DNA from: Bacteriovorax sp.
GTDB taxonomy: Bacteria; Bdellovibrionota; Bacteriovoracia; Bacteriovoracales; Bacteriovoracaceae
Reading direction: 5' to 3'
Assembly (NCBI GenBank): GCA_014377485.1
Contig: JACMPM010000002.1
Location: 1-64,000 of the forward strand
Length of the DNA: 64,000 bases
The translations under genes were made by a program, and so were the position numbers. This document shows positions 1 to 64,000 of the stretch, piece by piece (the stretch's first letter is position 1; each line of letters starts with the position of its first letter). Under the pieces are notes generated by a model. The model made no database searches. It was not told the origin of the DNA and worked only from the letters and a program-made list of their open reading frames with translations.

Positions 1-194
1 AGGCAGATAATACTGGACTAGCAGCTAACTTAGAAAAGCACGGACTCCTTTCTGGTGGCCCTTCTGAATTTATGTGGTACTTTGAAAAGTCTTTAGTAAA
101 AGATGGAGTTGTTATCGAGCGCTTCGCACCAGACGTTTCACCAGAAGATCCTAAACTAATTCAGGCAATTGAATCAGCTTTAAAAGGTAAGTAG
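1..194 (+). CDS. Glutathione peroxidase, C-terminal part (5' end outside window)
   Basis: The open frame begins at base 3 and ends with TAG at 192-194, giving 63 residues. The translation contains FMWYFEKSLV, then GVVIERFAP and a PEDPKLIQAIESAL tail. This matches the C-terminal part of the thioredoxin-fold glutathione peroxidase/BtuE family, which reduces hydrogen and organic peroxides, usually with thioredoxin in bacteria. The family normally reads W-N-F at the Trp-Asn pair of the active site. Here the Asn position is Tyr, so activity may be altered. The catalytic Cys/Sec and Gln lie upstream and cannot be checked. A weak hairpin (GGTTA 233-237, TAACC 244-248) followed by six T at 254-259 could be its terminator. 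Confidence 0.75.
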   Translation, partial: ADNTGLAANLEKHGLLSGGPSEFMWYFEKSLVKDGVVIERFAPDVSPEDPKLIQAIESALKGK

Positions 195-463
195 TCAGAG
201 AGCTTATCAATATTGTATTATTTCGCAGTAGAGGTTAAAGAGCTAACCCGACATTTTTTCCTAACTAATATTCATAACGACTTCGTTTAAAATTTAAGAA
301 CATTTTTTAATTTTTGGAATCTTATGGGAGAATAACCGGAAAGATGAATTGGAATGAGATTAATAGTTTAATGAAAAAAATATCCACTAATGCAGCCGTT
401 TCTCAAAATTCCTTACGGATCTCTCAAGATGCATGTCAAGCAATGAAACAACTCCTAGTTGAA
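195..463. other. Intergenic region without a convincing gene
   Basis: AT-rich spacer after the peroxidase gene. It holds a possible weak terminator hairpin at 233-259. A 71-codon frame starting at 314 has no ribosome binding site and no recognisable family, and it runs through the RNA hairpin at 464-496, so I do not call it a gene. If the domain V at 464-496 is genuine, this stretch may contain decayed upstream intron sequence, but I see no intron 5' end (GUGYG) here. Confidence 0.5.
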
Positions 464-516
464 GAGCCGTATGCGGAAAATCTGCACTTACGGTTCTCTG
501 TGGCGGGTCTAGCCAC
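464..516 (+). ncRNA. Group II intron domain V-like hairpin with short domain VI-like hairpin (intron relic)
   Basis: Bases 464-496 fold into one long hairpin. GAGCCGTA pairs with TACGGTTC, a two-base bulge (CT) follows on the 3' side, and TGCGG then pairs with CTGCA around an A-rich loop. The sequence GAGCCGTATGCGG and the closing strand CAC-TTACGGTTC match the strongly conserved domain V of bacterial group II introns, including the AGC catalytic triad at 465-467 and the two-base bulge. A second small hairpin, GTGGC (500-504) with GCCAC (512-516), sits where domain VI would be. There is no reverse transcriptase gene upstream and no recognisable domain I, so this is probably the 3' remnant of an intron. 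Only the fold and the motif match are visible. Confidence 0.6.
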
Positions 517-530
517 CAAGCCTCTTTAAT

Positions 531-722
531 AACATGATCACAGATAAATCTGATTAATTGTTTCGGAGTTAATTTCGGATTTTTTCAATATCTTGACTGT
601 AACTCGAGGCACACAAGGAGCTGCTTAGAGCTTCTCTATTGTTTCTTCTGAAAATAGAGAAATTCAAGTGATTAATTATATTAAAAAATCACTGTTGATG
701 GACTAGAGATATGAACAATAAC
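531..722. other. Intergenic region with a 9-bp inverted repeat
   Basis: No gene is visible. TTCTCTATT at 632-640 and AATAGAGAA at 653-661 form a perfect 9-bp stem with a 12-base loop. No T-run follows, so it is not a standard terminator. It may be a regulator site or a chance structure. Confidence 0.4.
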
Positions 723-768
<46 letters not shown>

Positions 769-826
769 CAAATAGAAAGCTAATGAGCAGGAAAAATTTG
801 TCTCGGCGATGTGGAATTAACAGACA

Positions 827-2881
827 ATGAAAGAAAATAAAAAAATTCAACAAATATTACAGTGGTTAGGTGCTCTTAATCGATTTGCTCGAATAGGAAT
901 TTTTCTGGCCATTGTATTGCCTGTCTCAACTCTCGCAACTATTAATTACTTTACACTTAAAAAAGAGTTAAATAACTCTGCTTTCTCTCGACGCCTTGCC
1001 ATTGCTCAAGTTGCAGCAATCACACTTAGTCAAAAATTTGATCACTTAAAAGACATAGGGACTTCCCTGACCGGTGGAGTGCATTTCAGAGAATTAATCA
1101 GCAAGGGCCAGTGGTTTGAGGGCATTAAAATAATGTCTGAAGTTACAAAAAATCTTCCGATAATCGATCGAGCCCTTTTAGTAGACGTCGCGGGAAATGT
1201 AAAAGCAGATTGGTATAAAGATCCCAAAGTTTTAGGAAAAAATTTCAATTATCGGGAGTGGTATCAAAAAATTATAGAGAAAGAAGAACCTTATGTTTCT
1301 AATATTTACAAGAGAGCTAACGAGCCACTTTATAATATTATTGCAGTTGCTGTTCCTATAAAAAATGAAAATAATAAACTTATTGGCATTCTACTCTTAC
1401 AAGTTCTTCTCGACCCGCCCTTCAACTGGGTAAAAAAGATTCAAATCGGTCCATCCGGCTATATTTATTTAGTTGATGGTAATGGAAAATTAGCTTTTCA
1501 TCCTAAATATTCGTCTCAGTTTAACATCATCGATTATACAGTCGTTCCCGTTGTTAAAAAAGTCCTTCAAGGCAAAGAAGGTGTTGAGGTTAATTTTAAT
1601 CTATTAGAAAATGAGGAGAGGATTTCTGCTTATAGTCCCGTCCCAGGATATAAATGGGGAGTTGTAGTTCAAGAACCAACGGCCACGGCATTTGCCTTTC
1701 GAAATTCAAGTCTGAAAAGACGTTTATTTGAAAGTTTTATTATTATTGTGTTTACAGGCGTATTAGCATTGGTCGTTTTGAATATTGTTTCTAAACTTAA
1801 TGAAGCCAAAATGTTTTCAGATTTATTGATTGATAATATTCCCGATATGGTTTTCGTTAAGGATGCCAAAGAGTTAAAATTTGTTAGACTTAATAAGGCC
1901 GGTGAAGAGCTGCTTGGATACTCACAAAATGAGATGATCGGCAAAAGCGACCACGATTTTTTTCCAAAATCCGAGGCTGATTTCTTTATAGCAAAAGACA
2001 GAAGTATCTTATTAAATGGAAAGTCTCGGGAAATTTCGGAAGAAACAATTCATACGCGACTCAAAGGAGTGCGCATCCTCAACACGAGAAAAGTCCCTCT
2101 TAATTCCAAATATCTGATTGGCATTTCTGAAGATATAACTGATAAAATTGGACTGATTGAGGCGCGATTGGCCCAACAGGCAGCGGAGGAGATGGCAAAA
2201 AGAAAGAGCAAGTTTTTGGATATTGCAGCCCATGAATTACGCACTCCAATCACCACCCTCTCGCTTTTAATTCAACTCGCCGAGAAGCAGGCGCTAAAAG
2301 GTCACCCTCTCACCATCGATGTCTTGGCGCGGCTTCGAGCACCAACAGATCGCCTCACCCGACTGATAGTTGATCTGTTGGATATGTCCAGACTTGACCG
2401 AAAGTTACTCGTCCTCCTTCCTGTTCAAACGAACATGACTTCATTGATTTCCGAGTGTGTAGAAGAGTTTAGAATTCGCGCACCAGAGCGCAGTTTTTTT
2501 TTCAATAGGCCAGATCAACCAGTCGAGATCAATGCAGATCCTTTAAGGATAAACCAAGTTCTCGCAAACCTTCTTGATAATGCCGTTAAATACACCAAGG
2601 ATGGCACCATTGAGGTCGCACTCGACATTATGCCAAATACGATTCGAGTCTCCGTCACAGACCATGGGTCCGGAATCTCAAAAGAGCAGCAGGCAGTACT
2701 TTTTACCGCTTTCTCTAGGGGCAATACCGACTCAACCATTCGGGCCAATGGCCTGGGCCTTGGACTTTCTATTTGTCATGGTATTTTGGATTTACATGGT
2801 GGAACAATTGGCCTCGTAAGCAAGGAAGGCGAAGGGAGTACTTTTTATTTTGAGCTACCAAGAAAGGATTTCAAAATATGA
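827..2881 (+). CDS. Membrane sensor histidine kinase, Cache-PAS-HisKA-HATPase
   Basis: The 684-residue protein has a transmembrane helix at about residues 22-42 and a second near 303-322. They flank a roughly 260-residue periplasmic dCache-type sensor region (NFNYREWYQK, PSGYIYLVDGNGKLAFHP are typical). A cytoplasmic PAS domain follows (DNIPDMVFVKD, GKSDHDFFP). The HisKA box is AAHELRTPITTL, with the phospho-acceptor His at residue 469. The ATPase domain has an N box (LANLLDNAVKY), G1 (DHGSGI) and G2 (GLGLGLSI), so the kinase looks intact. The ligand is unknown; dCache domains usually bind small metabolites. The stop codon overlaps the start of a response regulator by four bases (ATGA), showing translational coupling, but that regulator is truncated. 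The start at 827 has no good ribosome binding site. Confidence 0.9.
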   Translation: MKENKKIQQILQWLGALNRFARIGIFLAIVLPVSTLATINYFTLKKELNNSAFSRRLAIAQVAAITLSQKFDHLKDIGTSLTGGVHFRELISKGQWFEGIKIMSEVTKNLPIIDRALLVDVAGNVKADWYKDPKVLGKNFNYREWYQKIIEKEEPYVSNIYKRANEPLYNIIAVAVPIKNENNKLIGILLLQVLLDPPFNWVKKIQIGPSGYIYLVDGNGKLAFHPKYSSQFNIIDYTVVPVVKKVLQGKEGVEVNFNLLENEERISAYSPVPGYKWGVVVQEPTATAFAFRNSSLKRRLFESFIIIVFTGVLALVVLNIVSKLNEAKMFSDLLIDNIPDMVFVKDAKELKFVRLNKAGEELLGYSQNEMIGKSDHDFFPKSEADFFIAKDRSILLNGKSREISEETIHTRLKGVRILNTRKVPLNSKYLIGISEDITDKIGLIEARLAQQAAEEMAKRKSKFLDIAAHELRTPITTLSLLIQLAEKQALKGHPLTIDVLARLRAPTDRLTRLIVDLLDMSRLDRKLLVLLPVQTNMTSLISECVEEFRIRAPERSFFFNRPDQPVEINADPLRINQVLANLLDNAVKYTKDGTIEVALDIMPNTIRVSVTDHGSGISKEQQAVLFTAFSRGNTDSTIRANGLGLGLSICHGILDLHGGTIGLVSKEGEGSTFYFELPRKDFKI

Positions 2882-3015
2882 CTAATTTAAGTTCAAAGAC
2901 AATCCTAATTGTTGAAGATGATCCCACCATTTTACAAGTCCTATCGGAATTCCTTGTTGATAAAGAGGCAAACAAATTGAATAAATTTTTTCTTTGTTCT
3001 CAGGTAAGAAATTAA
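2878..3015 (+). pseudogene. Truncated response regulator (first ~30 residues of a REC domain)
   Basis: The ATG at 2878 overlaps the kinase stop codon. The frame reads KTILIVEDDPTILQVLSEF, the first beta strand, acidic pair and helix of a CheY-like receiver domain. It then runs into unrelated sequence and stops at 3013-3015 after 45 codons. The phospho-acceptor Asp, the switch Thr/Ser and the Lys are all missing, so it cannot receive a phosphate. The break near codon 33 looks like a deletion or recombination junction. A second frame at 2985-3086 encodes a hydrophobic stretch (LTRLYLGATVVGILS) that could be the tail of another lost gene, but this is a guess. Confidence 0.8.
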
Positions 3016-3180
3016 TAAAATCATGGTACTTAACTAGGCTTTATCTTGGTGCAACTGTTGTCGGGATACTCTCTACCATAAATTAACCATTTTTTCGCAA
3101 CTACTCATATAGCCCTTCATTATACATTTCATTATAATAATATATTTTAATTCTTAAGAAAGAAGCCTCATTATTTTTAA

Positions 3181-4587
3181 ATGAAAAATAGTTTTTTATC
3201 GTCTTTCATCATTTTCATTTCCACTTTCCTGACCATAACAAATTCATTTGCAGTTCCAGTCGCAAGGCCTCCTCAATATGTTCTGCTCGCTTTCGATGGA
3301 TCACTCAATCTCGATATGTGGAATGAAACTCTTACCTTCGCCAAAAAAAACAAAGTAAAACTCAGTTATTTTTTAAGCGGAGTTTATTTTCTGCTCGATT
3401 CCAATCGACTTGACTATATAGAGCCCAGCAAAGGTTTTGGAAAATCTGCCATAGGTTTTGCAGGTGACTCAATTACAAATTTAGTCAATCGCGTGGCATA
3501 TGTTAATAAAGCTTACGATGAAGGTCATGCCATTGGCTCTCATGCCAACGGACATTTTGATGGAACAACCTGGAGTCTTCCTCAATGGGATTTGGAGTTC
3601 AAAGAATTTAACCATTTAATTTTCGGAGTATTCACCCAAAATGGATTTGATCCACTTTCCACCTATAATCCTTATCATTTTCCTGTTGAACAAATCGTTG
3701 GATTCCGGGCTCCACTTCTGGCGACCAATTCAAATATGTATAAAGTGCTTAGAAAAAATAAATTTGCTTACGACACCAGTCAGACAGCACCGATGAACTA
3801 CTGGCCGGAGAGTACCGATGGTCTGTGGAATTTTCCATTGGCAGAACTTCGTATCTTTGATACGGGAAAAAAAACTCTTTCTATGGATTATAATTTTTAT
3901 TTTTCTCAGAGTGGAGGCAATCAGGATGTAGCAAATGCAGATAAATACAGAGATGAAATGCTCAAAACCTATATGGGATATTTCTATACAAATTATTACG
4001 GTAATCGTGCCCCGATACATATTGGACATCATTTCAGCAAGTGGAACAACGGCGCTTATTGGTTAGCTTTTGGCGATTTTGTAAAAGCCGTTTGCCGTAA
4101 ACCAGAGGTAAAATGTGTTAGCTATCAATCTCTCTTAAAATATATGGTCTCTTTGAAGCCTGGAGTAAGAGAAGAATATCAAAAGGGTAATTTTCCCAAA
4201 TTACTTATTCCAAATTCCAATATAAAAGATAAGGAAGCTGTAGCTCCGATAGATGTCTCCTTTTTAATGAAAAAAATTAATGAAGAAGAACTTGAAATCT
4301 CCTTACAAGGAAAAGACGTCAACCGCTTTCCTAAAAATTCAGATTACGTATGGAAGCTTAATGATAAAAAAATTTTTCAAAGTAAAAACTCAAAGATCAA
4401 AATTTCTAATATTCCTAAAATTGAATGGGATTCTAAACTAAGTGCCATATTATTATACAAAGGCCGAGAATTACTCAAAACAAGTCATATGATAAGTTCA
4501 GATAATATTGAAGGTTTTATTCTTTCCAATGAAGATCTAGAGAAACGAGCGAGTTTGGGGGATTTACCAGAAGCTCATGTTGATTAA
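3181..4587 (+). CDS. Secreted polysaccharide deacetylase (NodB-like)
   Basis: A 468-residue exported protein with a signal peptide of about 24 residues ending SFA before VPVA. The NodB-homology region carries LLAFDGS as motif 1, where the family often has TFDD. It also has GSHANGHFDG (the H-x3-H metal motif at about residue 120) and GFRAP (motif 3). This is a metal-dependent carbohydrate esterase removing N- or O-acetyl groups, probably from peptidoglycan or another surface glycan. In Bdellovibrio, secreted deacetylases of this superfamily modify prey peptidoglycan; whether this one does is inference. After about residue 340 comes a ~120-residue tail rich in Lys and Asn that looks like a beta domain. 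There is no clear ribosome binding site. It ends convergently with cheB, and both stops lie in the same TTAA (4584-4587). Confidence 0.85.
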   Translation: MKNSFLSSFIIFISTFLTITNSFAVPVARPPQYVLLAFDGSLNLDMWNETLTFAKKNKVKLSYFLSGVYFLLDSNRLDYIEPSKGFGKSAIGFAGDSITNLVNRVAYVNKAYDEGHAIGSHANGHFDGTTWSLPQWDLEFKEFNHLIFGVFTQNGFDPLSTYNPYHFPVEQIVGFRAPLLATNSNMYKVLRKNKFAYDTSQTAPMNYWPESTDGLWNFPLAELRIFDTGKKTLSMDYNFYFSQSGGNQDVANADKYRDEMLKTYMGYFYTNYYGNRAPIHIGHHFSKWNNGAYWLAFGDFVKAVCRKPEVKCVSYQSLLKYMVSLKPGVREEYQKGNFPKLLIPNSNIKDKEAVAPIDVSFLMKKINEEELEISLQGKDVNRFPKNSDYVWKLNDKKIFQSKNSKIKISNIPKIEWDSKLSAILLYKGRELLKTSHMISSDNIEGFILSNEDLEKRASLGDLPEAHVD

Positions 4588-6029
4588 CTAATTTTTTTTA
4601 ATGATGATTTCTCTTTAGTTAGAAGAGTGATTCTTTCAGCAATGTCTGAAAGTGGTTCCACAAACTCTGCTCCTCCAAGAGCGATGGCTTCTTTGGGCAT
4701 TCCAAAAACAACTGATGAGAATTCATCCTGAGCAATAGTGCGAACGCCGAGAGATCGAAGTTCCAACATTCCACGGGCCCCATCTTTTCCCATTCCCGTT
4801 AAAATAACAGCAATGGTAGAAGTGTAGAGATTTTTAGCGACTGATGTAAATAAATAATCAACAGAAGGCTTAAAACGGTTTACCGGTTCATCGTCGTTGA
4901 TTTCGACTATGGCTTTGCCATTTTTGTAGACACATTTCATCTGCTGCCCACCAGGAGCGATAAGAATTCTATTAGCGCGAACCTCATCGCCATTTTCAGC
5001 TTCTTTGACTTCAAATGGACAAAGGTCATTCATTCTTTTGGCAAAAGCTGCCGAGAAAACGGCCGGTATATGTTGTACAATGAGCATCGGTGGAATCTGA
5101 TCCGGCAGTGCCGTAATTATTTCTCTGATCGCTTCAGTTCCTCCAGTAGAAGATCCTAGAACTATCAATGAATTTAAATCACACAAGGCCGTTGTCTGAA
5201 CTGTTTTTGATCGAAGATTGCGAGAGGATTTTGAAAGATTGGCCTTAGCGGCAGTGCGTACTTTTTCTATAATAAGTGGAGTGACACTTTCAATTTCTGA
5301 GAGTTCTGGCTTTTGAATATAGTCAATGGCGCCGTTTTCCAATGCCTCAAGAACCATTGGTCCTTCGGCCATACTGATGGAAGAAATCATGACGGTAGGA
5401 ATATTATATTTGGGTCCAATAATTTTTAAGAGCGCCACTCCATCCATTTCAGGCATATGTATATCAAGAGTAATGACATCTGGTTTGTGTTTTAAAATCA
5501 AAGCTTCAACTTCAGAAGGTCTCTCGGCCATGGCGCAAACTTCAAGGCCTTGATCGCTGGAAAAAATTCGTGAGAGAATATTTCGGATCGTTCTAGAATC
5601 ATCCACAATTAAGATTTTAAACTTGGCAGGAGAACTTTTAAGGATAATTGTCTGAGCTACCTCTTTACTGACGCGAACTTTATTCACTACAGGCAAGAAC
5701 ATGACTTCAATAACACAATTTTTCTCAATTTTTTTAATCGATTTAAATTTTTTCTCAACAAAATAATCTTCCAAAAGATTTAGGGAAGATGTCATTCCGA
5801 TCATTTTAACTTCTGCGCAAATCAGCTCAGAATGAGGAAGATAATTCGTCATTTTTATAAAGAGTAAATCCAGAATCATTTTCTTTAAGTCAGTTTTCTT
5901 GAGATAAAAACCAAGGCAATTCCCGTCACTAAGTTGAAACGAAACAAATGCATCACCATAAATGAGTTCAATGAGGTACTCGCCCCCTGATTTTTTTGTC
6001 ACTAAATCTTTTGAATTCAACTTGTTCAT
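4584..6029 (-). CDS. cheB: CheB-type chemoreceptor methylesterase with extra N-terminal domain
   Basis: The 481-residue protein has three parts. Residues 1-135 are an additional domain I cannot assign with confidence. Residues ~137-260 form a receiver domain (ILIVDDSRTIRNIL), with the phospho-acceptor Asp189 in LDIHMPEMDG. Residues ~285-475 form the methylesterase/deamidase domain, with the catalytic Ser294 in LGSSTGGTEAI, the His in VQHIPAVF and the Asp in LTGMGKDGA. It should demethylate and deamidate chemoreceptor glutamates in the adaptation loop. The N-terminal domain ends with a GMTSSLNLLEDYF...KVRV stretch faintly like the C-terminal part of CheD, but the CheD catalytic motifs are absent. 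Last gene of the cheA-cheW-cheR-cheB operon, 13 bases after cheR. Confidence 0.92.
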   Translation of the reverse strand: MNKLNSKDLVTKKSGGEYLIELIYGDAFVSFQLSDGNCLGFYLKKTDLKKMILDLLFIKMTNYLPHSELICAEVKMIGMTSSLNLLEDYFVEKKFKSIKKIEKNCVIEVMFLPVVNKVRVSKEVAQTIILKSSPAKFKILIVDDSRTIRNILSRIFSSDQGLEVCAMAERPSEVEALILKHKPDVITLDIHMPEMDGVALLKIIGPKYNIPTVMISSISMAEGPMVLEALENGAIDYIQKPELSEIESVTPLIIEKVRTAAKANLSKSSRNLRSKTVQTTALCDLNSLIVLGSSTGGTEAIREIITALPDQIPPMLIVQHIPAVFSAAFAKRMNDLCPFEVKEAENGDEVRANRILIAPGGQQMKCVYKNGKAIVEINDDEPVNRFKPSVDYLFTSVAKNLYTSTIAVILTGMGKDGARGMLELRSLGVRTIAQDEFSSVVFGMPKEAIALGGAEFVEPLSDIAERITLLTKEKSSLKKIS

Positions 6030-6042
6030 AAAAATTAATTGC

Positions 6043-7875
6043 CTACTTTGTACTTAAATAACGGCATGACATATAAGCAAAACTTGTTGCTGGCACCACA
6101 TCTGTAGAATATGCCATCAGAGGATGGTTAATATTCCCCTTTTCTCCTAAATCTTCCAGTAATAGTTGGACATTTTTCCACTCTGAAACTATTTTCGCTG
6201 CATGAGTAGAAACATTTCCAAATGCCAGGATGGAACAAGGGCAATTAGCATATTTTCTGCTTACATTTGTAAAATTGAATTTAAAATCAGCAAAATAAAT
6301 TTTATTCGGCTCGATTTTCATATCCATCTTATCAAAGAAGACAACTTCTTGTTTAAAATCCATGCCATGCTCTTTGACGAATGCTTCTAAAAGTTCACCT
6401 TGACCTTCGAAGAAAATAAAAGTGCTAGGTTGTGATTTATCTAGAGAGCTAAAAAAGGTTTTGAGTCTTGGTAAATCAGAGATTGAAGCAAGCATAGCTC
6501 TCAATTTATTTTCAGGTGCTGAAATAACAAATTGTTTTTGATTTTCTTTATCGAAAGAAGAAATCATTGGTTTTCTATTATGATCCTGGGCAACCGAACG
6601 GAGTTTGGTTCTAATTTCTTCTCCGCGCTCTTCAAGATTATTTAGGGCCGGTTTTTCAATATAATCGGATGCCCCAAACTTCAACGCTTTCATCGCGATA
6701 TCTGAATCAGATCGAGATGCTGATGAAATAATGACGACCGGCGGATGAGACTTGTTAAAATTTTTCTGAAGGTAAGTCACACCGTCCATTTCAGGCATAT
6801 GAATATCTAGTGTGATTAAATCGACTTTATGAGTCTTCAATTTTTCCATGGCATCCAAACCATTGATGGCCGTGACGACAACTTCAAAACCATTTTCTTT
6901 AGTTAATACTTTTTTCAATAGAGTTAAAATACTTGGTGAATCGTCAACGCACATGACTTTATAAATTTCAGGTGTTGAAATCTGAGTTGGTGTTTTTAAA
7001 ACGGGTACTTGTTGTGAAGCCGATTTTAACATGTAAGCTGATGGGCCAATAGATTTTACATCGAGCTTTAATCCAGACAATGGTTCTGAAATTCCCGAAA
7101 AGAAGATTCCTTCACTATATAAATGACTTATCAAATCTTTAGTTATTTGCTCGACTTGAAAAGACTCGAAATAAATAAATACATTTCTACAAAATATGAC
7201 ATCGAATTTTTCATTTTTTACAACGTCGACAATTTTTAAAAGATTTCCAGTTTTAAAATCACATTTTGACTTAAGCGTCGTTTTTACTTTGGCATACATT
7301 GAAATATCGCCAGTTCCTTTTGCCCAATGAGTTCCCAAAAAATTCATAGGGATTTCTTTAATTTCATTCTGGTGATAAACACCGTTAATGGCTACTCTTA
7401 CAGATTCAACATCAATATCTGTTCCCAAAATCTTAAAACTCATACTGGAATCAATTTCCCGTAGATAGTATTCAAGAAACATGGCAAGAGAGTAAACTTC
7501 CTGGCCTCTACTACAAGCAGCAGACCAAATTTTCAGAGTTTTATCTCCTCTATTTTTTGCTTGGGTCACCAGCTCAGGTAGTGATTTTTTAAGAATTTCA
7601 AAATGGGGAAATTCTCTAAAAAAGAAAGTATGGTGAGTTGTAATTAAACCAACCAGAATACCGGATTCGTTTTCAAAATGTTGATCAATATACCTTAAAT
7701 AATCAGCTGGTTCTTTAATGCCCAATTCAATCATTCTTTTTTTTATGCGAGTCTCGACCATGTAAGCTTGCTTTTGCCCCAATCGATTTCCCGAAAGCTT
7801 ATGAACAATAGTAGAAACCTTATCGATTAAATTCACAAAATCAGTACTTATAGTTCCAATTGCAACAGCAGACAT
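6043..7875 (-). CDS. cheR: CheR methyltransferase fused to a receiver domain and a degenerate CheB-like tail
   Basis: The 610-residue fusion starts with a CheR N-terminal helical domain (~1-75), then the SAM methyltransferase domain (~80-285: FFREFPHFEIL, WSAACSRGQEVYSLAMF, GTDID, FDVIFCRNVFIYF). The usual GEEPYS box reads GQEVYS. A receiver domain follows at ~307-425 (VMCVDDSPSIL, LDIHMPEMDG, VVIISSAS). Residues ~455-610 have no clear family. Their order of strands and loops (PSTFIFFEGQGELLEAFVKE, EPNKIYFADF, SILAFGN) parallels the CheB methylesterase domain encoded next door, without its Ser-His-Asp residues. I infer a decayed CheB domain, perhaps left after a cheB duplication. It methylates receptor glutamates. 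The start is at 7875 and the gene lies 51 bases after cheW. Confidence 0.9.
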   Translation of the reverse strand: MSAVAIGTISTDFVNLIDKVSTIVHKLSGNRLGQKQAYMVETRIKKRMIELGIKEPADYLRYIDQHFENESGILVGLITTHHTFFFREFPHFEILKKSLPELVTQAKNRGDKTLKIWSAACSRGQEVYSLAMFLEYYLREIDSSMSFKILGTDIDVESVRVAINGVYHQNEIKEIPMNFLGTHWAKGTGDISMYAKVKTTLKSKCDFKTGNLLKIVDVVKNEKFDVIFCRNVFIYFESFQVEQITKDLISHLYSEGIFFSGISEPLSGLKLDVKSIGPSAYMLKSASQQVPVLKTPTQISTPEIYKVMCVDDSPSILTLLKKVLTKENGFEVVVTAINGLDAMEKLKTHKVDLITLDIHMPEMDGVTYLQKNFNKSHPPVVIISSASRSDSDIAMKALKFGASDYIEKPALNNLEERGEEIRTKLRSVAQDHNRKPMISSFDKENQKQFVISAPENKLRAMLASISDLPRLKTFFSSLDKSQPSTFIFFEGQGELLEAFVKEHGMDFKQEVVFFDKMDMKIEPNKIYFADFKFNFTNVSRKYANCPCSILAFGNVSTHAAKIVSEWKNVQLLLEDLGEKGNINHPLMAYSTDVVPATSFAYMSCRYLSTK

Positions 7876-7926
7876 GAAGACCTCATATACATAAAAATAA
7901 AAGAAAAAAGAAAAAGAAAATTCTAA

Positions 7927-8424
7927 TTATGCAGCTTTTTTAAAACCACTAATGGCTTCCATATCTTTTAAGTCCAAAACTTTTGCGATATCAAGAAGGA
8001 TTGTAAGTGAATTTTCTTTTTTATAAATACCAAAAATAAAATGTGTGTTTATCTGGTTTTCAACTTCGGGCATTTCGCTGACTTCATCTGATGAAAAAGC
8101 AAGAACTTTATTAATTGAATCGACAACCACGCCGATATTCATACCGCCAATATCAACAATGATAACAGCCTCTTCTTTATCTTGTCTTGCTTCAATTTTT
8201 AATTTTTTTCTTAGATCAACGACCGAGATGACTTGTCCGCGCAAGTTCATGATCCCCAAAAAATGATTAGGAGATTTTGGAATAGGAGTTGTATCAGGTA
8301 CTGAAATAACTTCTCTCACCATTAATAGCGGTATCGCATAGTCTTCTTTACCTAAACTAAATTCGATAAAACGGCTAAGTTCTGCATTTGTTCTTTTCAT
8401 TTTTGTAACATTATCTTTTTCCAT
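7927..8424 (-). CDS. cheW: Chemotaxis coupling protein CheW
   Basis: The 165-residue single-domain CheW protein carries family signatures FSLGKEDYAIPLLMVREVI, IMNLRGQVISVVDLRKKL and VVVDSINKVLAFSSDEV. CheW links chemoreceptors to the kinase CheA in the signalling array at the cell membrane. The first ~15 residues are a short extension before the fold. It lies 10 bases downstream of cheA and 51 bases upstream of the CheR fusion in the same operon. No receptor (MCP) gene is in the window, so the receptors it serves are encoded elsewhere. Confidence 0.95.
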   Translation of the reverse strand: MEKDNVTKMKRTNAELSRFIEFSLGKEDYAIPLLMVREVISVPDTTPIPKSPNHFLGIMNLRGQVISVVDLRKKLKIEARQDKEEAVIIVDIGGMNIGVVVDSINKVLAFSSDEVSEMPEVENQINTHFIFGIYKKENSLTILLDIAKVLDLKDMEAISGFKKAA

Positions 8425-8434
8425 TTTTTTACTC

Positions 8435-10303
8435 CTAAACAGCTACGTCGTCTGTAAAATTTATTTTTTTCTTTTTCATACTTCCTGAAAATAATTCAAT
8501 TAAGTCCAAAATAAAGGCCGGTCGTCCGTCACCAAGAATTGAACTTCCCATAAACCCTTTTTGATTTTTAATTTCGTTTCCAAGTTTTTTGATAACAACT
8601 TGCTGTTGGTGAAGAATATCATCTACCAACACCGCAAAGTTTCTTTCTTCTGAGTTTACGATAATTGCTATTTGCTCGTGAATAGACTTCTCTTTCATCG
8701 GTCTCTGAAGAGCGCTGCTAATACTAAACATTGGAATAATTTGACCGCGAAGTTTTAGACAATTACCCACACCATTCACATGGTGAACAAGGTCGGGAGT
8801 TGGGGAAAGCGATTCATAAATTTGTCCCAATGGAATAATATATCTCTCTTCGCCAATTTGAGTAACCATCGCTTCTATAATGGCAAGAGTTAATGGCAGC
8901 ACAACTTTGAAAACAGAACCTTTTCCAAGTTGCGTAACAACTTTAACTTCACCTGAGAGTTTTTCAATATTGGTTTTAACAACATCCATCCCAACTCCGC
9001 GACCCGAAATTTCTGAAACTTCTGCCTTGGTTGAAAAGCCTGGATGAAAAATGAGATTAACAAGTTCATCATCAGTCAAATTAGAATTTGCAGAGATAAC
9101 TTTTTTCTCAATAGCTTTCTCTCTAATAATTTTTGGGTCAATTCCATTTCCGTCATCGCTGATCTCAATAACGAGATTATTGCCTTCGTGAAATGCTTTG
9201 ATAGATACTCGCCCTTCTTGACTTTTTCCCGATCTCAATCGATCAGCTGTACTTTCTAAACCATGGTCAACAGCGTTTCTGACGATGTGGACCAAAGGGT
9301 CGGCTAAATGTTCTAGGACTGTTTTATCGATTTCAGTCTCTTCACCAATTATTTCCAAAACAACTTTTTTATCTAGTGCTTTTGAAGTATCGCGAACAAT
9401 TCTTTGCATTTTTTGCAGTGTCTGTTTAAGAGGAACCATTCTTAAACTCATGGAAATATTTTGAATCTCTTTCGAGAGTTTAGCCAACTGGGAAAGTGAC
9501 TTTAGCATTAATGGATTATGTATTTCATCTCTATGTTGGTTGAGCACAGTTTGAATAATAACTAACTCACCCACCACGTTGTTGAGTAATTCAACTCTTG
9601 CAAGACTCACTCGAATACTATCGTCTTCAGCTGCACCCTTGTTCGTTGCGGTTTTTTTATGTTCGGGAAGATCGCTTACTTTTCCCACAGCTTTTTCCGG
9701 AACTAATTCCAGTATTGCTTTTGGAGCTTCGGTTGGAAAAAATGAACGAGCTCTCTCTTCTTTTTGATCATTAGAAAAAACTTCACCTGGTGCATCTAAA
9801 TCGCGTTCAAAGCTCTCTAGTAGTGCGATGTCTTCTGCTGAAATAGAATTAGATATGACGGATTCATTTTCATTATCAGTTTGCGCTATTGATTCACATT
9901 CAACTACACTTTCAAGTTTACCTGTTAATGCGAGTTTGATTTTTGCGATAATTTCTACTGAACTAAAACGAGAGTCGAGATCCATGTTTAACATTTTAAT
10001 CATGACACTTACATGGTCATTACACTCTAGTAAGAGAGAAACGATTCCATCAGTAATTTGAATATGCCCTTCTTTAACTTTTAAAATGAGGTTTTCCATT
10101 TCATGCGTAAACTCGGCCACATCACCAAAACCAACAGCACGTGAAGTTCCTTTTAAATTGTGTGCAAGTCTGAATATCTCGTTCATTAAATTGGCATTAT
10201 TCTTATCACTCTCCAACGCAAGAAATGCTTGCTCAGCATCATTGAGGAGTTGAATGGCTTCTGCCAAAAAATCTAATTTAACTTCTTTTTCAAATTCATC
10301 CAT
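8435..10303 (-). CDS. cheA: Chemotaxis histidine kinase CheA
   Basis: The 622-residue protein has an HPt (P1) domain with the phospho-acceptor His48 in RLAHNLKGTSRAVGF. A linker of about 120 residues, rich in Ser and Glu, replaces a recognisable P2 domain. A P3 dimerisation helix pair follows (RVELLNNVVGELVIIQT), then the ATPase domain (P4) with HIVRNAVDHGLE, DDGNGID and GRGVGMDVV. The protein ends with a CheW-like P5 domain. It autophosphorylates and should pass phosphate to CheY, the CheB receiver and perhaps the receiver in the CheR fusion. No cheY is seen nearby. First gene of a four-gene operon. A sequence resembling a FliA-type promoter lies about 50-70 bases upstream (10348-10376) but is off-spacing. 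Confidence 0.95.
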   Translation of the reverse strand: MDEFEKEVKLDFLAEAIQLLNDAEQAFLALESDKNNANLMNEIFRLAHNLKGTSRAVGFGDVAEFTHEMENLILKVKEGHIQITDGIVSLLLECNDHVSVMIKMLNMDLDSRFSSVEIIAKIKLALTGKLESVVECESIAQTDNENESVISNSISAEDIALLESFERDLDAPGEVFSNDQKEERARSFFPTEAPKAILELVPEKAVGKVSDLPEHKKTATNKGAAEDDSIRVSLARVELLNNVVGELVIIQTVLNQHRDEIHNPLMLKSLSQLAKLSKEIQNISMSLRMVPLKQTLQKMQRIVRDTSKALDKKVVLEIIGEETEIDKTVLEHLADPLVHIVRNAVDHGLESTADRLRSGKSQEGRVSIKAFHEGNNLVIEISDDGNGIDPKIIREKAIEKKVISANSNLTDDELVNLIFHPGFSTKAEVSEISGRGVGMDVVKTNIEKLSGEVKVVTQLGKGSVFKVVLPLTLAIIEAMVTQIGEERYIIPLGQIYESLSPTPDLVHHVNGVGNCLKLRGQIIPMFSISSALQRPMKEKSIHEQIAIIVNSEERNFAVLVDDILHQQQVVIKKLGNEIKNQKGFMGSSILGDGRPAFILDLIELFSGSMKKKKINFTDDVAV

Positions 10304-10347
10304 ATTCTCAATCTCGGTTGATTCAAAGTGCCTGATGTCTGGTAAAT

Positions 10348-10376
10348 CTATCGGTTTTTGATAGCAAAAAGCTTAA
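10348..10376 (-). promoter_or_regulatory. Possible FliA (sigma 28)-like promoter of the chemotaxis operon
   Basis: On the minus strand ACCGATAG (10348-10355) resembles the sigma-28 -10 box GCCGATAA. TTAA (10373-10376) lies 17 bases upstream, two more than the usual 15. The -10-like box is also one arm of a small CTATC/GATAG inverted repeat, so the match may be chance. Confidence 0.25.
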
Positions 10377-10451
10377 TTAATCCATACTGGAGTTTTAATG
10401 AATTATTGCAGCTAATACCCTGAACTTTGATTCAGAAATACCTGACAAAAC

Positions 10452-10479
10452 TTGATTCTTCTTTAATATCAGTTATAAT
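10452..10479 (+). promoter_or_regulatory. Sigma-70-like promoter of ilvE
   Basis: TTGATT at 10452-10457 and a perfect TATAAT at 10474-10479 are separated by 16 bases. Transcription would start near 10486, about 25 bases before the ilvE ATG at 10511. Confidence 0.65.
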
Positions 10480-10510
10480 GGCAATCATTTAAACAGAAAC
10501 TGGATTAATT

Positions 10511-11599
10511 ATGACTCACATAAAAATTGCCCCTGCCATTGCTGAAGCATTAAAAAATTTTACTTTACCGGAAAATCTTGGCTTCGGTTTGGTAATGGCG
10601 CCTGTAATGGCAAGTTGTACATATGAAAATGGAAAATGGGGACAACTAGAATTACTTCCCTACGGACCTATTTCAATGTACCCCAATGCAAAAGTTCTTC
10701 ATTACGCTCAAGAAATTTTTGAAGGAATGAAAGCTTACCGCGTAGGAGGATTAGGCCCATTTATTTTTCGCCCAGATGAAAATCATCTTCGTTTTAATCG
10801 TTCTGCTGAACGCATGGCCATGCCTCATATTCCGATAGAGCTATTTATGAAAGCTTCAGTGGAACTCACGGCGTACTCTGCTGAATTCGTCCCGAGAAGA
10901 TCAGGCGAATCGCTTTACCTTCGTCCATTCATGTTTGCCACAGAAGAAGCATTAGGAATTAAACCGTCTGAAAAATTTCGTTTCATGGTTATTGCTTCTC
11001 CATCTGGATCTTATTTCAGTACAGGTGGACTTTCTGTTTTAGTTGAACGCCATGGTGCACGCGCTTTTCCAGGTGGAACAGGTTATGCCAAGGCAGGCGG
11101 AAATTATGCTGCAAGTTTATTATCAGCAATAAAAACTAAACAATTAGGATTCGTTCAAACTCTTTGGCTCGACGGAAGAGACAAAAAATATATCGAAGAA
11201 ATGTCTGGTATGAATTTTTTCGCTGTCATCAATAATGAATTACACACTCCAGAAATCAACGACAGTATTCTCGAAGGGATTACTAGAAAATCTATTATTA
11301 CACTTGCTCGCGATGCTGGAATAAAAGTTGTTGAAAGAAAAATGGATATTAATGAGCTGTTGGAAGATATCAAAGCTGAACGTTGTACAGAGGCATTTGC
11401 CTGTGGAACAGCAGCAATTATCGCACCTATCGATTATTTGGCAGAAGAAAGTGGAGAGAGATTCCCGCTTAGAGACCACGAAGGATTGCTTGCATTGCAT
11501 TTGCGCGAACTACTTCTCTCGATTCAAGAAGGAAGAAGTGTAGACAAGTATAATTGGATTGTAAGTGTCGAGCCGAAAAAATTACCAGAAAATTTATAA
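10511..11599 (+). CDS. ilvE: Branched-chain amino acid aminotransferase
   Basis: The 362-residue class IV PLP-dependent aminotransferase interconverts Leu, Ile and Val with their 2-oxo acids, using glutamate/2-oxoglutarate. Visible signatures are HYAQEIFEGMKAYR, LYLRPFMFA and YAKAGGNYAASL, which contains the Schiff-base Lys. EEMSGMNFFAV and ITLARDAGI follow. Length and motifs fit the longer bacterial/eukaryotic (BCAT) subfamily of about 340-370 residues. It stands alone, with its own sigma-70-like promoter, divergent from cheA. No terminator with a T-run is visible downstream. Confidence 0.95.
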   Translation: MTHIKIAPAIAEALKNFTLPENLGFGLVMAPVMASCTYENGKWGQLELLPYGPISMYPNAKVLHYAQEIFEGMKAYRVGGLGPFIFRPDENHLRFNRSAERMAMPHIPIELFMKASVELTAYSAEFVPRRSGESLYLRPFMFATEEALGIKPSEKFRFMVIASPSGSYFSTGGLSVLVERHGARAFPGGTGYAKAGGNYAASLLSAIKTKQLGFVQTLWLDGRDKKYIEEMSGMNFFAVINNELHTPEINDSILEGITRKSIITLARDAGIKVVERKMDINELLEDIKAERCTEAFACGTAAIIAPIDYLAEESGERFPLRDHEGLLALHLRELLLSIQEGRSVDKYNWIVSVEPKKLPENL

Positions 11600-11758
11600 G
11601 AATTTTTACCAAAAATTAAAATTGAATGCTTGGCAGAGTCAGCTGGCATAAAATTCCGAGTACTGATTTATACCCAAATGCTCAAACATATAACTACTTC
11701 AACTTCTGACAAAAGATGCCAAATATTGTGCGTGATTGAATTTTTTGGATATCGATAA

Positions 11759-11802
11759 GCGATCATTCAAAACTTGCTGACAAGAAAAGTATGAACGATC
11801 GC
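11759..11802. repeat. 10-bp inverted repeat between ilvE and the ferredoxin gene
   Basis: GCGATCATTC (11759-11768) and GAACGATCGC (11793-11802) can pair over 10 positions with one G-T pair and a 24-base loop. Neither strand shows a T-run after it. It lies in a 258-base gap that otherwise shows no gene. Confidence 0.5.
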
Positions 11803-11857
11803 CACGAAAAAAACTAAGATTGAATTAATTCTAGAAAAGCAGATTGCAAAAAAATGT

Positions 11858-12106
11858 CTATCCGTCTTTTCCAATAGACGCCACTGGGCATGCTTCCAAT
11901 TGTTCTTGGCAAAGTTCAATTTCAGCTGGTGTGAGTGGTTGCTTTACCACATAAGCATTTCCGTCTTCATCTTCTTTAAAAAAGTCTGGAGCACCAGTGT
12001 AACAAACGTTACAGGCGATACAGCCTTCTCCATTATCGTCGTCAGGATCAGTACAGAACCAGGCACCTGGAATGTTTAATTTATGCTTCATATTTTTATT
12101 GGCCAT
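11858..12106 (-). CDS. Small single-cluster ferredoxin
   Basis: An 82-residue cytoplasmic ferredoxin. CIACNVC gives C-x2-C-x2-C and a fourth ligand lies in ACPVASI near the end, so it should carry one [4Fe-4S] or [3Fe-4S] cluster. The second four-cysteine set of 2[4Fe-4S] ferredoxins is missing. It is strongly acidic, like the monocluster ferredoxins of Desulfovibrio and Bacillus. An extra Cys (FCTDPDDDNGE) lies upstream of the first motif. The start is supported by a strong GGAGGA five bases upstream. It is a single gene, convergent with ilvE, and its redox partner is not evident. Confidence 0.9.
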   Translation of the reverse strand: MANKNMKHKLNIPGAWFCTDPDDDNGEGCIACNVCYTGAPDFFKEDEDGNAYVVKQPLTPAEIELCQEQLEACPVASIGKDG

Positions 12107-12286
12107 GAGGTCCTCCGAAATAATTAATTCTTAACAGACAAAAAAACTATCATGAGTATACCGAAAAAAATAGGTTCAAAGAAGAGGAAAGTCAGCATTA
12201 GGACACATAAAAGATTGCTTTAACGGACCGCTTTTCTTAGAATTCGGCTAAGTTCTACGGCAAACAATTTTTAGACAGGATTCCCA

Positions 12287-14026
12287 ATGGAAAAAACATC
12301 TGATCAATCCTCTTCATTTGACAAGGCTCAGGCCTGGGCCAATAACCCGGTTTTTGACAATCAATCAAGAAAAGAAATTCAATCTTTGATTGATAACGAT
12401 AACCAAAAAGAAATTGAAGAGCGCTTTTATAAAGATTTAGAATTCGGCACTGGAGGTATTCGAAGCATCTTAGGCCAGGGAATTAACCGAATCAATATTT
12501 ATACTATCAGAAAGGCCACTCAAGCTCTCTGCATTGAAGTTTTAGCCCAGAATGCAAGCAATCCCAGCATCTGTATCTCTTATGACTCCCGCAACTTTTC
12601 CTTTGAATTTGCCAAAGTCTCCGCTGAAGTCATGGCCGGCAACGGAATTAGAGCTTATATCTATAAACGTTTAAACCCCGTCGCAATGCTCTCTTTTTCT
12701 GTACGCCATCATAAATCCATGGCCGGTGTTATGGTTACTGCCTCTCACAATCCGCCTGAATATAATGGGTATAAAGTTTTCTGGTCTGATGGTGCGCAAG
12801 TTATTCCTCCCAACGATCAAAATATAATCAATAACTACAATAGCATCACAGATTTTGGGACTATTAAATTTATTCCTTTCGATGAAGGTGAGAAAAAAGA
12901 ACTTATTAAATGGGTGGGAGAAGACGTAGAAAATCTTTATCATGCGGCCATTCGATCTAAGGCGGTAAATCCTGAACTCTGCCATAACGATGGATCAAAA
13001 CTTAGAATAGTTTACACTCCTATTCACGGCTCAGGACTCGTACCCTGTAAAAAAGAATTACTCGATTCAGGTTTTAGCGATCTTCATATTGTAGCAGAGC
13101 AAGCTGAGCCTGATGGAAATTTCCCAACAGTTAAAAGCCCAAATCCTGAAAATCCAACGGCTCTAAAACTGGCCGTTGATTTATTGGAGAAAACCAATGC
13201 AGATATAGTCCTAGGTACTGACCCCGACACTGATCGCTTAGGTGTAGCAATTAAAAGCAATGGTAAAATTGAATATTTAACTGGAAATCAAATTGGAATT
13301 TTAAAACTCCACTACATCCTCTCTCAATTGAAAAAACAAAATAAACTCACAAATAATAGTTATTTCGTCAAAAGTATTGTGACCACTTCCCTGTTGGACG
13401 TGATTGCAAAAAGTTTTGGAACTGAAGTTTATAACACTCTTACTGGCTTTAAATGGATTTGCGGAAAAATGAATCAGATTGAAAAGTCAGATCCAGGTAA
13501 ACAATTTATCTTTGCCACTGAAGAATCGTTTGGTTATTTATGTCATACTTTTGCTCGCGATAAAGACGGGGTCAGCTCGGTCGCGATGATGGCCGAAGTG
13601 GCACTCTTCTACAAACTACAAGGGATGGATTTACTTCAGGCCCTCGATAAGATTTATGAAGAATATGGCTTCTCTCATGAGTCGCTACTTTCACTAGATT
13701 ATTTTGGGATCGAAGGGCAAGAAAAAATTTCACGGATAATGACAAAGTTCAGGAAAATCAGCGATAACACCATGGTTGGAAACCGCATTTTAGAAATCAG
13801 AGATTATGCTATTGGATACGCCGATCTTCCAAAGAGCAATGTCCTTGGATTCTTTTTTGAAAATGGCGATCAGTTTTATCTGAGACCATCTGGAACAGAG
13901 CCGAAAATTAAATTTTATATTATGATTCAAGAAAAATCCGGAACACTAAACGATAAGAAGAAAAGAGCATTAGAAAAAACTGACACACTACTGGCCTTCA
14001 TCAAAGAAACAGTAGAAAAAGCATAA
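12287..14026 (+). CDS. Phosphoglucomutase/phosphomannomutase family enzyme
   Basis: The 579-residue alpha-D-phosphohexomutase has all four family motifs: the phosphoserine loop TASHNPPEYNGYK, the Mg loop GTDPDTDRLG, the substrate loop EESFGYL and the phosphate-binding loop RPSGTEPKIKFYI. Length and the GFKWICGKM segment fit the PgcA/PGM2-like group, which converts glucose 1-phosphate and 6-phosphate. Substrate preference (glucose, mannose or pentose phosphate) cannot be told from the sequence. The start is supported by AGGA seven bases before the ATG. queC follows after 18 bases. Confidence 0.92.
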   Translation: MEKTSDQSSSFDKAQAWANNPVFDNQSRKEIQSLIDNDNQKEIEERFYKDLEFGTGGIRSILGQGINRINIYTIRKATQALCIEVLAQNASNPSICISYDSRNFSFEFAKVSAEVMAGNGIRAYIYKRLNPVAMLSFSVRHHKSMAGVMVTASHNPPEYNGYKVFWSDGAQVIPPNDQNIINNYNSITDFGTIKFIPFDEGEKKELIKWVGEDVENLYHAAIRSKAVNPELCHNDGSKLRIVYTPIHGSGLVPCKKELLDSGFSDLHIVAEQAEPDGNFPTVKSPNPENPTALKLAVDLLEKTNADIVLGTDPDTDRLGVAIKSNGKIEYLTGNQIGILKLHYILSQLKKQNKLTNNSYFVKSIVTTSLLDVIAKSFGTEVYNTLTGFKWICGKMNQIEKSDPGKQFIFATEESFGYLCHTFARDKDGVSSVAMMAEVALFYKLQGMDLLQALDKIYEEYGFSHESLLSLDYFGIEGQEKISRIMTKFRKISDNTMVGNRILEIRDYAIGYADLPKSNVLGFFFENGDQFYLRPSGTEPKIKFYIMIQEKSGTLNDKKKRALEKTDTLLAFIKETVEKA

Positions 14027-14044
14027 CAAAAAAATAGTGAATTT

Positions 14045-14746
14045 ATGAAAAGCAAAGAATTAGCAGTATGTTTAGTAAGTGGTGGAATGGATTCATTGGT
14101 AACAGCTGCCATCGCCGCTACCAAACACGAAAGACTGGCATTTTTACATTTAAATTACGGACAAAAAACAGAGAAGCGCGAACTAGAGAGCTTTAAAAAA
14201 ATAGCTGAATACTATAATGTTCCGAGCAGCCACCAAAAAATTATCGATGTGAGTTTCTTGAAGCAAATCGGTGGATCATCTCTTACTGACGACGCTATTG
14301 ATGTTAAAAAATATAAAGGCGATGATACTGAAATTCCCGATTCATACGTGCCATTTAGAAACACTCATATCATTTCCATGGCCGTTTCTTGGGCAGAAGT
14401 TGTTGGCGCTAAAAAAATCTATATTGGGGCCGTCTATGAAGATTCTTCTGGCTACCCAGACTGCAGACCAAGTTACTATGAGGCCATGAATGCACTCATA
14501 AAACAAGGAACCAAAAACGGCGACATCGAAGTTATAACTCCAGTTATCTATCTTAAAAAAGATGAAATCGTGAAAAAGGCTTTGGAGCTTAAAGCTCCTT
14601 TGGAATTCAGCTGGTCTTGTTATGAGAAAAACGACCGGGCCTGTGGGGTTTGTGATTCTTGTGCTCTTCGTTTAAGAGGCTTTCAGAAGGCTTCGGTGGT
14701 CGATCCTATTGAGTATGAACAGCGTCCTAACTACTTAAAAAAATAA
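14045..14746 (+). CDS. queC: 7-cyano-7-deazaguanine (preQ0) synthase QueC
   Basis: The 233-residue protein carries the ATP pyrophosphatase P-loop LVSGGMDSLVTAA at the N terminus and the zinc-binding CGVCDSCALRLRGF near the end; WSCYEK supplies another Cys. It converts 7-carboxy-7-deazaguanine to preQ0 with ATP and ammonia in the queuosine tRNA pathway. FVP-R-N-x-HI, here YVPFRNTHIIS, is typical of the family. No other queuosine gene (queD, queE, queF) is in the window. It is probably co-transcribed with the upstream mutase. Confidence 0.95.
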   Translation: MKSKELAVCLVSGGMDSLVTAAIAATKHERLAFLHLNYGQKTEKRELESFKKIAEYYNVPSSHQKIIDVSFLKQIGGSSLTDDAIDVKKYKGDDTEIPDSYVPFRNTHIISMAVSWAEVVGAKKIYIGAVYEDSSGYPDCRPSYYEAMNALIKQGTKNGDIEVITPVIYLKKDEIVKKALELKAPLEFSWSCYEKNDRACGVCDSCALRLRGFQKASVVDPIEYEQRPNYLKK

Positions 14747-14808
14747 TCCATCTCAATGAACACCCGATAATTTTTACATGATTTCCCACTTAATTATAAG
14801 TCATGTTA

Positions 14809-14847
14809 CCCTAAGTAAAATTAGTAAGATGATTTTATAACTTAGGG
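14809..14847 (+). promoter_or_regulatory. Leader hairpin overlapping a ribosome binding site
   Basis: CCCTAAGT (14809-14816) pairs perfectly with ACTTAGGG (14840-14847). A second stem (AAAAT with ATTTT) can form inside the loop. The 3' arm covers most of the Shine-Dalgarno AGGGAG that serves the ATG at 14856, so folding would hide it. Regulation by temperature, protein or ligand is inference. Confidence 0.45.
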
Positions 14848-14855
14848 AGACTCTC

Positions 14856-15128
14856 ATGGCCTTCAAAAAAATTTTAGCTTTAGTATTAGTACTTTTCTCA
14901 GTTGGAGTTCACGCAATACCTCCTGTTCCTCCAAGTGCTATCTATAATAAGATAAAAACAATAGCTGCAAGAAATTGCGTAACAGACACTGATGTTAAGG
15001 TTTCAGAATTTAGAGATGTGGGTACAGTTAAATTTGTTCTTGAATTAAATAAAGAAGGAACTACTGGTGTTTTAACTATGTTGGAAAATGGATCGGCAAT
15101 TGAAAGTATCAATGTAAATTGTAAGTAA
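14856..15128 (+). CDS. Small secreted protein of unknown function
   Basis: A 90-residue protein with a clear signal peptide (AFKKILALVLVLFSVGVHA, cut before IPPVPP). The ~70-residue mature part has two Cys (RNCVTDT and a near-terminal NVNCK) that could form a disulfide in the periplasm or outside. I recognise no family. AGGGAG precedes the ATG and lies in a potential hairpin. It stands alone and ends seven bases from the convergent pyrD. Confidence 0.75.
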   Translation: MAFKKILALVLVLFSVGVHAIPPVPPSAIYNKIKTIAARNCVTDTDVKVSEFRDVGTVKFVLELNKEGTTGVLTMLENGSAIESINVNCK

Positions 15129-15135
15129 TTAATGA

Positions 15136-16212
15136 TTAAAGCGAGCTTCTGAATTCATCGAAGCTCGCAATATTTTTTTTTGTCATATCGTCTGCTAATT
15201 TCTTTTCTATATCATGTAAAATTTTAGGACCTTGAAAAACAAACGCTGAATAAAGTTGAATAAGTCTTCCACCCATTTTCCAGAAATCGAGACAATCTTC
15301 ATAGCTTGAAAATCCACCGACTCCGATTAATTCAATTGCGGGTGTTTCTTTTAATTGTTCTAGTAAAAATTTACGAGTGTTTCGGGCATTTTCATAAAGC
15401 AATTTACCCGATATTCCACCTGCTCCACGATCTGGCATAATGGTAGTATTAGTCGCGATGATTCCGCTTAGTTCATATTCTTTAACTAAGTTCACCACTG
15501 AAGTGAGTTCATCCTGATTCATATCAGGAGAGACTTTTACCAACAGAGGTCGATAAAAATTTTTTCTTTTTTCTGTTACTGCTTGAAAAATTTCTCTTAA
15601 GCCAATATCCCCCAGCAGATCGCGAAGCCCTGGAGTATTGGGAGAAGATACGTTGATCACTAGATAATCTGAGTGCGGGGCGAACTTTTCGTAAAGAGTA
15701 GCATAGTCATTTTGTGCTTGTTCATTAGGTGTGAGTTTATTTTTTCCTAAATTCGCTCCAAGAATTTTTTCTCGACGATCAGAATTTTGAATATTCTTTA
15801 CAATAGCGTCAGCTCCGTCATTATTAAATCCCATGCAGTTTCTTAAACTCTCTTCTTCAATATAACGAAAGAGTCTAGGCTTTGGATTTCCTTCCTGAGG
15901 AAGCGGAGTAACGGTTCCGACTTCAATAAAACTAAATGGAAGATAAGTTAAAAAATTTATGGCCGCTGCATTTTTATCAAGGCCCGCTGCAAGTCCGATA
16001 GGACTTTTAAAATTTAATCCCATCGCTTGCAGTTTAAAGCGAGGATCAGTTGGAGTATTGTTCACCCATGGACCCAAGAGGTGCATGGATTTAATGGTTA
16101 GTTCATGGGCGATTTCAGCGTCAAGCTTAAAGGCCACATTTTTAAACATAGGATACAATTTAGAATTAATTTTATTGAAGAATCTTTCTTCTATTTTTGA
16201 CTGGAATTTCAT
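15136..16212 (-). CDS. pyrD: Dihydroorotate dehydrogenase, class 2
   Basis: The 358-residue FMN enzyme oxidises dihydroorotate to orotate and passes electrons to quinone at the inner membrane. Class 2 is indicated by the N-terminal amphipathic extension (YPMFKNVAFKLDAEIAHELT) and SPIGLAAGLDKNA. INVSSPNTPGLR carries the catalytic Ser region, and VKVSPDM and LIGVGGFSSYEDC complete the barrel. A longer frame opens at 16308, but the ATG at 16212 gives the normal N terminus (MKFQSKIEER) and avoids overlapping the upstream gene, whose stop is at 16214-16216. Last gene of the dnaE-led operon. Confidence 0.93.
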   Translation of the reverse strand: MKFQSKIEERFFNKINSKLYPMFKNVAFKLDAEIAHELTIKSMHLLGPWVNNTPTDPRFKLQAMGLNFKSPIGLAAGLDKNAAAINFLTYLPFSFIEVGTVTPLPQEGNPKPRLFRYIEEESLRNCMGFNNDGADAIVKNIQNSDRREKILGANLGKNKLTPNEQAQNDYATLYEKFAPHSDYLVINVSSPNTPGLRDLLGDIGLREIFQAVTEKRKNFYRPLLVKVSPDMNQDELTSVVNLVKEYELSGIIATNTTIMPDRGAGGISGKLLYENARNTRKFLLEQLKETPAIELIGVGGFSSYEDCLDFWKMGGRLIQLYSAFVFQGPKILHDIEKKLADDMTKKNIASFDEFRSSL

Positions 16213-16213
16213 C

Positions 16214-17143
16214 TTAATACAATTGGACGAAGTCACCTTCAAGTACTTGTCCACCAGAATGAAGAATGGCAATGGCACCATCACTTCCAAAATAGTCGAC
16301 CACTTCAATAGTGCCTTTCATATCCCCTTTACTCATCCCTATGAGAGCCCCGGTTTCCGGATCATAAATCTCAGTTCCTTCAGTGATTATTTTTAAAATA
16401 TCACCGATATTAATTCCACTCTCGCGACCAGCGTTCAAGTAAATTTTATTTCCAATGATCTTGGCAACACGTCCAACCCAATCGAGCTTGCTGGCCATCT
16501 CAACGACTTTAGGAACCGATTTCCTGACTGCTACTCTAACAGCATAGCGAAGAAGATCTCGTCTATAAGACAGGTAGTCTTCCCGGTCTGATGCGAAAAA
16601 ACGATAAGTACTATCGTCTGCATAACCACCTAGAGTTTCGGTATAAATTTCTTTGCCGGCATTGACGTCAAATACACGGACTTCAACTTTTGATTCAGTG
16701 TAGGATTTAGTTTGGCGGACAATTCCAATCTCATCAGATTTTTCTCTTACCCGAGCGTCTATGACTCTTCCGAAAATAACAAAATTAATTCCTGCTATTT
16801 TTGCCTGACGGGTAAGCTGAACTAACTTCATCCCTCCGCCAACATAAATTTCTTTTGATGTTCCAAATAATTTATAAGAACTAGGATCGACAAGGAACTC
16901 GCCTGTGCGCGAGAGTTCAACTCGCAATTCTTCAGTTGCATTGACTTCTAAGTCTTCACTCTCAAAAGGTGATTCGTTAAAAAATGGCAGTAAGGCCACT
17001 TTCTTTTTTACCCCTGAAAAATATTTTCTTTCTTCAATGCGCGGACGTTTACCCTGGCCATCACGGGTGATGACTCCGGTTCCACAGCTAGCGCCAAATA
17101 GTATTGTGAATAGAACTATTACTAGATTCCTGACCATTTTCAT
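16214..17143 (-). CDS. CsgG/FlgT-like lipoprotein
   Basis: A 309-residue predicted lipoprotein with a lipobox in ILFGASCG, the Cys being at about residue 20. The first two thirds (KKVALLPFFNESPFE, EELRVELSRTGEFLVDPSS, INFVIFGRVIDARV, KVEVRVFDVNAGKEIY) look like the CsgG family of envelope-anchored assembly factors. The C-terminal part (GRVAKIIGNKIYLNAGRES, GDILKI, GTIEVVDYFGSDGAIA) resembles the FlgT C-terminal SH3-like domain. I infer an outer-membrane-associated protein for secretion or a flagellar/surface structure. Both neighbours are housekeeping genes, so context does not settle its role. The pyrD start follows after one base. Confidence 0.75.
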   Translation of the reverse strand: MKMVRNLVIVLFTILFGASCGTGVITRDGQGKRPRIEERKYFSGVKKKVALLPFFNESPFESEDLEVNATEELRVELSRTGEFLVDPSSYKLFGTSKEIYVGGGMKLVQLTRQAKIAGINFVIFGRVIDARVREKSDEIGIVRQTKSYTESKVEVRVFDVNAGKEIYTETLGGYADDSTYRFFASDREDYLSYRRDLLRYAVRVAVRKSVPKVVEMASKLDWVGRVAKIIGNKIYLNAGRESGINIGDILKIITEGTEIYDPETGALIGMSKGDMKGTIEVVDYFGSDGAIAILHSGGQVLEGDFVQLY

Positions 17144-17194
17144 TTTTTTCTCTTTTCTTTTTAATCGTCTAAAGGTGGTCTTGCTGCACTAATT

Positions 17195-18388
17195 TTAATT
17201 ATTCCCATCTTTTGGAAGAATTGCAAAAGTTTTATCAGCACGATTGAAAAGGAGAACTTTTTGCTCGTTTAAAGAGTACTTTCCTCCCCCCACACTCAAT
17301 CTATCCAGGATTTTCTCTACACTGCCTTCTGCTCTGATAATGAGAGTAGATCCCTCGGTAGAGTAAGACTTCATCTGCGAGGTCAATTTAAGGTCTTTAA
17401 ACTTTTCTTGAAGGAGTGAATTAATTTGATAAATTTCGGTTAAACCGGCCTTTGAAAGTATTTTTATTTCAAGTTCGGTCTGTTCTATGGTTTTTGCATT
17501 AGATTCTACAACGCTATTTATTTTAGCTGATTGTGAAAGCAGAAGATTATAAACTAAACTGGCCAGTGATGAACTCAACGCCTTTTTGTTTTTAATATCG
17601 AAATCGCGTTTCTGTACCGGAAAATCAAACGCCAACAAGGTTGACCCTGATTTTGCATTCTGTAGTATGTAATGAGCAGATAGTTCATAACTTGCAGTGT
17701 AATTTTCTGTGTTGCTTGAAACTTTCTTAAAAGTAGAAGTCCATTTAAGAATGACTGATTTTGTATTCATATAATCAGGTTTAGAACTTAAATCTTTTTC
17801 CAAAATAAGAACGCTTTCAAATCCTTTAATTTCTTTCTCTATTAATTTTTTCCATGAATCGAGAATGACGCCTCTGAAAGACTCGGGCTTCATGACTCCC
17901 ACATCATCCCAAGTCATATTGTCATCCAGATCAATATTGGCTTCAAGATAAAAAGTTTTCAATTTGGTAGCGGCCAAATCAGTTGTGACTTCGAGAAAGG
18001 TCATTTTTAATTTTTCAGGATTGAGTAGGGCCTTAAAATTCCCAGAGAGGTTTCTACCTTCAGGTTTCGGTTCTTTTGGGTCTAGTGAAGCTGCAACTGA
18101 AATCGATACATTTTCAAAAAGACTTTGCAGAAAAGCAGCTTCTTCTTTAGAAGACATTTTCTTTTGATCTAGTTTACTCCAGAATAATTCTGAATTTAAT
18201 TTTAAGTCTTCGAGCTCACTAGTAACTGCCTGACGATAACCATTAAGGGTCAGCAATTGTTCTTCATTCATCTCTGCCGTAACTTCACTTGGTTTAGCCA
18301 GTACATCAATTGAAATATCTTTGGCAAATGAGAAATTAAAACTAAGGTTCATTAAAATCATAAATAAAAAGAAAGCATATTTAAACAT
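17195..18388 (-). CDS. Secreted protein of unknown function
   Basis: A 397-residue exported protein with a signal peptide ending NFSFAKD. The frame opens with a TTG at 18400, but the ATG at 18388 has AAGGTG just upstream and starts directly at the signal peptide, so I prefer it. Either way it overlaps the end of dnaE. The mature part is Ser/Lys-rich, with a helical N-terminal half. Its C-terminal domain (ILSKAGLTEIYQINSLLQEK, TLIIRAEGSVEKILDRLSVG) alternates strands and helices as in periplasmic secretin-type or FlgT-type modules, but I cannot name a family. The lipoprotein gene follows, and the two may act together in the envelope. Confidence 0.7.
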   Translation of the reverse strand: MFKYAFFLFMILMNLSFNFSFAKDISIDVLAKPSEVTAEMNEEQLLTLNGYRQAVTSELEDLKLNSELFWSKLDQKKMSSKEEAAFLQSLFENVSISVAASLDPKEPKPEGRNLSGNFKALLNPEKLKMTFLEVTTDLAATKLKTFYLEANIDLDDNMTWDDVGVMKPESFRGVILDSWKKLIEKEIKGFESVLILEKDLSSKPDYMNTKSVILKWTSTFKKVSSNTENYTASYELSAHYILQNAKSGSTLLAFDFPVQKRDFDIKNKKALSSSLASLVYNLLLSQSAKINSVVESNAKTIEQTELEIKILSKAGLTEIYQINSLLQEKFKDLKLTSQMKSYSTEGSTLIIRAEGSVEKILDRLSVGGGKYSLNEQKVLLFNRADKTFAILPKDGNN

Positions 18389-21300
18389 GAACACCTTCAA
18401 TTTTTCCGTCTTCTAATCGACCGTCAATAATAAATTTAACGGCATCTTTATTGAAGACTTCATTTATCTGATGGGCCATTTGCGGAGTTGGATTAATAAG
18501 ATACTGCTCACCTAATGGAAGTCTTGCGCGCCCTTCACTTGATTCAAAAATCATATGCATTGGAGTTGATCCTCTGTATGAAAGTAGAACCTGGCGAAGT
18601 TTATTGAGTTTTATCTCAGTTAAATCTTCAAGACTCACGCTTATCCGAACACCTGTGATTTTATTTTCAGCATGCACTTTCAAAAGATGAATCTTTTCAG
18701 CAAATATTTTTCTCGGGCTCTCTTGAAGATTAACATAACCTTCAACCAGAACCGGTTCATCACTATTTAAAATGGCTTCAAACTCTGCAAATACTTTTGG
18801 AAAAACTATACACTCAATTTTCCCAGTCAGGTCTTCCAGAGTAGCAAAAGACATTTTATCCCCTTTCTTGGTAAGGATAACTTTTTTAGCCGTAAATTTT
18901 CCGGCCAAGGTCATATTGCGTTTTTGATCTGAACCTAAAAAATCTTGAACGTGCGCCACCGGCATAGTTGCCATTTCTTTCATAAGGCTTGCGTAGCGAT
19001 CAAGTGGATGCCCAGAAATATAAATTCCCATCAACTCTGCTTCGTGACCCAGGCGTTCGATATCATCAAATTCCGGGACTTCCTGGATATCTAGATTGGC
19101 TTCAGCCGTCTGGTTGAAACTAGCTCCATTTTCAGAAGACATATCAAACAGAGACACTAAACCTAGAGATGTTTCTTCCTGACGTTTTTTACAATAAGCT
19201 AAAATCATATCGAGATTTTCAATTAAAGTTTTACGGTTGAGTTTTTCACACTCATCAAAAGCCCCTACCTTAATCAACGATTCAATCACGCGGGTATTGA
19301 TAATTTTTAAATTAACCCGCTCACAGAAGTTAACAAATCCCGTGTAGTGACCATTTTTAACTCGTTCGCGAACGATTTCTTCGACAGCATTGGCCCCTAC
19401 GTTTTTAACAGCCCCTATACCAAAACGGATGTTTTTTTCAACAACGTTAAACGGCCATAGAGATTCATTAATCGACGGTGGCATAACATCAATATCAAAA
19501 TGTTTTGCATCCCCAATATACTGGGTAATTTTATCCATGTTACCGAGTTCAGAACTGAGTAGAGCAGCAAAAAATGCAGCAGGATAATAGTATTTTAAGA
19601 AAGCAGTTTGAAAAGAAATAACAGAGTAAGCAACGGCGTGTGATTTATTGAAACCGTATTCCGCAAATTTTTCCATCTTATCAAAAAGATCGTTGGCCAC
19701 AACAGTATCGTAATTGCGCTCTTTAGCTCCGGCCAAAAACAACTCTCGGTGTTTTGCCATCTCGTCAGCTTTTTTCTTTCCCATCGCACGACGAAGCATA
19801 TCTGCTTGTCCGAGAGAGTAACCTGCAACTATTCGAGCAACGTTCATTACTTGCTCTTGATAAATAATGACACCATAAGTATCTTTTAAAACAGCTTCAA
19901 GCGAAGCAAACGGGTAATGAGTGAGTTTTCTTCCGTGCTTAATTTCAATAAACTCATCGACCATTCCCGACTCAAGTGGACCCGGGCGATAAAGTGCATT
20001 GATGGCAGAAATATCGTCGATTGATCCAGGTGCAATTCTTTTACAGAGATCGATCATCCCTGAGGACTCGAGCTGGAAGACTCCAACTGTTTCGCCTTTT
20101 GAAATAAAGTCGTAAACGTTTTGGTCTTCAAGATCAATATTCTCAATATCAAAATCGGGAACCTTGTCGCGTTTAATAAAGTTAGTGGCATTTTCAATTA
20201 CGGTTAATGTTTTTAATCCTAAGAAGTCGAATTTAACCAGTCCGATTTTTTCTGAAAAATCTTTATCGAATTGAATGACTTTTTCACCCATGCGACCTTT
20301 GAATAAGGGGCAGTAATTCACCAACGGCTGGTTGGTAATGATAACACCTGCAGCGTGAATCGAAGCATGGCGCAGCAGCCCTTCAAGACGGCGGGAAATA
20401 TTGACGACTTGTTTTATGCGAGAGTCACTCTCCATCAGTTCAGTAAGTTTTGGTTCAAGTTCTAATGCTTTTTCCAAAGTCATTTTTAATTCATCTGGAA
20501 TTAATTTTGAGAGAACATCGGCCTCACTAAAAGTTAAACCAAAAACCCGCGAGACATCTTTAATAACTGCTTTAGCCTGAAGTTTACCAAAAGTAATAAT
20601 TTGTCCAACTCGCTCTTCACCATATTTCTTAGTTACGTATTCAATAACTTTATAGCGGTTCTCCTGACAAAAATCGACGTCAAAATCGGGCATAGAGACG
20701 CGTTCAGGATTGATAAAGCGCTCAAAAAGTAGATTGAATGGAATTGGATCGACGTTGGTTATTTCCAAGGAGTAGGCAACAATAGAACCAGCTCCTGAAC
20801 CACGCCCTGGACCTACTGGACAACCATTGCTCTTAGCCCATTTTATGAAGTCCGATACGATGAGGAAGTAACCAGGAAATCCCATCTTCACAATCATTGC
20901 AAGTTCGTCTTCTAATCTCTCTAAGTATTTTGGCTTTACTTCGGTTTCCCAATTTTCTTGTAAGCGCAATTTTGCAAAGTGTGGTCCGCCAAAACGCCAC
21001 TCAATTCCTTCGCGTGATTTTCTTCTAAAATAATCCGGTGCCGTTTCATCAGTTTCAATCGGGTAATCCGGAAGGTGATAAACTTGATTCCCGTGTTCAT
21101 CTTTCCAATTGAATTCAACATTACATTTATCAGCGATTTTAAGAGTGTTATCACACGCCTGTGGAGCGTAATGAAAAGACTCACGCATCTCAGTTGGCGA
21201 TTTGTAAAAAAATTCATTGGTAGTCAAACGCATGCGGTTTTCATCTGCGAGCGTTTTACCGGTTTGAACACATAGCAGAACTTCTTGAGCAGCTGCATCT

Positions 21301-21995
21301 TCTCTTGTTAAGTAATGGCAGTCGTTAGTTGCAACAATTTGCACGTCACGAGTACTGGCGTATTTTAGAATTTTTTCATTAACAATTTTTTGTTCTGGAA
21401 TTCCATTTTCTTGAATCTCCAGGTAAAAATCTTCACCGAAAAGATCCTGAAGTTTTTCTATTGCTTTAATAGCTTTGTCATCTTGTTCAGTGAAAAAGTT
21501 GTATCCAACTTCCCCCTTCAGACATGCAGTAGTGCAAATCAACCCCTCTTTGAATTCACGAAGTAGTTCGTAGTCAGCTCGAGGTTTATAATAAAAACCT
21601 TCCATATAGGCGCGTGAGAGAAGTTTACATAAATTTTGATACCCAGTTTCGTTTTTACACAAAAGAATTAAGTGATGGATTTGGTGGCGCGACTCCATTT
21701 CATCTTGAGAGCCCACAACTTTTTGTTTTTTGAGTGCGCCTTTTTCAAAGCGAGATCCAGGAGTAAAATAAATTTCACTTCCAAGAATAGGTTTGATACC
21801 GGCAGCTTTACATTGAGTATAGAAGTCAATAGCACCAAACATATTCCCATGATCAGTTTGGGCAATGGCAGGAACGCCTAGTTCTTTTGCTCTTTTGATT
21901 AGATCTTTCAGCCTAATGGCCCCATCTAAAAGCGAGTACTGGGTATGTAAATGTAAATGAACAAAACTCTCTGGGTGTGTTTCAAGAAAGGACAT
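18381..21995 (-). CDS. dnaE: DNA polymerase III alpha subunit
   Basis: The 1204-residue replicative polymerase of the DnaE type begins with a PHP domain (HLHLHTQYSLLDGAIRL, AQTDHGNMFG) whose metal ligands look largely intact. The palm has GPGRGSGAGSIVAYSL and the catalytic PDFDVDFCQENR. Then come the fingers (RRAMGKKKADEMAKHRE), a helix-hairpin-helix region and an OB fold (MTLAGKFTAKKVILTKKGD). The internal clamp-binding site is SLGLVSLFD, where many homologues have Gln at the Leu before VSLF. Length is normal for DnaE1 (about 1160-1200). It heads a minus-strand operon and is divergent from the gene at 22153. Confidence 0.97.
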   Translation of the reverse strand: MSFLETHPESFVHLHLHTQYSLLDGAIRLKDLIKRAKELGVPAIAQTDHGNMFGAIDFYTQCKAAGIKPILGSEIYFTPGSRFEKGALKKQKVVGSQDEMESRHQIHHLILLCKNETGYQNLCKLLSRAYMEGFYYKPRADYELLREFKEGLICTTACLKGEVGYNFFTEQDDKAIKAIEKLQDLFGEDFYLEIQENGIPEQKIVNEKILKYASTRDVQIVATNDCHYLTREDAAAQEVLLCVQTGKTLADENRMRLTTNEFFYKSPTEMRESFHYAPQACDNTLKIADKCNVEFNWKDEHGNQVYHLPDYPIETDETAPDYFRRKSREGIEWRFGGPHFAKLRLQENWETEVKPKYLERLEDELAMIVKMGFPGYFLIVSDFIKWAKSNGCPVGPGRGSGAGSIVAYSLEITNVDPIPFNLLFERFINPERVSMPDFDVDFCQENRYKVIEYVTKKYGEERVGQIITFGKLQAKAVIKDVSRVFGLTFSEADVLSKLIPDELKMTLEKALELEPKLTELMESDSRIKQVVNISRRLEGLLRHASIHAAGVIITNQPLVNYCPLFKGRMGEKVIQFDKDFSEKIGLVKFDFLGLKTLTVIENATNFIKRDKVPDFDIENIDLEDQNVYDFISKGETVGVFQLESSGMIDLCKRIAPGSIDDISAINALYRPGPLESGMVDEFIEIKHGRKLTHYPFASLEAVLKDTYGVIIYQEQVMNVARIVAGYSLGQADMLRRAMGKKKADEMAKHRELFLAGAKERNYDTVVANDLFDKMEKFAEYGFNKSHAVAYSVISFQTAFLKYYYPAAFFAALLSSELGNMDKITQYIGDAKHFDIDVMPPSINESLWPFNVVEKNIRFGIGAVKNVGANAVEEIVRERVKNGHYTGFVNFCERVNLKIINTRVIESLIKVGAFDECEKLNRKTLIENLDMILAYCKKRQEETSLGLVSLFDMSSENGASFNQTAEANLDIQEVPEFDDIERLGHEAELMGIYISGHPLDRYASLMKEMATMPVAHVQDFLGSDQKRNMTLAGKFTAKKVILTKKGDKMSFATLEDLTGKIECIVFPKVFAEFEAILNSDEPVLVEGYVNLQESPRKIFAEKIHLLKVHAENKITGVRISVSLEDLTEIKLNKLRQVLLSYRGSTPMHMIFESSEGRARLPLGEQYLINPTPQMAHQINEVFNKDAVKFIIDGRLEDGKIEGVHV

Positions 21996-22152
21996 GATCC
22001 TTAACTCCTTAAATGCGCGTGTGTGATAGCTCTATTTAAGCATTTTCGTCCTGTAAAGTCAGCGATTTCGAAAGTCTTTTTTACACGGTTATCAGAGTGG
22101 TTTTGAATCTTTTTGGCAATTAGCGTAAAATAGCATAACTTACGGAGAACTT

Positions 22153-22779
22153 ATGAAAAAAAGCAGCATTTCACCTGCATTGATCCTCTTATCAATCTCC
22201 CTGCTTATTGTCGGGTTCATGGCCTATTTGCATTACAAAAATTCTGACCTCCTAAATGATAATAAAAGTAAGTTGACTCTTTTAAATACTGCCAAAAAAG
22301 TGCCACTTTTAAAGAATCTTATCGCAAAGAATTTAGCCAAACAAAACGCTATGGCAGAGGCCCAGGTCACAGATCAAAATGTTCTAACAGTAGAGCGAGT
22401 TTATACAGAAGAAGAAATCAATGAAATGACTGAGAGTAAATTCGTTGAACTTTTAAAAGATACAGAACGTAGATTGCCAAAACTCACTGACCTCAAAAAA
22501 ATTCCTCCAGGAGCACTTCATCACACTCCTCCGCTTATTATTTTGGCCGGAAGAGATTTGGGCGTGATTAAAGAAGTCTTAAAAGTTCATGAATCTTATG
22601 AAAGAGTGGCTGCTCCATTTTATAAAAGTTGTGCGAAAAATGATGAAGGAACAACTCCGGTGCGTGCTCTTTGTCTTACAAATTTAATTGAAATAAAAAG
22701 AAAGAAAAATGAAAATTTGAATCTAAAAGATTATCCGGAGAGGCTCATAGCGCTCTCAAAAATGATTACTGATATATAA
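22153..22779 (+). CDS. Single-pass membrane protein of unknown function
   Basis: The 208-residue protein has one N-terminal transmembrane helix (ALILLSISLLIVGFMAYL, about 9-26). A lysine-rich linker follows, then a soluble domain of about 130 residues that would face the periplasm. Two Cys (KSCAKND and ALCLTN) could form a disulfide. No family is recognised. The start is supported by ACGGAGA before the ATG. The HAD-like gene follows after seven bases, suggesting one transcript that diverges from dnaE. Confidence 0.65.
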   Translation: MKKSSISPALILLSISLLIVGFMAYLHYKNSDLLNDNKSKLTLLNTAKKVPLLKNLIAKNLAKQNAMAEAQVTDQNVLTVERVYTEEEINEMTESKFVELLKDTERRLPKLTDLKKIPPGALHHTPPLIILAGRDLGVIKEVLKVHESYERVAAPFYKSCAKNDEGTTPVRALCLTNLIEIKRKKNENLNLKDYPERLIALSKMITDI

Positions 22780-22786
22780 AAAAATT

Positions 22787-23686
22787 ATGAAAGGATCAAA
22801 AAAAAATAAAAATTTAGGTCAGCTTTCTTTTGATATGATGATTCCAAAAGAAACTGACCGCAACTTCCACCTTGGTGGAAGATCATTTTATTTTTTTGAC
22901 TTCGATGACAATGTCGCTTTTTTATCAACTCCAATTATCATCTTCAATAAAAAGTCAGGTGCCGAAGTTGCACTTTCAAGCGGTGAATTTGCACATGAAA
23001 ATAAGAACATTGGTCTCTCTGGTCTCTATGCAGATTTCTACATGGATTTCAATGATGCCCATGGATCTTTTAGACATTTTAGAGATAAAGAATTTAATCC
23101 TCTAGAAATCAGAGAAGGAAAAAAACAAGGCTTCGTCGAAGATATTTTAAAAGCACTTAAAGAAGTGGACACACACTGGAAAGCACCGTCTTGGGAATAT
23201 TTTTATCATGCCACCTACAACAATAGACCTGTTTCTCTTATTACGGCCAGAGGACATCATCCAACGACTATTATCGAAGGTGTGAATCAATTAGTGAAAG
23301 CCGGATATCTGCCCAACGCTCCAAACTATCATAGTATTTATCCAGTTTCGAATCCTGAAGTTAGAAAAGATTTGGGTGATATTGATTTCAAGCAAAGTGT
23401 TGCTGAATTAAAAAAACACGCCATAAGAGCAAGTGTTGAAAAAGCGATTGAACTTTATGGTTACTCTCCATTCCATCGCTTTGGAATGAGCGATGACGAT
23501 CATAAAAATGTAGAGCTTATCACTGAAGAAATGAGAGATTTAAAAAGAAAATATCCAGAGATGAGTTTTTTCGTGATCGAGACTTTTAAAGATTCATTTT
23601 CTAAACGAGAAGTTTTAATGCATGAAACTAGAGAAGTCATTTCTGCAAAAGAGTCTACTAAACCGCAATTGAGTCTTTTTGATTAA
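22787..23686 (+). CDS. HAD-like protein with sliding-clamp-binding motif
   Basis: The 299-residue protein shows three HAD-superfamily landmarks: FFDFDDNVAFLSTP (nucleophile loop DxD, about residues 34-40), SLITARGHHP (motif II, Thr) and FGMSDDDHKN (motif IV acidic residues). A phosphatase or related phosphotransferase is likely; the substrate is unknown. It ends in QLSLFD, a near-perfect bacterial beta-clamp-binding peptide (QL[S/D]LF), free at the C terminus. A related GQLSFD occurs at residues 11-16. With dnaE divergent upstream, a role at the replication fork or in DNA repair is a reasonable inference. The stop lies in a TTAA shared with the convergent SGNH gene. Confidence 0.7.
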   Translation: MKGSKKNKNLGQLSFDMMIPKETDRNFHLGGRSFYFFDFDDNVAFLSTPIIIFNKKSGAEVALSSGEFAHENKNIGLSGLYADFYMDFNDAHGSFRHFRDKEFNPLEIREGKKQGFVEDILKALKEVDTHWKAPSWEYFYHATYNNRPVSLITARGHHPTTIIEGVNQLVKAGYLPNAPNYHSIYPVSNPEVRKDLGDIDFKQSVAELKKHAIRASVEKAIELYGYSPFHRFGMSDDDHKNVELITEEMRDLKRKYPEMSFFVIETFKDSFSKREVLMHETREVISAKESTKPQLSLFD

Positions 23687-24822
23687 TAGTCTTTTGCACT
23701 CCGGCTCTCCCCAATCGCTTTATAAAACGATTCAATTAGAATCTTATTACCCCCTTCATTCAAATGGCAATGGTCATTAAAAAGCCTTTCTCCTGGAATA
23801 TGACGAGGCTCTGCTTTTTTGATTTCCTCCTCAACATCAGCAAGTATTATTTTTTTCGAGGAAGCTATTTTCCTGATAATTTGATTTTCAATTTTTGATG
23901 ATTGATGCCTTCCAACTGTCTTGGCCAGAAAATCTTCGCCGAAGTTATAAGCCTTCATGTAATCGCCCTTATCAAAAAACTCATTAAATTCACGATAATC
24001 TGCTCTCATCTCTTTTGGAAGATAAGGATTAAAAATATTTGAAGGAACCGATCCAATAATGATGGGAATTTTGTGAACTTGATAAATGCTAACCAGTTTT
24101 TCAAGATTATTTTTAAAAATCGTCATGCGTTCTTGTAGATCGTCTAGATTGAAGTGATAACTCCACGCTCTTTGAGTATCAGGATCCTTTGACAAAAACT
24201 CAGCTTGTTTGCTTTTTTCTAGTTGAGTTAAGGTATGGTGAAGAAATCCTGTAGATGCCAATCTTAAAAGTGCTGAATGATAATAAAAATTCCCCACAAA
24301 AGCATTTTTTGGATTGATAAGATTAAATTGTTCTACTTCTTCGAACTCATTATGTCCTATATAGACCAGCAATAAATCCGGTTGGTATTGTATCATTTCT
24401 TTTGCTGCTAGTAGTAGCCTGGTGGAGCCATAAGACTTTCCTCCAAGATTTAATATTTCAACTTCATTGAAATTTGGAAACTTACTCTTTAACTGCTTTG
24501 AAAATTCTGGAAGAAAATGATGAATATTGTTGATGGAAGACTCGCCTAAAAAAACAATTCTAAAAACATTTGGATTTTTTTTAGCAAGAAAAACTTGATC
24601 CTGAAAGATCGCTAGCTTTTGAGGATTAGTTTTTCTGAATTCAGGTTGCCCATCTTCTTTGATAAAGATAGGATTATTCGCCGTGAATCCTCCGTCAAAA
24701 TCGACAAGAGCTGTGGGATACCAATTTTCGATTAGAAGTGCGAAGGATTCCATAGTTCCAAAAAAAATAAGAAAAATAAATCCACTAAAAAAGATTTTCT
24801 TTTTTAAGGAAATTATTCCCAC
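23683..24822 (-). CDS. Membrane-anchored SGNH/GDSL-type hydrolase
   Basis: The 379-residue protein has an N-terminal transmembrane segment or uncut signal (KIFFSGFIFLIFFGTMESFAL). The extracytoplasmic SGNH fold carries FLGESSINN (nucleophile Ser block), NLGGKSYGS (Gly block), VYIGHNEFEE (Asn block) and DHCHLNEGG near the end (Asp/His). Such proteins are esterases or acyltransferases acting on lipids, glycans or modified sugars; the substrate is unknown. The ATG overlaps the end of guaA by 10 bases, so it is probably translated from the gua transcript, although no metabolic link to GMP synthesis is apparent. Confidence 0.75.
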   Translation of the reverse strand: MGIISLKKKIFFSGFIFLIFFGTMESFALLIENWYPTALVDFDGGFTANNPIFIKEDGQPEFRKTNPQKLAIFQDQVFLAKKNPNVFRIVFLGESSINNIHHFLPEFSKQLKSKFPNFNEVEILNLGGKSYGSTRLLLAAKEMIQYQPDLLLVYIGHNEFEEVEQFNLINPKNAFVGNFYYHSALLRLASTGFLHHTLTQLEKSKQAEFLSKDPDTQRAWSYHFNLDDLQERMTIFKNNLEKLVSIYQVHKIPIIIGSVPSNIFNPYLPKEMRADYREFNEFFDKGDYMKAYNFGEDFLAKTVGRHQSSKIENQIIRKIASSKKIILADVEEEIKKAEPRHIPGERLFNDHCHLNEGGNKILIESFYKAIGESRSAKDY

Positions 24823-26366
24823 TCAATTGTTCCAGGAGGCTTCGAAGTAATATCGTAAACAACTCTCGTTATTCCCTTTACTTCATTGGTAATTCTTCTG
24901 GAAACAGCTTCCAGGAACTCATGAGGAAAATGAGACCAATTCGCCGTCATTCCATCTGAGCTATTAACCATTCGCAGACAGATAACATTTTCGTAAGCTC
25001 TGCCATCACCCTTTACTCCCACCGTTTTAACAGGAAGAAAAACAGTAAAGGCCTGCCATGTAGAATGATAAAGTTTTGCTTCAAGCAATTCTTCATAAAG
25101 AATCTGATCTGACTCCTGAACCATACGAATTGAATCGTGGTCAATCGCCCCTAAAATACGCACTCCAAGTCCCGGACCTGGAAAAGGGTGGCGGAAAACC
25201 CATTCACGGTTTAATCCCAAGGTCATACCCATCTCGCGGACTTCATCTTTAAAAAGAAATCGCAGTGGTTCTAATAATTTCAATTTCATTCGATCTGGAA
25301 GCCCACCAACATTGTGATGTGATTTAATTGTTACCGATTTCCCACCTACAATATGCGGTGAAATTGATTCGATAACATCCGGATAGAGTGTTCCCTGCAA
25401 TAAGTATTCAAAATGTATTTGGAATTTTTCCTGATACTCCAGAACTTTCGCTTCAAAAATATCAATAAATATCTTTCCAATAATTTTTCTTTTTTTCTCA
25501 GGATCATCAACACCTTTCAAAGCATCGTAGAAATCTTTTTTTGCATCGATCACTTCTATTTTTAGATATGTCTGCTCTTGAAGTTTTTTTATGTGGTGAT
25601 AGTCTTGTAAACGAAGAAGTCCATTGTCTACAAAAAAGCAATAAAGATTTTCACCTAAAACTTTTTGAGCGAGCATGGCAGCGACAAGCGAGTCGACTCC
25701 CCCTGAAAAAGCACAGAGAACTTTTTTGTCTCCGACTTTTTTAACCATGTTCAGAGCTTCAACTAACATCTCTTCTGCGTTCCAGTCAGTCTTGATCTTG
25801 GCAATTTCACGGTAGAAATAATCGAGAACCAGCTTCCCTTGTTTTGAATGTTCAACTTCAGGATGAAACTGCAATCCCATTATAGGTCTGTCTCGATGTT
25901 TGATCGCAGCGACTAATTGATTGGAGCTTTTCATAACGATATCAAAAGAACTAGGTACTGTTGAAACATGATCCGAGTGACTCATCCACACACTCATAGT
26001 TTGAGGACAATTTGGAATATTAAAAAGAGAAGTGAAGTGAATATCAGCATGGCCGTATTCGCCAATTAGCCCCTTCTCTACTACACCGCCAAAATGTTTT
26101 CCCAAAAGTTGCATGCCATAGCAAATTCCCAATATTGGTAAATCTCTATGGCCGAACATAAATGTATAATCGTTTTTATCTTCGAAAACGGATTGAGGGC
26201 CGCCCGAAATAATAAGACATTCTGGCAACAAATTATTTTGAAAACGAGTTCGGCATTCATCGAGAGTTATAATCTCTGATGAATATCCCAGCTCACGAGT
26301 CTTGCGAGTAATTAATTGAGTATACTGTGAACCAAAGTCCACGATCCAAACTTTTGTGTGTTTCAT
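24813..26366 (-). CDS. guaA: GMP synthase (glutamine-hydrolysing)
   Basis: The 517-residue enzyme converts XMP to GMP with ATP and glutamine. The class I glutaminase domain has GICYGMQLLG with the catalytic Cys, and LQFHPEVEHS with the His. The PP-loop ATP pyrophosphatase domain has FSGGVDSLVAAML. The C-terminal dimerisation domain ends in KPPGTIEWE, the usual terminus. It lies four bases after guaB in the same operon. Confidence 0.98.
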   Translation of the reverse strand: MKHTKVWIVDFGSQYTQLITRKTRELGYSSEIITLDECRTRFQNNLLPECLIISGGPQSVFEDKNDYTFMFGHRDLPILGICYGMQLLGKHFGGVVEKGLIGEYGHADIHFTSLFNIPNCPQTMSVWMSHSDHVSTVPSSFDIVMKSSNQLVAAIKHRDRPIMGLQFHPEVEHSKQGKLVLDYFYREIAKIKTDWNAEEMLVEALNMVKKVGDKKVLCAFSGGVDSLVAAMLAQKVLGENLYCFFVDNGLLRLQDYHHIKKLQEQTYLKIEVIDAKKDFYDALKGVDDPEKKRKIIGKIFIDIFEAKVLEYQEKFQIHFEYLLQGTLYPDVIESISPHIVGGKSVTIKSHHNVGGLPDRMKLKLLEPLRFLFKDEVREMGMTLGLNREWVFRHPFPGPGLGVRILGAIDHDSIRMVQESDQILYEELLEAKLYHSTWQAFTVFLPVKTVGVKGDGRAYENVICLRMVNSSDGMTANWSHFPHEFLEAVSRRITNEVKGITRVVYDITSKPPGTIEWE

Positions 26367-26370
26367 TCTA

Positions 26371-27843
<1,473 letters not shown>

Positions 27844-27913
27844 TTACTCTTTCTCACAGAAAATTCGTTTGAAAAAACAATTTTGATTAAGACTAAAAAA
27901 GTATGATTTTTTT

Positions 27914-28984
27914 CTACAGCTTTTTTAAATCATCAATCAATTTATCGCTTTCTTTATATTTGTTTTTATAATCTTTGCTGTATGGACTTATTACAGAAGC
28001 TTCTTTTGTCGCTTCTCTTGCTTCATTGGGCACATCCTGGTCTAAAACCGAAGCGGGTGCTCTCGATTTCATTGCTGGTGCCATATCTTTTGTCGATGCG
28101 ATAGCGGGTGCTGTTGTTTGACCGTAAATATGGAAAACCATTTTTTCGGAAACCACTTTTTTCTTTCCAACTTTAATCGTAGATGATTTATTTGTCACAA
28201 CCTTTTTTGCTTCTGTTTTATGAAGCAAGCTATTCTTATATTCTTCGATCATTTTTGGATCGATATCAATTTTTTTGTCTTCTTTTTCTGAATCTACGGA
28301 TGCCACTGCCCTACTTGCTTTTGGTTGAGCTGCGGTATGCCCCGTTTTCTCATGATCTTTAAAAATGGCAACAGAATTTTTATCCATTGGTGCAACGCCA
28401 ATAAATAGACCGACCAATTGCCCATAAGTTTTTTCCCCAACAGGCGTTGGATCTCTAGGTGCACCTTCGTCGTAGGCATTATCAATAAATGAAAAATGTC
28501 CTTCTGACACACTTAAATTTAATTCAGGTGAGCGGAGATTTGAAAGTTTCATCATGCTGTTGATAACCATCAATTGAGTTTTTCCTTTTACAGAATCGTA
28601 AGAAAGAATCCCCTCTCCACCTTGATAATTCACCATGGCGTTGGCCGTTTTAACTTTATAATCTTCGGTCTTGTTTAGTGATTGAAACCAAAGGTCTCCA
28701 CCACGAAGTTCAACTGTATTGGCAGTGACACTGGCAGAAGATGAATTTCCTAAGTGAAAGCGGTGATCAGCATTGTCAGTGAAACTCACTTGGCCGGAGT
28801 GTTCAATAACAATTTCTGCTCCTACTTCTATAGTGTCACCTTTTGTGATCTCACGAGTTTTTCCATTAAATGAAATAAAACCCGATCCTTTTAAGTCTAC
28901 AATGCGTCCAAACTGGGCCACACCGGGCTCAGCAGCGAATAAACTAAATGAGAGACTAGCTGCAATTAAAAATATTTTATTCAT
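27914..28984 (-). CDS. FecR-domain periplasmic protein
   Basis: An exported protein of about 356 residues with signal peptide KIFLIAASLSFSLFA. The FecR-like beta domain covers about residues 25-150 (GRIVDLKGSGFISFNGKTRE, GDTIEVGAEIVIEHSGQVSF, ELRGGDLWFQSL). It is followed by a low-complexity Lys/Ala/Pro-rich region to the end. Such FecR modules outside iron signalling are thought to bind glycans or partner proteins in the envelope. The frame opens at 29008, but the ATG at 28984 is preceded by GAAGAG and begins at the signal peptide. It overlaps the end of the TPR lipoprotein gene, so the two are probably coupled. Confidence 0.75.
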   Translation of the reverse strand: MNKIFLIAASLSFSLFAAEPGVAQFGRIVDLKGSGFISFNGKTREITKGDTIEVGAEIVIEHSGQVSFTDNADHRFHLGNSSSASVTANTVELRGGDLWFQSLNKTEDYKVKTANAMVNYQGGEGILSYDSVKGKTQLMVINSMMKLSNLRSPELNLSVSEGHFSFIDNAYDEGAPRDPTPVGEKTYGQLVGLFIGVAPMDKNSVAIFKDHEKTGHTAAQPKASRAVASVDSEKEDKKIDIDPKMIEEYKNSLLHKTEAKKVVTNKSSTIKVGKKKVVSEKMVFHIYGQTTAPAIASTKDMAPAMKSRAPASVLDQDVPNEAREATKEASVISPYSKDYKNKYKESDKLIDDLKKL

Positions 28985-29816
28985 TTGTTTTCTCTTCAAT
29001 TTTTTCATAATAAGAACTTAAAATTTTCCATTCATTTGTATTTCTATATTTTTTTCTAAATTCTTCTACCGTGGCATAGAATTTCTTCTTATCGCCAAGT
29101 TTCATATGAGTCAGGGCAACCCAAAGTTTTGCACTTCTAAAATACTGTGATGTTGGATATTTGGTCATTAAAGTTTCAAAGTGAGACAGAGTCCAGTCGT
29201 GGTGAGATCCACTTTCGTATGCGGCTATACCCGCTTTAAAATAGAATTCATCGGTAATACTTTTATTAGTTGGGTAATTATTAACCAGCGATTTATAAAA
29301 TTGCGCTGCTTTTTCATAATTTTTTTCTTTGAATTCTTTATCCGCTATCTGCATTAAATCATCTGCGTGCCATTTATAGGTTTTGAATTCTACGTAATCT
29401 TTTTTAGCATCGGCAGAAATTGGAGATGGAGCTACACTGGCAATTGCACGTCCACCATGGGCATCGTGAGTGACTTCTTCGCGTTTGTTTTCTTCGTGCT
29501 TGCTTTCATGAGTTGCAATTTCTACATGTTTACTTTCTTCATGCTTAGTTTCATGAGTCGAAGCTTCTCCGTGTGCCACTGCATCTGGAGATTTGCTTTC
29601 ATGAAAAGAGCTTCCATGTTTTAGTTTTTCAACTTCAAACTCCAACCGCTTTACTTCTGCGTGAAGTTCTCTATTATCCCTTGCAAGTTTTAATGAAACT
29701 TCTTCGTAATGATTAATCATTGCTGCTTTTTCTTCGATCTTTTTCATATCCACGCTACATGAAGCAAGGAGTGGTAAAACCAAAAGTGAAGCTTTTAATT
29801 TATTCATTTTTTTCAT
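28977..29816 (-). CDS. TPR lipoprotein, YbgF/CpoB-like
   Basis: A 279-residue predicted lipoprotein (LLVLPLLASCS, lipid-anchored Cys at about residue 20). A coiled coil covers about residues 28-68 (LARDNRELHAEVKRLEFEVEKL). Next comes a His/Glu/Lys-rich segment with short repeats (ESKHVEIATHESKHEENKRE, residues ~85-110). The C-terminal TPR region has YEKAAQFYKSLVNNYPTNKS and HFETLMTKYPTSQYF. This coiled coil plus TPR order matches CpoB/YbgF-like periplasmic proteins that work with envelope machines. GGGA precedes the ATG. The His-rich segment could bind metal, but nothing else supports that. Confidence 0.75.
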   Translation of the reverse strand: MKKMNKLKASLLVLPLLASCSVDMKKIEEKAAMINHYEEVSLKLARDNRELHAEVKRLEFEVEKLKHGSSFHESKSPDAVAHGEASTHETKHEESKHVEIATHESKHEENKREEVTHDAHGGRAIASVAPSPISADAKKDYVEFKTYKWHADDLMQIADKEFKEKNYEKAAQFYKSLVNNYPTNKSITDEFYFKAGIAAYESGSHHDWTLSHFETLMTKYPTSQYFRSAKLWVALTHMKLGDKKKFYATVEEFRKKYRNTNEWKILSSYYEKIEEKTNE

Positions 29817-29901
29817 AATCTACGTCCCAATTAAGTAATTCATGGCCTTAAAGGCACTATCACTATTGGATTTTCGGTAGATAAGGAAAAAAAATTAATT
29901 C

Positions 29902-30699
29902 TTATTTGGTTTGGTAGTCAGAAAAAATAGAAAGCAATTGATCGATACCGTCTAGAATGGGGGCCGGGCCGGGCTGTAGAAAGATTTCTGGCGGGAGTTC
30001 AATAACCTGGCCATTTTTAACGGCCGATATATTGGAGTAGTTTGGTCTGTTCTTGATGGAGCAGATATCAACTTTTTTGCCGCACCAACACCCAAGGATA
30101 ATATCGGGATTGCCCGACACAACTTCTTCGTTGTTCACAAAGCGCTCAAGGGCCTTGGAACCTGAGTGGCTTCGCTCTTTAAAAATATCAATTCCGCCAC
30201 AGAGTTCTACTAATTCACTAAACCACCGGATGCCAGCGATCTTTGGTTCATCCCATTCCTCTATATACACTCGAGGATGCTTCTTAAATTTACTGGCCTT
30301 TAAAGCGGCCCACTCCATTTTATTCTGGAGCTTTAAAATAAATTCTTTTGTTTTCTGGACCTCGCCAATCAAGTGCCCAAGACCCCACAGATAACTTAGA
30401 ATTTCTTCAAGTGATCTTTGATTTGATATATAGACATTAATCCCCTCTCCAATCAAATCGCGAGCAATATCTTTTTGAATATCAGAGAAACCAATGACGA
30501 GGTCGGGTTTAAGGTCAATGATTTTTTTGATATTGGCATGAGTGAAAGCTGAAATAACAGGATGATTTAATACTTCAGGCGGCCTTACAGCATAAACTGA
30601 AACTCCAACTATCAAATCACTTCTTCCTAGTGCATATAGAAATTCAACGGACTCTTCGGTCATGCAAATGATCCGTTTAGCGAAGAACTCTTTACTCAT
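29902..30699 (-). CDS. BtuF-like substrate-binding-fold protein without signal peptide
   Basis: The 265-residue protein matches the metal-chelate/cobalamin-binding family of ABC transporters (ICMTEESVEFLYALGRSDLI, IKKIIDLKPDLVIGFSDIQ, VYIEEWDEPKIAGIRWFSEL, PDIILGCWCGKK). Both lobes and the connecting helix seem present. It begins directly at the mature domain, with no signal peptide or lipobox, so it may stay in the cytoplasm. Similar unexported cobalamin-binding-like proteins exist in other bacteria. It overlaps the upstream histidine kinase gene by eight bases. No permease or ATPase gene is near. Confidence 0.75.
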   Translation of the reverse strand: MSKEFFAKRIICMTEESVEFLYALGRSDLIVGVSVYAVRPPEVLNHPVISAFTHANIKKIIDLKPDLVIGFSDIQKDIARDLIGEGINVYISNQRSLEEILSYLWGLGHLIGEVQKTKEFILKLQNKMEWAALKASKFKKHPRVYIEEWDEPKIAGIRWFSELVELCGGIDIFKERSHSGSKALERFVNNEEVVSGNPDIILGCWCGKKVDICSIKNRPNYSNISAVKNGQVIELPPEIFLQPGPAPILDGIDQLLSIFSDYQTK

Positions 30700-32008
30700 A
30701 ACTAGGGAGTCTTATGATAAAATTGGTAATATTGTCGACTCGTTCATAGGAAAGATCACCTTCATGAACTTCAACCAGACCTTTTGAAATAGAAAGACCA
30801 AGACCTGTTCCCTTTCCAAAAGTTTTTGTCGTAAAGAATGAATCGAAGATTTTCTTTTCAATTTCTTTAGGAACCCCTGCTCCGGTATCGCTTATAATAA
30901 TATGAATCCACTTCTTTTCGACAAAGGCCCGCACTTTAATTTTTTTAACGGTGGCAGTTTCTAGAACATCAATCGCATTATTTATAAGATTTAAAATAAC
31001 TTGAGAGATGAAAGAAGGGTAACAAATGATTGACGCCTCAGGATCAATTTGAATTTCAAGTTCAATGCCAGAATTTTTAATCCGATCTATAGCTAAAGCC
31101 AGATCACTTTCAATTAATTCGGCAACACCGATAGAAACCATCTGGTCTCCACGGCCTTCTCTAGCAAACGTACTGATACCTTTCACCATTTGTGAAAGTT
31201 TTAAAAGTGTTTTTTCAACACTTTCTACTATTTGGTCACATTTACCTAAATCCAACTGATCGCGACTCAAAAGATTTCTCATCTGGTGGAGTTTTCCTTG
31301 AATGGTGAATAAAGGATTATTAATATCGTGAGCAAGGTTTGAAGCCATTTGTCCTAAGGACTGAAACTTTGCACTTTCTACGAGAAGATCCCGTTGCTTG
31401 ATAACTTCTCTTTGCAGCTCTTCACTAAGGTGCACAAATAAAAAGGCAAGCAGATAGGCAAAAACAATAACCAAAACCAGGAACATATAAAATAACAATG
31501 AAAAGTTTGGTAAAATTTTTATAGGATCAAAAAAATGTCCGAATTTAAAATAGCTGATACCAACAAAAAATATAAAATTAGATATGGCAAAATAAAAACT
31601 AAAACGAGTATTGAAATAGAAAGCAATCATTAAAAAAGTGGGTATTAACCAGATCAATCCGAAAAATCCCATTCCTTTTTCTGAGAAAGCCGTCATATAG
31701 ATCAAGCCAGTAATAACTAAGACCTGGACAGTTGCACCGATCAATAAATTGCGTTCAAAGTTTCTTTGTAGTTTTTTGAGGAAATAAAGATGTCCGATCA
31801 AGGTTAGAATACTGATGATAACGCCAATATGTATGATAGCAGAAGATTTTAAAGCGATGGTAGTTGCCAAGAGACCACCTGCCGCAAAAAGACTCATTAT
31901 ATTGGTCGCAACAATGACACGACCACGGTAAAGAAGAGGTACTTCAACTTCTTCAGGAAATTGTGCAGGTAAAAAAATATCCAATAGTCTTAGGAGTGTC
32001 TTTAGCAT
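30692..32008 (-). CDS. Polytopic membrane histidine kinase
   Basis: The 438-residue protein has an N-terminal region with about six transmembrane helices (residues ~30-195; for example [20 protein letters not shown] and [20 protein letters not shown]). A short coiled coil leads to HisKA with [16 protein letters not shown], the phospho-acceptor His being followed by DINNP as in NtrB/HPK4-type kinases. The ATPase domain has [25 protein letters not shown] and [13 protein letters not shown]. No periplasmic sensor loop of any size is seen, so the signal is probably sensed in the membrane. The frame opens at 32020, but the ATG at 32008 has GAGG five bases upstream and I prefer it. No response regulator lies beside it. 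Confidence 0.88.
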
Positions 32009-32079
32009 TAAGCCTCGCATCTTCTAAGTATCATGAAGCTAATACTATTTGTAAACCTTTTGGTTAACTGATTGCCTGC

Positions 32080-32108
32080 TTGTTTTTGCATAATTTAGGT
32101 CAGATAAT
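32080..32108 (+). promoter_or_regulatory. Possible sigma-70 promoter of the DsbD-like gene
   Basis: TTGTTT (32080-32085) and GATAAT (32103-32108) are 17 bases apart and lie just upstream of the GGGG ribosome binding site and ATG at 32142. Confidence 0.4.
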
Positions 32109-32141
32109 AGCCACATTAATATTTAGCTATTTGGGGTCCTT

Positions 32142-34361
32142 ATGCCTTCATTTGTTTTAGCTCTCTTACTTACATTTGTTACTACTTTCACCTCACTCTC
32201 TTGGGCAGAAGAAGCAGTACCTGCAATCCCCGTGCAAATAGCAGTACAAAGTTTCAAAGTCGACAATATTCCCTACCTGGCCATTAGCTTCCAAAATTTT
32301 CCCCATTGGCATACTTACTGGAAAAATCCGGGAGATGCTGGTCTTGCTGTAAAAAATCAATTCCTGGTTAACGATAAAGAAATTAAATTAGCAGAAGAAG
32401 AATGGCCCGCACCAAAACGATTTATTGAAAATGGTACTCAATGGGCCTATGGATATGTCGGAAGCTATACGCTTTTTTATCGCTTAGAAAAATCAGATCT
32501 TAATAAACTTTCAGGTAAAACCCTTTCACTGAATTCAACATGGCTAGTTTGTAAGCATATTTGTATTCCTGGTCAGAAAAAAATCACCTTTAAAATTACT
32601 TCCGGCAAAGTCATTACAACGACTGCTGATTTAATGAATCCCTTAGATGAATTGGAATTAAGTTCTCGCTTCATGAATCTTCCGAAGTTCCAGCCAATAC
32701 CGGATTATCTGGATTTTAAATTAATAAAAGGCCAAAAAGAAAAAACGTTGGTTTTAAGTTATGAAGTGAAAAAAACAACTGATGTTGGTTTTTTAAACGA
32801 TGCTAACTTGATGTACTCATTCCCTTCTCCACCGTTTGATTTTCAACATGAAAATTTAATTGTGAAGGAAGCAAGTCTTTCAGGAATCGTTGAAATAAAC
32901 TGGGATGGAGAATATTCAACACCACCAGTGGCCCTACCAGCTGATGGAAAATTTCTTAAACCTTACACAATACGATTTCTATTTAACGATCCAGTTCAAA
33001 GAAAAGTTATTGTCATTGAAAAAAAATTCGGAGGCTTTGACCTATCCGGATCAACAGCTGTACCTGCAACCTCTCCAGCAACTAATCCTCCTCCAACCAG
33101 CACTTCGGGGTCACAGTTGGGAAGACCTGACACTATTATTGCGACTGCTGGCTCCAACTCAATTCTTTACTACCTGGCCGTTGCGTTCATAGGCGGACTC
33201 ATTCTCAATATCATGCCTTGTGTTCTACCTGTTATTTCCTTAAAACTTTTTGGTCTGGTTAAGTATAGAAACGAATCGAGAAAAAGAATACTGGAACATA
33301 ATTTTTTTTATACCTTAGGTATTCTTTCAACTTTTGTTGTTTTTGGATTCATCGTCCTCGCCGCTAAATCAATCGGCACACAAGTAGGATGGGGTTTTCA
33401 ACTTCAGTCCCCAAATTTTATAGCCATCATGACTATTGTTCTCTTTGTTTTTGCGTTGAATATGTTTGGGCTTTTTGAATTCGCAACTCCAGGAGGAAAG
33501 AGTTTAGGAAATATTCAAACTGAAGACGGATTCGTTGGAGATTTTCTAAGCGGAGTTCTTGCCACTATTCTCTCAACTCCTTGTAGTGCTCCTTTTTTAG
33601 GAACTGCGCTTACTTTCGCCTTTACCTCTTCAACCAGTTCAATATTTTTAATTTTTATAACGATCGGTCTCGGGCTGGCTTTTCCATTTATCCTAACTGG
33701 ATTTTTCCCAAGTTTAGTTTCATTTCTTCCACGGCCAGGAAACTGGATGAACACCATTAAAAAAGTTTTAGGTCTAACACTTATACTTACTATCATTTGG
33801 CTCTTAGACGTCTACAACGCTCTAGTGGACGGTTCTTCACACTTAATAAAGCTAAGTACTGCACTGGTTTTTATTTTTGCAGGAATCGCTATTTTAAGAA
33901 AAGAGAGATGGATGGCAGGCATTTCATTTCTTATCGCAATTGGCTTATTCGTCAATCTTTCAACTACTACAGTGATATCAAGTAAAGATGATCAAACGGC
34001 TCTTATAAGAGACAAAAAAGCTCAAGGCCTGAACTGGGAAGCCTGGTCATTTGATAAAATGAAAGAGCATAAAGAAAATCAACAAATAGTCTTTATCGAT
34101 TTCACAGCAAAATGGTGCTTCACTTGCAAAATCAATGAGAAATTAGTTTTAGATACAGAAAAATTTAAGCAATTTGTTGCAGATAATAATTTAAAACTTT
34201 TAATTGGCGACTGGACTAAAAGAGACGAATTGATTGGAATTTTTTTAAGACAGAATGGATTGGTTGGAGTTCCGGCCTATTTTATTCAGAAAAAAGATGG
34301 AACACTTGTCAATCTTGGTGAGACAGTTACGATTGACCGTATTAAGCAGAATTTGAAGTGA
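32142..34361 (+). CDS. DsbD/ScsB-type thiol:disulfide interchange protein
   Basis: The 739-residue protein moves reducing power from cytoplasmic thioredoxin to the periplasm. A signal peptide ends SLSWAEE. The N-terminal periplasmic domain (~25-300) has PHWHTYWKNPGDAG and WLVCKHICIP, typical of ScsB rather than E. coli DsbD. A Pro/Thr/Ser linker follows. An eight-helix CcdA-like membrane domain from about residue 345 carries the paired cysteines in NIMPCVLPVISL and STPCSAPFLG. The C-terminal thioredoxin domain has AKWCFTCKINE (CxxC, residue ~660). All six expected redox cysteines are present. No dedicated partner gene is adjacent. It ends directly against the convergent pseudo-receiver gene. 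Confidence 0.92.
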   Translation: MPSFVLALLLTFVTTFTSLSWAEEAVPAIPVQIAVQSFKVDNIPYLAISFQNFPHWHTYWKNPGDAGLAVKNQFLVNDKEIKLAEEEWPAPKRFIENGTQWAYGYVGSYTLFYRLEKSDLNKLSGKTLSLNSTWLVCKHICIPGQKKITFKITSGKVITTTADLMNPLDELELSSRFMNLPKFQPIPDYLDFKLIKGQKEKTLVLSYEVKKTTDVGFLNDANLMYSFPSPPFDFQHENLIVKEASLSGIVEINWDGEYSTPPVALPADGKFLKPYTIRFLFNDPVQRKVIVIEKKFGGFDLSGSTAVPATSPATNPPPTSTSGSQLGRPDTIIATAGSNSILYYLAVAFIGGLILNIMPCVLPVISLKLFGLVKYRNESRKRILEHNFFYTLGILSTFVVFGFIVLAAKSIGTQVGWGFQLQSPNFIAIMTIVLFVFALNMFGLFEFATPGGKSLGNIQTEDGFVGDFLSGVLATILSTPCSAPFLGTALTFAFTSSTSSIFLIFITIGLGLAFPFILTGFFPSLVSFLPRPGNWMNTIKKVLGLTLILTIIWLLDVYNALVDGSSHLIKLSTALVFIFAGIAILRKERWMAGISFLIAIGLFVNLSTTTVISSKDDQTALIRDKKAQGLNWEAWSFDKMKEHKENQQIVFIDFTAKWCFTCKINEKLVLDTEKFKQFVADNNLKLLIGDWTKRDELIGIFLRQNGLVGVPAYFIQKKDGTLVNLGETVTIDRIKQNLK

Positions 34362-35702
34362 TTAGATTGTGATTTGGATCTTTTTCAACATGCTTTCAAG
34401 TTCATCTTTGTAATCTGGTAAATTTTTTATTCCCTCTTGTACAAGGCTTTCCATATAACTAATCTTTCTTTTCATTTTAATTGCTCTATCTATTAGTCCT
34501 TTGTAAACGAGAATATCACGAACTTTATTTTTAATTAATTTTTCACCTGTCATTACGACTTTTTGATCATCATCTGACAGTAAATGCAAAGTATGAAAAT
34601 AAAGTGCCTGTGATTCAAATGACCAATTCGAAATCTCTGTTTGTTCAAACAAATCAAAAAGAATGTTGAGTTTATTAAATTTTTGAAAACTTTTTGTAAT
34701 GCTTTTTAAAATTTCATACTTGCCGTTAGAAAATTTAAATGCACTTTTTAAGGCTTCAGTCCCTTTTTCTGAATCATTACATGTTAAAAAATATTTCCCT
34801 AAAATGGCCAGCCCTGCAGCGAGATAAATTTGCATTTCGATACTCGGCGATTCAATCGTATGAAAAATTTTTAAGTAATTAATAATATCTTCATATTTTT
34901 GATTGATAATAGAAAGCCGAATGAGTTCAGGTATCTTCTCGGGTGGAGTCGGATACTTATTGGCCATTAACAGGTTGGTATTATAAGCTTTAATATAATC
35001 TTTCTTTTGATAATATAATGAACTTAAATTTTTCAAGGATTTAAAAAATTCTGAGTTATGATAGATAGATTCCTCATAACAATGAATGGCTTCATCCCGC
35101 AAATTATTATCGCTGTAAATTTTTCCAAGGAAATAATGACCTTCATAAGGATGCTTGTGCAGAGATAGTGCAGTTTGAAAAGATTCAGCTGCACTATCTA
35201 ATTGTCCCTTAATATATCTATCTCGTCCCTCTTCTATTTTTTTTGAATAAGGACTAGGAGTAAGCTTATGTTTCACACCGCTTATTAAAGTATCAATAAT
35301 AGTGAAACCAGTAAATGGAACGGAAATAATTCCGTCCATATCGTACTCTAAAGCCAATGCAACTTCCGCTTGAGAATTTTCTTCAGTGATAATAAAAAAA
35401 CCACTATTCATTCTATTGGGAAATGCTTTCATATGAGAATTAAATAAAGAAACAGTACTTCCACCATTTATATTTTTATTTCCGATTACAAAATGAGGTT
35501 TTTTGGAATTTAGTAAGTTTTCAGCATCAATAAAATTATCGGCGTCGTACATATTGGACATTTTAGATCCAAGCTGAGCGATTGTTTTTTTTAGTGAATT
35601 GCGTGTACTCGAAGATACTTCTACCACCAACCATGTCTTATTTTCAAAATAATCAATTAATGCTTTATTTTTTTTATCGTTTGGATCAAATAATACACTC
35701 AT
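34362..35702 (-). CDS. Pseudo-receiver plus TPR protein
   Basis: A 446-residue soluble protein. Residues ~25-150 have the spacing of a receiver domain (KTWLVVEVSSSTRNSLKKTI, PHFVIGNKNINGG, GFFIITEENSQAEVALALE, GIISVPFTGF). At the phospho-acceptor position the usual Asp is replaced (VIGNKN), and the acidic pair after strand 1 is missing, so phosphorylation is unlikely. The rest is a helical array with TPR motifs, clearest at ~165-260 (GQLDSAAESFQTALSL, LRDEAIHCYEESIYHNSEFF). It is probably a scaffold protein. The ATG overlaps the stop of the PilZ-like gene (TAATG), so the two are translationally coupled. Confidence 0.7.
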   Translation of the reverse strand: MSVLFDPNDKKNKALIDYFENKTWLVVEVSSSTRNSLKKTIAQLGSKMSNMYDADNFIDAENLLNSKKPHFVIGNKNINGGSTVSLFNSHMKAFPNRMNSGFFIITEENSQAEVALALEYDMDGIISVPFTGFTIIDTLISGVKHKLTPSPYSKKIEEGRDRYIKGQLDSAAESFQTALSLHKHPYEGHYFLGKIYSDNNLRDEAIHCYEESIYHNSEFFKSLKNLSSLYYQKKDYIKAYNTNLLMANKYPTPPEKIPELIRLSIINQKYEDIINYLKIFHTIESPSIEMQIYLAAGLAILGKYFLTCNDSEKGTEALKSAFKFSNGKYEILKSITKSFQKFNKLNILFDLFEQTEISNWSFESQALYFHTLHLLSDDDQKVVMTGEKLIKNKVRDILVYKGLIDRAIKMKRKISYMESLVQEGIKNLPDYKDELESMLKKIQITI

Positions 35703-36154
35703 TATTCATCTTCTCGAATTTCATGTTGATGCATTATCATTTTATTAATGTCTTCTTGATTTTTCGCATACAAATTTAATAATTTCGTCCACTCTCCTAA
35801 ATCGTATTGTGTAAATTGAACATCTATAAATACTGAATTTTCTTTACTCTCGTTTTTTTCAATTGATTCAACTTTAACTATTGCCTCAAAAAATGCTTCT
35901 TTAAAATGACCGAAATCTGGGAGAACTCCAACGGTGTTTGAATTTAATTGAAGAAAAAAAAGGGTGAGGTTATGACCTTTTTGACAAACATTAATTGGAA
36001 CTTCCAAGGTTACACCGCGTTCTTTAAGCTCTTTAATTGAAATGAGTTCCGACTTTGTTATAAGTGTATGACTGGTTTCATTTCGAATTAAAACATTGTG
36101 CCCAAATCGGGCAAAGCTTTTTTTAAAAATGCACTCTGATATTAGTTTCGTCAT
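35702..36154 (-). CDS. PilZ-like domain protein
   Basis: A 150-residue soluble protein. The order SIKELKERGVTLEVPI, GHNLTLFFLQL, AIVKVESIEK, VFIDVQFTQYDLGEW resembles the beta-barrel of PilZ domains and their closing helix. The N-terminal RxxxR that binds cyclic di-GMP is not evident, so it may be a non-binding PilZ-fold protein, or the assignment may be wrong. It heads a two-gene unit with the pseudo-receiver/TPR protein. The ~175 bases upstream are AT-rich with no clear promoter. Confidence 0.5.
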   Translation of the reverse strand: MTKLISECIFKKSFARFGHNVLIRNETSHTLITKSELISIKELKERGVTLEVPINVCQKGHNLTLFFLQLNSNTVGVLPDFGHFKEAFFEAIVKVESIEKNESKENSVFIDVQFTQYDLGEWTKLLNLYAKNQEDINKMIMHQHEIREDE

Positions 36155-36329
36155 AATGAGATATTATATTTCGTATCAAGAAAAATTGATATATAGGAAA
36201 AAAAACTGGGAAAATTAACGAAAAAAAACCGAATAAATATAACTAATTAAGTAACTTATTAAACAAGAATTTCAAATAAAGGATCAAAATTAGACAAAAA
36301 TTAAAAGTGCCACTAAATAGACTACAAAG

Positions 36330-37379
36330 CTAATCCAATTCGAACTTAGAAGGGGATCCCATAATCTTGGTAATTACATCCTCTGGTGGATGATTCTCAT
36401 AAAGAACATCATAAACTCCATTAAATATTTGTGCCCGGATATCATAGCGTTCTGAAATAAAATGTGCGGCCTTTGCAGTTTTATATCCTTCGACTACATT
36501 TCTTTGAGAGCTGATAATTTCCGAAGCCTTTCGGCCACGAGCTAACTCCAGACCAAATGTTTTATTTCTTGAAAGGTCACCCGTTGTCGTAAGAATTAAA
36601 TCTCCCATACCTGAGAGTCCATAGAAAGTTTCCGGACGAGCGTTATAAACAGCTCCGAAGCGAAGCATTTCTGCAATCCCACGAGTAATCATGGCAGCTC
36701 TTGTATTGTGGTTATAACCAAGACCTTCGATTACACCACCAGCGATTGCTAAAATGTTTTTTAGAGCTCCTCCTAACAGAACGCCTTTTACATCATAGCT
36801 AGCGAGTGCCTTGAAGTAGGTTGTGTTCGTCATAGTAATAACATTTTCTAAAACTTTTTTAGATCTACCGGCCACTGTCACCAGGGTAATCTGCCCTTGC
36901 ATAATTTCATGAGCAAAGCTAGGACCTGAAAGAAAACAAAATAATTCTTTGAAATGTGGATAAGTATCGTAAAGAAGATCATCTGATAATTCTAAAGTCT
37001 CTGGATCAATTCCTTTTGATAGAGATAAAAGTGGTATTCCTTTTATTAAGTAACCAAGAAAGCGATCATAATGCTCTTTGAAGTACTCTGAAATTCCACT
37101 TGTAGGAAGTGCTGAAACAATTAATTCGATATCGTTTTCATTATGAACATCAACTTCTTCCCAAGTGAGTGCTGCATCGATATTGGAAGCTATTTTTAAT
37201 CCTGGAAGATACACAGAGTTCTCACCATTTTTGATAGCGAGATAAACATCTTCAGAACGGACTTTTAAAATGACTTTATCGAAATTAGTGGCAAGCACTT
37301 GGGCCATGGCCGTTCCAAAAGCACCTGCACCTATGACTAAAGCAATTTTTCGTTTTGGAGTTTGAATTAGATTGTTCAT
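36330..37379 (-). CDS. gpsA: Glycerol-3-phosphate dehydrogenase (NAD(P)+)
   Basis: The 349-residue enzyme makes sn-glycerol 3-phosphate from dihydroxyacetone phosphate for phospholipid synthesis. A Rossmann motif IGAGAFGTAMAQVLA lies at residue ~17. SLSKGID carries the catalytic-domain Lys, SGPSFAHEI and GALKNILAIAGGVIEGLGY follow, and LSGMGDLILT completes the set. The ATG overlaps the stop of the DUF493 gene by four bases. Last gene of the kdsB-led operon. Confidence 0.95.
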   Translation of the reverse strand: MNNLIQTPKRKIALVIGAGAFGTAMAQVLATNFDKVILKVRSEDVYLAIKNGENSVYLPGLKIASNIDAALTWEEVDVHNENDIELIVSALPTSGISEYFKEHYDRFLGYLIKGIPLLSLSKGIDPETLELSDDLLYDTYPHFKELFCFLSGPSFAHEIMQGQITLVTVAGRSKKVLENVITMTNTTYFKALASYDVKGVLLGGALKNILAIAGGVIEGLGYNHNTRAAMITRGIAEMLRFGAVYNARPETFYGLSGMGDLILTTTGDLSRNKTFGLELARGRKASEIISSQRNVVEGYKTAKAAHFISERYDIRAQIFNGVYDVLYENHPPEDVITKIMGSPSKFELD

Positions 37380-37663
37380 AATGAGATTATTCCTTGAATC
37401 ACACTAGCACTTTTATAAATGGCGATGATTTCGTCACTGTTTTCAAAAACTTTTCTAGCAGATACGCTTATGAATCTACCGTTTGAAGAAGCTCGCTCAT
37501 CGATATCCATGCCATGAAGAACAAGCATGATCTGATGAACTACACCGGCCGGAACTATAAATTTGAATAAATATTCAGTTGGAAACTCTACAGTTTCATC
37601 CATCACGAGTTTCAACTTAAAAAGACGATCGGCCTCTATCGCCGCTTTATCTTTTGGATCCAT
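37376..37663 (-). CDS. DUF493/YbeD-family protein
   Basis: A 95-residue protein with the ferredoxin-like alpha/beta pattern of the YbeD (DUF493) family: VEFPTEYLFKFIVPAG, then a helix, then RASSNGRFISVSARKVF. YbeD-type proteins may bind small ligands or regulate lipoate metabolism; their function is unsettled. The start overlaps the kdsC stop by one base (TAATG) and the gene is coupled to gpsA. Confidence 0.75.
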   Translation of the reverse strand: MDPKDKAAIEADRLFKLKLVMDETVEFPTEYLFKFIVPAGVVHQIMLVLHGMDIDERASSNGRFISVSARKVFENSDEIIAIYKSASVIQGIISL

Positions 37664-38223
37664 TAAAACTCCAATATCACGGGTTTTATGCCTTGAGCGT
37701 ATCGAAGAATATCAATCACTTCACGAGCACAGGCGTCACCCGCTTCACGATGAGTTATGTAATCGACAGCTTCTTGAATTTCATAACTGGCATTGGGAAC
37801 GGTTGCAGAAAATCCAACTCGTTTTAGAATTGGAAGATCAATAAACTCGTCGCCCATAAAAAGAATTTCGAAGTCTTCATATCCTAAGGCCAATATTTTT
37901 TTGTAGGCATCACGTTTGTCTTCATTACCTAAAAAAACAAAATCAAGTTTTAGCGTATCAATAAAACGCTTTCTCATCCCTACACTATCGCCGCCAGAAA
38001 TGATTCCGACTAAAATACCAGCTTCTCTTAATATTTTAAAACCGTAACCATCATGAATATGGCATGTTCGATTGAACCCGACATTTTCACCATCCCAGGT
38101 AATTCCACCGTTAGTGAGAATTCCATCAATATCAAAAGCACATACCTTAATTTTTTTTAGTTTCTCACTAAATTTTTCAGCATACTCTTTAAGTCTCAGT
38201 TTTTCATTTAGTGGCTTTGCCAT
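37663..38223 (-). CDS. kdsC: Kdo 8-phosphate phosphatase
   Basis: The 186-residue HAD phosphatase has VCAFDIDGILTNGGITW (nucleophile DxD), VGIISGGDSVGMRKR (motif II) and ILFMGDEFIDLPIL (motif IV). It releases Kdo from Kdo 8-phosphate, the third step of Kdo synthesis. It has the short capless HAD form typical of the tetrameric KdsC/YrbI type. The start is one base after the kdsA stop. Confidence 0.93.
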   Translation of the reverse strand: MAKPLNEKLRLKEYAEKFSEKLKKIKVCAFDIDGILTNGGITWDGENVGFNRTCHIHDGYGFKILREAGILVGIISGGDSVGMRKRFIDTLKLDFVFLGNEDKRDAYKKILALGYEDFEILFMGDEFIDLPILKRVGFSATVPNASYEIQEAVDYITHREAGDACAREVIDILRYAQGIKPVILEF

Positions 38224-38224
38224 T

Positions 38225-39025
38225 TTAAACGACCTCGTAAATTCTTAAGAGTTGTTCAACTATTCCTTTAATTTGATCAAGAGGCAGACTGGTCGCTGCA
38301 TCTGATAAGGCCTTATCTGGACTTGGATGTGTCTCCATAAAAATTCCATCTGCCCCAGCTGCAATAGCAGCTCTTGCAAGAACTAAAATTTGTTCGCGCT
38401 TACCACCAGTAGCATTTCCTAAACCACCAGGTCTTTGAACACAATGAGTGGCATCGTGGACAGTTTTCACTCCAAAACTTTTCATGATTTGAAATGAGGC
38501 CATATCAACAATTAAATTATTGTATCCGAAACTCGACCCGCGCTCAGTTAGCAGAATCTGGCTTTTTGGTAAAAAAGTTGTCGCTTTATCGACGATATTT
38601 TTTGTTTCTTCTGGAGATAAGAATTGTCCTTTTTTAACTTTAAGAATGCGTCCGTATTTAGCACACGCTTCTGCACCTGCGGCAATCATATCTGTTTGAC
38701 GGCATAAAAATGCTGGCACCTGGAGAACGTCCACGATAGTGGCCAATTTCATAGCTTGAGAAGCTTCATGAAAATCAGTAAGTACTGGTAGACCAAAAGT
38801 TGTTTTTATTTTTTCTAAAATACGCATTCCTTCATCTATACCAGGACCTCGGTATGAATTAATTGAAGTGCGATTAGCTTTATCAAAGCTACCTTTATAG
38901 GTAAGTGTGATTTTATCTTCGAATGGTTTTAAGTCTTTGATCAAACGGTCTGCAATAGTCATAGCAAGTTCTTCGCTTTCTAAAACGCATGAACCGATGA
39001 AAAGATCTAACTTGGGTTTACTCAT
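38225..39025 (-). CDS. kdsA: Kdo 8-phosphate synthase
   Basis: The 266-residue TIM-barrel enzyme condenses phosphoenolpyruvate with arabinose 5-phosphate. FIGSCVLESEELAMTIADRL, GSFDKANRTS, PVLTDFHE and DATHCVQRPGG are family signatures. The Cys in FIGSCV and the His/Glu/Asp set suggest a metal-dependent (class II) form, but NRTS and CVQRPGG are shared, so the class is uncertain. It lies nine bases after pyrG. Confidence 0.95.
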   Translation of the reverse strand: MSKPKLDLFIGSCVLESEELAMTIADRLIKDLKPFEDKITLTYKGSFDKANRTSINSYRGPGIDEGMRILEKIKTTFGLPVLTDFHEASQAMKLATIVDVLQVPAFLCRQTDMIAAGAEACAKYGRILKVKKGQFLSPEETKNIVDKATTFLPKSQILLTERGSSFGYNNLIVDMASFQIMKSFGVKTVHDATHCVQRPGGLGNATGGKREQILVLARAAIAAGADGIFMETHPSPDKALSDAATSLPLDQIKGIVEQLLRIYEVV

Positions 39026-39034
39026 ATATATTTC

Positions 39035-40654
39035 CTAAATCGTATTTCTGTTTTTATCAGATTCCTCAATAAATGCTTTAAATAACGGATGAGGAGAAAA
39101 TGGTTTTGATTTAAATTCCGGGTGGTACTGACAGGCTATAAAAAATGGATGGTCTTTAAGCTCTATCACTTCAACTAAATTTAATTCTTTATTAAATCCT
39201 GAAACGACCAAGCTAGTGTTCTCAAATTTATCCATATACATATTATTCACTTCTAAGCGGTGGCGATGGCGCTCATGAATAATATCTGCATGGTAGATTT
39301 TTTTAGCGAGTGTTCCCTCTTCAAGCGCACAAGCATATGAACCTAAGCGCATACTACCGCCTTTGGCACCATCACTTCGCTGTCCTTCCATATAATGAAT
39401 GAGGTGTGAACCTCCACTCTTGAATTCTTCAGAAGTGGCATCAGTAATACCCAAAACATTTCTGGCGTATTCAATCACTGATAACTGCAATCCCAAACAA
39501 ATCCCAAAGAACGGAATTTTTTTAGTACGGGCATATTCAATGGCCTTAATTTTACCTTCTGTACCACGTTCTCCAAAGCCTCCAGGAACTAAAATTCCTT
39601 GAACATCTTTGAAGATGTCATTGAGGTTTGCATCTTTTTCCAGTAGTTCAGAATCAATATAAACCGGTTTGAATTTTAATTGATTGGCGATGGCCCCGTG
39701 ATTAAGAGCTTCATCTAGAGATTTATAAGATTCAGTTAAGTCAGTATACTTACCCACAATTCCAATTTTTACTTCACGGAGTGGATGAGTAAAATTATAA
39801 ACAACTTTTTCTAAGTCTTCTATTTTTGGCTCTGGCACCCAAATTCCCAGGAGCTCGGCAATTCTTTGATCCAATCCTTGCTTATGAAATTCAAGCGGAA
39901 CTTTATAAATTGAATCCATATCGATTGATTGAAATACATTTTTTCTGGCCACGTTACAAAATCTAGAAATTTTATCAAGAGTGTCTTCATCAACGACTCG
40001 ATCAGATCTACTAATAATAATATGGGGAGAAAGTCCTTGAGACATTAATTCTTTCACAGAGTGCTGAGCAGGTTTTGATTTTAACTCTCCTGCAGCTGCA
40101 ATGTATGGCAGAAGTACTAAGTGAATAAATAAGACATTCGCTGCACCTTCATCGTGAGCTAATTGACGAATTGATTCAATAAAAGGCAGCGATTCAATAT
40201 CTCCTACCGTTCCACCGATTTCTCCAATGAGCAGATCTGAATTTTCAGCAGCTATATGAATTCGTCTTTTAATTTCATTTGTAATATGAGGAACAACCTG
40301 AACAGTTTTCCCTAAGTATTTTCCTTCGCGTTCATTTTCAATAACTTTTAAATAAACCTGCCCTGTCGTAAAGTTACTTTCACGTTTGAGAGTTAATGAG
40401 GTGAATCTTTCATAATGCCCTAGATCCAAATCAGTTTCAGCTCCATCGTCTGTAACAAAAACTTCACCGTGCTGAGTAGGACTCATGGTTCCTGGATCGA
40501 CATTGATGTATGGATCCATTTTTAACATTGCTACTTTAATTCCGCGTCTCTCGAGTAGACTGGCAATACTGGCAGCAGCTAACCCTTTCCCCAGTGAGCT
40601 GGCGACCCCGCCCGTGATAAAGATAAATTTTTTGTGTTTTTTATTTTCTGCCAT
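39035..40654 (-). CDS. pyrG: CTP synthase
   Basis: The 539-residue enzyme converts UTP to CTP with glutamine. The N-terminal synthetase domain has FITGGVASSLGKGLAAASI, MDPYINVDPGTMSP and EIGGTVGDIES. The C-terminal glutaminase has GGFGERG, the catalytic Cys in FGICLGLQLSVIEYARN, and CQYHPEFKSKP. Its product CTP is the co-substrate of KdsB, whose gene overlaps the start of this one by 14 bases. Confidence 0.98.
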   Translation of the reverse strand: MAENKKHKKFIFITGGVASSLGKGLAAASIASLLERRGIKVAMLKMDPYINVDPGTMSPTQHGEVFVTDDGAETDLDLGHYERFTSLTLKRESNFTTGQVYLKVIENEREGKYLGKTVQVVPHITNEIKRRIHIAAENSDLLIGEIGGTVGDIESLPFIESIRQLAHDEGAANVLFIHLVLLPYIAAAGELKSKPAQHSVKELMSQGLSPHIIISRSDRVVDEDTLDKISRFCNVARKNVFQSIDMDSIYKVPLEFHKQGLDQRIAELLGIWVPEPKIEDLEKVVYNFTHPLREVKIGIVGKYTDLTESYKSLDEALNHGAIANQLKFKPVYIDSELLEKDANLNDIFKDVQGILVPGGFGERGTEGKIKAIEYARTKKIPFFGICLGLQLSVIEYARNVLGITDATSEEFKSGGSHLIHYMEGQRSDGAKGGSMRLGSYACALEEGTLAKKIYHADIIHERHRHRLEVNNMYMDKFENTSLVVSGFNKELNLVEVIELKDHPFFIACQYHPEFKSKPFSPHPLFKAFIEESDKNRNTI

Positions 40655-41429
40655 TTAATACCTCTTCTACTTTTTTAATATCTTCGGGACAATCGACTCC
40701 AATAACGAAACTCTCTGTTTGATGAGCTCCAATAGTAAGACCGATTTCGAGAGCACGGAGTTGTTCTAGTTTTTCTAAATTTTCCAGTCTGGTTTCAGGA
40801 TGAATTGAAAATTTTGTCAGAGCGATTGGCCTGTATGAGTAAACTCCAATATGCAAAAACCAATAATCATTTTTAAAATCAGCATTGAGATCTCGTTTAA
40901 AAGGAATTCCTGCTCTAGAGAAATAAAAAGCAGTTCCAGTGTCTTCACTCATCGCCACTTTAACTTTATTAGAATCTAAAAAGTCTTCTTCAAATTTCAT
41001 TTTCTTTTTTACTAGCGTAGTTAAATCGAAAGAACTTTTTAAATGAAACTGGGCCAGGTTTGCTAAATCAACTGAGTCTAATAAGGGCTCGTCCCCTTGA
41101 ACATTGATTACGAGATCATAATTTTTATCTTTAAAAAAACGTTCATAGGCCAGTTGAATACGTAGTGTGCCGGAGATCACTTCATCATCAACTCTGACTA
41201 CATTTGGAGAAAAGCTTTTTATATGCTCTTCAACTCGGCTATCATCTGTGACAACATAAGAGTCGAACTCAATCCCCGGAGCTTGGGTCCGAGAGCAATT
41301 TACTAAAACTCTTTGAATCATGGAAATACCGGAGATTAATGCCAGTGGTTTTCCCGGAAAACGAGTTGAAGCAAAACGAGCAGGAATTAAAATGAGGATT
41401 CTCTTTTTGCTCACTTTAAAGGTCTCCAA
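40641..41429 (-). CDS. kdsB: CMP-Kdo synthetase
   Basis: The 262-residue nucleotidyltransferase activates Kdo with CTP for transfer to lipid A. LILIPARFASTRFPGKPLA is the N-terminal nucleotide-binding loop. VVTDDSRVEEHI, VINVQGDEPLLD and LHIGVYSYRPIAL follow, all typical of KdsB. First gene of kdsB-pyrG-kdsA-kdsC-DUF493-gpsA, divergent from the gene at 41475. The arabinose 5-phosphate isomerase (kdsD) is not in the window. Confidence 0.96.
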   Translation of the reverse strand: METFKVSKKRILILIPARFASTRFPGKPLALISGISMIQRVLVNCSRTQAPGIEFDSYVVTDDSRVEEHIKSFSPNVVRVDDEVISGTLRIQLAYERFFKDKNYDLVINVQGDEPLLDSVDLANLAQFHLKSSFDLTTLVKKKMKFEEDFLDSNKVKVAMSEDTGTAFYFSRAGIPFKRDLNADFKNDYWFLHIGVYSYRPIALTKFSIHPETRLENLEKLEQLRALEIGLTIGAHQTESFVIGVDCPEDIKKVEEVLNGRK

Positions 41430-41474
41430 ATGGTGATATAATTGATTTTGTTATTATAGAGGAGTTGAATTGGA

Positions 41475-41837
41475 ATGGCCCAAAGAATTTGCCCGATTTT
41501 TCTGAGTATTTTGGTCGGAATCACGGTATTTACGTCAAAAATCTCCTATGCAGAAGATTATAAGCGTACAGTCATCACTGATCCCAGCATCAGCAGACGC
41601 TGTGAACTCTTAACTGAAAAGCGCCAAGAAAAAATTGCCAATAAACAAAGAATCCTCGCCATGATTGAGAGGAATAAACATCTTCAAAAAATCACTCCAG
41701 AAAATAAAGTCACAGTAAAGAAAAAATTAGAAGTAAATCTAGGCCACCTTCAACACGAACTCATTCTTACTCAAACTCAAATCCAGTATCAAGAAGAAAA
41801 CATTGTTCGCAAGGGTTGTCCCGGCATTGCTCTTTGA
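41475..41837 (+). CDS. Small secreted coiled-coil protein
   Basis: The 120-residue protein has a signal peptide (FLSILVGITVFTSKISYA, cut before EDYK). The mature part is mostly helical and charged (LLTEKRQEKIANKQRILAMI, LEVNLGHLQHELILTQTQI), and probably a coiled coil. One Cys lies near each end (RRCELL and KGCPGIA), and the two could link. Unknown family. The TolC-like gene follows after 58 bases, and a periplasmic partner role is possible. GAGGAG lies about 10 bases before the ATG. Confidence 0.7.
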   Translation: MAQRICPIFLSILVGITVFTSKISYAEDYKRTVITDPSISRRCELLTEKRQEKIANKQRILAMIERNKHLQKITPENKVTVKKKLEVNLGHLQHELILTQTQIQYQEENIVRKGCPGIAL

Positions 41838-41895
41838 GAACATTCTCCGATAAAAAAACTTTTCATAGCTAAATCAATTCTTTATCATTTTAGTT

Positions 41896-43614
41896 ATGAA
41901 AAACAAGATTCAATTTATACTCCTCATGGGCGTACTGGCTTTTTCTAAATCTGCTTTCTCAGAAGAAGTCGATACTACCGAATTAAGTGACGGTCCCCAA
42001 ACTCTTCCCATTACTGATACAACTCCTAAGACTGAAGTCATTCCTGCTCCTGATGAAACTGTTAAAGAAGAAGTCATTAAAGAGGAAGAAGTTAAAGCTG
42101 AAGAAGTTAAGGCTCAACCTGAACAAGCTCCAGAATTGAAGAAAACTAAATCACCGATACTTTCAGAAGAAGAGCTCTTAAAACCATCCACAGAAGCCAA
42201 AAAGATCCGATCCGATGACAAAGTAAAGGCCAAACAAGCTTCTGAATCTGAAATCTATGTTCAGGAAGCAGATAAGTATAAATTAACTGAGACCTATAAG
42301 AATCTTCAGCTTAATGATGTTATTGAGCAAGGCCTTCGCAAAAACTATGAACAAAATATCCGCGGACAATTTGATACACTTAATGAAATTGAATATAAGG
42401 GAGCGAAGAATGCTTTTTGGTTACCTGAGTTAAAAATCAACCTGACAACAACTAATCAGAGAATTTCAACGCTTCACTCGAGCAATACACCTCCAGCAGT
42501 TCCAAATTCGACTACTCCAAGTGGAAATTTGGGGTTGAGTTTTGGTAATTACACCGTATTTAATTGGGGTAAAGACTACGCTCTTTATTTAAATAAGAAA
42601 TCCACCTATTCAAGAAATAAACAAATCTTTGATGAATCAAAGCGCGAGTTAAAACTAGATTTAATTGGCACTTATTTCTTTTTAATGTCTTCAAAAAATA
42701 TTGAAAAGATTCGCCAGGACCAACTACGCCAGGCCTCTTTTCTTTATCGTTTAAATAAAGAAAAAATCACTATCGGTAAAACATCAAAACAAGAGTATTA
42801 TCTTTCCCGTAGTGAATACTTAAAAGCCCAAAACGATTATCACGATGCCAAAATTACTTCAGATGTAGCAGATGAAAATATGGCCTTTTTAATTGCTGAT
42901 GAAATGGGAACTAAGTATGTTTTAAATGAAGCGCTTGATTATCGCCGAATTAAAATGACACTCGATGATTCAATCCTAATCTCTGCAAAAAATAACCCTA
43001 CACTCCTCAACAATAAAACATTAATTGAAAATGCTGAACGCTCTTACGACGTTGCTCTAAAAGAAAATATGCCTCTCCCAAAATTCACAGTAAATCTTGG
43101 AGCCTATAATAAAAAATTTGGCCCTACCACTAATTCAACTGTTTACGAAACCTATAGCGGAAGCGGAAACGTAGAACTAGTCGCCTCTATAAATGCGACC
43201 TGGAGTTTAACAGGTGAAGATGGTTTTTTAAATTCAAACAAGCTGGCCATCGGCAGAATTAGCAAAGAAATTGCGTTTAAGGAGTTTGAGAAGAACAGTC
43301 ATTTTACTCAATCCCTTATTCGACAAACATATCTTTCAATTCTTTCACTTCAAAACCAGATTGTTATTCTTGAAGCTAGAATCCCAAGCTTACAAAAATC
43401 ATTTGATACTATTTTGGATAACTACTTAGGTAGTAAAACAAAGTACTACGATTTTCATCTTATTCTTGACGAGTTAACGACTACTAGAATTCTCTACGAA
43501 CAAACGAAGCTGCAGCACCTAAAAGAAAAATTAAATCTGGCAAAACTCTCGGGTATCGAAGATTTTCCAGGCGAGAATTTTGAGCAATTGGCAGTCAGAA
43601 TAAAAGGTAAATAA
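41896..43614 (+). CDS. TolC-like outer-membrane efflux protein
   Basis: The 572-residue protein has a signal peptide ending SAFSEEV. An acidic Pro/Glu/Lys-rich stretch (~25-125) follows, with short repeats (KEEEVKAEEVKAQ). The outer membrane efflux (OEP) region then starts at about residue 140 (YKNLQLNDVIEQGLRKNYEQ), with two helix-rich halves (KLDLIGTYFFLMSSK, QSLIRQTYLSILSLQNQIVI). Such trimers form the outer channel of drug efflux pumps or type I secretion. No inner-membrane pump or adaptor gene is adjacent, and the next gene is a small beta-barrel. The acidic linker is unusual for TolC and may span the periplasm. Confidence 0.8.
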   Translation: MKNKIQFILLMGVLAFSKSAFSEEVDTTELSDGPQTLPITDTTPKTEVIPAPDETVKEEVIKEEEVKAEEVKAQPEQAPELKKTKSPILSEEELLKPSTEAKKIRSDDKVKAKQASESEIYVQEADKYKLTETYKNLQLNDVIEQGLRKNYEQNIRGQFDTLNEIEYKGAKNAFWLPELKINLTTTNQRISTLHSSNTPPAVPNSTTPSGNLGLSFGNYTVFNWGKDYALYLNKKSTYSRNKQIFDESKRELKLDLIGTYFFLMSSKNIEKIRQDQLRQASFLYRLNKEKITIGKTSKQEYYLSRSEYLKAQNDYHDAKITSDVADENMAFLIADEMGTKYVLNEALDYRRIKMTLDDSILISAKNNPTLLNNKTLIENAERSYDVALKENMPLPKFTVNLGAYNKKFGPTTNSTVYETYSGSGNVELVASINATWSLTGEDGFLNSNKLAIGRISKEIAFKEFEKNSHFTQSLIRQTYLSILSLQNQIVILEARIPSLQKSFDTILDNYLGSKTKYYDFHLILDELTTTRILYEQTKLQHLKEKLNLAKLSGIEDFPGENFEQLAVRIKGK

Positions 43615-43619
43615 GGATA

Positions 43620-44279
43620 ATGATACTTATGATAAAATATTTTAACATTCTTTTTTTCTGTTTACTTGTTTCTGCCGAAGCTCATGCTGTGGAAGAATTT
43701 GTTTTGCATTCGGAACCCGCTTTTAATCCTACTTACCAGAATCGTTTCTCATTTCTGGTTGGAGTGAATCCCAGCATTCAAAAAGCAGGTGATGTTACCA
43801 ATTTTATTTTTTCATTCGGTAAAAAAATGGATAATTACTGGTTCGACAGTAACCTGATCATTACAAATGGAATTTTCAAAAAAATCAGTACAAATAATCC
43901 GTCGGCTACAGGTTTAACTAATGATCAGTTGGTTGATACCAAAAGTTATATGACAACAATTGGCGTTGGAATTGGCAGAGAGAGTCGTTACGCTCAAACA
44001 TTATTACCATTTAAAGACATATACGAATTAACAGCTGCAGATCTCACTTATAATATTTATAAAGAAAACACTTCAGGAAAATCATTCACAGGTCCTGGAA
44101 TGATTGCTAAGTTCTCTGTGTACAAAAGGTTTTCAGATGCATTTAGCGCCGGGACCCAGCTCACTTACAACTTAGCAGTTGTTAAAAGGTCGGCTGATAA
44201 TGACACCGAAAATAGTTCCACCCGCTCCCTCACAATGAGTTATCTGACCGTTGGATTTGACCTCAGTTTTTTCCTCTAA
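43620..44279 (+). CDS. Probable outer-membrane beta-barrel protein
   Basis: The 219-residue exported protein has a signal peptide ending EAHAVEE. Alternating amphipathic strands (FSFLVGVNPSI, NFIFSFGKKMDNYWFDSNLI, TIGVGIGRESRY, MIAKFSVYKRFSDAFSAG, GTQLTYNLAVV) and a terminal Phe-Phe-Leu suggest a small barrel of about eight strands. It lies six bases after the TolC-like gene, so the two are probably co-transcribed. Two ATGs (43620 and 43629) could start it, both entering the same signal peptide. Confidence 0.65.
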   Translation: MILMIKYFNILFFCLLVSAEAHAVEEFVLHSEPAFNPTYQNRFSFLVGVNPSIQKAGDVTNFIFSFGKKMDNYWFDSNLIITNGIFKKISTNNPSATGLTNDQLVDTKSYMTTIGVGIGRESRYAQTLLPFKDIYELTAADLTYNIYKENTSGKSFTGPGMIAKFSVYKRFSDAFSAGTQLTYNLAVVKRSADNDTENSSTRSLTMSYLTVGFDLSFFL

Positions 44280-44299
44280 ATTTTTAAAAGTGGTGAATT

Positions 44300-45604
44300 A
44301 TGATTTCCCGTTATGAAGCAAAAAGCATTACTCCAATCTGGGCCGATGAAAATAAATTCCGCACCTATTTAAAAATCGAGCTTGAACTGCTTCGGGCGCT
44401 CGAAGAAAAAAAAATGATTCCCAACGGGATTGCCGATAAAATCGAGAAGTCTGCGAAAATTTTGCCAGATCGTATTGATGAAATTGAATTAGTAACCCGC
44501 CATGACGTTATTGCTTTTTGTACTTCTATAACCGAACAACTTCCTGCAGATATTGGAAAATATTTTCATTATGGTGTGACTTCCTCAGACGTCATCGATA
44601 GTGCTCTTACTTTACAAATTAAGGCATCACTAGATGTCGTGATGAAATCTTTTGATCTTTTTCTTCTGGCCTTAAAAGCACGTGCGATTGAAACAAAAAT
44701 GCTTATGACTCTAGGAAGATCCCACGGAATGTATGCCGAGCCAATGAGCTTTGGACAAAAACTGCTCGGCCATTATGCTGAGTTCAAACGCAGACGTCAT
44801 GAACTTGAAGATTTTTATAAAAACGAATTAACAATTCAACTCTCTGGTGCTGTAGGAAATTACACCATCCTCACTCCTGATATTGAAGAAAATGTAGCTC
44901 GGAAGTTGGGAGTAAAAGTTGAAGACGTTTCAACTCAAATTATTCCTCGTGATCGTATTGCAAAACTTATTTCAATCACTTCTCTGGTGGCCAACGCAAT
45001 TGAGAGACTTGCCGTAGAAATTCGTCACCTTCATCACTCTGACGTAAAAGAAGTAGCAGAAGGATTTAGACCAGGCCAAAAAGGCTCGTCTACAATGCCT
45101 CATAAAAAAAATCCAATTTCTTCTGAAAATCTCACAGGTCTATCCCGCTACCTTCGTTCTCACTTAACGATGGCCTTGGAAAATGCCATTCTTTGGCACG
45201 AACGTGATATCTCTCACTCAAGTGCCGAGAGACTCTACCTTCCAGACCATTTTGGAATTCTCGTTTATGCTCTGGAGCGCTTTACAATAACTCTCAATCT
45301 GCTAGATATCGATACCGTTGTAGTCGAAGGCAAAGTTTTAAACCACACTCATTATCTCTCAAGCTATTATTTACATTTTCTGATCGCTAATTGCGAAGCG
45401 ATCACCAGAGAAGAGCTCTACACTATCATTCAAGCGGCTTCATTTGATCCAGAAGCAAAATCAAATCCGGTAAAATATAGAGAATTTATTCAAGAATCTT
45501 TAAAGAAACAAAAAATAGATTTGAAACTGCCAGAAGTATCGGCCGCAGGATTAAAAGATATATATCTAAAATCTGTCGATCATATTTTTAATCGAGTTTT
45601 ATAA
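44300..45604 (+). CDS. purB: Adenylosuccinate lyase
   Basis: The 434-residue member of the fumarase/aspartase superfamily acts twice in purine synthesis, cleaving SAICAR to AICAR and adenylosuccinate to AMP. Visible motifs are RHDVIAFC, HYGVTSSDVIDSAL, MTLGRSHGMYAEP and the signature GSSTMPHKKNPI, whose loop holds the catalytic Ser. Length fits the B. subtilis/T. maritima type. It is separate from the main pur operon and follows membrane-protein genes by 20 bases. Confidence 0.97.
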   Translation: MISRYEAKSITPIWADENKFRTYLKIELELLRALEEKKMIPNGIADKIEKSAKILPDRIDEIELVTRHDVIAFCTSITEQLPADIGKYFHYGVTSSDVIDSALTLQIKASLDVVMKSFDLFLLALKARAIETKMLMTLGRSHGMYAEPMSFGQKLLGHYAEFKRRRHELEDFYKNELTIQLSGAVGNYTILTPDIEENVARKLGVKVEDVSTQIIPRDRIAKLISITSLVANAIERLAVEIRHLHHSDVKEVAEGFRPGQKGSSTMPHKKNPISSENLTGLSRYLRSHLTMALENAILWHERDISHSSAERLYLPDHFGILVYALERFTITLNLLDIDTVVVEGKVLNHTHYLSSYYLHFLIANCEAITREELYTIIQAASFDPEAKSNPVKYREFIQESLKKQKIDLKLPEVSAAGLKDIYLKSVDHIFNRVL

Positions 45605-45607
45605 ACT

Positions 45608-46645
45608 ATGAACGACACGACTTCTAAGAAAACTTGGTATATCAACAGTAAAACCACAGATCTTCTTTTTATTGTCTTGTGTCCACTCCTCGCTTTTCTT
45701 TTTGTGGCGGCCATTTGCGAACCACGATCAAAAAACGGTGCTTTCATTTATGGTACCGAAACTCCGTATTGGTTTGCTATATCTGCAACTCTATTAACTC
45801 ATATGCATGTCCTGTTGGTTTTTACTCGGAGTCATTTAAACAAGTCTGTTTTTATGCGCTATAAATATCGCTTCACTCTCGTGCCATTAGTCGTTTTAAG
45901 CTGCATGTGGATTTCTCCATTTTTGTTTGGTGCTCTAGGAGTTCTTGCTCTTTATTGGGGTGAATGGCATTCCATCATGCAAACTTTTGGCTTTGGCCGA
46001 ATTTACGATGGAAGACATGGCAACGATCCTTTAAAAGGACGAAAACTAGATATGGGGATGTGTTTTGTTCTCGGACTACTACCCCATTTAATCTTATTAA
46101 CTTATTTACCTGATTCACAACGGGACGCTGGTCTCATCAAGTATCTTGAATTGTCGCAAAATATTATAAACAATTATAGCTGGGTGCTTAAGCTTATTAG
46201 AATTCCGCTCTACACTTTTGGAGTGGGCTATACAATATTCTATATTCAAAGTTACCGAAGATTTCATAAAGAGGGATATAGTTTTCCAAAAGCTAAGTTT
46301 GCATTATTTGCAGTTACAGGTATCACCACCATTTTAACTGCTTCAATTTTTACAATCGCAGACGGAATATTTTTTGGAAATATTTATCACGCTCTTCAAT
46401 ATGTTTTTATTGTTTTAATTAGTGAACGAAATAATCTTTCAAACATTACAGGCATGAAGCAAAAATCAAACCAAGGTGTGAACCTACTTTATTTTTTGGT
46501 GATTATTCCTTTTGTGATTGTATTTGCTGCTATACGGCAAACAACTTCTGGGGTGGAATTTCTGGCAGCATTTTGGCTGCTTACCTCACTTATGCATTTT
46601 TGGTTTGATGGATTTATTTGGTCAGTTCGTAGACAAGACGTCTAA
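45608..46645 (+). CDS. Polytopic membrane protein with conserved-looking histidines, function unknown
   Basis: The 345-residue protein has about eight predicted membrane helices (for example LLFIVLCPLLAFLFVAAI, LVPLVVLSCMWISPFLFGAL, LLYFLVIIPFVIVFA). Histidines sit at helix ends or in helices: LLTHMHVLLVF, WGEWHSIMQTFGFGRIYDGRHG, NIYHALQYVF, LMHFWFDGFIW. Such a pattern often marks a metal- or haem-binding membrane enzyme, but I cannot name a family. It starts three bases after purB, which suggests co-transcription without an obvious functional link. Confidence 0.7.
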   Translation: MNDTTSKKTWYINSKTTDLLFIVLCPLLAFLFVAAICEPRSKNGAFIYGTETPYWFAISATLLTHMHVLLVFTRSHLNKSVFMRYKYRFTLVPLVVLSCMWISPFLFGALGVLALYWGEWHSIMQTFGFGRIYDGRHGNDPLKGRKLDMGMCFVLGLLPHLILLTYLPDSQRDAGLIKYLELSQNIINNYSWVLKLIRIPLYTFGVGYTIFYIQSYRRFHKEGYSFPKAKFALFAVTGITTILTASIFTIADGIFFGNIYHALQYVFIVLISERNNLSNITGMKQKSNQGVNLLYFLVIIPFVIVFAAIRQTTSGVEFLAAFWLLTSLMHFWFDGFIWSVRRQDV

Positions 46646-46732
46646 ACTGGAATCTCTTCCATTATTCACTATGCAATCACAAATAACAAAGCTATTACCC
46701 TAATAAAATAAACAAACGTTGGGGAATATAAA

Positions 46733-47428
46733 TTGAAAAATTTATTAATCAGTATCATTGTTCTATCATTTTCTTCATTCTCTCTATTTGCCAACGACAT
46801 GGCCGGTGCAACTGTTTCGGCCACAAGACCATTAGATCTAGATGTAGATTTTCAAACAAGTTATTTCGAATCAAAGCCATGGGTTAAAGAATTTCATTAT
46901 GTCGTTGTTGTAAATAAAGCAAACAGCGGAAAAGATGCTCAAACGATAAAAGTCTATGAGTACGGAAATTTAATTATAACTGGAAGTGTTTCAACTGGTA
47001 GAGATGAATTTGAAGCCGCTGGTGTCCATAATTCAAAAAGAGATTCATGGTCAGTCACACCAACTGGGTACTACACTCCAAGTTTCTTAGATAAAAATCA
47101 TAAATCTGGTGCCTATGCTGGAAAATGGTCATGGTTAGTTGGTGGCGTAAAAATGCCATTCGCAATCTTTTTCAATGGAGACATTGCTCTTCACCAAGCT
47201 CCCAAAGGAACTGAATCTGCTCTAGGAACAAAAGCTTCTGGTGGATGTGTTCGTCTTCCAGGTGAAATTGCTTCAGAAATTTTCGCTCGTATAGAAGAAA
47301 CTCAAGGTTCAAGAATTCCTAAATTTAGAGTTGATGGGACAGTTGAAGTGGATTTAAAAGGGCATTATGCTTATTCAGATGCTAAATTCTCAGCTCTAAT
47401 TATCGTTAAAAATAAAGTTTTAGAATAA
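46733..47428 (+). CDS. L,D-transpeptidase (YkuD family)
   Basis: The 231-residue exported enzyme has a signal peptide ending SLFANDM. The YkuD domain carries the motif ALHQAP...SGGCVRLP, with the catalytic Cys and the partner His. YkuD enzymes cross-link peptidoglycan through 3-3 bonds or attach proteins to it. In predatory relatives, enzymes of this class can also modify prey walls, but nothing here shows which wall it targets. The start is TTG at 46733, supported by GGGGA eight bases upstream. A strong bidirectional terminator follows. Confidence 0.87.
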   Translation: MKNLLISIIVLSFSSFSLFANDMAGATVSATRPLDLDVDFQTSYFESKPWVKEFHYVVVVNKANSGKDAQTIKVYEYGNLIITGSVSTGRDEFEAAGVHNSKRDSWSVTPTGYYTPSFLDKNHKSGAYAGKWSWLVGGVKMPFAIFFNGDIALHQAPKGTESALGTKASGGCVRLPGEIASEIFARIEETQGSRIPKFRVDGTVEVDLKGHYAYSDAKFSALIIVKNKVLE

Positions 47429-47437
47429 ATAAAAAGT

Positions 47438-47476
47438 TTAAGACTCTGCCGTAAAAAATCAGAGTCTTAATTTTTT
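47438..47476. terminator. Bidirectional rho-independent terminator
   Basis: TTAAGACTCTG (47438-47448) pairs perfectly with CAGAGTCTTAA (47460-47470), an 11-bp stem with an 11-base loop. Six T follow on the plus strand (47471-47476), and an A-run upstream gives a U-run on the minus strand. It ends both the transpeptidase transcript and the pur operon. Confidence 0.9.
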
Positions 47477-48464
47477 ATAACTCCTGTTCTTTCAGAAAAA
47501 TCTTTCCGCTACCCTTGGTAACATTCCCTATCAGGTAAGCTTTCTCTCCAAGCTCTTCTAATTTTTTAATAATTTCTTTTGGATTATCAGTGGCAACCAC
47601 CATACCAACCCCCATATTAAAAGTTCGGTGAAGCTCGGCTTCATCCAGAGCACTTAACTCACAAACTTTTTCCATAAATGGTGGAAGAAGTCCCATGCTG
47701 CTTACATGATAATCGAATTTTTCATTGATTCTTGGAATATTTAAAAATCCAGAACCTGTAATGTTTGCAACACCTTTAATATTTATTCTCGAAGAATTTA
47801 TTAATGAAAGAATCGTCTTCACATAAATCTTGGTAGGAGTGAGACATTCTTTTTTCAAAGTTTCATCTGCCCCTTTCGTTTCAAGAATTTTTCTCACCAA
47901 AGAATAACCATTCGAATGAAAACCTGTGCTGGCAATCGCAACGAGAGAGTCGCCTTCTGTCAGACTTAAGCCATCAATGAGTTCACTCTTTTTAACTTCA
48001 CCAACAGAGAATCCTGCAAGATCGTAGTCACCTATTTGATACATGCCTGGCATCTCTGCCGTCTCTCCGCCAATTAGGGCCATTTGAGACTGAAGACATC
48101 CATCTACAATTCCTTTAAGTACAGCTTCACTCACTTCAAGATCAAGTTTACTGGAAGCGAAATAATCCAGGAAAAAAAGCGGACGTGCACCCGAGCAAAT
48201 TAAATCATTCACACACATTGCAACCAGATCGATTCCAATTGTTTCATGCATACCCAACTCAATCGCTAATTTTATTTTTGTACCAACTCCATCTGTTGAT
48301 GAGGCAAGGTAGCGATCTGGATCAAGGGCGTACAAAGCACAAAAGCCGCCAACGCCAGAGACTACTTGTTGGTTATAAGTTGAGCGGACCATTTTAGATA
48401 TGCGCTCGACGAATAAATCACCTTTTTCAATATCCACACCGCTGTCTTTATAACTAATAACCAT
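47475..48464 (-). CDS. purM: Phosphoribosylformylglycinamidine cyclo-ligase (AIR synthetase)
   Basis: The 329-residue enzyme closes the imidazole ring of AIR (ATP-dependent). SSTDGVGTKIKLA, GIDLVAMCVNDLICSGARPL, IGGETAEMPGMY and VKGVANITGSGFLNIPR are standard motifs. Last gene of the eight-gene pur operon, 40 bases after purH. Its stop overlaps the T-run of the bidirectional terminator. Confidence 0.97.
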   Translation of the reverse strand: MVISYKDSGVDIEKGDLFVERISKMVRSTYNQQVVSGVGGFCALYALDPDRYLASSTDGVGTKIKLAIELGMHETIGIDLVAMCVNDLICSGARPLFFLDYFASSKLDLEVSEAVLKGIVDGCLQSQMALIGGETAEMPGMYQIGDYDLAGFSVGEVKKSELIDGLSLTEGDSLVAIASTGFHSNGYSLVRKILETKGADETLKKECLTPTKIYVKTILSLINSSRINIKGVANITGSGFLNIPRINEKFDYHVSSMGLLPPFMEKVCELSALDEAELHRTFNMGVGMVVATDNPKEIIKKLEELGEKAYLIGNVTKGSGKIFLKEQEL

Positions 48465-48504
48465 AACTTTATCCTTTTATGTAAAAATGCTGTGCATTTT
48501 CGGT

Positions 48505-50109
48505 CTAATGTCTAAAATGTCTCTTACCAGTTGTCAGCATTGCAATTCCAAAACGATTACACGCTTCAACAACTTCGGAGTCCTTGATACTTCCACCAGG
48601 TTGAACGATATTTTTAATTCCTACTTCATTGCAAACTTCAACTGAATCAGCGAATGGAAAAAAAGCGTCTGAGATTAAAACCATTTTATCCATGGCAAGA
48701 CCTTTTTGTTCAGCTCTTATTTTAGCGAGAAGTTTTAGCGAGTCCAAACGATTGGGTTGCCCCATTCCTGTTCCTGCTAAAGTTAATCTTCCTTTCTCTG
48801 TTTTATAAACAAGTGCGATGCCATTACTTTTTAAATGTTTGCAGGCAAGGATTCCAAAATCAACCAACTCTTTTGCTTCAGAAGTCATATCCGTTTTTGT
48901 CACTAATTTTAGAGGTTCACTAACGCCATTACTTTCGTCCTCGTTTTGCATTAGAAGACCACCAGAAATACTTTTAACAATAAATTCTGATTCAATTTTT
49001 TCTCTTACCGGAACTTTTAATAAACGAACGTTCTTTTTCTTTTGAAAAACTTTTAGAGCTTCTACTGAAAAGTCTGGTGCAATAACAACTTCAATAAAAT
49101 TTTCACTTAAAAAATTAGCGCATTCTAGATCTACTGCATTTGAGAAAGCCAGGACTCCACCAAAACTAGAAATGCTATCGCCATTCCAGGCTTCTTCCAG
49201 CGCTTCAATTAAAGTAGGTGCAACGGCCAGTCCGCAAGGGTTAGCATGTTTAATAATTGCAACAATACTTTTTCCAGGAGTAACATTAGTGATATCGCTC
49301 ATCACTCTCCATGCCGCATCGGCATCAACCCAGTTATTATAAGAGAGCTCTTTGCCTTGTAATACAACAGCATCCACTAAAGTATGTTTTGATTTTGTAT
49401 TTTTTAATTTAAAAATCTTCGCCCATTGGTGAGGGTTCTCTCCATAGCGTAGAGTTTCTTTTGGTGTCAGAGACAGCCAAGGCAAATCACCTGTCTGATG
49501 ATCGTCCAAGAAACGGCTTGATAATTCTTCGGCAATTAAACAATCATACTGAGCGACTCTCGTAAAAGTTTTAATGGCGAGGTCTCGTCTCATTTTGAAA
49601 CTAATAGCACCGTTATTTTCATTAAAAGTACTTATGAAATTTTCGTAATCAGAAATATCAGACAAAACCGTTACTGATTCATAGTTTTTAGCACTGGCCC
49701 GTAACATAAGTGGTCCACCGATATCAATATTTTCAATCAGGATATCTTGTTCAGAATTTTTTCCCGCATACTGATCAAAGGGATAAAGATTGCATATCAC
49801 TAAATCAATGGCCTCAATTTTTAATTCACAGGCTTCTTCTAGATCTGTTGGATGATAACGTCTAAATAAAAGTGAACTTGTCACTGGAAAGCTGATCGAT
49901 TTCATACGACCGCCAAAAGCTTCCGGGTTGCCAGACACTAGCTCAATAGAAGTGACTGGAATTCCCAAGTCTTCAATAAACTTTTTAGTTCCACCAGTAG
50001 AGATGATTTCTACTTTAAATTTAACCAGAGTTTCAACAAGAGATGCCAGGTGACTTTTATCTGTAACACTGACTAAGGCACGTTTAATGAAGCGATTTTC
50101 TTCTTTCAT
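48505..50109 (-). CDS. purH: AICAR transformylase / IMP cyclohydrolase
   Basis: The 534-residue bifunctional enzyme performs the last two steps to IMP. The N-terminal cyclohydrolase (MGS-like) domain has IISTGGTKKFIEDLGI. The transformylase domain has LRYGENPHQWAK, IIKHANPCGLAVA (catalytic Lys-His) and DAFFPFADSVE, and ends MLTTGKRHFRH. Full length for the family. It lies 26 bases after purQ. Confidence 0.97.
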   Translation of the reverse strand: MKEENRFIKRALVSVTDKSHLASLVETLVKFKVEIISTGGTKKFIEDLGIPVTSIELVSGNPEAFGGRMKSISFPVTSSLLFRRYHPTDLEEACELKIEAIDLVICNLYPFDQYAGKNSEQDILIENIDIGGPLMLRASAKNYESVTVLSDISDYENFISTFNENNGAISFKMRRDLAIKTFTRVAQYDCLIAEELSSRFLDDHQTGDLPWLSLTPKETLRYGENPHQWAKIFKLKNTKSKHTLVDAVVLQGKELSYNNWVDADAAWRVMSDITNVTPGKSIVAIIKHANPCGLAVAPTLIEALEEAWNGDSISSFGGVLAFSNAVDLECANFLSENFIEVVIAPDFSVEALKVFQKKKNVRLLKVPVREKIESEFIVKSISGGLLMQNEDESNGVSEPLKLVTKTDMTSEAKELVDFGILACKHLKSNGIALVYKTEKGRLTLAGTGMGQPNRLDSLKLLAKIRAEQKGLAMDKMVLISDAFFPFADSVEVCNEVGIKNIVQPGGSIKDSEVVEACNRFGIAMLTTGKRHFRH

Positions 50110-50135
50110 TTGATCCTCTTGTATTTCAGGTTTTA

Positions 50136-50906
50136 TTAAAAATTATTTTCGCAATATTCAATTCCACTTTCAAAAAAACTTGCTCCAATACCAACGGCAT
50201 CTGATTTTTTTGCCCCAGACGGATTCAACCATTCACTAATGGCCGCTTCTGGATGTGGCATTAAACCAAAAATACGGCCGCTAGGATCACAAACTCCAGC
50301 AATTCTCTGGTAAGAACCATTCACATCATCAACATAAGTTAGAGCGATCTGCTGATTATTGATTAGTATTTCATAAGTGATTGCCTGAGTTTTCAAGTCC
50401 CCTGCAAAAACAATTTTTCCTTCTCCGTGTCTGATAGGAAGAGCAATGGTTTGATTGACTATCTTTTTAGTCCAGACGCATTTTGAATTGGGTACCGATA
50501 AATCAACCCAACGATTGATAAAATGCCCCTGCCGATTATGAGTAAGAGTCATCTCTCTTGTAGTAAACGGTTTTGGTAAAAGTCCCAGTCGAACCAGGGC
50601 CTGAAAGCCATTGCAAATACCAATGATTAATTTTCCTGAATCAATAAATTTTTTCAATTCACTGCCTAGTGAGTATTTTAATTTCAAAGCGAGAATTTGA
50701 CCTGAGCCAATTTCATCACCAAAAGAAAAACCACCCGGCATTGCAAAGATATGAGCTTCTTCCAAAAGACTTGGAGTATGAATCAAATCATAAATATGAA
50801 TAATTCGAGCAACGACTCCGTGTTCTCTGAAGGCCAATGCGGTTTCTTCCTCGCAATTGATTCCGTCCCCTGTGATAACTAAAACTTTTATATCTGAGCG
50901 CTTCAT
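50136..50906 (-). CDS. purQ: FGAM synthase glutaminase subunit
   Basis: The 256-residue class I glutaminase has VITGDGINCEEETA, MPGGFSFGDEIGSGQILA, the catalytic Cys in GICNGFQALVRLG and the His/Glu in LMPHPEAAISEW. It feeds ammonia to PurL. It is longer than the ~230-residue Bacillus PurQ and resembles the glutaminase part of large single-chain FGAM synthases. It starts immediately after the purL stop, with no gap. Confidence 0.95.
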   Translation of the reverse strand: MKRSDIKVLVITGDGINCEEETALAFREHGVVARIIHIYDLIHTPSLLEEAHIFAMPGGFSFGDEIGSGQILALKLKYSLGSELKKFIDSGKLIIGICNGFQALVRLGLLPKPFTTREMTLTHNRQGHFINRWVDLSVPNSKCVWTKKIVNQTIALPIRHGEGKIVFAGDLKTQAITYEILINNQQIALTYVDDVNGSYQRIAGVCDPSGRIFGLMPHPEAAISEWLNPSGAKKSDAVGIGASFFESGIEYCENNF

Positions 50907-53900
50907 CTAGATTTCTCCTACCTGGCATTTGTAACTTTTCATACAGTCCTGCCCGCTCACTTTTAGAATTTCTAATTTATTTGATTTAACAAATAGACTT
51001 CCATTATTTGTAGTCTCTCCGAGCAGCATGCTAGTGAATCTTTTTAATATTTCTTCAAATGCTTTTTCATTGGCAGGTTTTACTGTTACCAGGATTCGTC
51101 CCGCACTTTCATTGAATAAAAAGTTCGTGAGTGATTTTTCATCCATATCTAAACTGATTCTAATCCCCATGGTCGTTCCCATCATTTTTTCGGCGAGAGC
51201 TAAAATCAATCCGCCATCAGAAATATCATGGCTACTTTCAATGAGATTATTTTTCATTGCCTTGTAAATCTGACGATAGCATTCAATTTGTTTTTTAGTA
51301 TCCAACGCTGGCAATGGATATTGAACTTCATAATCTTCATAGAGTTCTGAGAGCTCAAACGCCGAAGTGAATTCTAGTAAATTCTCTCCTATTAAATAAA
51401 CCAAATCTCCAGTGTTTTTAATTTCTGAAGTCGTCACTATCGAAAGAGATGGAACACGTCCCATAGCTGTGACTAAAAGAGTGGGCGGAACACTTATTTT
51501 AATTTTTTCCTGATGTTCATTCATACCAATGAAATCATTTTTCATACTGTCTTTACCACTCACGAAAGGCATGCCATAAGCTATACTGATATCGTATAAA
51601 GCTTTTGAAGCACGCACTAATTGAGCGAGTTTTAATTCAGCATCTGGATTACGATCAGACGTTATCGGATCAGGCCAGCAGTAGTTATCTACTAAAACCA
51701 TCTCATCAGGATTGGCGCCAACACAAACCGCATTCCTGACAGCTTCATCCACTGCGTATTCGGCCATGAGATATGTATCGTACTTTGAAACTTTTGGACA
51801 AATACCGCTGGCAATCGCCAATGCATTATCGGCCCCGCCACCGTGAGGCTTCATCCAAATGACACCAGCATCACTCGGTGCTGAAAAACCAACTTCAGGA
51901 GTTCCGGTGAATGGTTTTACAATGGTTGAGGCCTTTACTTCATGATCATAACGACGAATGAGATGTTCATGGCTTCTTATATTGGGAGTCTTAAAAAGAT
52001 CCAGCAGAATTTGTGTGTAATTAATTTTACCATCTAATTTGGGAAGTGATGGTTTGGCAATTTTTTGCTTGATCCAGTGAGGAGATTTTTTAGATACATC
52101 AAAATGCCCCGTTAGCTTCATCGGCATTAGTGATTCATGTAAAAAATGTAAGTCGATATTAGCGACTTCAACACCTTCATAATTAATATTTAAAAAACCC
52201 GAGTTATTAAATTCTCCAATGACTGATGCTTCAACACTTCTTTTTATAGAGAGTTCTAAAAAGGCTGCAATTGTATCTTTTGGAACTGAAAAGGTCATAC
52301 GTTCCTGAGACTCACTGACCATCAATTCAAATGGAGATAAGCCTGGGTATTTAACTAAAGCTTTTTCTAATTCAACATTTGCACCATTCGTAAGCTGGGC
52401 CATCTCGCCAACACTAGAACTTAATCCTCCAGCGCCGTTGTCAGTTACACTGTTGAAGAGTCCAAGACGTCTTGCTTCTACTAAAAAATCCCCCAATCGT
52501 TTTTGAGTAATGGGGTCACCAATCTGAACAACAGATGATGGAACTCCATCAACTAATTCCATTGAGCTAAAAGTTGCTCCATGAATTCCGTCTTTACCAA
52601 TTCTTCCTCCGGCCATGACAATTAAGTCTCCAGGACGTTGACGTTTTTCAGATGTGGCAAGTCCTCTTTCTGCTTGAGGCATAACTCCAATCGTTCCACA
52701 AAAAACCAATGGTTTTCCAACAAAGTCGCGGTCAAAAACAAAGGCTCCATTCACCGTAGGAATCCCACTTTTGTTTCCACCATCTTGAACGCCAAGATGC
52801 ACACCTTCTTTTATACGATCTGGATTTTTTAATAGAAGAGGAATAGAAATTTTGTTGTCTTCAAAATAATGATTTTCAGCCAGGCAAAAAACATTGGTGT
52901 TAGCAATAGGTTTTGCTCCCTGTCCAACTCCTAAAATATCGCGATTGACTCCGAGAATTCCAGTCAATGCTCCACCGTATGGATCAAGTGCAGAAGGAGA
53001 ATTATGAGTCTCTACTTTGATGCACACATCGACAGTGTCATCAAACCGAACGATACCGGCGTTGTCGTGGAAGATAGAAATAAGCCATGGAATTTTTCTT
53101 TCTTCTTGGATTTTTAAAGTCGCTCCACGAATAAAATTCTTAAAAATTCCTTTAACTGTAAATTCTCCAATGGGCTTCACACCTTTTGGTAAATTAGATT
53201 CACTGTAAGTAATCTCAGAAGAAAAGATTTTATGCTTACAATGTTCACTCCAGCTTTGAGCAATGACTTCCATCTCTACATCAGTTGGAGATCTCTTTAA
53301 TGATTGATAATAGTTTTTGATATGGATCATTTCATCGCTGCTAAGTGCCCAGCAATTATCCTGATTCATTTTTTCTAATTCTGGATTACTCACTTCAAGA
53401 TTAACGAGTTTTGCCTTGGAAGCAACAATCGAAACACTTGGAAAAACGATGGTCTTCATGCGGGCAAAATTCGCAAGCTCAGAGGGAATAGTAATTAAGA
53501 CTTTATGTAGTAAATTATTCGCTAGCTTTTCATACGCAAGTCCTTCGAGTTGAATCGAATTCAAAGGCAAGTCAGTTTCAATAAAATACATCGTTCCCGA
53601 AGCAACTTTCATCTCCACTTTTCTTAATACAGGAATTAATTTTAAAGCTTCGAGAGCTGCGTGTGCAGAGTTGTCCGTCACGCCCGGACGATAACTAATA
53701 TCAATAAGACTTGGAGATTGAAAATTCTTTTTTTGAAGCCAGCCCAAAACTTGCTCTAGATTTTCATCTTCAGAGGAGAGCATTACTTCTACAACACTAT
53801 CTGTAAAAACTTCTTGGGCATAATCCCTGATGTTTGCTATTGGTTTTTCGGTTTCGACTAAGAAATAGCGAACTTCCCAAATATTTTTAATACTTCTATT

Positions 53901-54002
53901 TAAGTATTTGTGAAACCAGGTTTTAAGAGACTCTTCTTGGGTCGCACTCGCATTCAAATTATCGGTATTGGGATAAATTTCAAATCTATAAACAATGCTC
54001 AT
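50907..54002 (-). CDS. purL: FGAM synthase with built-in PurS-like N-terminal region
   Basis: At 1031 residues this sits between the small PurL (~740) and the large single-chain enzyme (~1290). The first ~190 residues look like the paired PurS-like N-terminal domain of the large form (YRFEIYPNTDNLNAS and IDISYRPGVTDNSAHAALEA). The synthetase core follows: SEHCKHKIF, VKVETHNSPSALDPYGGA, GPGRG-equivalent loops and LMVSESQERM. A second half has PHGGGADNALAIASG and SHDISDGGLILALAE. The glutaminase domain is absent and is supplied by PurQ. Separate purS is therefore not needed. The ATG overlaps the purN stop by four bases. Confidence 0.95.
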   Translation of the reverse strand: MSIVYRFEIYPNTDNLNASATQEESLKTWFHKYLNRSIKNIWEVRYFLVETEKPIANIRDYAQEVFTDSVVEVMLSSEDENLEQVLGWLQKKNFQSPSLIDISYRPGVTDNSAHAALEALKLIPVLRKVEMKVASGTMYFIETDLPLNSIQLEGLAYEKLANNLLHKVLITIPSELANFARMKTIVFPSVSIVASKAKLVNLEVSNPELEKMNQDNCWALSSDEMIHIKNYYQSLKRSPTDVEMEVIAQSWSEHCKHKIFSSEITYSESNLPKGVKPIGEFTVKGIFKNFIRGATLKIQEERKIPWLISIFHDNAGIVRFDDTVDVCIKVETHNSPSALDPYGGALTGILGVNRDILGVGQGAKPIANTNVFCLAENHYFEDNKISIPLLLKNPDRIKEGVHLGVQDGGNKSGIPTVNGAFVFDRDFVGKPLVFCGTIGVMPQAERGLATSEKRQRPGDLIVMAGGRIGKDGIHGATFSSMELVDGVPSSVVQIGDPITQKRLGDFLVEARRLGLFNSVTDNGAGGLSSSVGEMAQLTNGANVELEKALVKYPGLSPFELMVSESQERMTFSVPKDTIAAFLELSIKRSVEASVIGEFNNSGFLNINYEGVEVANIDLHFLHESLMPMKLTGHFDVSKKSPHWIKQKIAKPSLPKLDGKINYTQILLDLFKTPNIRSHEHLIRRYDHEVKASTIVKPFTGTPEVGFSAPSDAGVIWMKPHGGGADNALAIASGICPKVSKYDTYLMAEYAVDEAVRNAVCVGANPDEMVLVDNYCWPDPITSDRNPDAELKLAQLVRASKALYDISIAYGMPFVSGKDSMKNDFIGMNEHQEKIKISVPPTLLVTAMGRVPSLSIVTTSEIKNTGDLVYLIGENLLEFTSAFELSELYEDYEVQYPLPALDTKKQIECYRQIYKAMKNNLIESSHDISDGGLILALAEKMMGTTMGIRISLDMDEKSLTNFLFNESAGRILVTVKPANEKAFEEILKRFTSMLLGETTNNGSLFVKSNKLEILKVSGQDCMKSYKCQVGEI

Positions 54003-54574
54003 ACAAATCCTTTAAAAAACTTTTCTAATACTTCAGGGTAAAATTTATTTTCAATCGCCAGGCCGCGCCTTTTAAAATCCTCGAAACTCTCGCCAGGAAT
54101 AAGTGGGAATTTACACTGATCAATAATCTCTCCGCTATCGAGTCCTGCATCTACATAATGAACAGTGCATCCACTTTCAAGCACACCAGCTTTAAAAGCA
54201 TCTCCATAACCATCAAGGCCTGGAAACATAGGCAATAAAGAAGGGTGAATATTGATCACTTGGTATTTAAAATGTTTTAAAAAATCTTCAGTCAAAAGAC
54301 GCATATATCCTGCAAGAATAATCCAATCTGGTTTATATTCGCTCAATGATTTAGTCATTCGTTCATCAAAGCTTTCTCTAGTCTCTTTTTTTCTTTTTAA
54401 AACAGTAAACTTTGGAATATTAAAAATTTCTGCGCGGGATATTACCATGGCCGCTTTTTTATTACAACCAACACAAACCACTTCTGCCAAATCACTTGTT
54501 GCCGCCCATTTCATAATGGCCTCTGCATTTGATCCGGATCCTGAAGCGAGTATGGCCAGTTTGATTTTACTCAT
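53999..54574 (-). CDS. purN: GAR transformylase (formyl-THF dependent)
   Basis: The 191-residue enzyme formylates glycinamide ribonucleotide. AILASGSGSNAEAIM opens the fold. The active site shows NIHPSLLPMFPGLDGYGDAF (Asn-His) and TVHYVDAGLDSGEII (Asp). The start overlaps the purD stop by one base and the end overlaps purL by four. This implies a formyltetrahydrofolate-based step rather than PurT. Confidence 0.96.
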   Translation of the reverse strand: MSKIKLAILASGSGSNAEAIMKWAATSDLAEVVCVGCNKKAAMVISRAEIFNIPKFTVLKRKKETRESFDERMTKSLSEYKPDWIILAGYMRLLTEDFLKHFKYQVINIHPSLLPMFPGLDGYGDAFKAGVLESGCTVHYVDAGLDSGEIIDQCKFPLIPGESFEDFKRRGLAIENKFYPEVLEKFFKGFV

Positions 54575-55884
54575 TAGACTTGACCACTTCCAATATCACG
54601 ACGGAACTGAGCTCCATCGAAATGTATTTGGGAAATTAAGTCATAGGCATTTTTTCGGGCCTTAGAAAAATTTTCTTCAATTGAAGATATTCCAAGAACT
54701 CTTCCGCCTTTGGTGACCAATTCAAGGCCTGATTTTTCAACACCTGCAAAAAAAAGATAATCCTTATTGCTGGGTTTAAAATTTTTATTAAATTCTATAA
54801 TATCTCCCGAGCGAACCTTCACTCCCTCAGTTCCCGGGTAACCATGAGCGGCCATCACTACATGTACACCGACAAGATTCAATTTCTTGGGAGAGGTGCT
54901 TCCAAGCTTATTTTGTAAGCCTAGAATATTACCTTCTGCTGAAGCTCTAAACCAAGGAAGTAAATCCTCTTCAATTAATGGCAATAGCACTTGAGTTTCA
55001 GGATCCCCAAGTCTTACATTAAATTCTAAAACAGCCCATCCATGCCTAGTTTTCATTAATCCTGCAAAAAGAATTCCTGAAAAAGGACTTCCATTTTTTT
55101 TCATTGCACTCAACATTGGCGTAAAAACGTTTTCATTAACCCATAATTCATCTTCTGCACTATAGACGCTGGCCGGAGAAAAAACTCCCATTCCACCAGT
55201 GTTAGGACCTAGATCGCCATCAAGTAATCTTTTATGATCACAGGCCGTTCCTAAAAATGAAAATGAATCTCCATCACAAAGAGCAAAAGCTGAAACCTCT
55301 ACACCTTCAAGAAAATCTTCAATGATAATATGGTCTACATTTTCCCCAAGTAACTTATCTTTCATCAACGCATTTACGGCTTCACAAGCTTCTGTTTTAT
55401 TTAAGCAAACAACGACGCCTTTTCCAGCTGCAAGCCCGTCGCACTTCACCACCATTTTAGTATTTTTTAATGATTCAATATAGGCCAGGGCAGCTTCCGC
55501 CTGAAAAAACTCACTGAAACCGGCAGTAGGAACTCCAGCTTCATTCATAATTTTTTTTGCAAAAGATTTTGAAGTTTCAAGCAAGCTGGCTTTTTGGGTA
55601 GAACCAACAATTAAAAGATTATTTGCTCGAAAGAGATCTACAATTCCAAGTGATAAAGTGGCCTCAGGCCCGACAATCGTTAGCCCAATTTTTTCTTTCT
55701 TGGCAAAATTCAAAAGGCCTTCGATATCAGAGGCAGAAATCGCTTCGAGTTTAATTTCTGGAATCATTTTTTTCATTCCAGGGTTACCTGGACATACAAA
55801 TACAGCTGAGACTTCATTTGAAAGGCTTACTTTTTCTGCTATCGCATGCTCTCTTCCACCGGAACCTATAATAAGAACTTTCAT
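54574..55884 (-). CDS. purD: GAR synthetase (phosphoribosylamine-glycine ligase)
   Basis: The 436-residue ATP-grasp ligase joins phosphoribosylamine with glycine. IGSGGREHAIAEKV, VVKCDGLAAGKGVVV, HKRLLDGDLGPNTGGMGVFSP and LEFNVRLGDPETQVLLPL are standard. Length is typical. It overlaps purC upstream by four bases. Confidence 0.97.
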   Translation of the reverse strand: MKVLIIGSGGREHAIAEKVSLSNEVSAVFVCPGNPGMKKMIPEIKLEAISASDIEGLLNFAKKEKIGLTIVGPEATLSLGIVDLFRANNLLIVGSTQKASLLETSKSFAKKIMNEAGVPTAGFSEFFQAEAALAYIESLKNTKMVVKCDGLAAGKGVVVCLNKTEACEAVNALMKDKLLGENVDHIIIEDFLEGVEVSAFALCDGDSFSFLGTACDHKRLLDGDLGPNTGGMGVFSPASVYSAEDELWVNENVFTPMLSAMKKNGSPFSGILFAGLMKTRHGWAVLEFNVRLGDPETQVLLPLIEEDLLPWFRASAEGNILGLQNKLGSTSPKKLNLVGVHVVMAAHGYPGTEGVKVRSGDIIEFNKNFKPSNKDYLFFAGVEKSGLELVTKGGRVLGISSIEENFSKARKNAYDLISQIHFDGAQFRRDIGSGQV

Positions 55885-57035
55885 AGGTACCTCGAAGCGT
55901 AGTTATCTAAATTAAATTCGGCATTAAAATTTAGTTCATGTCCTAAAAAGGCACTCACATTATTGCAATAACTTTTATAAACAGATTCGGCTCGAAGTTT
56001 TATTTCAGGGTCAAGGGCGAGAGGTTCAGAGTGAAAATTTTCGAGGCAAATTTCTTTAAAATCAATTCCACTTAAAAGAGAATCTTTTTTAGCGGCTTCT
56101 AAATTTTTATACCATTCAGAATTTTTATAAGTTTCGCGCAAAAATTCTTTTGAAAAACTCTTTCCTTTATATAAGAGGCGGAGTTCATCAATGCCAACGG
56201 AATCAACTAGCATAAAAGAGCGTGTGCCATCTGGATTTTGAATAAAGGCCACTTCAATTTTTCCATCCCAAAGTTCAAGCCCCATTTTGTGATGAAAATA
56301 AAAAAGATTAAGCGCAATTAAATGAGTCATCTGGTGAAGTTCAGTCCACTCTGTAGAATTTAATCCTGAAATGTATTGAGCTTCAGAATAACTTAGATAT
56401 CTATCGCCTCTTTCTAATTTGGTTGAAAAATCGATCACTGGTTTTTTTAGCAGATGTCCACCACTAGGAATTTCGCTAAATCCAAATTCTGTCCATTGAT
56501 TCAGGTCATTTCCTAACCGCTTGGATAATGAATTTCCTTCTGAGAGTCCAATTCGAAAAATGACTTCCAAGGGCACTAAAGTGTTCACTGGTTTATCGTG
56601 ATAGGCAAAATATTGATAACTTTGGTCTGTATCGATAGTGGGTTTTAAAATAGAAATATTTTTTACTTTCAGGTAGGGAGAATTCCAAGTGTATGTTTCA
56701 TCATTAAGTAAAGCGTGGTGGTTTAGACCAGATTCACAGTATTTTTTAAAAAGTGCACTCTCCTTTAAACCTAACAAATAATGGGCATCAAAAGTTTTGT
56801 TAATGATTTCTGAGGAAAAAAGATTTTTCCAATTTTTGGGATTTTCCAGGTACTGAAAAAAAGATTTACCCATAATAGCAAGGGCAGCCCCTTTTCCTTC
56901 GAGTTGATCAGGCATTTCTCCCCAGTCAAAAACAGAATAGCGATCGGAAAATTCAAATAGTAGAGATTCTGCTGACACTTCTCCCCTAACATTTTTTACC
57001 GATCCACGGTACAGAAGAGGCGGCAGTGTAATCAT
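55881..57035 (-). CDS. purC: SAICAR synthetase, long divergent form
   Basis: The 384-residue protein is well above the usual 235-310. The N-terminal loop reads LLYRGSVKNVRGE, where most enzymes have Y-E-G-K-T-K. FEFSDRYSVFDWGEMPD, NTLVPLEVIFRIGLSEGNSL and MLVDSVGIDELRLLYKGKSF correspond to the conserved substrate and ATP regions. It condenses CAIR with aspartate. Position between purF and purD, and the presence of every other step, support the call. Extra length is spread through the C-terminal half. Confidence 0.88.
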   Translation of the reverse strand: MITLPPLLYRGSVKNVRGEVSAESLLFEFSDRYSVFDWGEMPDQLEGKGAALAIMGKSFFQYLENPKNWKNLFSSEIINKTFDAHYLLGLKESALFKKYCESGLNHHALLNDETYTWNSPYLKVKNISILKPTIDTDQSYQYFAYHDKPVNTLVPLEVIFRIGLSEGNSLSKRLGNDLNQWTEFGFSEIPSGGHLLKKPVIDFSTKLERGDRYLSYSEAQYISGLNSTEWTELHQMTHLIALNLFYFHHKMGLELWDGKIEVAFIQNPDGTRSFMLVDSVGIDELRLLYKGKSFSKEFLRETYKNSEWYKNLEAAKKDSLLSGIDFKEICLENFHSEPLALDPEIKLRAESVYKSYCNNVSAFLGHELNFNAEFNLDNYASRYL

Positions 57036-57039
57036 TCTC

Positions 57040-58551
57040 TTACTCCCTATGTAAGCTTCTCATATCAAGAAATTCGGTAGCGGCACTTACATCAACTGGA
57101 TAATTTCCGTTGATACAGGCCATGCATAAGCTCTCTTTACCAATACTTTTTTTCATTCCCTCTTCTGAGAGATAAATTAAGCGATCAGCTCCTAAATATT
57201 TTGCAACTTCTTCAACCGTTCGATCAGAAGCCACTAATTCTTTTGGATCTGGAAAATCAATTCCATAATAACAAGGGTTGCGAATGGGCGGACAAGTACT
57301 TGCGAAGTAAACTTCACGAGCTCCGGCCTCTTTCACCATTTCAATAATGCGTTTTGATGTCGTTCCGCGGACGATACTATCGTCAACCAGTAAAACATTT
57401 TTTCCTCTAATCTCACTGGCAATTGCCGTGAGTTTTAACTGAACGGCCCTATTTCTACTTTCTTGAGTATTTAAAATAAAACTTCTTTGGATATAGCGAT
57501 TTTTAATCAAAACTTCGCGGTACGGAATTTTGAGTGTTTCACTTAAACTGATGGCCGCTACTCGAGATGTCTCAGGTATAGGCACAACGATATCGGGGGA
57601 AATCTTGCCTTCATCTATTAGGACTTGAATTTCCGATGCCAGATTCATTCCAAAATCTAAGCGAGCTGAATAAACACTTCTTTTTTCCAACACACTTTCA
57701 GGATTGGCAAAATAGACCCATTCAAACATACAAGATTTTTGAGGAATTTTTTTAAGTTTAGAATAACTAGTTGAAGAAAAAACTTCTCCAGTATCGTTAA
57801 TAAAAAGAATCTCACCTGGCTCTAAATCACGAACCACATCGTAGCCTAAAAAATTAAGCGCATTTGATTCTGAAGCGAGAATATAACTTTTACCAAAATG
57901 TTTAGGATGAGCGGCTTTTTCATCTTCAGTTAAAGCTCTCTCTCCCAGGATTAAAGGTCTTAATCCATGTGGGTCTCTAAAAGCGAACAATCCTTTATCG
58001 GCCAATAAACCGACAACTGAAAATCCACCGTGTGCTTTATCGAAAATTCCTTGAATCGCCATTTGGAATTGGTCAAAACTAAAAGCAGATTTTGAACGCT
58101 CGCTTAATCCATCCGATAAAAGATTAATCAGCGCTTCTAAATCACTCTGAGTAAAAAGATGGCGGGCTTTTTCTTCTTGCAGGTATTTTTTTAATTGGAA
58201 ATAATTAACAATATTACCGTTATGAACCATACCAATCCCAAAAGGATAATTGATCATCATCGGCTGAATATCGCGTTTTTTGTCGATCGCATTTTTTGGG
58301 CCTTCTTTAGGGCCGACTGTTGCGTAACGGGTGTGAGCAATGCTCATTTGGCCACTAAAGCCTGCTAAAATCTCAGGAGAGAAAACATCACTGATAAGCC
58401 CTAGGTCTTTATAATGGTGAAAATCTTTGGAGTTAAAATCGAAGCTGAGAATTCCAGCGGCGTCTTGTCCTCGGTGTTGCAGTAAAAGCAAACCTTGGTA
58501 GACTTCTTGAAATGAATAAGGAGTTCCGTAAACACCGACGATTCCACACAT
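57040..58551 (-). CDS. purF: Amidophosphoribosyltransferase
   Basis: The 503-residue enzyme catalyses the committed step of purine synthesis (PRPP plus glutamine to phosphoribosylamine). The N-terminal nucleophile Cys is residue 2 (MCGIVGVYG), so no propeptide is needed. LLQHRGQDAAGI and HTRYATVG follow. The PRPP loop is VLLVDDSIVRGTTSKRI. Cysteines in KSCMFEWVYF, RNPCYYGID and ESLCMACINGNYP match the four [4Fe-4S] ligands of the B. subtilis-type enzyme, suggesting an Fe-S form. First gene of the operon; upstream lie an inverted repeat and a direct repeat. Confidence 0.96.
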   Translation of the reverse strand: MCGIVGVYGTPYSFQEVYQGLLLLQHRGQDAAGILSFDFNSKDFHHYKDLGLISDVFSPEILAGFSGQMSIAHTRYATVGPKEGPKNAIDKKRDIQPMMINYPFGIGMVHNGNIVNYFQLKKYLQEEKARHLFTQSDLEALINLLSDGLSERSKSAFSFDQFQMAIQGIFDKAHGGFSVVGLLADKGLFAFRDPHGLRPLILGERALTEDEKAAHPKHFGKSYILASESNALNFLGYDVVRDLEPGEILFINDTGEVFSSTSYSKLKKIPQKSCMFEWVYFANPESVLEKRSVYSARLDFGMNLASEIQVLIDEGKISPDIVVPIPETSRVAAISLSETLKIPYREVLIKNRYIQRSFILNTQESRNRAVQLKLTAIASEIRGKNVLLVDDSIVRGTTSKRIIEMVKEAGAREVYFASTCPPIRNPCYYGIDFPDPKELVASDRTVEEVAKYLGADRLIYLSEEGMKKSIGKESLCMACINGNYPVDVSAATEFLDMRSLHRE

Positions 58552-58558
58552 TCTGTTT

Positions 58559-58645
58559 GTCTCATGGTTGGAAAATTTATTCTTATATCTTTCAAATGAG
58601 ACTAAAATTATTTCTTAACTGTGGCAATTAAAACCTTTGGCAATT
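58559..58645. promoter_or_regulatory. purF-purK intergenic region with inverted and direct repeats
   Basis: GTCTCAT (58559-58565) and ATGAGAC (58596-58602) form a perfect 7-bp inverted repeat 8-51 bases upstream of purF. TGGCAATT occurs twice, at 58622-58629 and 58638-58645, 16 bases apart. The second copy begins inside a possible purK -35 box (TTGGCA, 58637-58642; weak -10 CAAAAT, 58661-58666). A shared regulator of the two divergent pur units could bind here. No purine riboswitch fold was recognised. Confidence 0.35.
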
Positions 58646-58676
58646 TTAATAAATAAAAGGCAAAATCTATTTAAAT

Positions 58677-59843
58677 ATGAATCAAATATCTTCTCTAAAA
58701 TCCCAAACAGTTCTCGGAATACTTGGCAGCGGTCAATTGGCGCGCATGACCGCACTTGCTGCCAGTGAGTTAGGAATCATCACCTATATATATTGTTCTG
58801 AATCTGAGGTTAGTCCTGCAGAACATGTTGCTTCAAAAACTTTTAAAGGAAAATTTACCGATAAAGTAGAGATTATAAAATTTTGTGAAAAATGTGATTT
58901 TGTCACCCTTGAAAATGAATTTATCGATCAAGACATCCTAAATGCCATTGATACAAAATTTCCCAATCGCCTATTTCCCAATTCAAAAACATTTAATTGT
59001 ATTGGCGATAAAATTTCAGAAAAAGAAAGTTTTAAAAAAGCTGGAATAAAAGTCGTTCCCTTTTGTGCTATTCATAACATTGATGATGTTGTGGCCTTTA
59101 CCAAAACTCACGGCTACCCCGTAGTTCTAAAAAGTGCAAAAGGCGGATACGATGGTTATGGCAATTGCACTATTAAAAATGAAAGTGAAATTGAAGCAGG
59201 AATATTAAAACTAAAGGCTAATGATATAAAAAGATCTCTTTTAGTTGAAGCCTTCATTCCCTATGTTGCTGAACTGGCCATCATGATCGCTAGAAATAAA
59301 AACGAAATGGTGACTTACCCCATTGCTCATACGGTGCAGGAAAACCATATCTGCCATTATGTTAGCGTGCCTGCGACTCTTCCCAAAGATAATGAAATAG
59401 AAATTATCGAAAATGCTAAAAAGGCCATGATTGCAATCGATGCAATCGGTATTTTTGCTTTTGAATTTTTTCTAACCAAAAACGGCGATCTTTATTTAAA
59501 TGAATCTGCTCCTCGTCCTCATAATAGCGGTCATTATACTATTGAAGGAACGATCACCAGCCAATTTCACAACCATGTTCGCAGCGTTCTCAATCTTCCT
59601 TTGGGAAAAACGGATCTTCGCAGTCCTCATATAATGATGCTCAATTTATTGGGAACACAAAATGGTCCAGCTGAATTAAATAATGCCAATGATTTTTTAA
59701 AAATCCCGGATGGTCATCTTCACCTCTATGGCAAAAAATTATCTAAAGTCGGAAGAAAAATGGGACACTTTACTCTTTTAGGTAAAAACCAAAAAGTAAT
59801 TCTTACAATTTTAGAAAAACTTAAATCGGAATACAGTTTATGA
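58677..59843 (+). CDS. purK: N5-CAIR synthetase
   Basis: The 388-residue ATP-grasp enzyme carboxylates AIR to N5-CAIR with ATP and bicarbonate. [19 protein letters not shown] is the classic N-terminal motif. [17 protein letters not shown] and [17 protein letters not shown] are the ATP-grasp and substrate loops. The stop overlaps the purE start by four bases. It diverges from purF. Confidence 0.97.
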
Positions 59844-60394
59844 AAAAAATTTCAAAAAAAACTTCAATGAAAGTTGCGCCCAATAAAACTAAAACTAAAG
59901 CTAAGCCAATAGTCGCGGTTATCATGGGAAGCCTTTCTGACTGGCCAACAATGAAAGAGGCCACAGATGTTCTCGAAGCTTTTAATATTGCCTACGAACA
60001 CCAAATTCTTTCTGCTCACAGAACTCCCGATGAGATGCGTGACTTCGCTCTCGATGCTCGCAAAAATGGAATTAAAATAATTATCGCTGGTGCCGGAGGA
60101 GCAGCTCACCTTCCAGGCATGACTGCAGCTTATACGACTTTGCCGGTTATCGGTGTTCCTATTCTTTCTAAAACTCTCCAAGGCGTAGACAGCTTGCTTT
60201 CAATCGTTCAAATGCCTAAAGGCATTCCAGTTGCCACTGTAGCAATTGGAAATGCAGCCAATGCTGCTCTTCTTGCCATTCAAATCCTATCAATTGAAGA
60301 TAATACTTTGGCGTTGAAAATTGAAAAATTCAGAGCTAACCAAACAATTCAAGTTCAAAAAATGAATAAGGAATTAAAGGCCTCAAAGTATTAA
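59840..60394 (+). CDS. purE: N5-CAIR mutase
   Basis: The 184-residue class I PurE rearranges N5-CAIR to [19 protein letters not shown], the catalytic His in [11 protein letters not shown], and [17 protein letters not shown] are diagnostic. The first ~22 residues are a Lys/Thr-rich extension ([19 protein letters not shown]) absent from most homologues; a start at a later ATG is possible. Coupled to purK. Confidence 0.96.
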
Positions 60395-60716
60395 AAGCTT
60401 AAAGACAAACAAAAACATTTTAAAAGCTCTTAATTATGGATTTATTTTCATTATCTTCGTCTGGTTATTTGTAGGGTCGGTCTATTTATATGATACATTT
60501 CGGGACCAAAAACTTGTCTTTATTACAAAAAATTCAGTTGATCTATATCAAAGCAGCGATACTGTTAGCAGCATTAAAATTGGAATTATTAATCCCACCG
60601 ATCATGTAAAAGTTTTGAGAGTCCTCTTCGTAAAAGATCATTTGGTCATATATGTTTATGTAAATAATAGACAAAAAGGCTGGATTATAAAAACTAGCGA
60701 TGTTGATTTAAAATAG
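60390..60716 (+). CDS. Small membrane-anchored SH3-like protein with non-standard start (or decayed gene)
   Basis: An open frame directly after purE has no ATG, GTG or TTG near its beginning, so it is easily missed. It encodes one membrane helix ([19 protein letters not shown]). The rest reads like a bacterial SH3 domain ([43 protein letters not shown]), ending at TAG 60714-60716. The ATT at 60390, about 10 bases after AAAGG, could start it (about 108 residues). Alternatively the true start has been lost and this is a pseudogene. Function unknown. Confidence 0.5.
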
Positions 60717-60739
60717 TGAAGTAATGCCTTAAATTTAAT

Positions 60740-60961
60740 ATGTACGAGATACATAGGATTACTTATGTCACTCCAGAACTAAGTCAATTTGGGCCTGTTA
60801 TGGATTCAAAAGTTTATTTAACGAGCGATTTCCGCGCATACCCCAGAGACGTTGCTTTCGTATGTTCGTACAAATGTAATTCAAATGGTAAAATCGATAT
60901 CGTCAAAGGCATAACAAAAGTCCGCGTAAGCAATAAATTCTCTGAAGGACTTAAAATTTGA
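60740..60961 (+). CDS. Short hypothetical ORF
   Basis: A 73-codon frame with ATG start but no ribosome binding site. The translation (YVTPELSQFGPVMDSKVYLT, CSYKCNSNGKIDIVKGITKV) alternates in a beta-like way and has two Cys. No family is recognised. It may be a real small protein or a remnant; the surrounding region is full of decayed genes. Confidence 0.3.
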   Translation: MYEIHRITYVTPELSQFGPVMDSKVYLTSDFRAYPRDVAFVCSYKCNSNGKIDIVKGITKVRVSNKFSEGLKI

Positions 60962-61407
60962 GATTAGAAGAATGTCATCATTTAGAGTCTGGTCATCTGC
61001 GGTGGCGTCAATACAAACGGTAAAGACATCTGACCCAAAAAGTTTGAGTTTTTATAAAAAATGTAGTTGAAAACCTAAGTAGATCGCTTCATCCCAGTCT
61101 GATTCTATCGAATCCATTTTTGCCAGAACTTCCTTAATTGAAGTTTTATGACTATTAATTTTCAAAATTTATATAGAGATTGTAAGAGACTATAAATGGC
61201 ATTGTGATGAGTAGAATGAACATAGGCAAAAAAAACTCAGCCAAAGCCACTCGTATAACTACTGAAGAGAGTGCATTTCATACATAGTTTCCCAACTTTC
61301 AGGCTTAAAATTTAGTTCAAGCGGCTTAAAAAAACGATATTACATAAAAAAATAAATTCATGAAGACAGTCCTTCCATCCTCCATAATCAAAGTGATCAT
61401 TTTTTAT
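60962..61407. other. Gene-poor region, possibly with a minus-strand gene remnant
   Basis: No full gene is seen. On the minus strand a 37-codon frame around 61050-61165 (KEVLAKMDSIESDWDEAIYL) has ordinary coding-like composition but lacks a proper start and may be the tail of a lost gene. Confidence 0.35.
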
Positions 61408-61436
61408 TTGCAAGAAAACAAGATAATGTTTATTCT
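61408..61436 (+). promoter_or_regulatory. Possible sigma-70 promoter of the histone-like gene
   Basis: TTGCAA (61408-61413) and TATTCT (61431-61436) with a 17-base spacer lie about 80 bases upstream of the start codon. Confidence 0.4.
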
Positions 61437-61480
61437 ATACATAACAACAACGCACTCAAGGTTTCAGCCTATGCGTGCAC

Positions 61481-61499
61481 TATGTACATCGTGTACATA
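61481..61499 (+). promoter_or_regulatory. Perfect palindrome just upstream of the histone-like gene
   Basis: TATGTACA (61481-61488) and TGTACATA (61492-61499) form a perfect 8-bp inverted repeat with a 3-base centre. It ends five bases before the GGAGGA ribosome binding site, so it is either an operator or a leader hairpin that could limit translation. Confidence 0.55.
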
Positions 61500-61514
61500 A
61501 CTCTGGAGGATTCC

Positions 61515-61799
61515 ATGGCCGTTAAAAAAGCAACGACAACTAAGAAAAAAGCTACAAAAAAAGTAGTAAAGTCAGTAGCAAAGAAAGCTACAAAAAAAGC
61601 AGCTAAGAAAGCTACAAAAAAAGCAGCTAAGAAAGCTACAAAAAAAGTAGCTAAGAAAGCTACGAAAAAAGTAGCTAAGAAAGCTACGAAAAAAGTAGCT
61701 AAGAAAGCTACGAAAAAAGTAGCTAAGAAAGCTGTTAAAAAAGCAACGAAGAAAAGAGCTACGAAAAAAGTAGCCGCTGTAGTAGCTCCAGCAGTTTAG
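61515..61799 (+). CDS. Histone H1-like Lys/Ala-rich DNA-binding protein
   Basis: A 94-residue protein made almost entirely of Lys, Ala, Thr and Val in KKATKKVA-type repeats, ending in an Ala/Val/Pro tail. This composition is that of bacterial histone H1-like proteins (Hc1/Hc2 of Chlamydia, AlgP-like tails), which bind DNA nonspecifically and compact the nucleoid. In Bdellovibrio-type life cycles, nucleoid compaction in attack-phase cells would be a fitting role, but this is inference. A frame opens at 61482, but the ATG at 61515 with GGAGGA five bases upstream is the likely start. A terminator follows. Confidence 0.85.
   Translation: MAVKKATTTKKKATKKVVKSVAKKATKKAAKKATKKAAKKATKKVAKKATKKVAKKATKKVAKKATKKVAKKAVKKATKKRATKKVAAVVAPAV
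61587..61730 (+). repeat. Six tandem 24-bp repeats inside the histone-like gene
   Basis: Six head-to-tail 24-base units, each beginning GCTAC(A/G)AAAAAAG and encoding ATKK(A/V)AKK. The first two units encode Ala and the later ones Val at the variable position, and the later ones carry ACG instead of ACA. Near-identity at DNA level implies recent expansion; copy number may vary between strains. Confidence 0.95.
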
Positions 61800-61819
61800 T
61801 TTTTAAGAAGAGAATTTAT

Positions 61820-61849
61820 AAAAAAGGGACCCTCGTGGTCCCTTTTTTT
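61820..61849 (+). terminator. Rho-independent terminator of the histone-like gene
   Basis: GGGACC (61826-61831) pairs with GGTCCC (61837-61842) around CTCGT, followed by seven T (61843-61849) and preceded by an A-run that extends the stem. A classic strong terminator. Confidence 0.95.
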
Positions 61850-61877
61850 ATTTAAAGACCCTGAAGAAGGATGTTTG

Positions 61878-62099
61878 GTGAAAAAATCTGGTTTATTACT
61901 TTTAGGTCTACTTTTAGTGGTATTTATCGTGGTTTTTTTGAACTTAAAACAAAGAAAAGCAATGGTCAAAAATATGAATACTTCTCTCAATATTCCTATT
62001 AAAAATAGTGAAGAATTACCAGTCGCTGTTAAAAATCAAATCGAAGAAAATCTAAAACAATCAAACTCAGAACAAGATAAAAATATGCCAAATGAGTAA
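61878..62099 (+). CDS. Small single-pass membrane protein
   Basis: A protein of about 73 residues with an N-terminal membrane helix (SGLLLLGLLLVVFIVVFLNL) and a polar tail rich in Asn, Glu and Lys. The GTG at 61878 is preceded by AGAAGGA with six bases spacing; a TTG three bases earlier is too close. It lies just after the terminator of the histone-like gene, so it may have its own promoter. Function unknown. Confidence 0.55.
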   Translation: MKKSGLLLLGLLLVVFIVVFLNLKQRKAMVKNMNTSLNIPIKNSEELPVAVKNQIEENLKQSNSEQDKNMPNE

Positions 62100-62118
62100 A
62101 AAAATATCTATTAATTAC

Positions 62119-62334
62119 TCAGTCCGGATTCTCCTCAACCGCATTCCTTGGCAAGTTGCCAATAACCAGACCGGCAAAAATGAGCAGTCTTCCGATAAAC
62201 ATTAGTGGCGATAAATTCTCGTTAAAATAATAAACCCAAAAATTGTAGCCGATAACGAATGAAATACATCAAAAAAGGTCAATTGATGCCAGTCTATATG
62301 ATTTAGTAACCAGTAAAGAATTTGAAAAATTCAT
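62119..62334 (-). pseudogene. Decayed EamA/DMT-family transporter fragment (C-terminal end)
   Basis: Read on the minus strand, three consecutive frames together give the end of a drug/metabolite transporter: NSLLVTKSYRLASIDLF, then FDVFHSLSATIFGFII, then YYFNENLSPLMFIGRLLIF with AGLVIGN and a stop at 62119-62121. The F-x-E-x-L-S-P-L-x-x-I-G pattern followed by a final helix is characteristic of EamA proteins. At least two frameshifts separate the pieces, the first in a T6 run. The upstream majority of the gene is absent. Confidence 0.75.
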
Positions 62335-62461
62335 TAAGTAGATATTCAAAAAATTAGTTTCTCATTAATTTAGCTTCATAATTTCAAGACCTTGCTTTTA
62401 TAAATATCCAAAATGTCTTGCTCTCTTATGATATAAAGTTCCTAAAAAAGGAAGCTTTCTC

Positions 62462-62603
62462 ATGGGAGAAGTCATGTTACATCAAACAAAATTTTGAACA
62501 AGTTGACAAAAAAATTGATCGTTTAAGCTCAATCATGATGTGGCAGGGAGGAATTCTTGTGACACTAATAACTGGACTTTATTTAAAATTATTTTTAGCT
62601 TAA
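62462..62603 (+). pseudogene. Small coiled-coil/membrane protein, apparently frameshifted
   Basis: ATG at 62462 has AAGGAAG eight bases upstream and reads MGEVMLHQTKF, then a TGA. Removing one T from the TTTT run before that stop restores FEQVDKKIDRLSSI plus a membrane helix (WQGGILVTLITGLYLKLFLA), 46 residues in all, ending at 62603. The distal half is also open in a frame starting with TTG at 62418, but that start has no ribosome binding site. The coiled coil plus terminal helix resembles short phage- or toxin-associated membrane proteins (XhlA-like), though weakly. Confidence 0.5.
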
Positions 62604-62604
62604 C

Positions 62605-64000
62605 TCAATACTCATTCTTATTCTTCGGCACAAATAACCTAAACTGATTGCAGGACCCACGCCCCTTCCCTCTCAACATTCTCTTCCCATTATCAACCAA
62701 CAAATAAGGAACCTTAATCTCTTTAGCAAACGGCAACCCCGCCTCATGGGTATAAAAAAGAATTTCCCCACTCACTTGCCACGTGATCCGTTTGCCCACA
62801 CTCTCCGGCCGCATAACAATCTCTTCCGCCAACTTTTCTGCCTGACTCCAAAGCTCTCTCTGCTGATCAGTTTGAAACTGCGGACATAAAATTCTCACCA
62901 GCGCTTTGTCATCATTCTCGGCCTGAGGGCCTTGAATTTCATAAACAGCATCTGGAATATTGGGATGAAACTGTCCCGTATGAAATTTCTTAATAGAAAA
63001 AGAATTCCAAACAGAAAATTGACCTTTTTTAGAAATCACTTGAGCAGCTGGATGTAAATCACTTTTTTCTTTCCGGCCAAAATCACTCAATCCTCTTAAA
63101 TGATTTATAGGTTTATTTTTTAGTCCTGGAGCAGGACGGGATATCCCTACCCAATTATTTAAAAAAATCGTCCAGTTCTCTTCTCTAACGACAGAACTTT
63201 TTATCTCAAGCTGAGACTGTTCATTAAGTGCTCTGGCCACCGCCATGCTTCGATCGGCAATAATTCTTCCGATCGCTTCAAACTGCGGCAGTCCCTGAAG
63301 CTGGCAACTACTTGCCTCCCCCCATAGAGTCCGGGCCACACCTTCCATCGCACTTTGCTCGCGTGAGTTAGTCTTTATATTGGAAATATGATTATCGAAG
63401 GAATTTGTTTCAGTAGGCGCTTCCAGATTATTCATTTCATCGACTTCAATTTGTTTGATCCGGGGAAATCTAGTACGGGCTTCATCAAGTGTAATCGCTC
63501 TCGCTTCTGCAAATGACCCAATCGATTTTGTGAGCAGACTTCGGTAACGAACAGCAAATGGTCCAAGCTTTACACTTGGTAGCGGAACATTTTTTAAAAA
63601 TGGCGGATCAGTCAACCAACTGCGAACGGCCAGAAGACTGGCACCTTTTTTACGAATCAGGCGAAGTGCAGACCTTGCACTTTTTCGGTAAACACTCTCA
63701 AGAACTCCCAAATCATAATTTCGAAATAATTCCAAGGCCTGCATAACTTCAGGTCTCGTCGTTTCGGCCCTTACTAAATCTAATAATTCATAAAATTTTG
63801 GATCGTCTCGAAATTTTAATTCTGAAGAATGAATTTCAGCATCCACTTCTTTTTTTGCCAGCTTGGCTAAAAAATCAGGGTGAGAAATCATGTCATTAAA
63901 GCGCAGGTCCACGAATGCTTTTTTAAGAAAATTATTTTCCAGTTTATCCAGCACCACCATTAGATTTTCGACTTCAGAAATGGCCTGCAAGAGTTTAAGT
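62605..64000 (-). CDS. SleB-like cell wall hydrolase domain protein (5' end probably outside window)
   Basis: At least 461 residues are visible; the frame stays open to the window edge, so the true start may lie beyond it (first in-window candidate TTG at 63990). The N-terminal ~170 residues are helical (LARFxxM-type packing, ESVYRKSARSALRLIRKKGA) and unassigned. From about residue 215, ARTLWGEASSCQLQGLPQFE and AIGRIIADRS match the SleB/hydrolase-2 family, with the catalytic Glu in WGEA. Such enzymes are lytic transglycosylases or amidases cutting peptidoglycan. No signal peptide can be judged. The C-terminal ~120 residues have a Cys pair (RILCPQF and GSCNQF). Confidence 0.7.
   Translation of the reverse strand, partial: LKLLQAISEVENLMVVLDKLENNFLKKAFVDLRFNDMISHPDFLAKLAKKEVDAEIHSSELKFRDDPKFYELLDLVRAETTRPEVMQALELFRNYDLGVLESVYRKSARSALRLIRKKGASLLAVRSWLTDPPFLKNVPLPSVKLGPFAVRYRSLLTKSIGSFAEARAITLDEARTRFPRIKQIEVDEMNNLEAPTETNSFDNHISNIKTNSREQSAMEGVARTLWGEASSCQLQGLPQFEAIGRIIADRSMAVARALNEQSQLEIKSSVVREENWTIFLNNWVGISRPAPGLKNKPINHLRGLSDFGRKEKSDLHPAAQVISKKGQFSVWNSFSIKKFHTGQFHPNIPDAVYEIQGPQAENDDKALVRILCPQFQTDQQRELWSQAEKLAEEIVMRPESVGKRITWQVSGEILFYTHEAGLPFAKEIKVPYLLVDNGKRMLRGKGRGSCNQFRLFVPKNKNEY

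Follow-up and report, generated by a model that had tools for sequence, protein, structure and literature searches.

A locus in a Bacteriovorax sp. genome raises the question of whether a HAD-like protein belongs among the clients of the bacterial sliding clamp. Such clients determine events at the fork, and they have been cataloged mainly in E. coli and Bacillus. The window analyzed here is a 64,000-nucleotide stretch (contig JACMPM010000002.1, positions 1 to 64,000), and the gene in question is present in one copy in its own 3.95-Mb genome. Its features are given in Table 1. The evidence set out below suggests that the product is probably a soluble HAD-fold phosphohydrolase that acts as a client of the clamp, DnaN, through two clamp-binding motifs.

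Table 1. Features of the HAD locus, with positions numbered from the first nucleotide of the window
Feature	Position	Strand	Remark
CDS, clamp-motif HAD protein, 299 aa	22787..23686	+	ORF; ATG at 22787, stop at 23684-23686
N-terminal clamp-binding-type hexapeptide QLSFDM, residues 12-17	22820..22837	+	Family form QLEL[GDPE][IFL]; Gln in 77/77
HAD motif I, D38-F-D40-D41-N42	22898..22912	+	Nucleophile D38, acid/base D40; end of strand 33-37 (model)
HAD motif II, I152-T153-A-R-G-H157	23240..23257	+	Invariant, n = 77; end of strand 148-153 (model)
HAD motif III, K209	23411..23413	+	Invariant, n = 77; start of helix 205-224 (model)
HAD motif IV, G233-M-S-D-D237-D-x-x-N241	23483..23509	+	End of strand 231-236 (model)
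C-terminal clamp-binding pentapeptide QLSLF, residues 294-298	23666..23680	+	Canonical consensus; Q294 95%
Upstream ORF, 208 aa	22153..22779	+	One N-terminal hydrophobic helix; stop codon 7 bases ahead of the HAD ATG
dnaE (DNA polymerase III alpha), divergent neighbor	18381..21995	-	ORF; conserved neighbor in 20/58 loci

Translation of the ORF shows that the final six residues are QLSLFD, as the first-pass annotation had claimed, and the QLSLF within them is a canonical match to the clamp-binding consensus; the pentameric Q-phi-x-[L/M]-[F/L] and hexameric Q-phi-x-[L/M]-x-[F/L] forms are both recognized as clamp-binding motifs in a 2024 review (PMC11139829). The same annotation took the C terminus to be freely exposed, which agrees with the structure model, where the final ten residues have a mean pLDDT of 54 and are disordered; the N terminus is also disordered (pLDDT <50 for residues 1 to 14). 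The second peptide that it had pointed out, QLSFD, is present at residues 12 to 16 and is a variant of a hexapeptide that is conserved in the family. The family forms QLELDI and QLELGI are close to LQLELDF, the commonest clamp peptide recovered by phage display (PMC11139829). The copy in the window is among the weaker variants and is suboptimal, with a Phe at position 4, which is reported as weaker, and an atypical Met at position 6.

Conservation of these peptides was assessed in an alignment of 77 nonredundant sequences from across the phylum, with 40 to 93% identity to the window protein. Both are kept phylum-wide, and the loss from close orthologues that had been named in advance as evidence against the idea is not seen. 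At the C terminus, Q294 is conserved in 95% of sequences, L297 in 91% (the remainder have Phe, position 4 being Leu or Phe in 77/77), and F298 in 78%, with variants including QLDLF, QMSLF, QLPLF, QISLF, and QLTLF; more degenerate forms are QVALI, QMTLL, and a small clade with ESLSLFD, HPLSLFD, or LQPSLFD. At the N terminus, Q12 is invariant. The residue after it is Leu in 82% and otherwise mostly aliphatic; the third position varies, although 62% have Glu; the fourth is Leu in 62% and Phe in 36%; the fifth varies again; and the sixth is Ile, Phe, Leu, or Met. The columns flanking both motifs are variable, mostly <40% conserved, and the termini are otherwise barely alignable.

This pattern greatly exceeds chance expectation. 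The tail pentapeptide Q[LMIVA].[LFM][FLI] occurs in 65 of the 77 sequences compared with a mean of 1.5 and a maximum of 7 in 2000 shuffles, and the head hexapeptide Q[LMIV].[LFM].[LIFMV] in 68 of 77 (shuffle mean 0.8, maximum 4, also in 2000 shuffles). A strict canonical definition finds 17 heads and 58 tails (last 25 aa) among the 77 relatives, the heads being few because N-terminal position 4 or 6 is often Phe, Ile, or Met; a somewhat wider pattern finds 71 heads, 69 tails, and 63 sequences with both. Among 412 neighboring ORFs used as a control, the canonical motif is present in 4 heads (first 40 aa) and 2 tails (last 25 aa), and at both ends of none. The conservation and the shuffles together rule out QLSLFD as a chance C terminus, and the alignment supports purifying selection on both terminal motifs across the phylum.

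The DnaN encoded by the same genome keeps the pocket residues L155, T172, G174, R176, L177, V247, M362, and P363 (E. coli numbering) and differs from the E. coli pocket at P242 (Leu) and S346 (Pro), with most positions identical or conservatively replaced. A UmuC/DinB-like protein of this genome carries QFSLF, and together with the mostly retained pocket this indicates that the standard clamp-motif grammar is in use. It is very improbable that the terminal Q-L-x-L-F peptides are instead not clamp ligands and serve in self-docking, in binding another partner, or as a degradation tag: although they are linked to DnaN by sequence evidence only, and N-terminal positions 4 and 6 are often Phe, Ile, or Met in place of the canonical Leu/Phe, the pentameric and hexameric grammars are matched at two independent places, the DnaN pocket is conserved, and replication genes are neighbors. 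The HAD protein very likely binds DnaN through at least one of its motifs, and the chances that both are engaged on one clamp are about even.

The assignment as a HAD-like protein is supported by motifs I to IV, which are all present, are conserved in the 77 sequences, and succeed one another as expected along alternating strands of the structure model; the predicted strand order fits a HAD Rossmannoid fold. In motif I, D38, D40, and N42 are invariant, so that both Asp residues of the usual DxDx[T/V] are retained and Asn is at the T/V position; in motif IV, D237 and N241 are invariant and D236 and D238 are conserved in at least 90% of sequences. An insertion of about 105 residues (about 43 to 147) separates motifs I and II. 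Searches of Pfam, NCBIfam, PHROGs, and PDB sequences give only chance-level matches, and no family in these collections covers the protein. Foldseek comparison of two models with the PDB yields no match at E <0.03, only weak and mutually inconsistent ones in which a single HAD, Lem4 (6cgj), is at rank 50 and not significant; the core-only structure model is worse than the first. The basis for calling the protein a HAD is therefore the order of its motifs together with the secondary structure predicted for it. The invariance of all of the HAD catalytic residues argues against a purely structural role, and the protein is likely to be catalytically active.

If so, the likeliest substrate is a phosphate on DNA ends or on nucleotides that arise or remain at the fork. 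The first-pass annotation had suggested that the protein could clean 3'-phosphates or process nucleotides there; the first of these, a clamp-tethered DNA 3'-phosphatase that restores a 3'-OH at blocked ends, is plausible, but we regard it as somewhat unlikely. In a viral structure library, most of the highest-ranking matches are phage proteins without a name; further down, but still among the better matches, are a phage PNKP phosphatase-domain protein (prob 0.89, E 0.03) and, with prob 0.69, a Swiss-Army-Knife (SAK) RNA-repair HAD. For jumbo phages, HADs of the PNK and SAK families have been described as phosphatases that act on nucleic-acid ends (PMC7824862). These structural matches are weak, however, and the family lies outside the PNKP and SAK Pfam families, neither model being among the best 25 of 35 weak families for the 77 members.

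Further evidence on the substrate comes from relatives that share the HAD core (DxDDN, ITARGH, K, and SDDDxxN), which are secreted paralogues and proteins of uncultured phages of 630 to 735 kb; both groups are without the two terminal motifs. The phage DWDDN homologues (25% identity) include two from uncultured phages of ∼640 kb (L123 and L124; LR756502 and LR745206), in each of which a UvsW-type helicase gene is a few kilobases or less away, a proximity in keeping with a role at DNA ends. The secreted paralogues have the same core and do not suggest a fork-specific substrate, which weighs against the 3'-phosphatase. ClpP-like genes are also within a few kilobases of both phage homologues. The paralogues with DxDDN (L067, L068, L071, and L074-L078) mostly have signal-peptide-like N termini and no clamp motifs. 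Two of the proteins, L072 and L077, have HDK and STGSLN-like segments in a region that precedes the HAD domain, a possible PLD-like fusion, for which L077 gives no Pfam match.

A tree built from the core only places 68 motif-bearing and 2 motif-less rows together, apart from the secreted and phage rows, with an SH-aLRT of 94, and requires few later changes of either motif, 4 for the N-terminal and 5 for the C-terminal one. The two motif-less rows inside the clade (L062 and L066, from genomes G225 and G201, respectively) lack both motifs together. Genome G225 is 1.3 Mb.

Nucleotidases are common among HADs, and the predatory phylum digests prey DNA. A clamp-tethered nucleotidase would work close to the polymerase on damaged nucleotides or nucleoside monophosphates, either cleaning the pool or recycling dNMPs from proofreading or from prey-DNA degradation, and the large insertion between motifs I and II resembles those of capped small-molecule HADs. 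An enzyme whose substrate diffuses freely would hardly need two clamp tethers, however, and the nucleotidase reading is quite unlikely. Also quite unlikely, and to a similar degree, is a protein phosphatase or a clamp-occupying regulator that competes for the clamp as Hda does, with catalysis directed at a replisome protein or dispensable; the N-terminal motif is placed as in Hda, on a disordered N terminus, and two motifs per chain could fill both clamp pockets, but the invariant catalytic residues speak against occupancy as the sole role. The 3'-phosphatase, the nucleotidase, and the protein phosphatase or regulator are all versions of the DnaN-client phosphohydrolase that differ in substrate, and their likelihoods overlap with that of the client itself.

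For the DnaN-client phosphohydrolase, the predicted mechanism is docking of the N-terminal hexapeptide, placed as in Hda, and of the C-terminal pentapeptide, placed as in Pol II and Pol IV, in the hydrophobic DnaN pocket, and the two could occupy both pockets of a single clamp dimer. Such tethering would keep the catalytic domain at freshly replicated or repaired DNA, where it would take off a phosphate. A clamp peptide on both floppy ends suggests that this is probably a phosphate-removing enzyme that travels with the replication machinery. The stronger proposal of a phylum-specific replisome component, with the HAD phosphatase straddling the clamp dimer, one motif in each pocket, and cleaning or signaling at the fork, is tentative, and its chances fall some way short of even; it would be a type of clamp client that has not been described from other bacteria.

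The genomic neighborhood varies between families. In the window, dnaE is two genes away on the opposite strand, with the short ORF in between, and in the Bacteriovoracaceae the HAD gene follows this conserved small ORF near dnaE, with guaA/guaB-type genes (identified from sequence) on its other side. Of 16 Bacteriovoracaceae loci with the small ORF, 15 have it immediately 5' of the HAD gene, in most cases 2 to 12 nt away; it matches no Pfam family and is a probable operon partner in this group. In other families the gene immediately upstream, in the same orientation, is topA, coding for DNA topoisomerase I (23/58 loci; no more than two genes away in 28/58), and the one immediately downstream encodes an S41 tail-specific protease in 32/58 loci. 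The placement beside dnaE noted at first is thus accurate for the Bacteriovoracaceae and is a trait of that one family; with topA there instead in most others, dnaE is ruled out as the defining context. Chance could account for topA and dnaE as operon partners. DnaE has a presumed internal clamp motif of its own, which is LGLVSLFD in the window and several close relatives and QGLISLFD in one. The corresponding sequence in other Bacteriovoracaceae is GQVSLF or GQSNLF, so that close relatives of the window have lost an otherwise usual Gln.

Relatives of the HAD protein are present in 179 of 369 genomes and 85 of 182 genera of the phylum (profile search, E ≤ 0.001), the weakest of these matches being the secreted paralogues. 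A scan of GTDB contigs finds 22 relatives, nearly all labeled Bacteriovorax, Halobacteriovorax, Bacteriovoracaceae, or Bdellovibrio-type and one labeled Deltaproteobacteria; no relative was found in scans of viral contigs or in plasmids. The gene is absent from genomes of the same family that are at least 99% complete (e.g., G020, G023, and G027), and it is therefore dispensable in some lineages. A conserved, unnamed family with two clamp motifs and intact catalytic residues suggests that replication across this phylum, whose members are mainly predatory, is coupled to an additional enzymatic step. A strain of B. bacteriovorus HD100 with DnaN-mNeonGreen exists (PMC6606864).

Clamp clients and HAD enzymes are each of already known kinds, but a HAD enzyme that has clamp motifs at both ends and is conserved across a phylum appears to be new, and no report of a clamp-binding HAD phosphatase was found in the open-access literature. 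Like the HAD superfamily phosphohydrolases, the window protein has motifs I to IV in the predicted alternating alpha/beta order, and it differs in its DxDDN motif I, with Asn where Thr or Val is usual, in matching no Pfam or NCBIfam model at cutoff, and in having no significant PDB fold match. It has a weak structural likeness to the PNKP and Swiss-Army-Knife phosphatases of the viral library, from which it is set apart by the lack of a sequence-family match, the large motif I-II insertion, and the clamp motifs; the secreted paralogues and phage HADs have its core but not its clamp motifs, and the former begin with signal-peptide-like N termini. Among known clamp clients, Hda carries its motif in a disordered N terminus and Pol II and Pol IV carry theirs in a C-terminal tail (PMC11139829), and the HAD protein resembles them in that its folded enzyme domain adjoins a disordered terminus that bears a short peptide of the form Q-phi-x-L-F or Q-phi-x-L-x-[F/L/I]. 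Unlike those clients, its catalytic domain is HAD-like rather than that of a polymerase, an AAA+ protein, or a mismatch-repair protein, and each chain has two motifs, one at each end.
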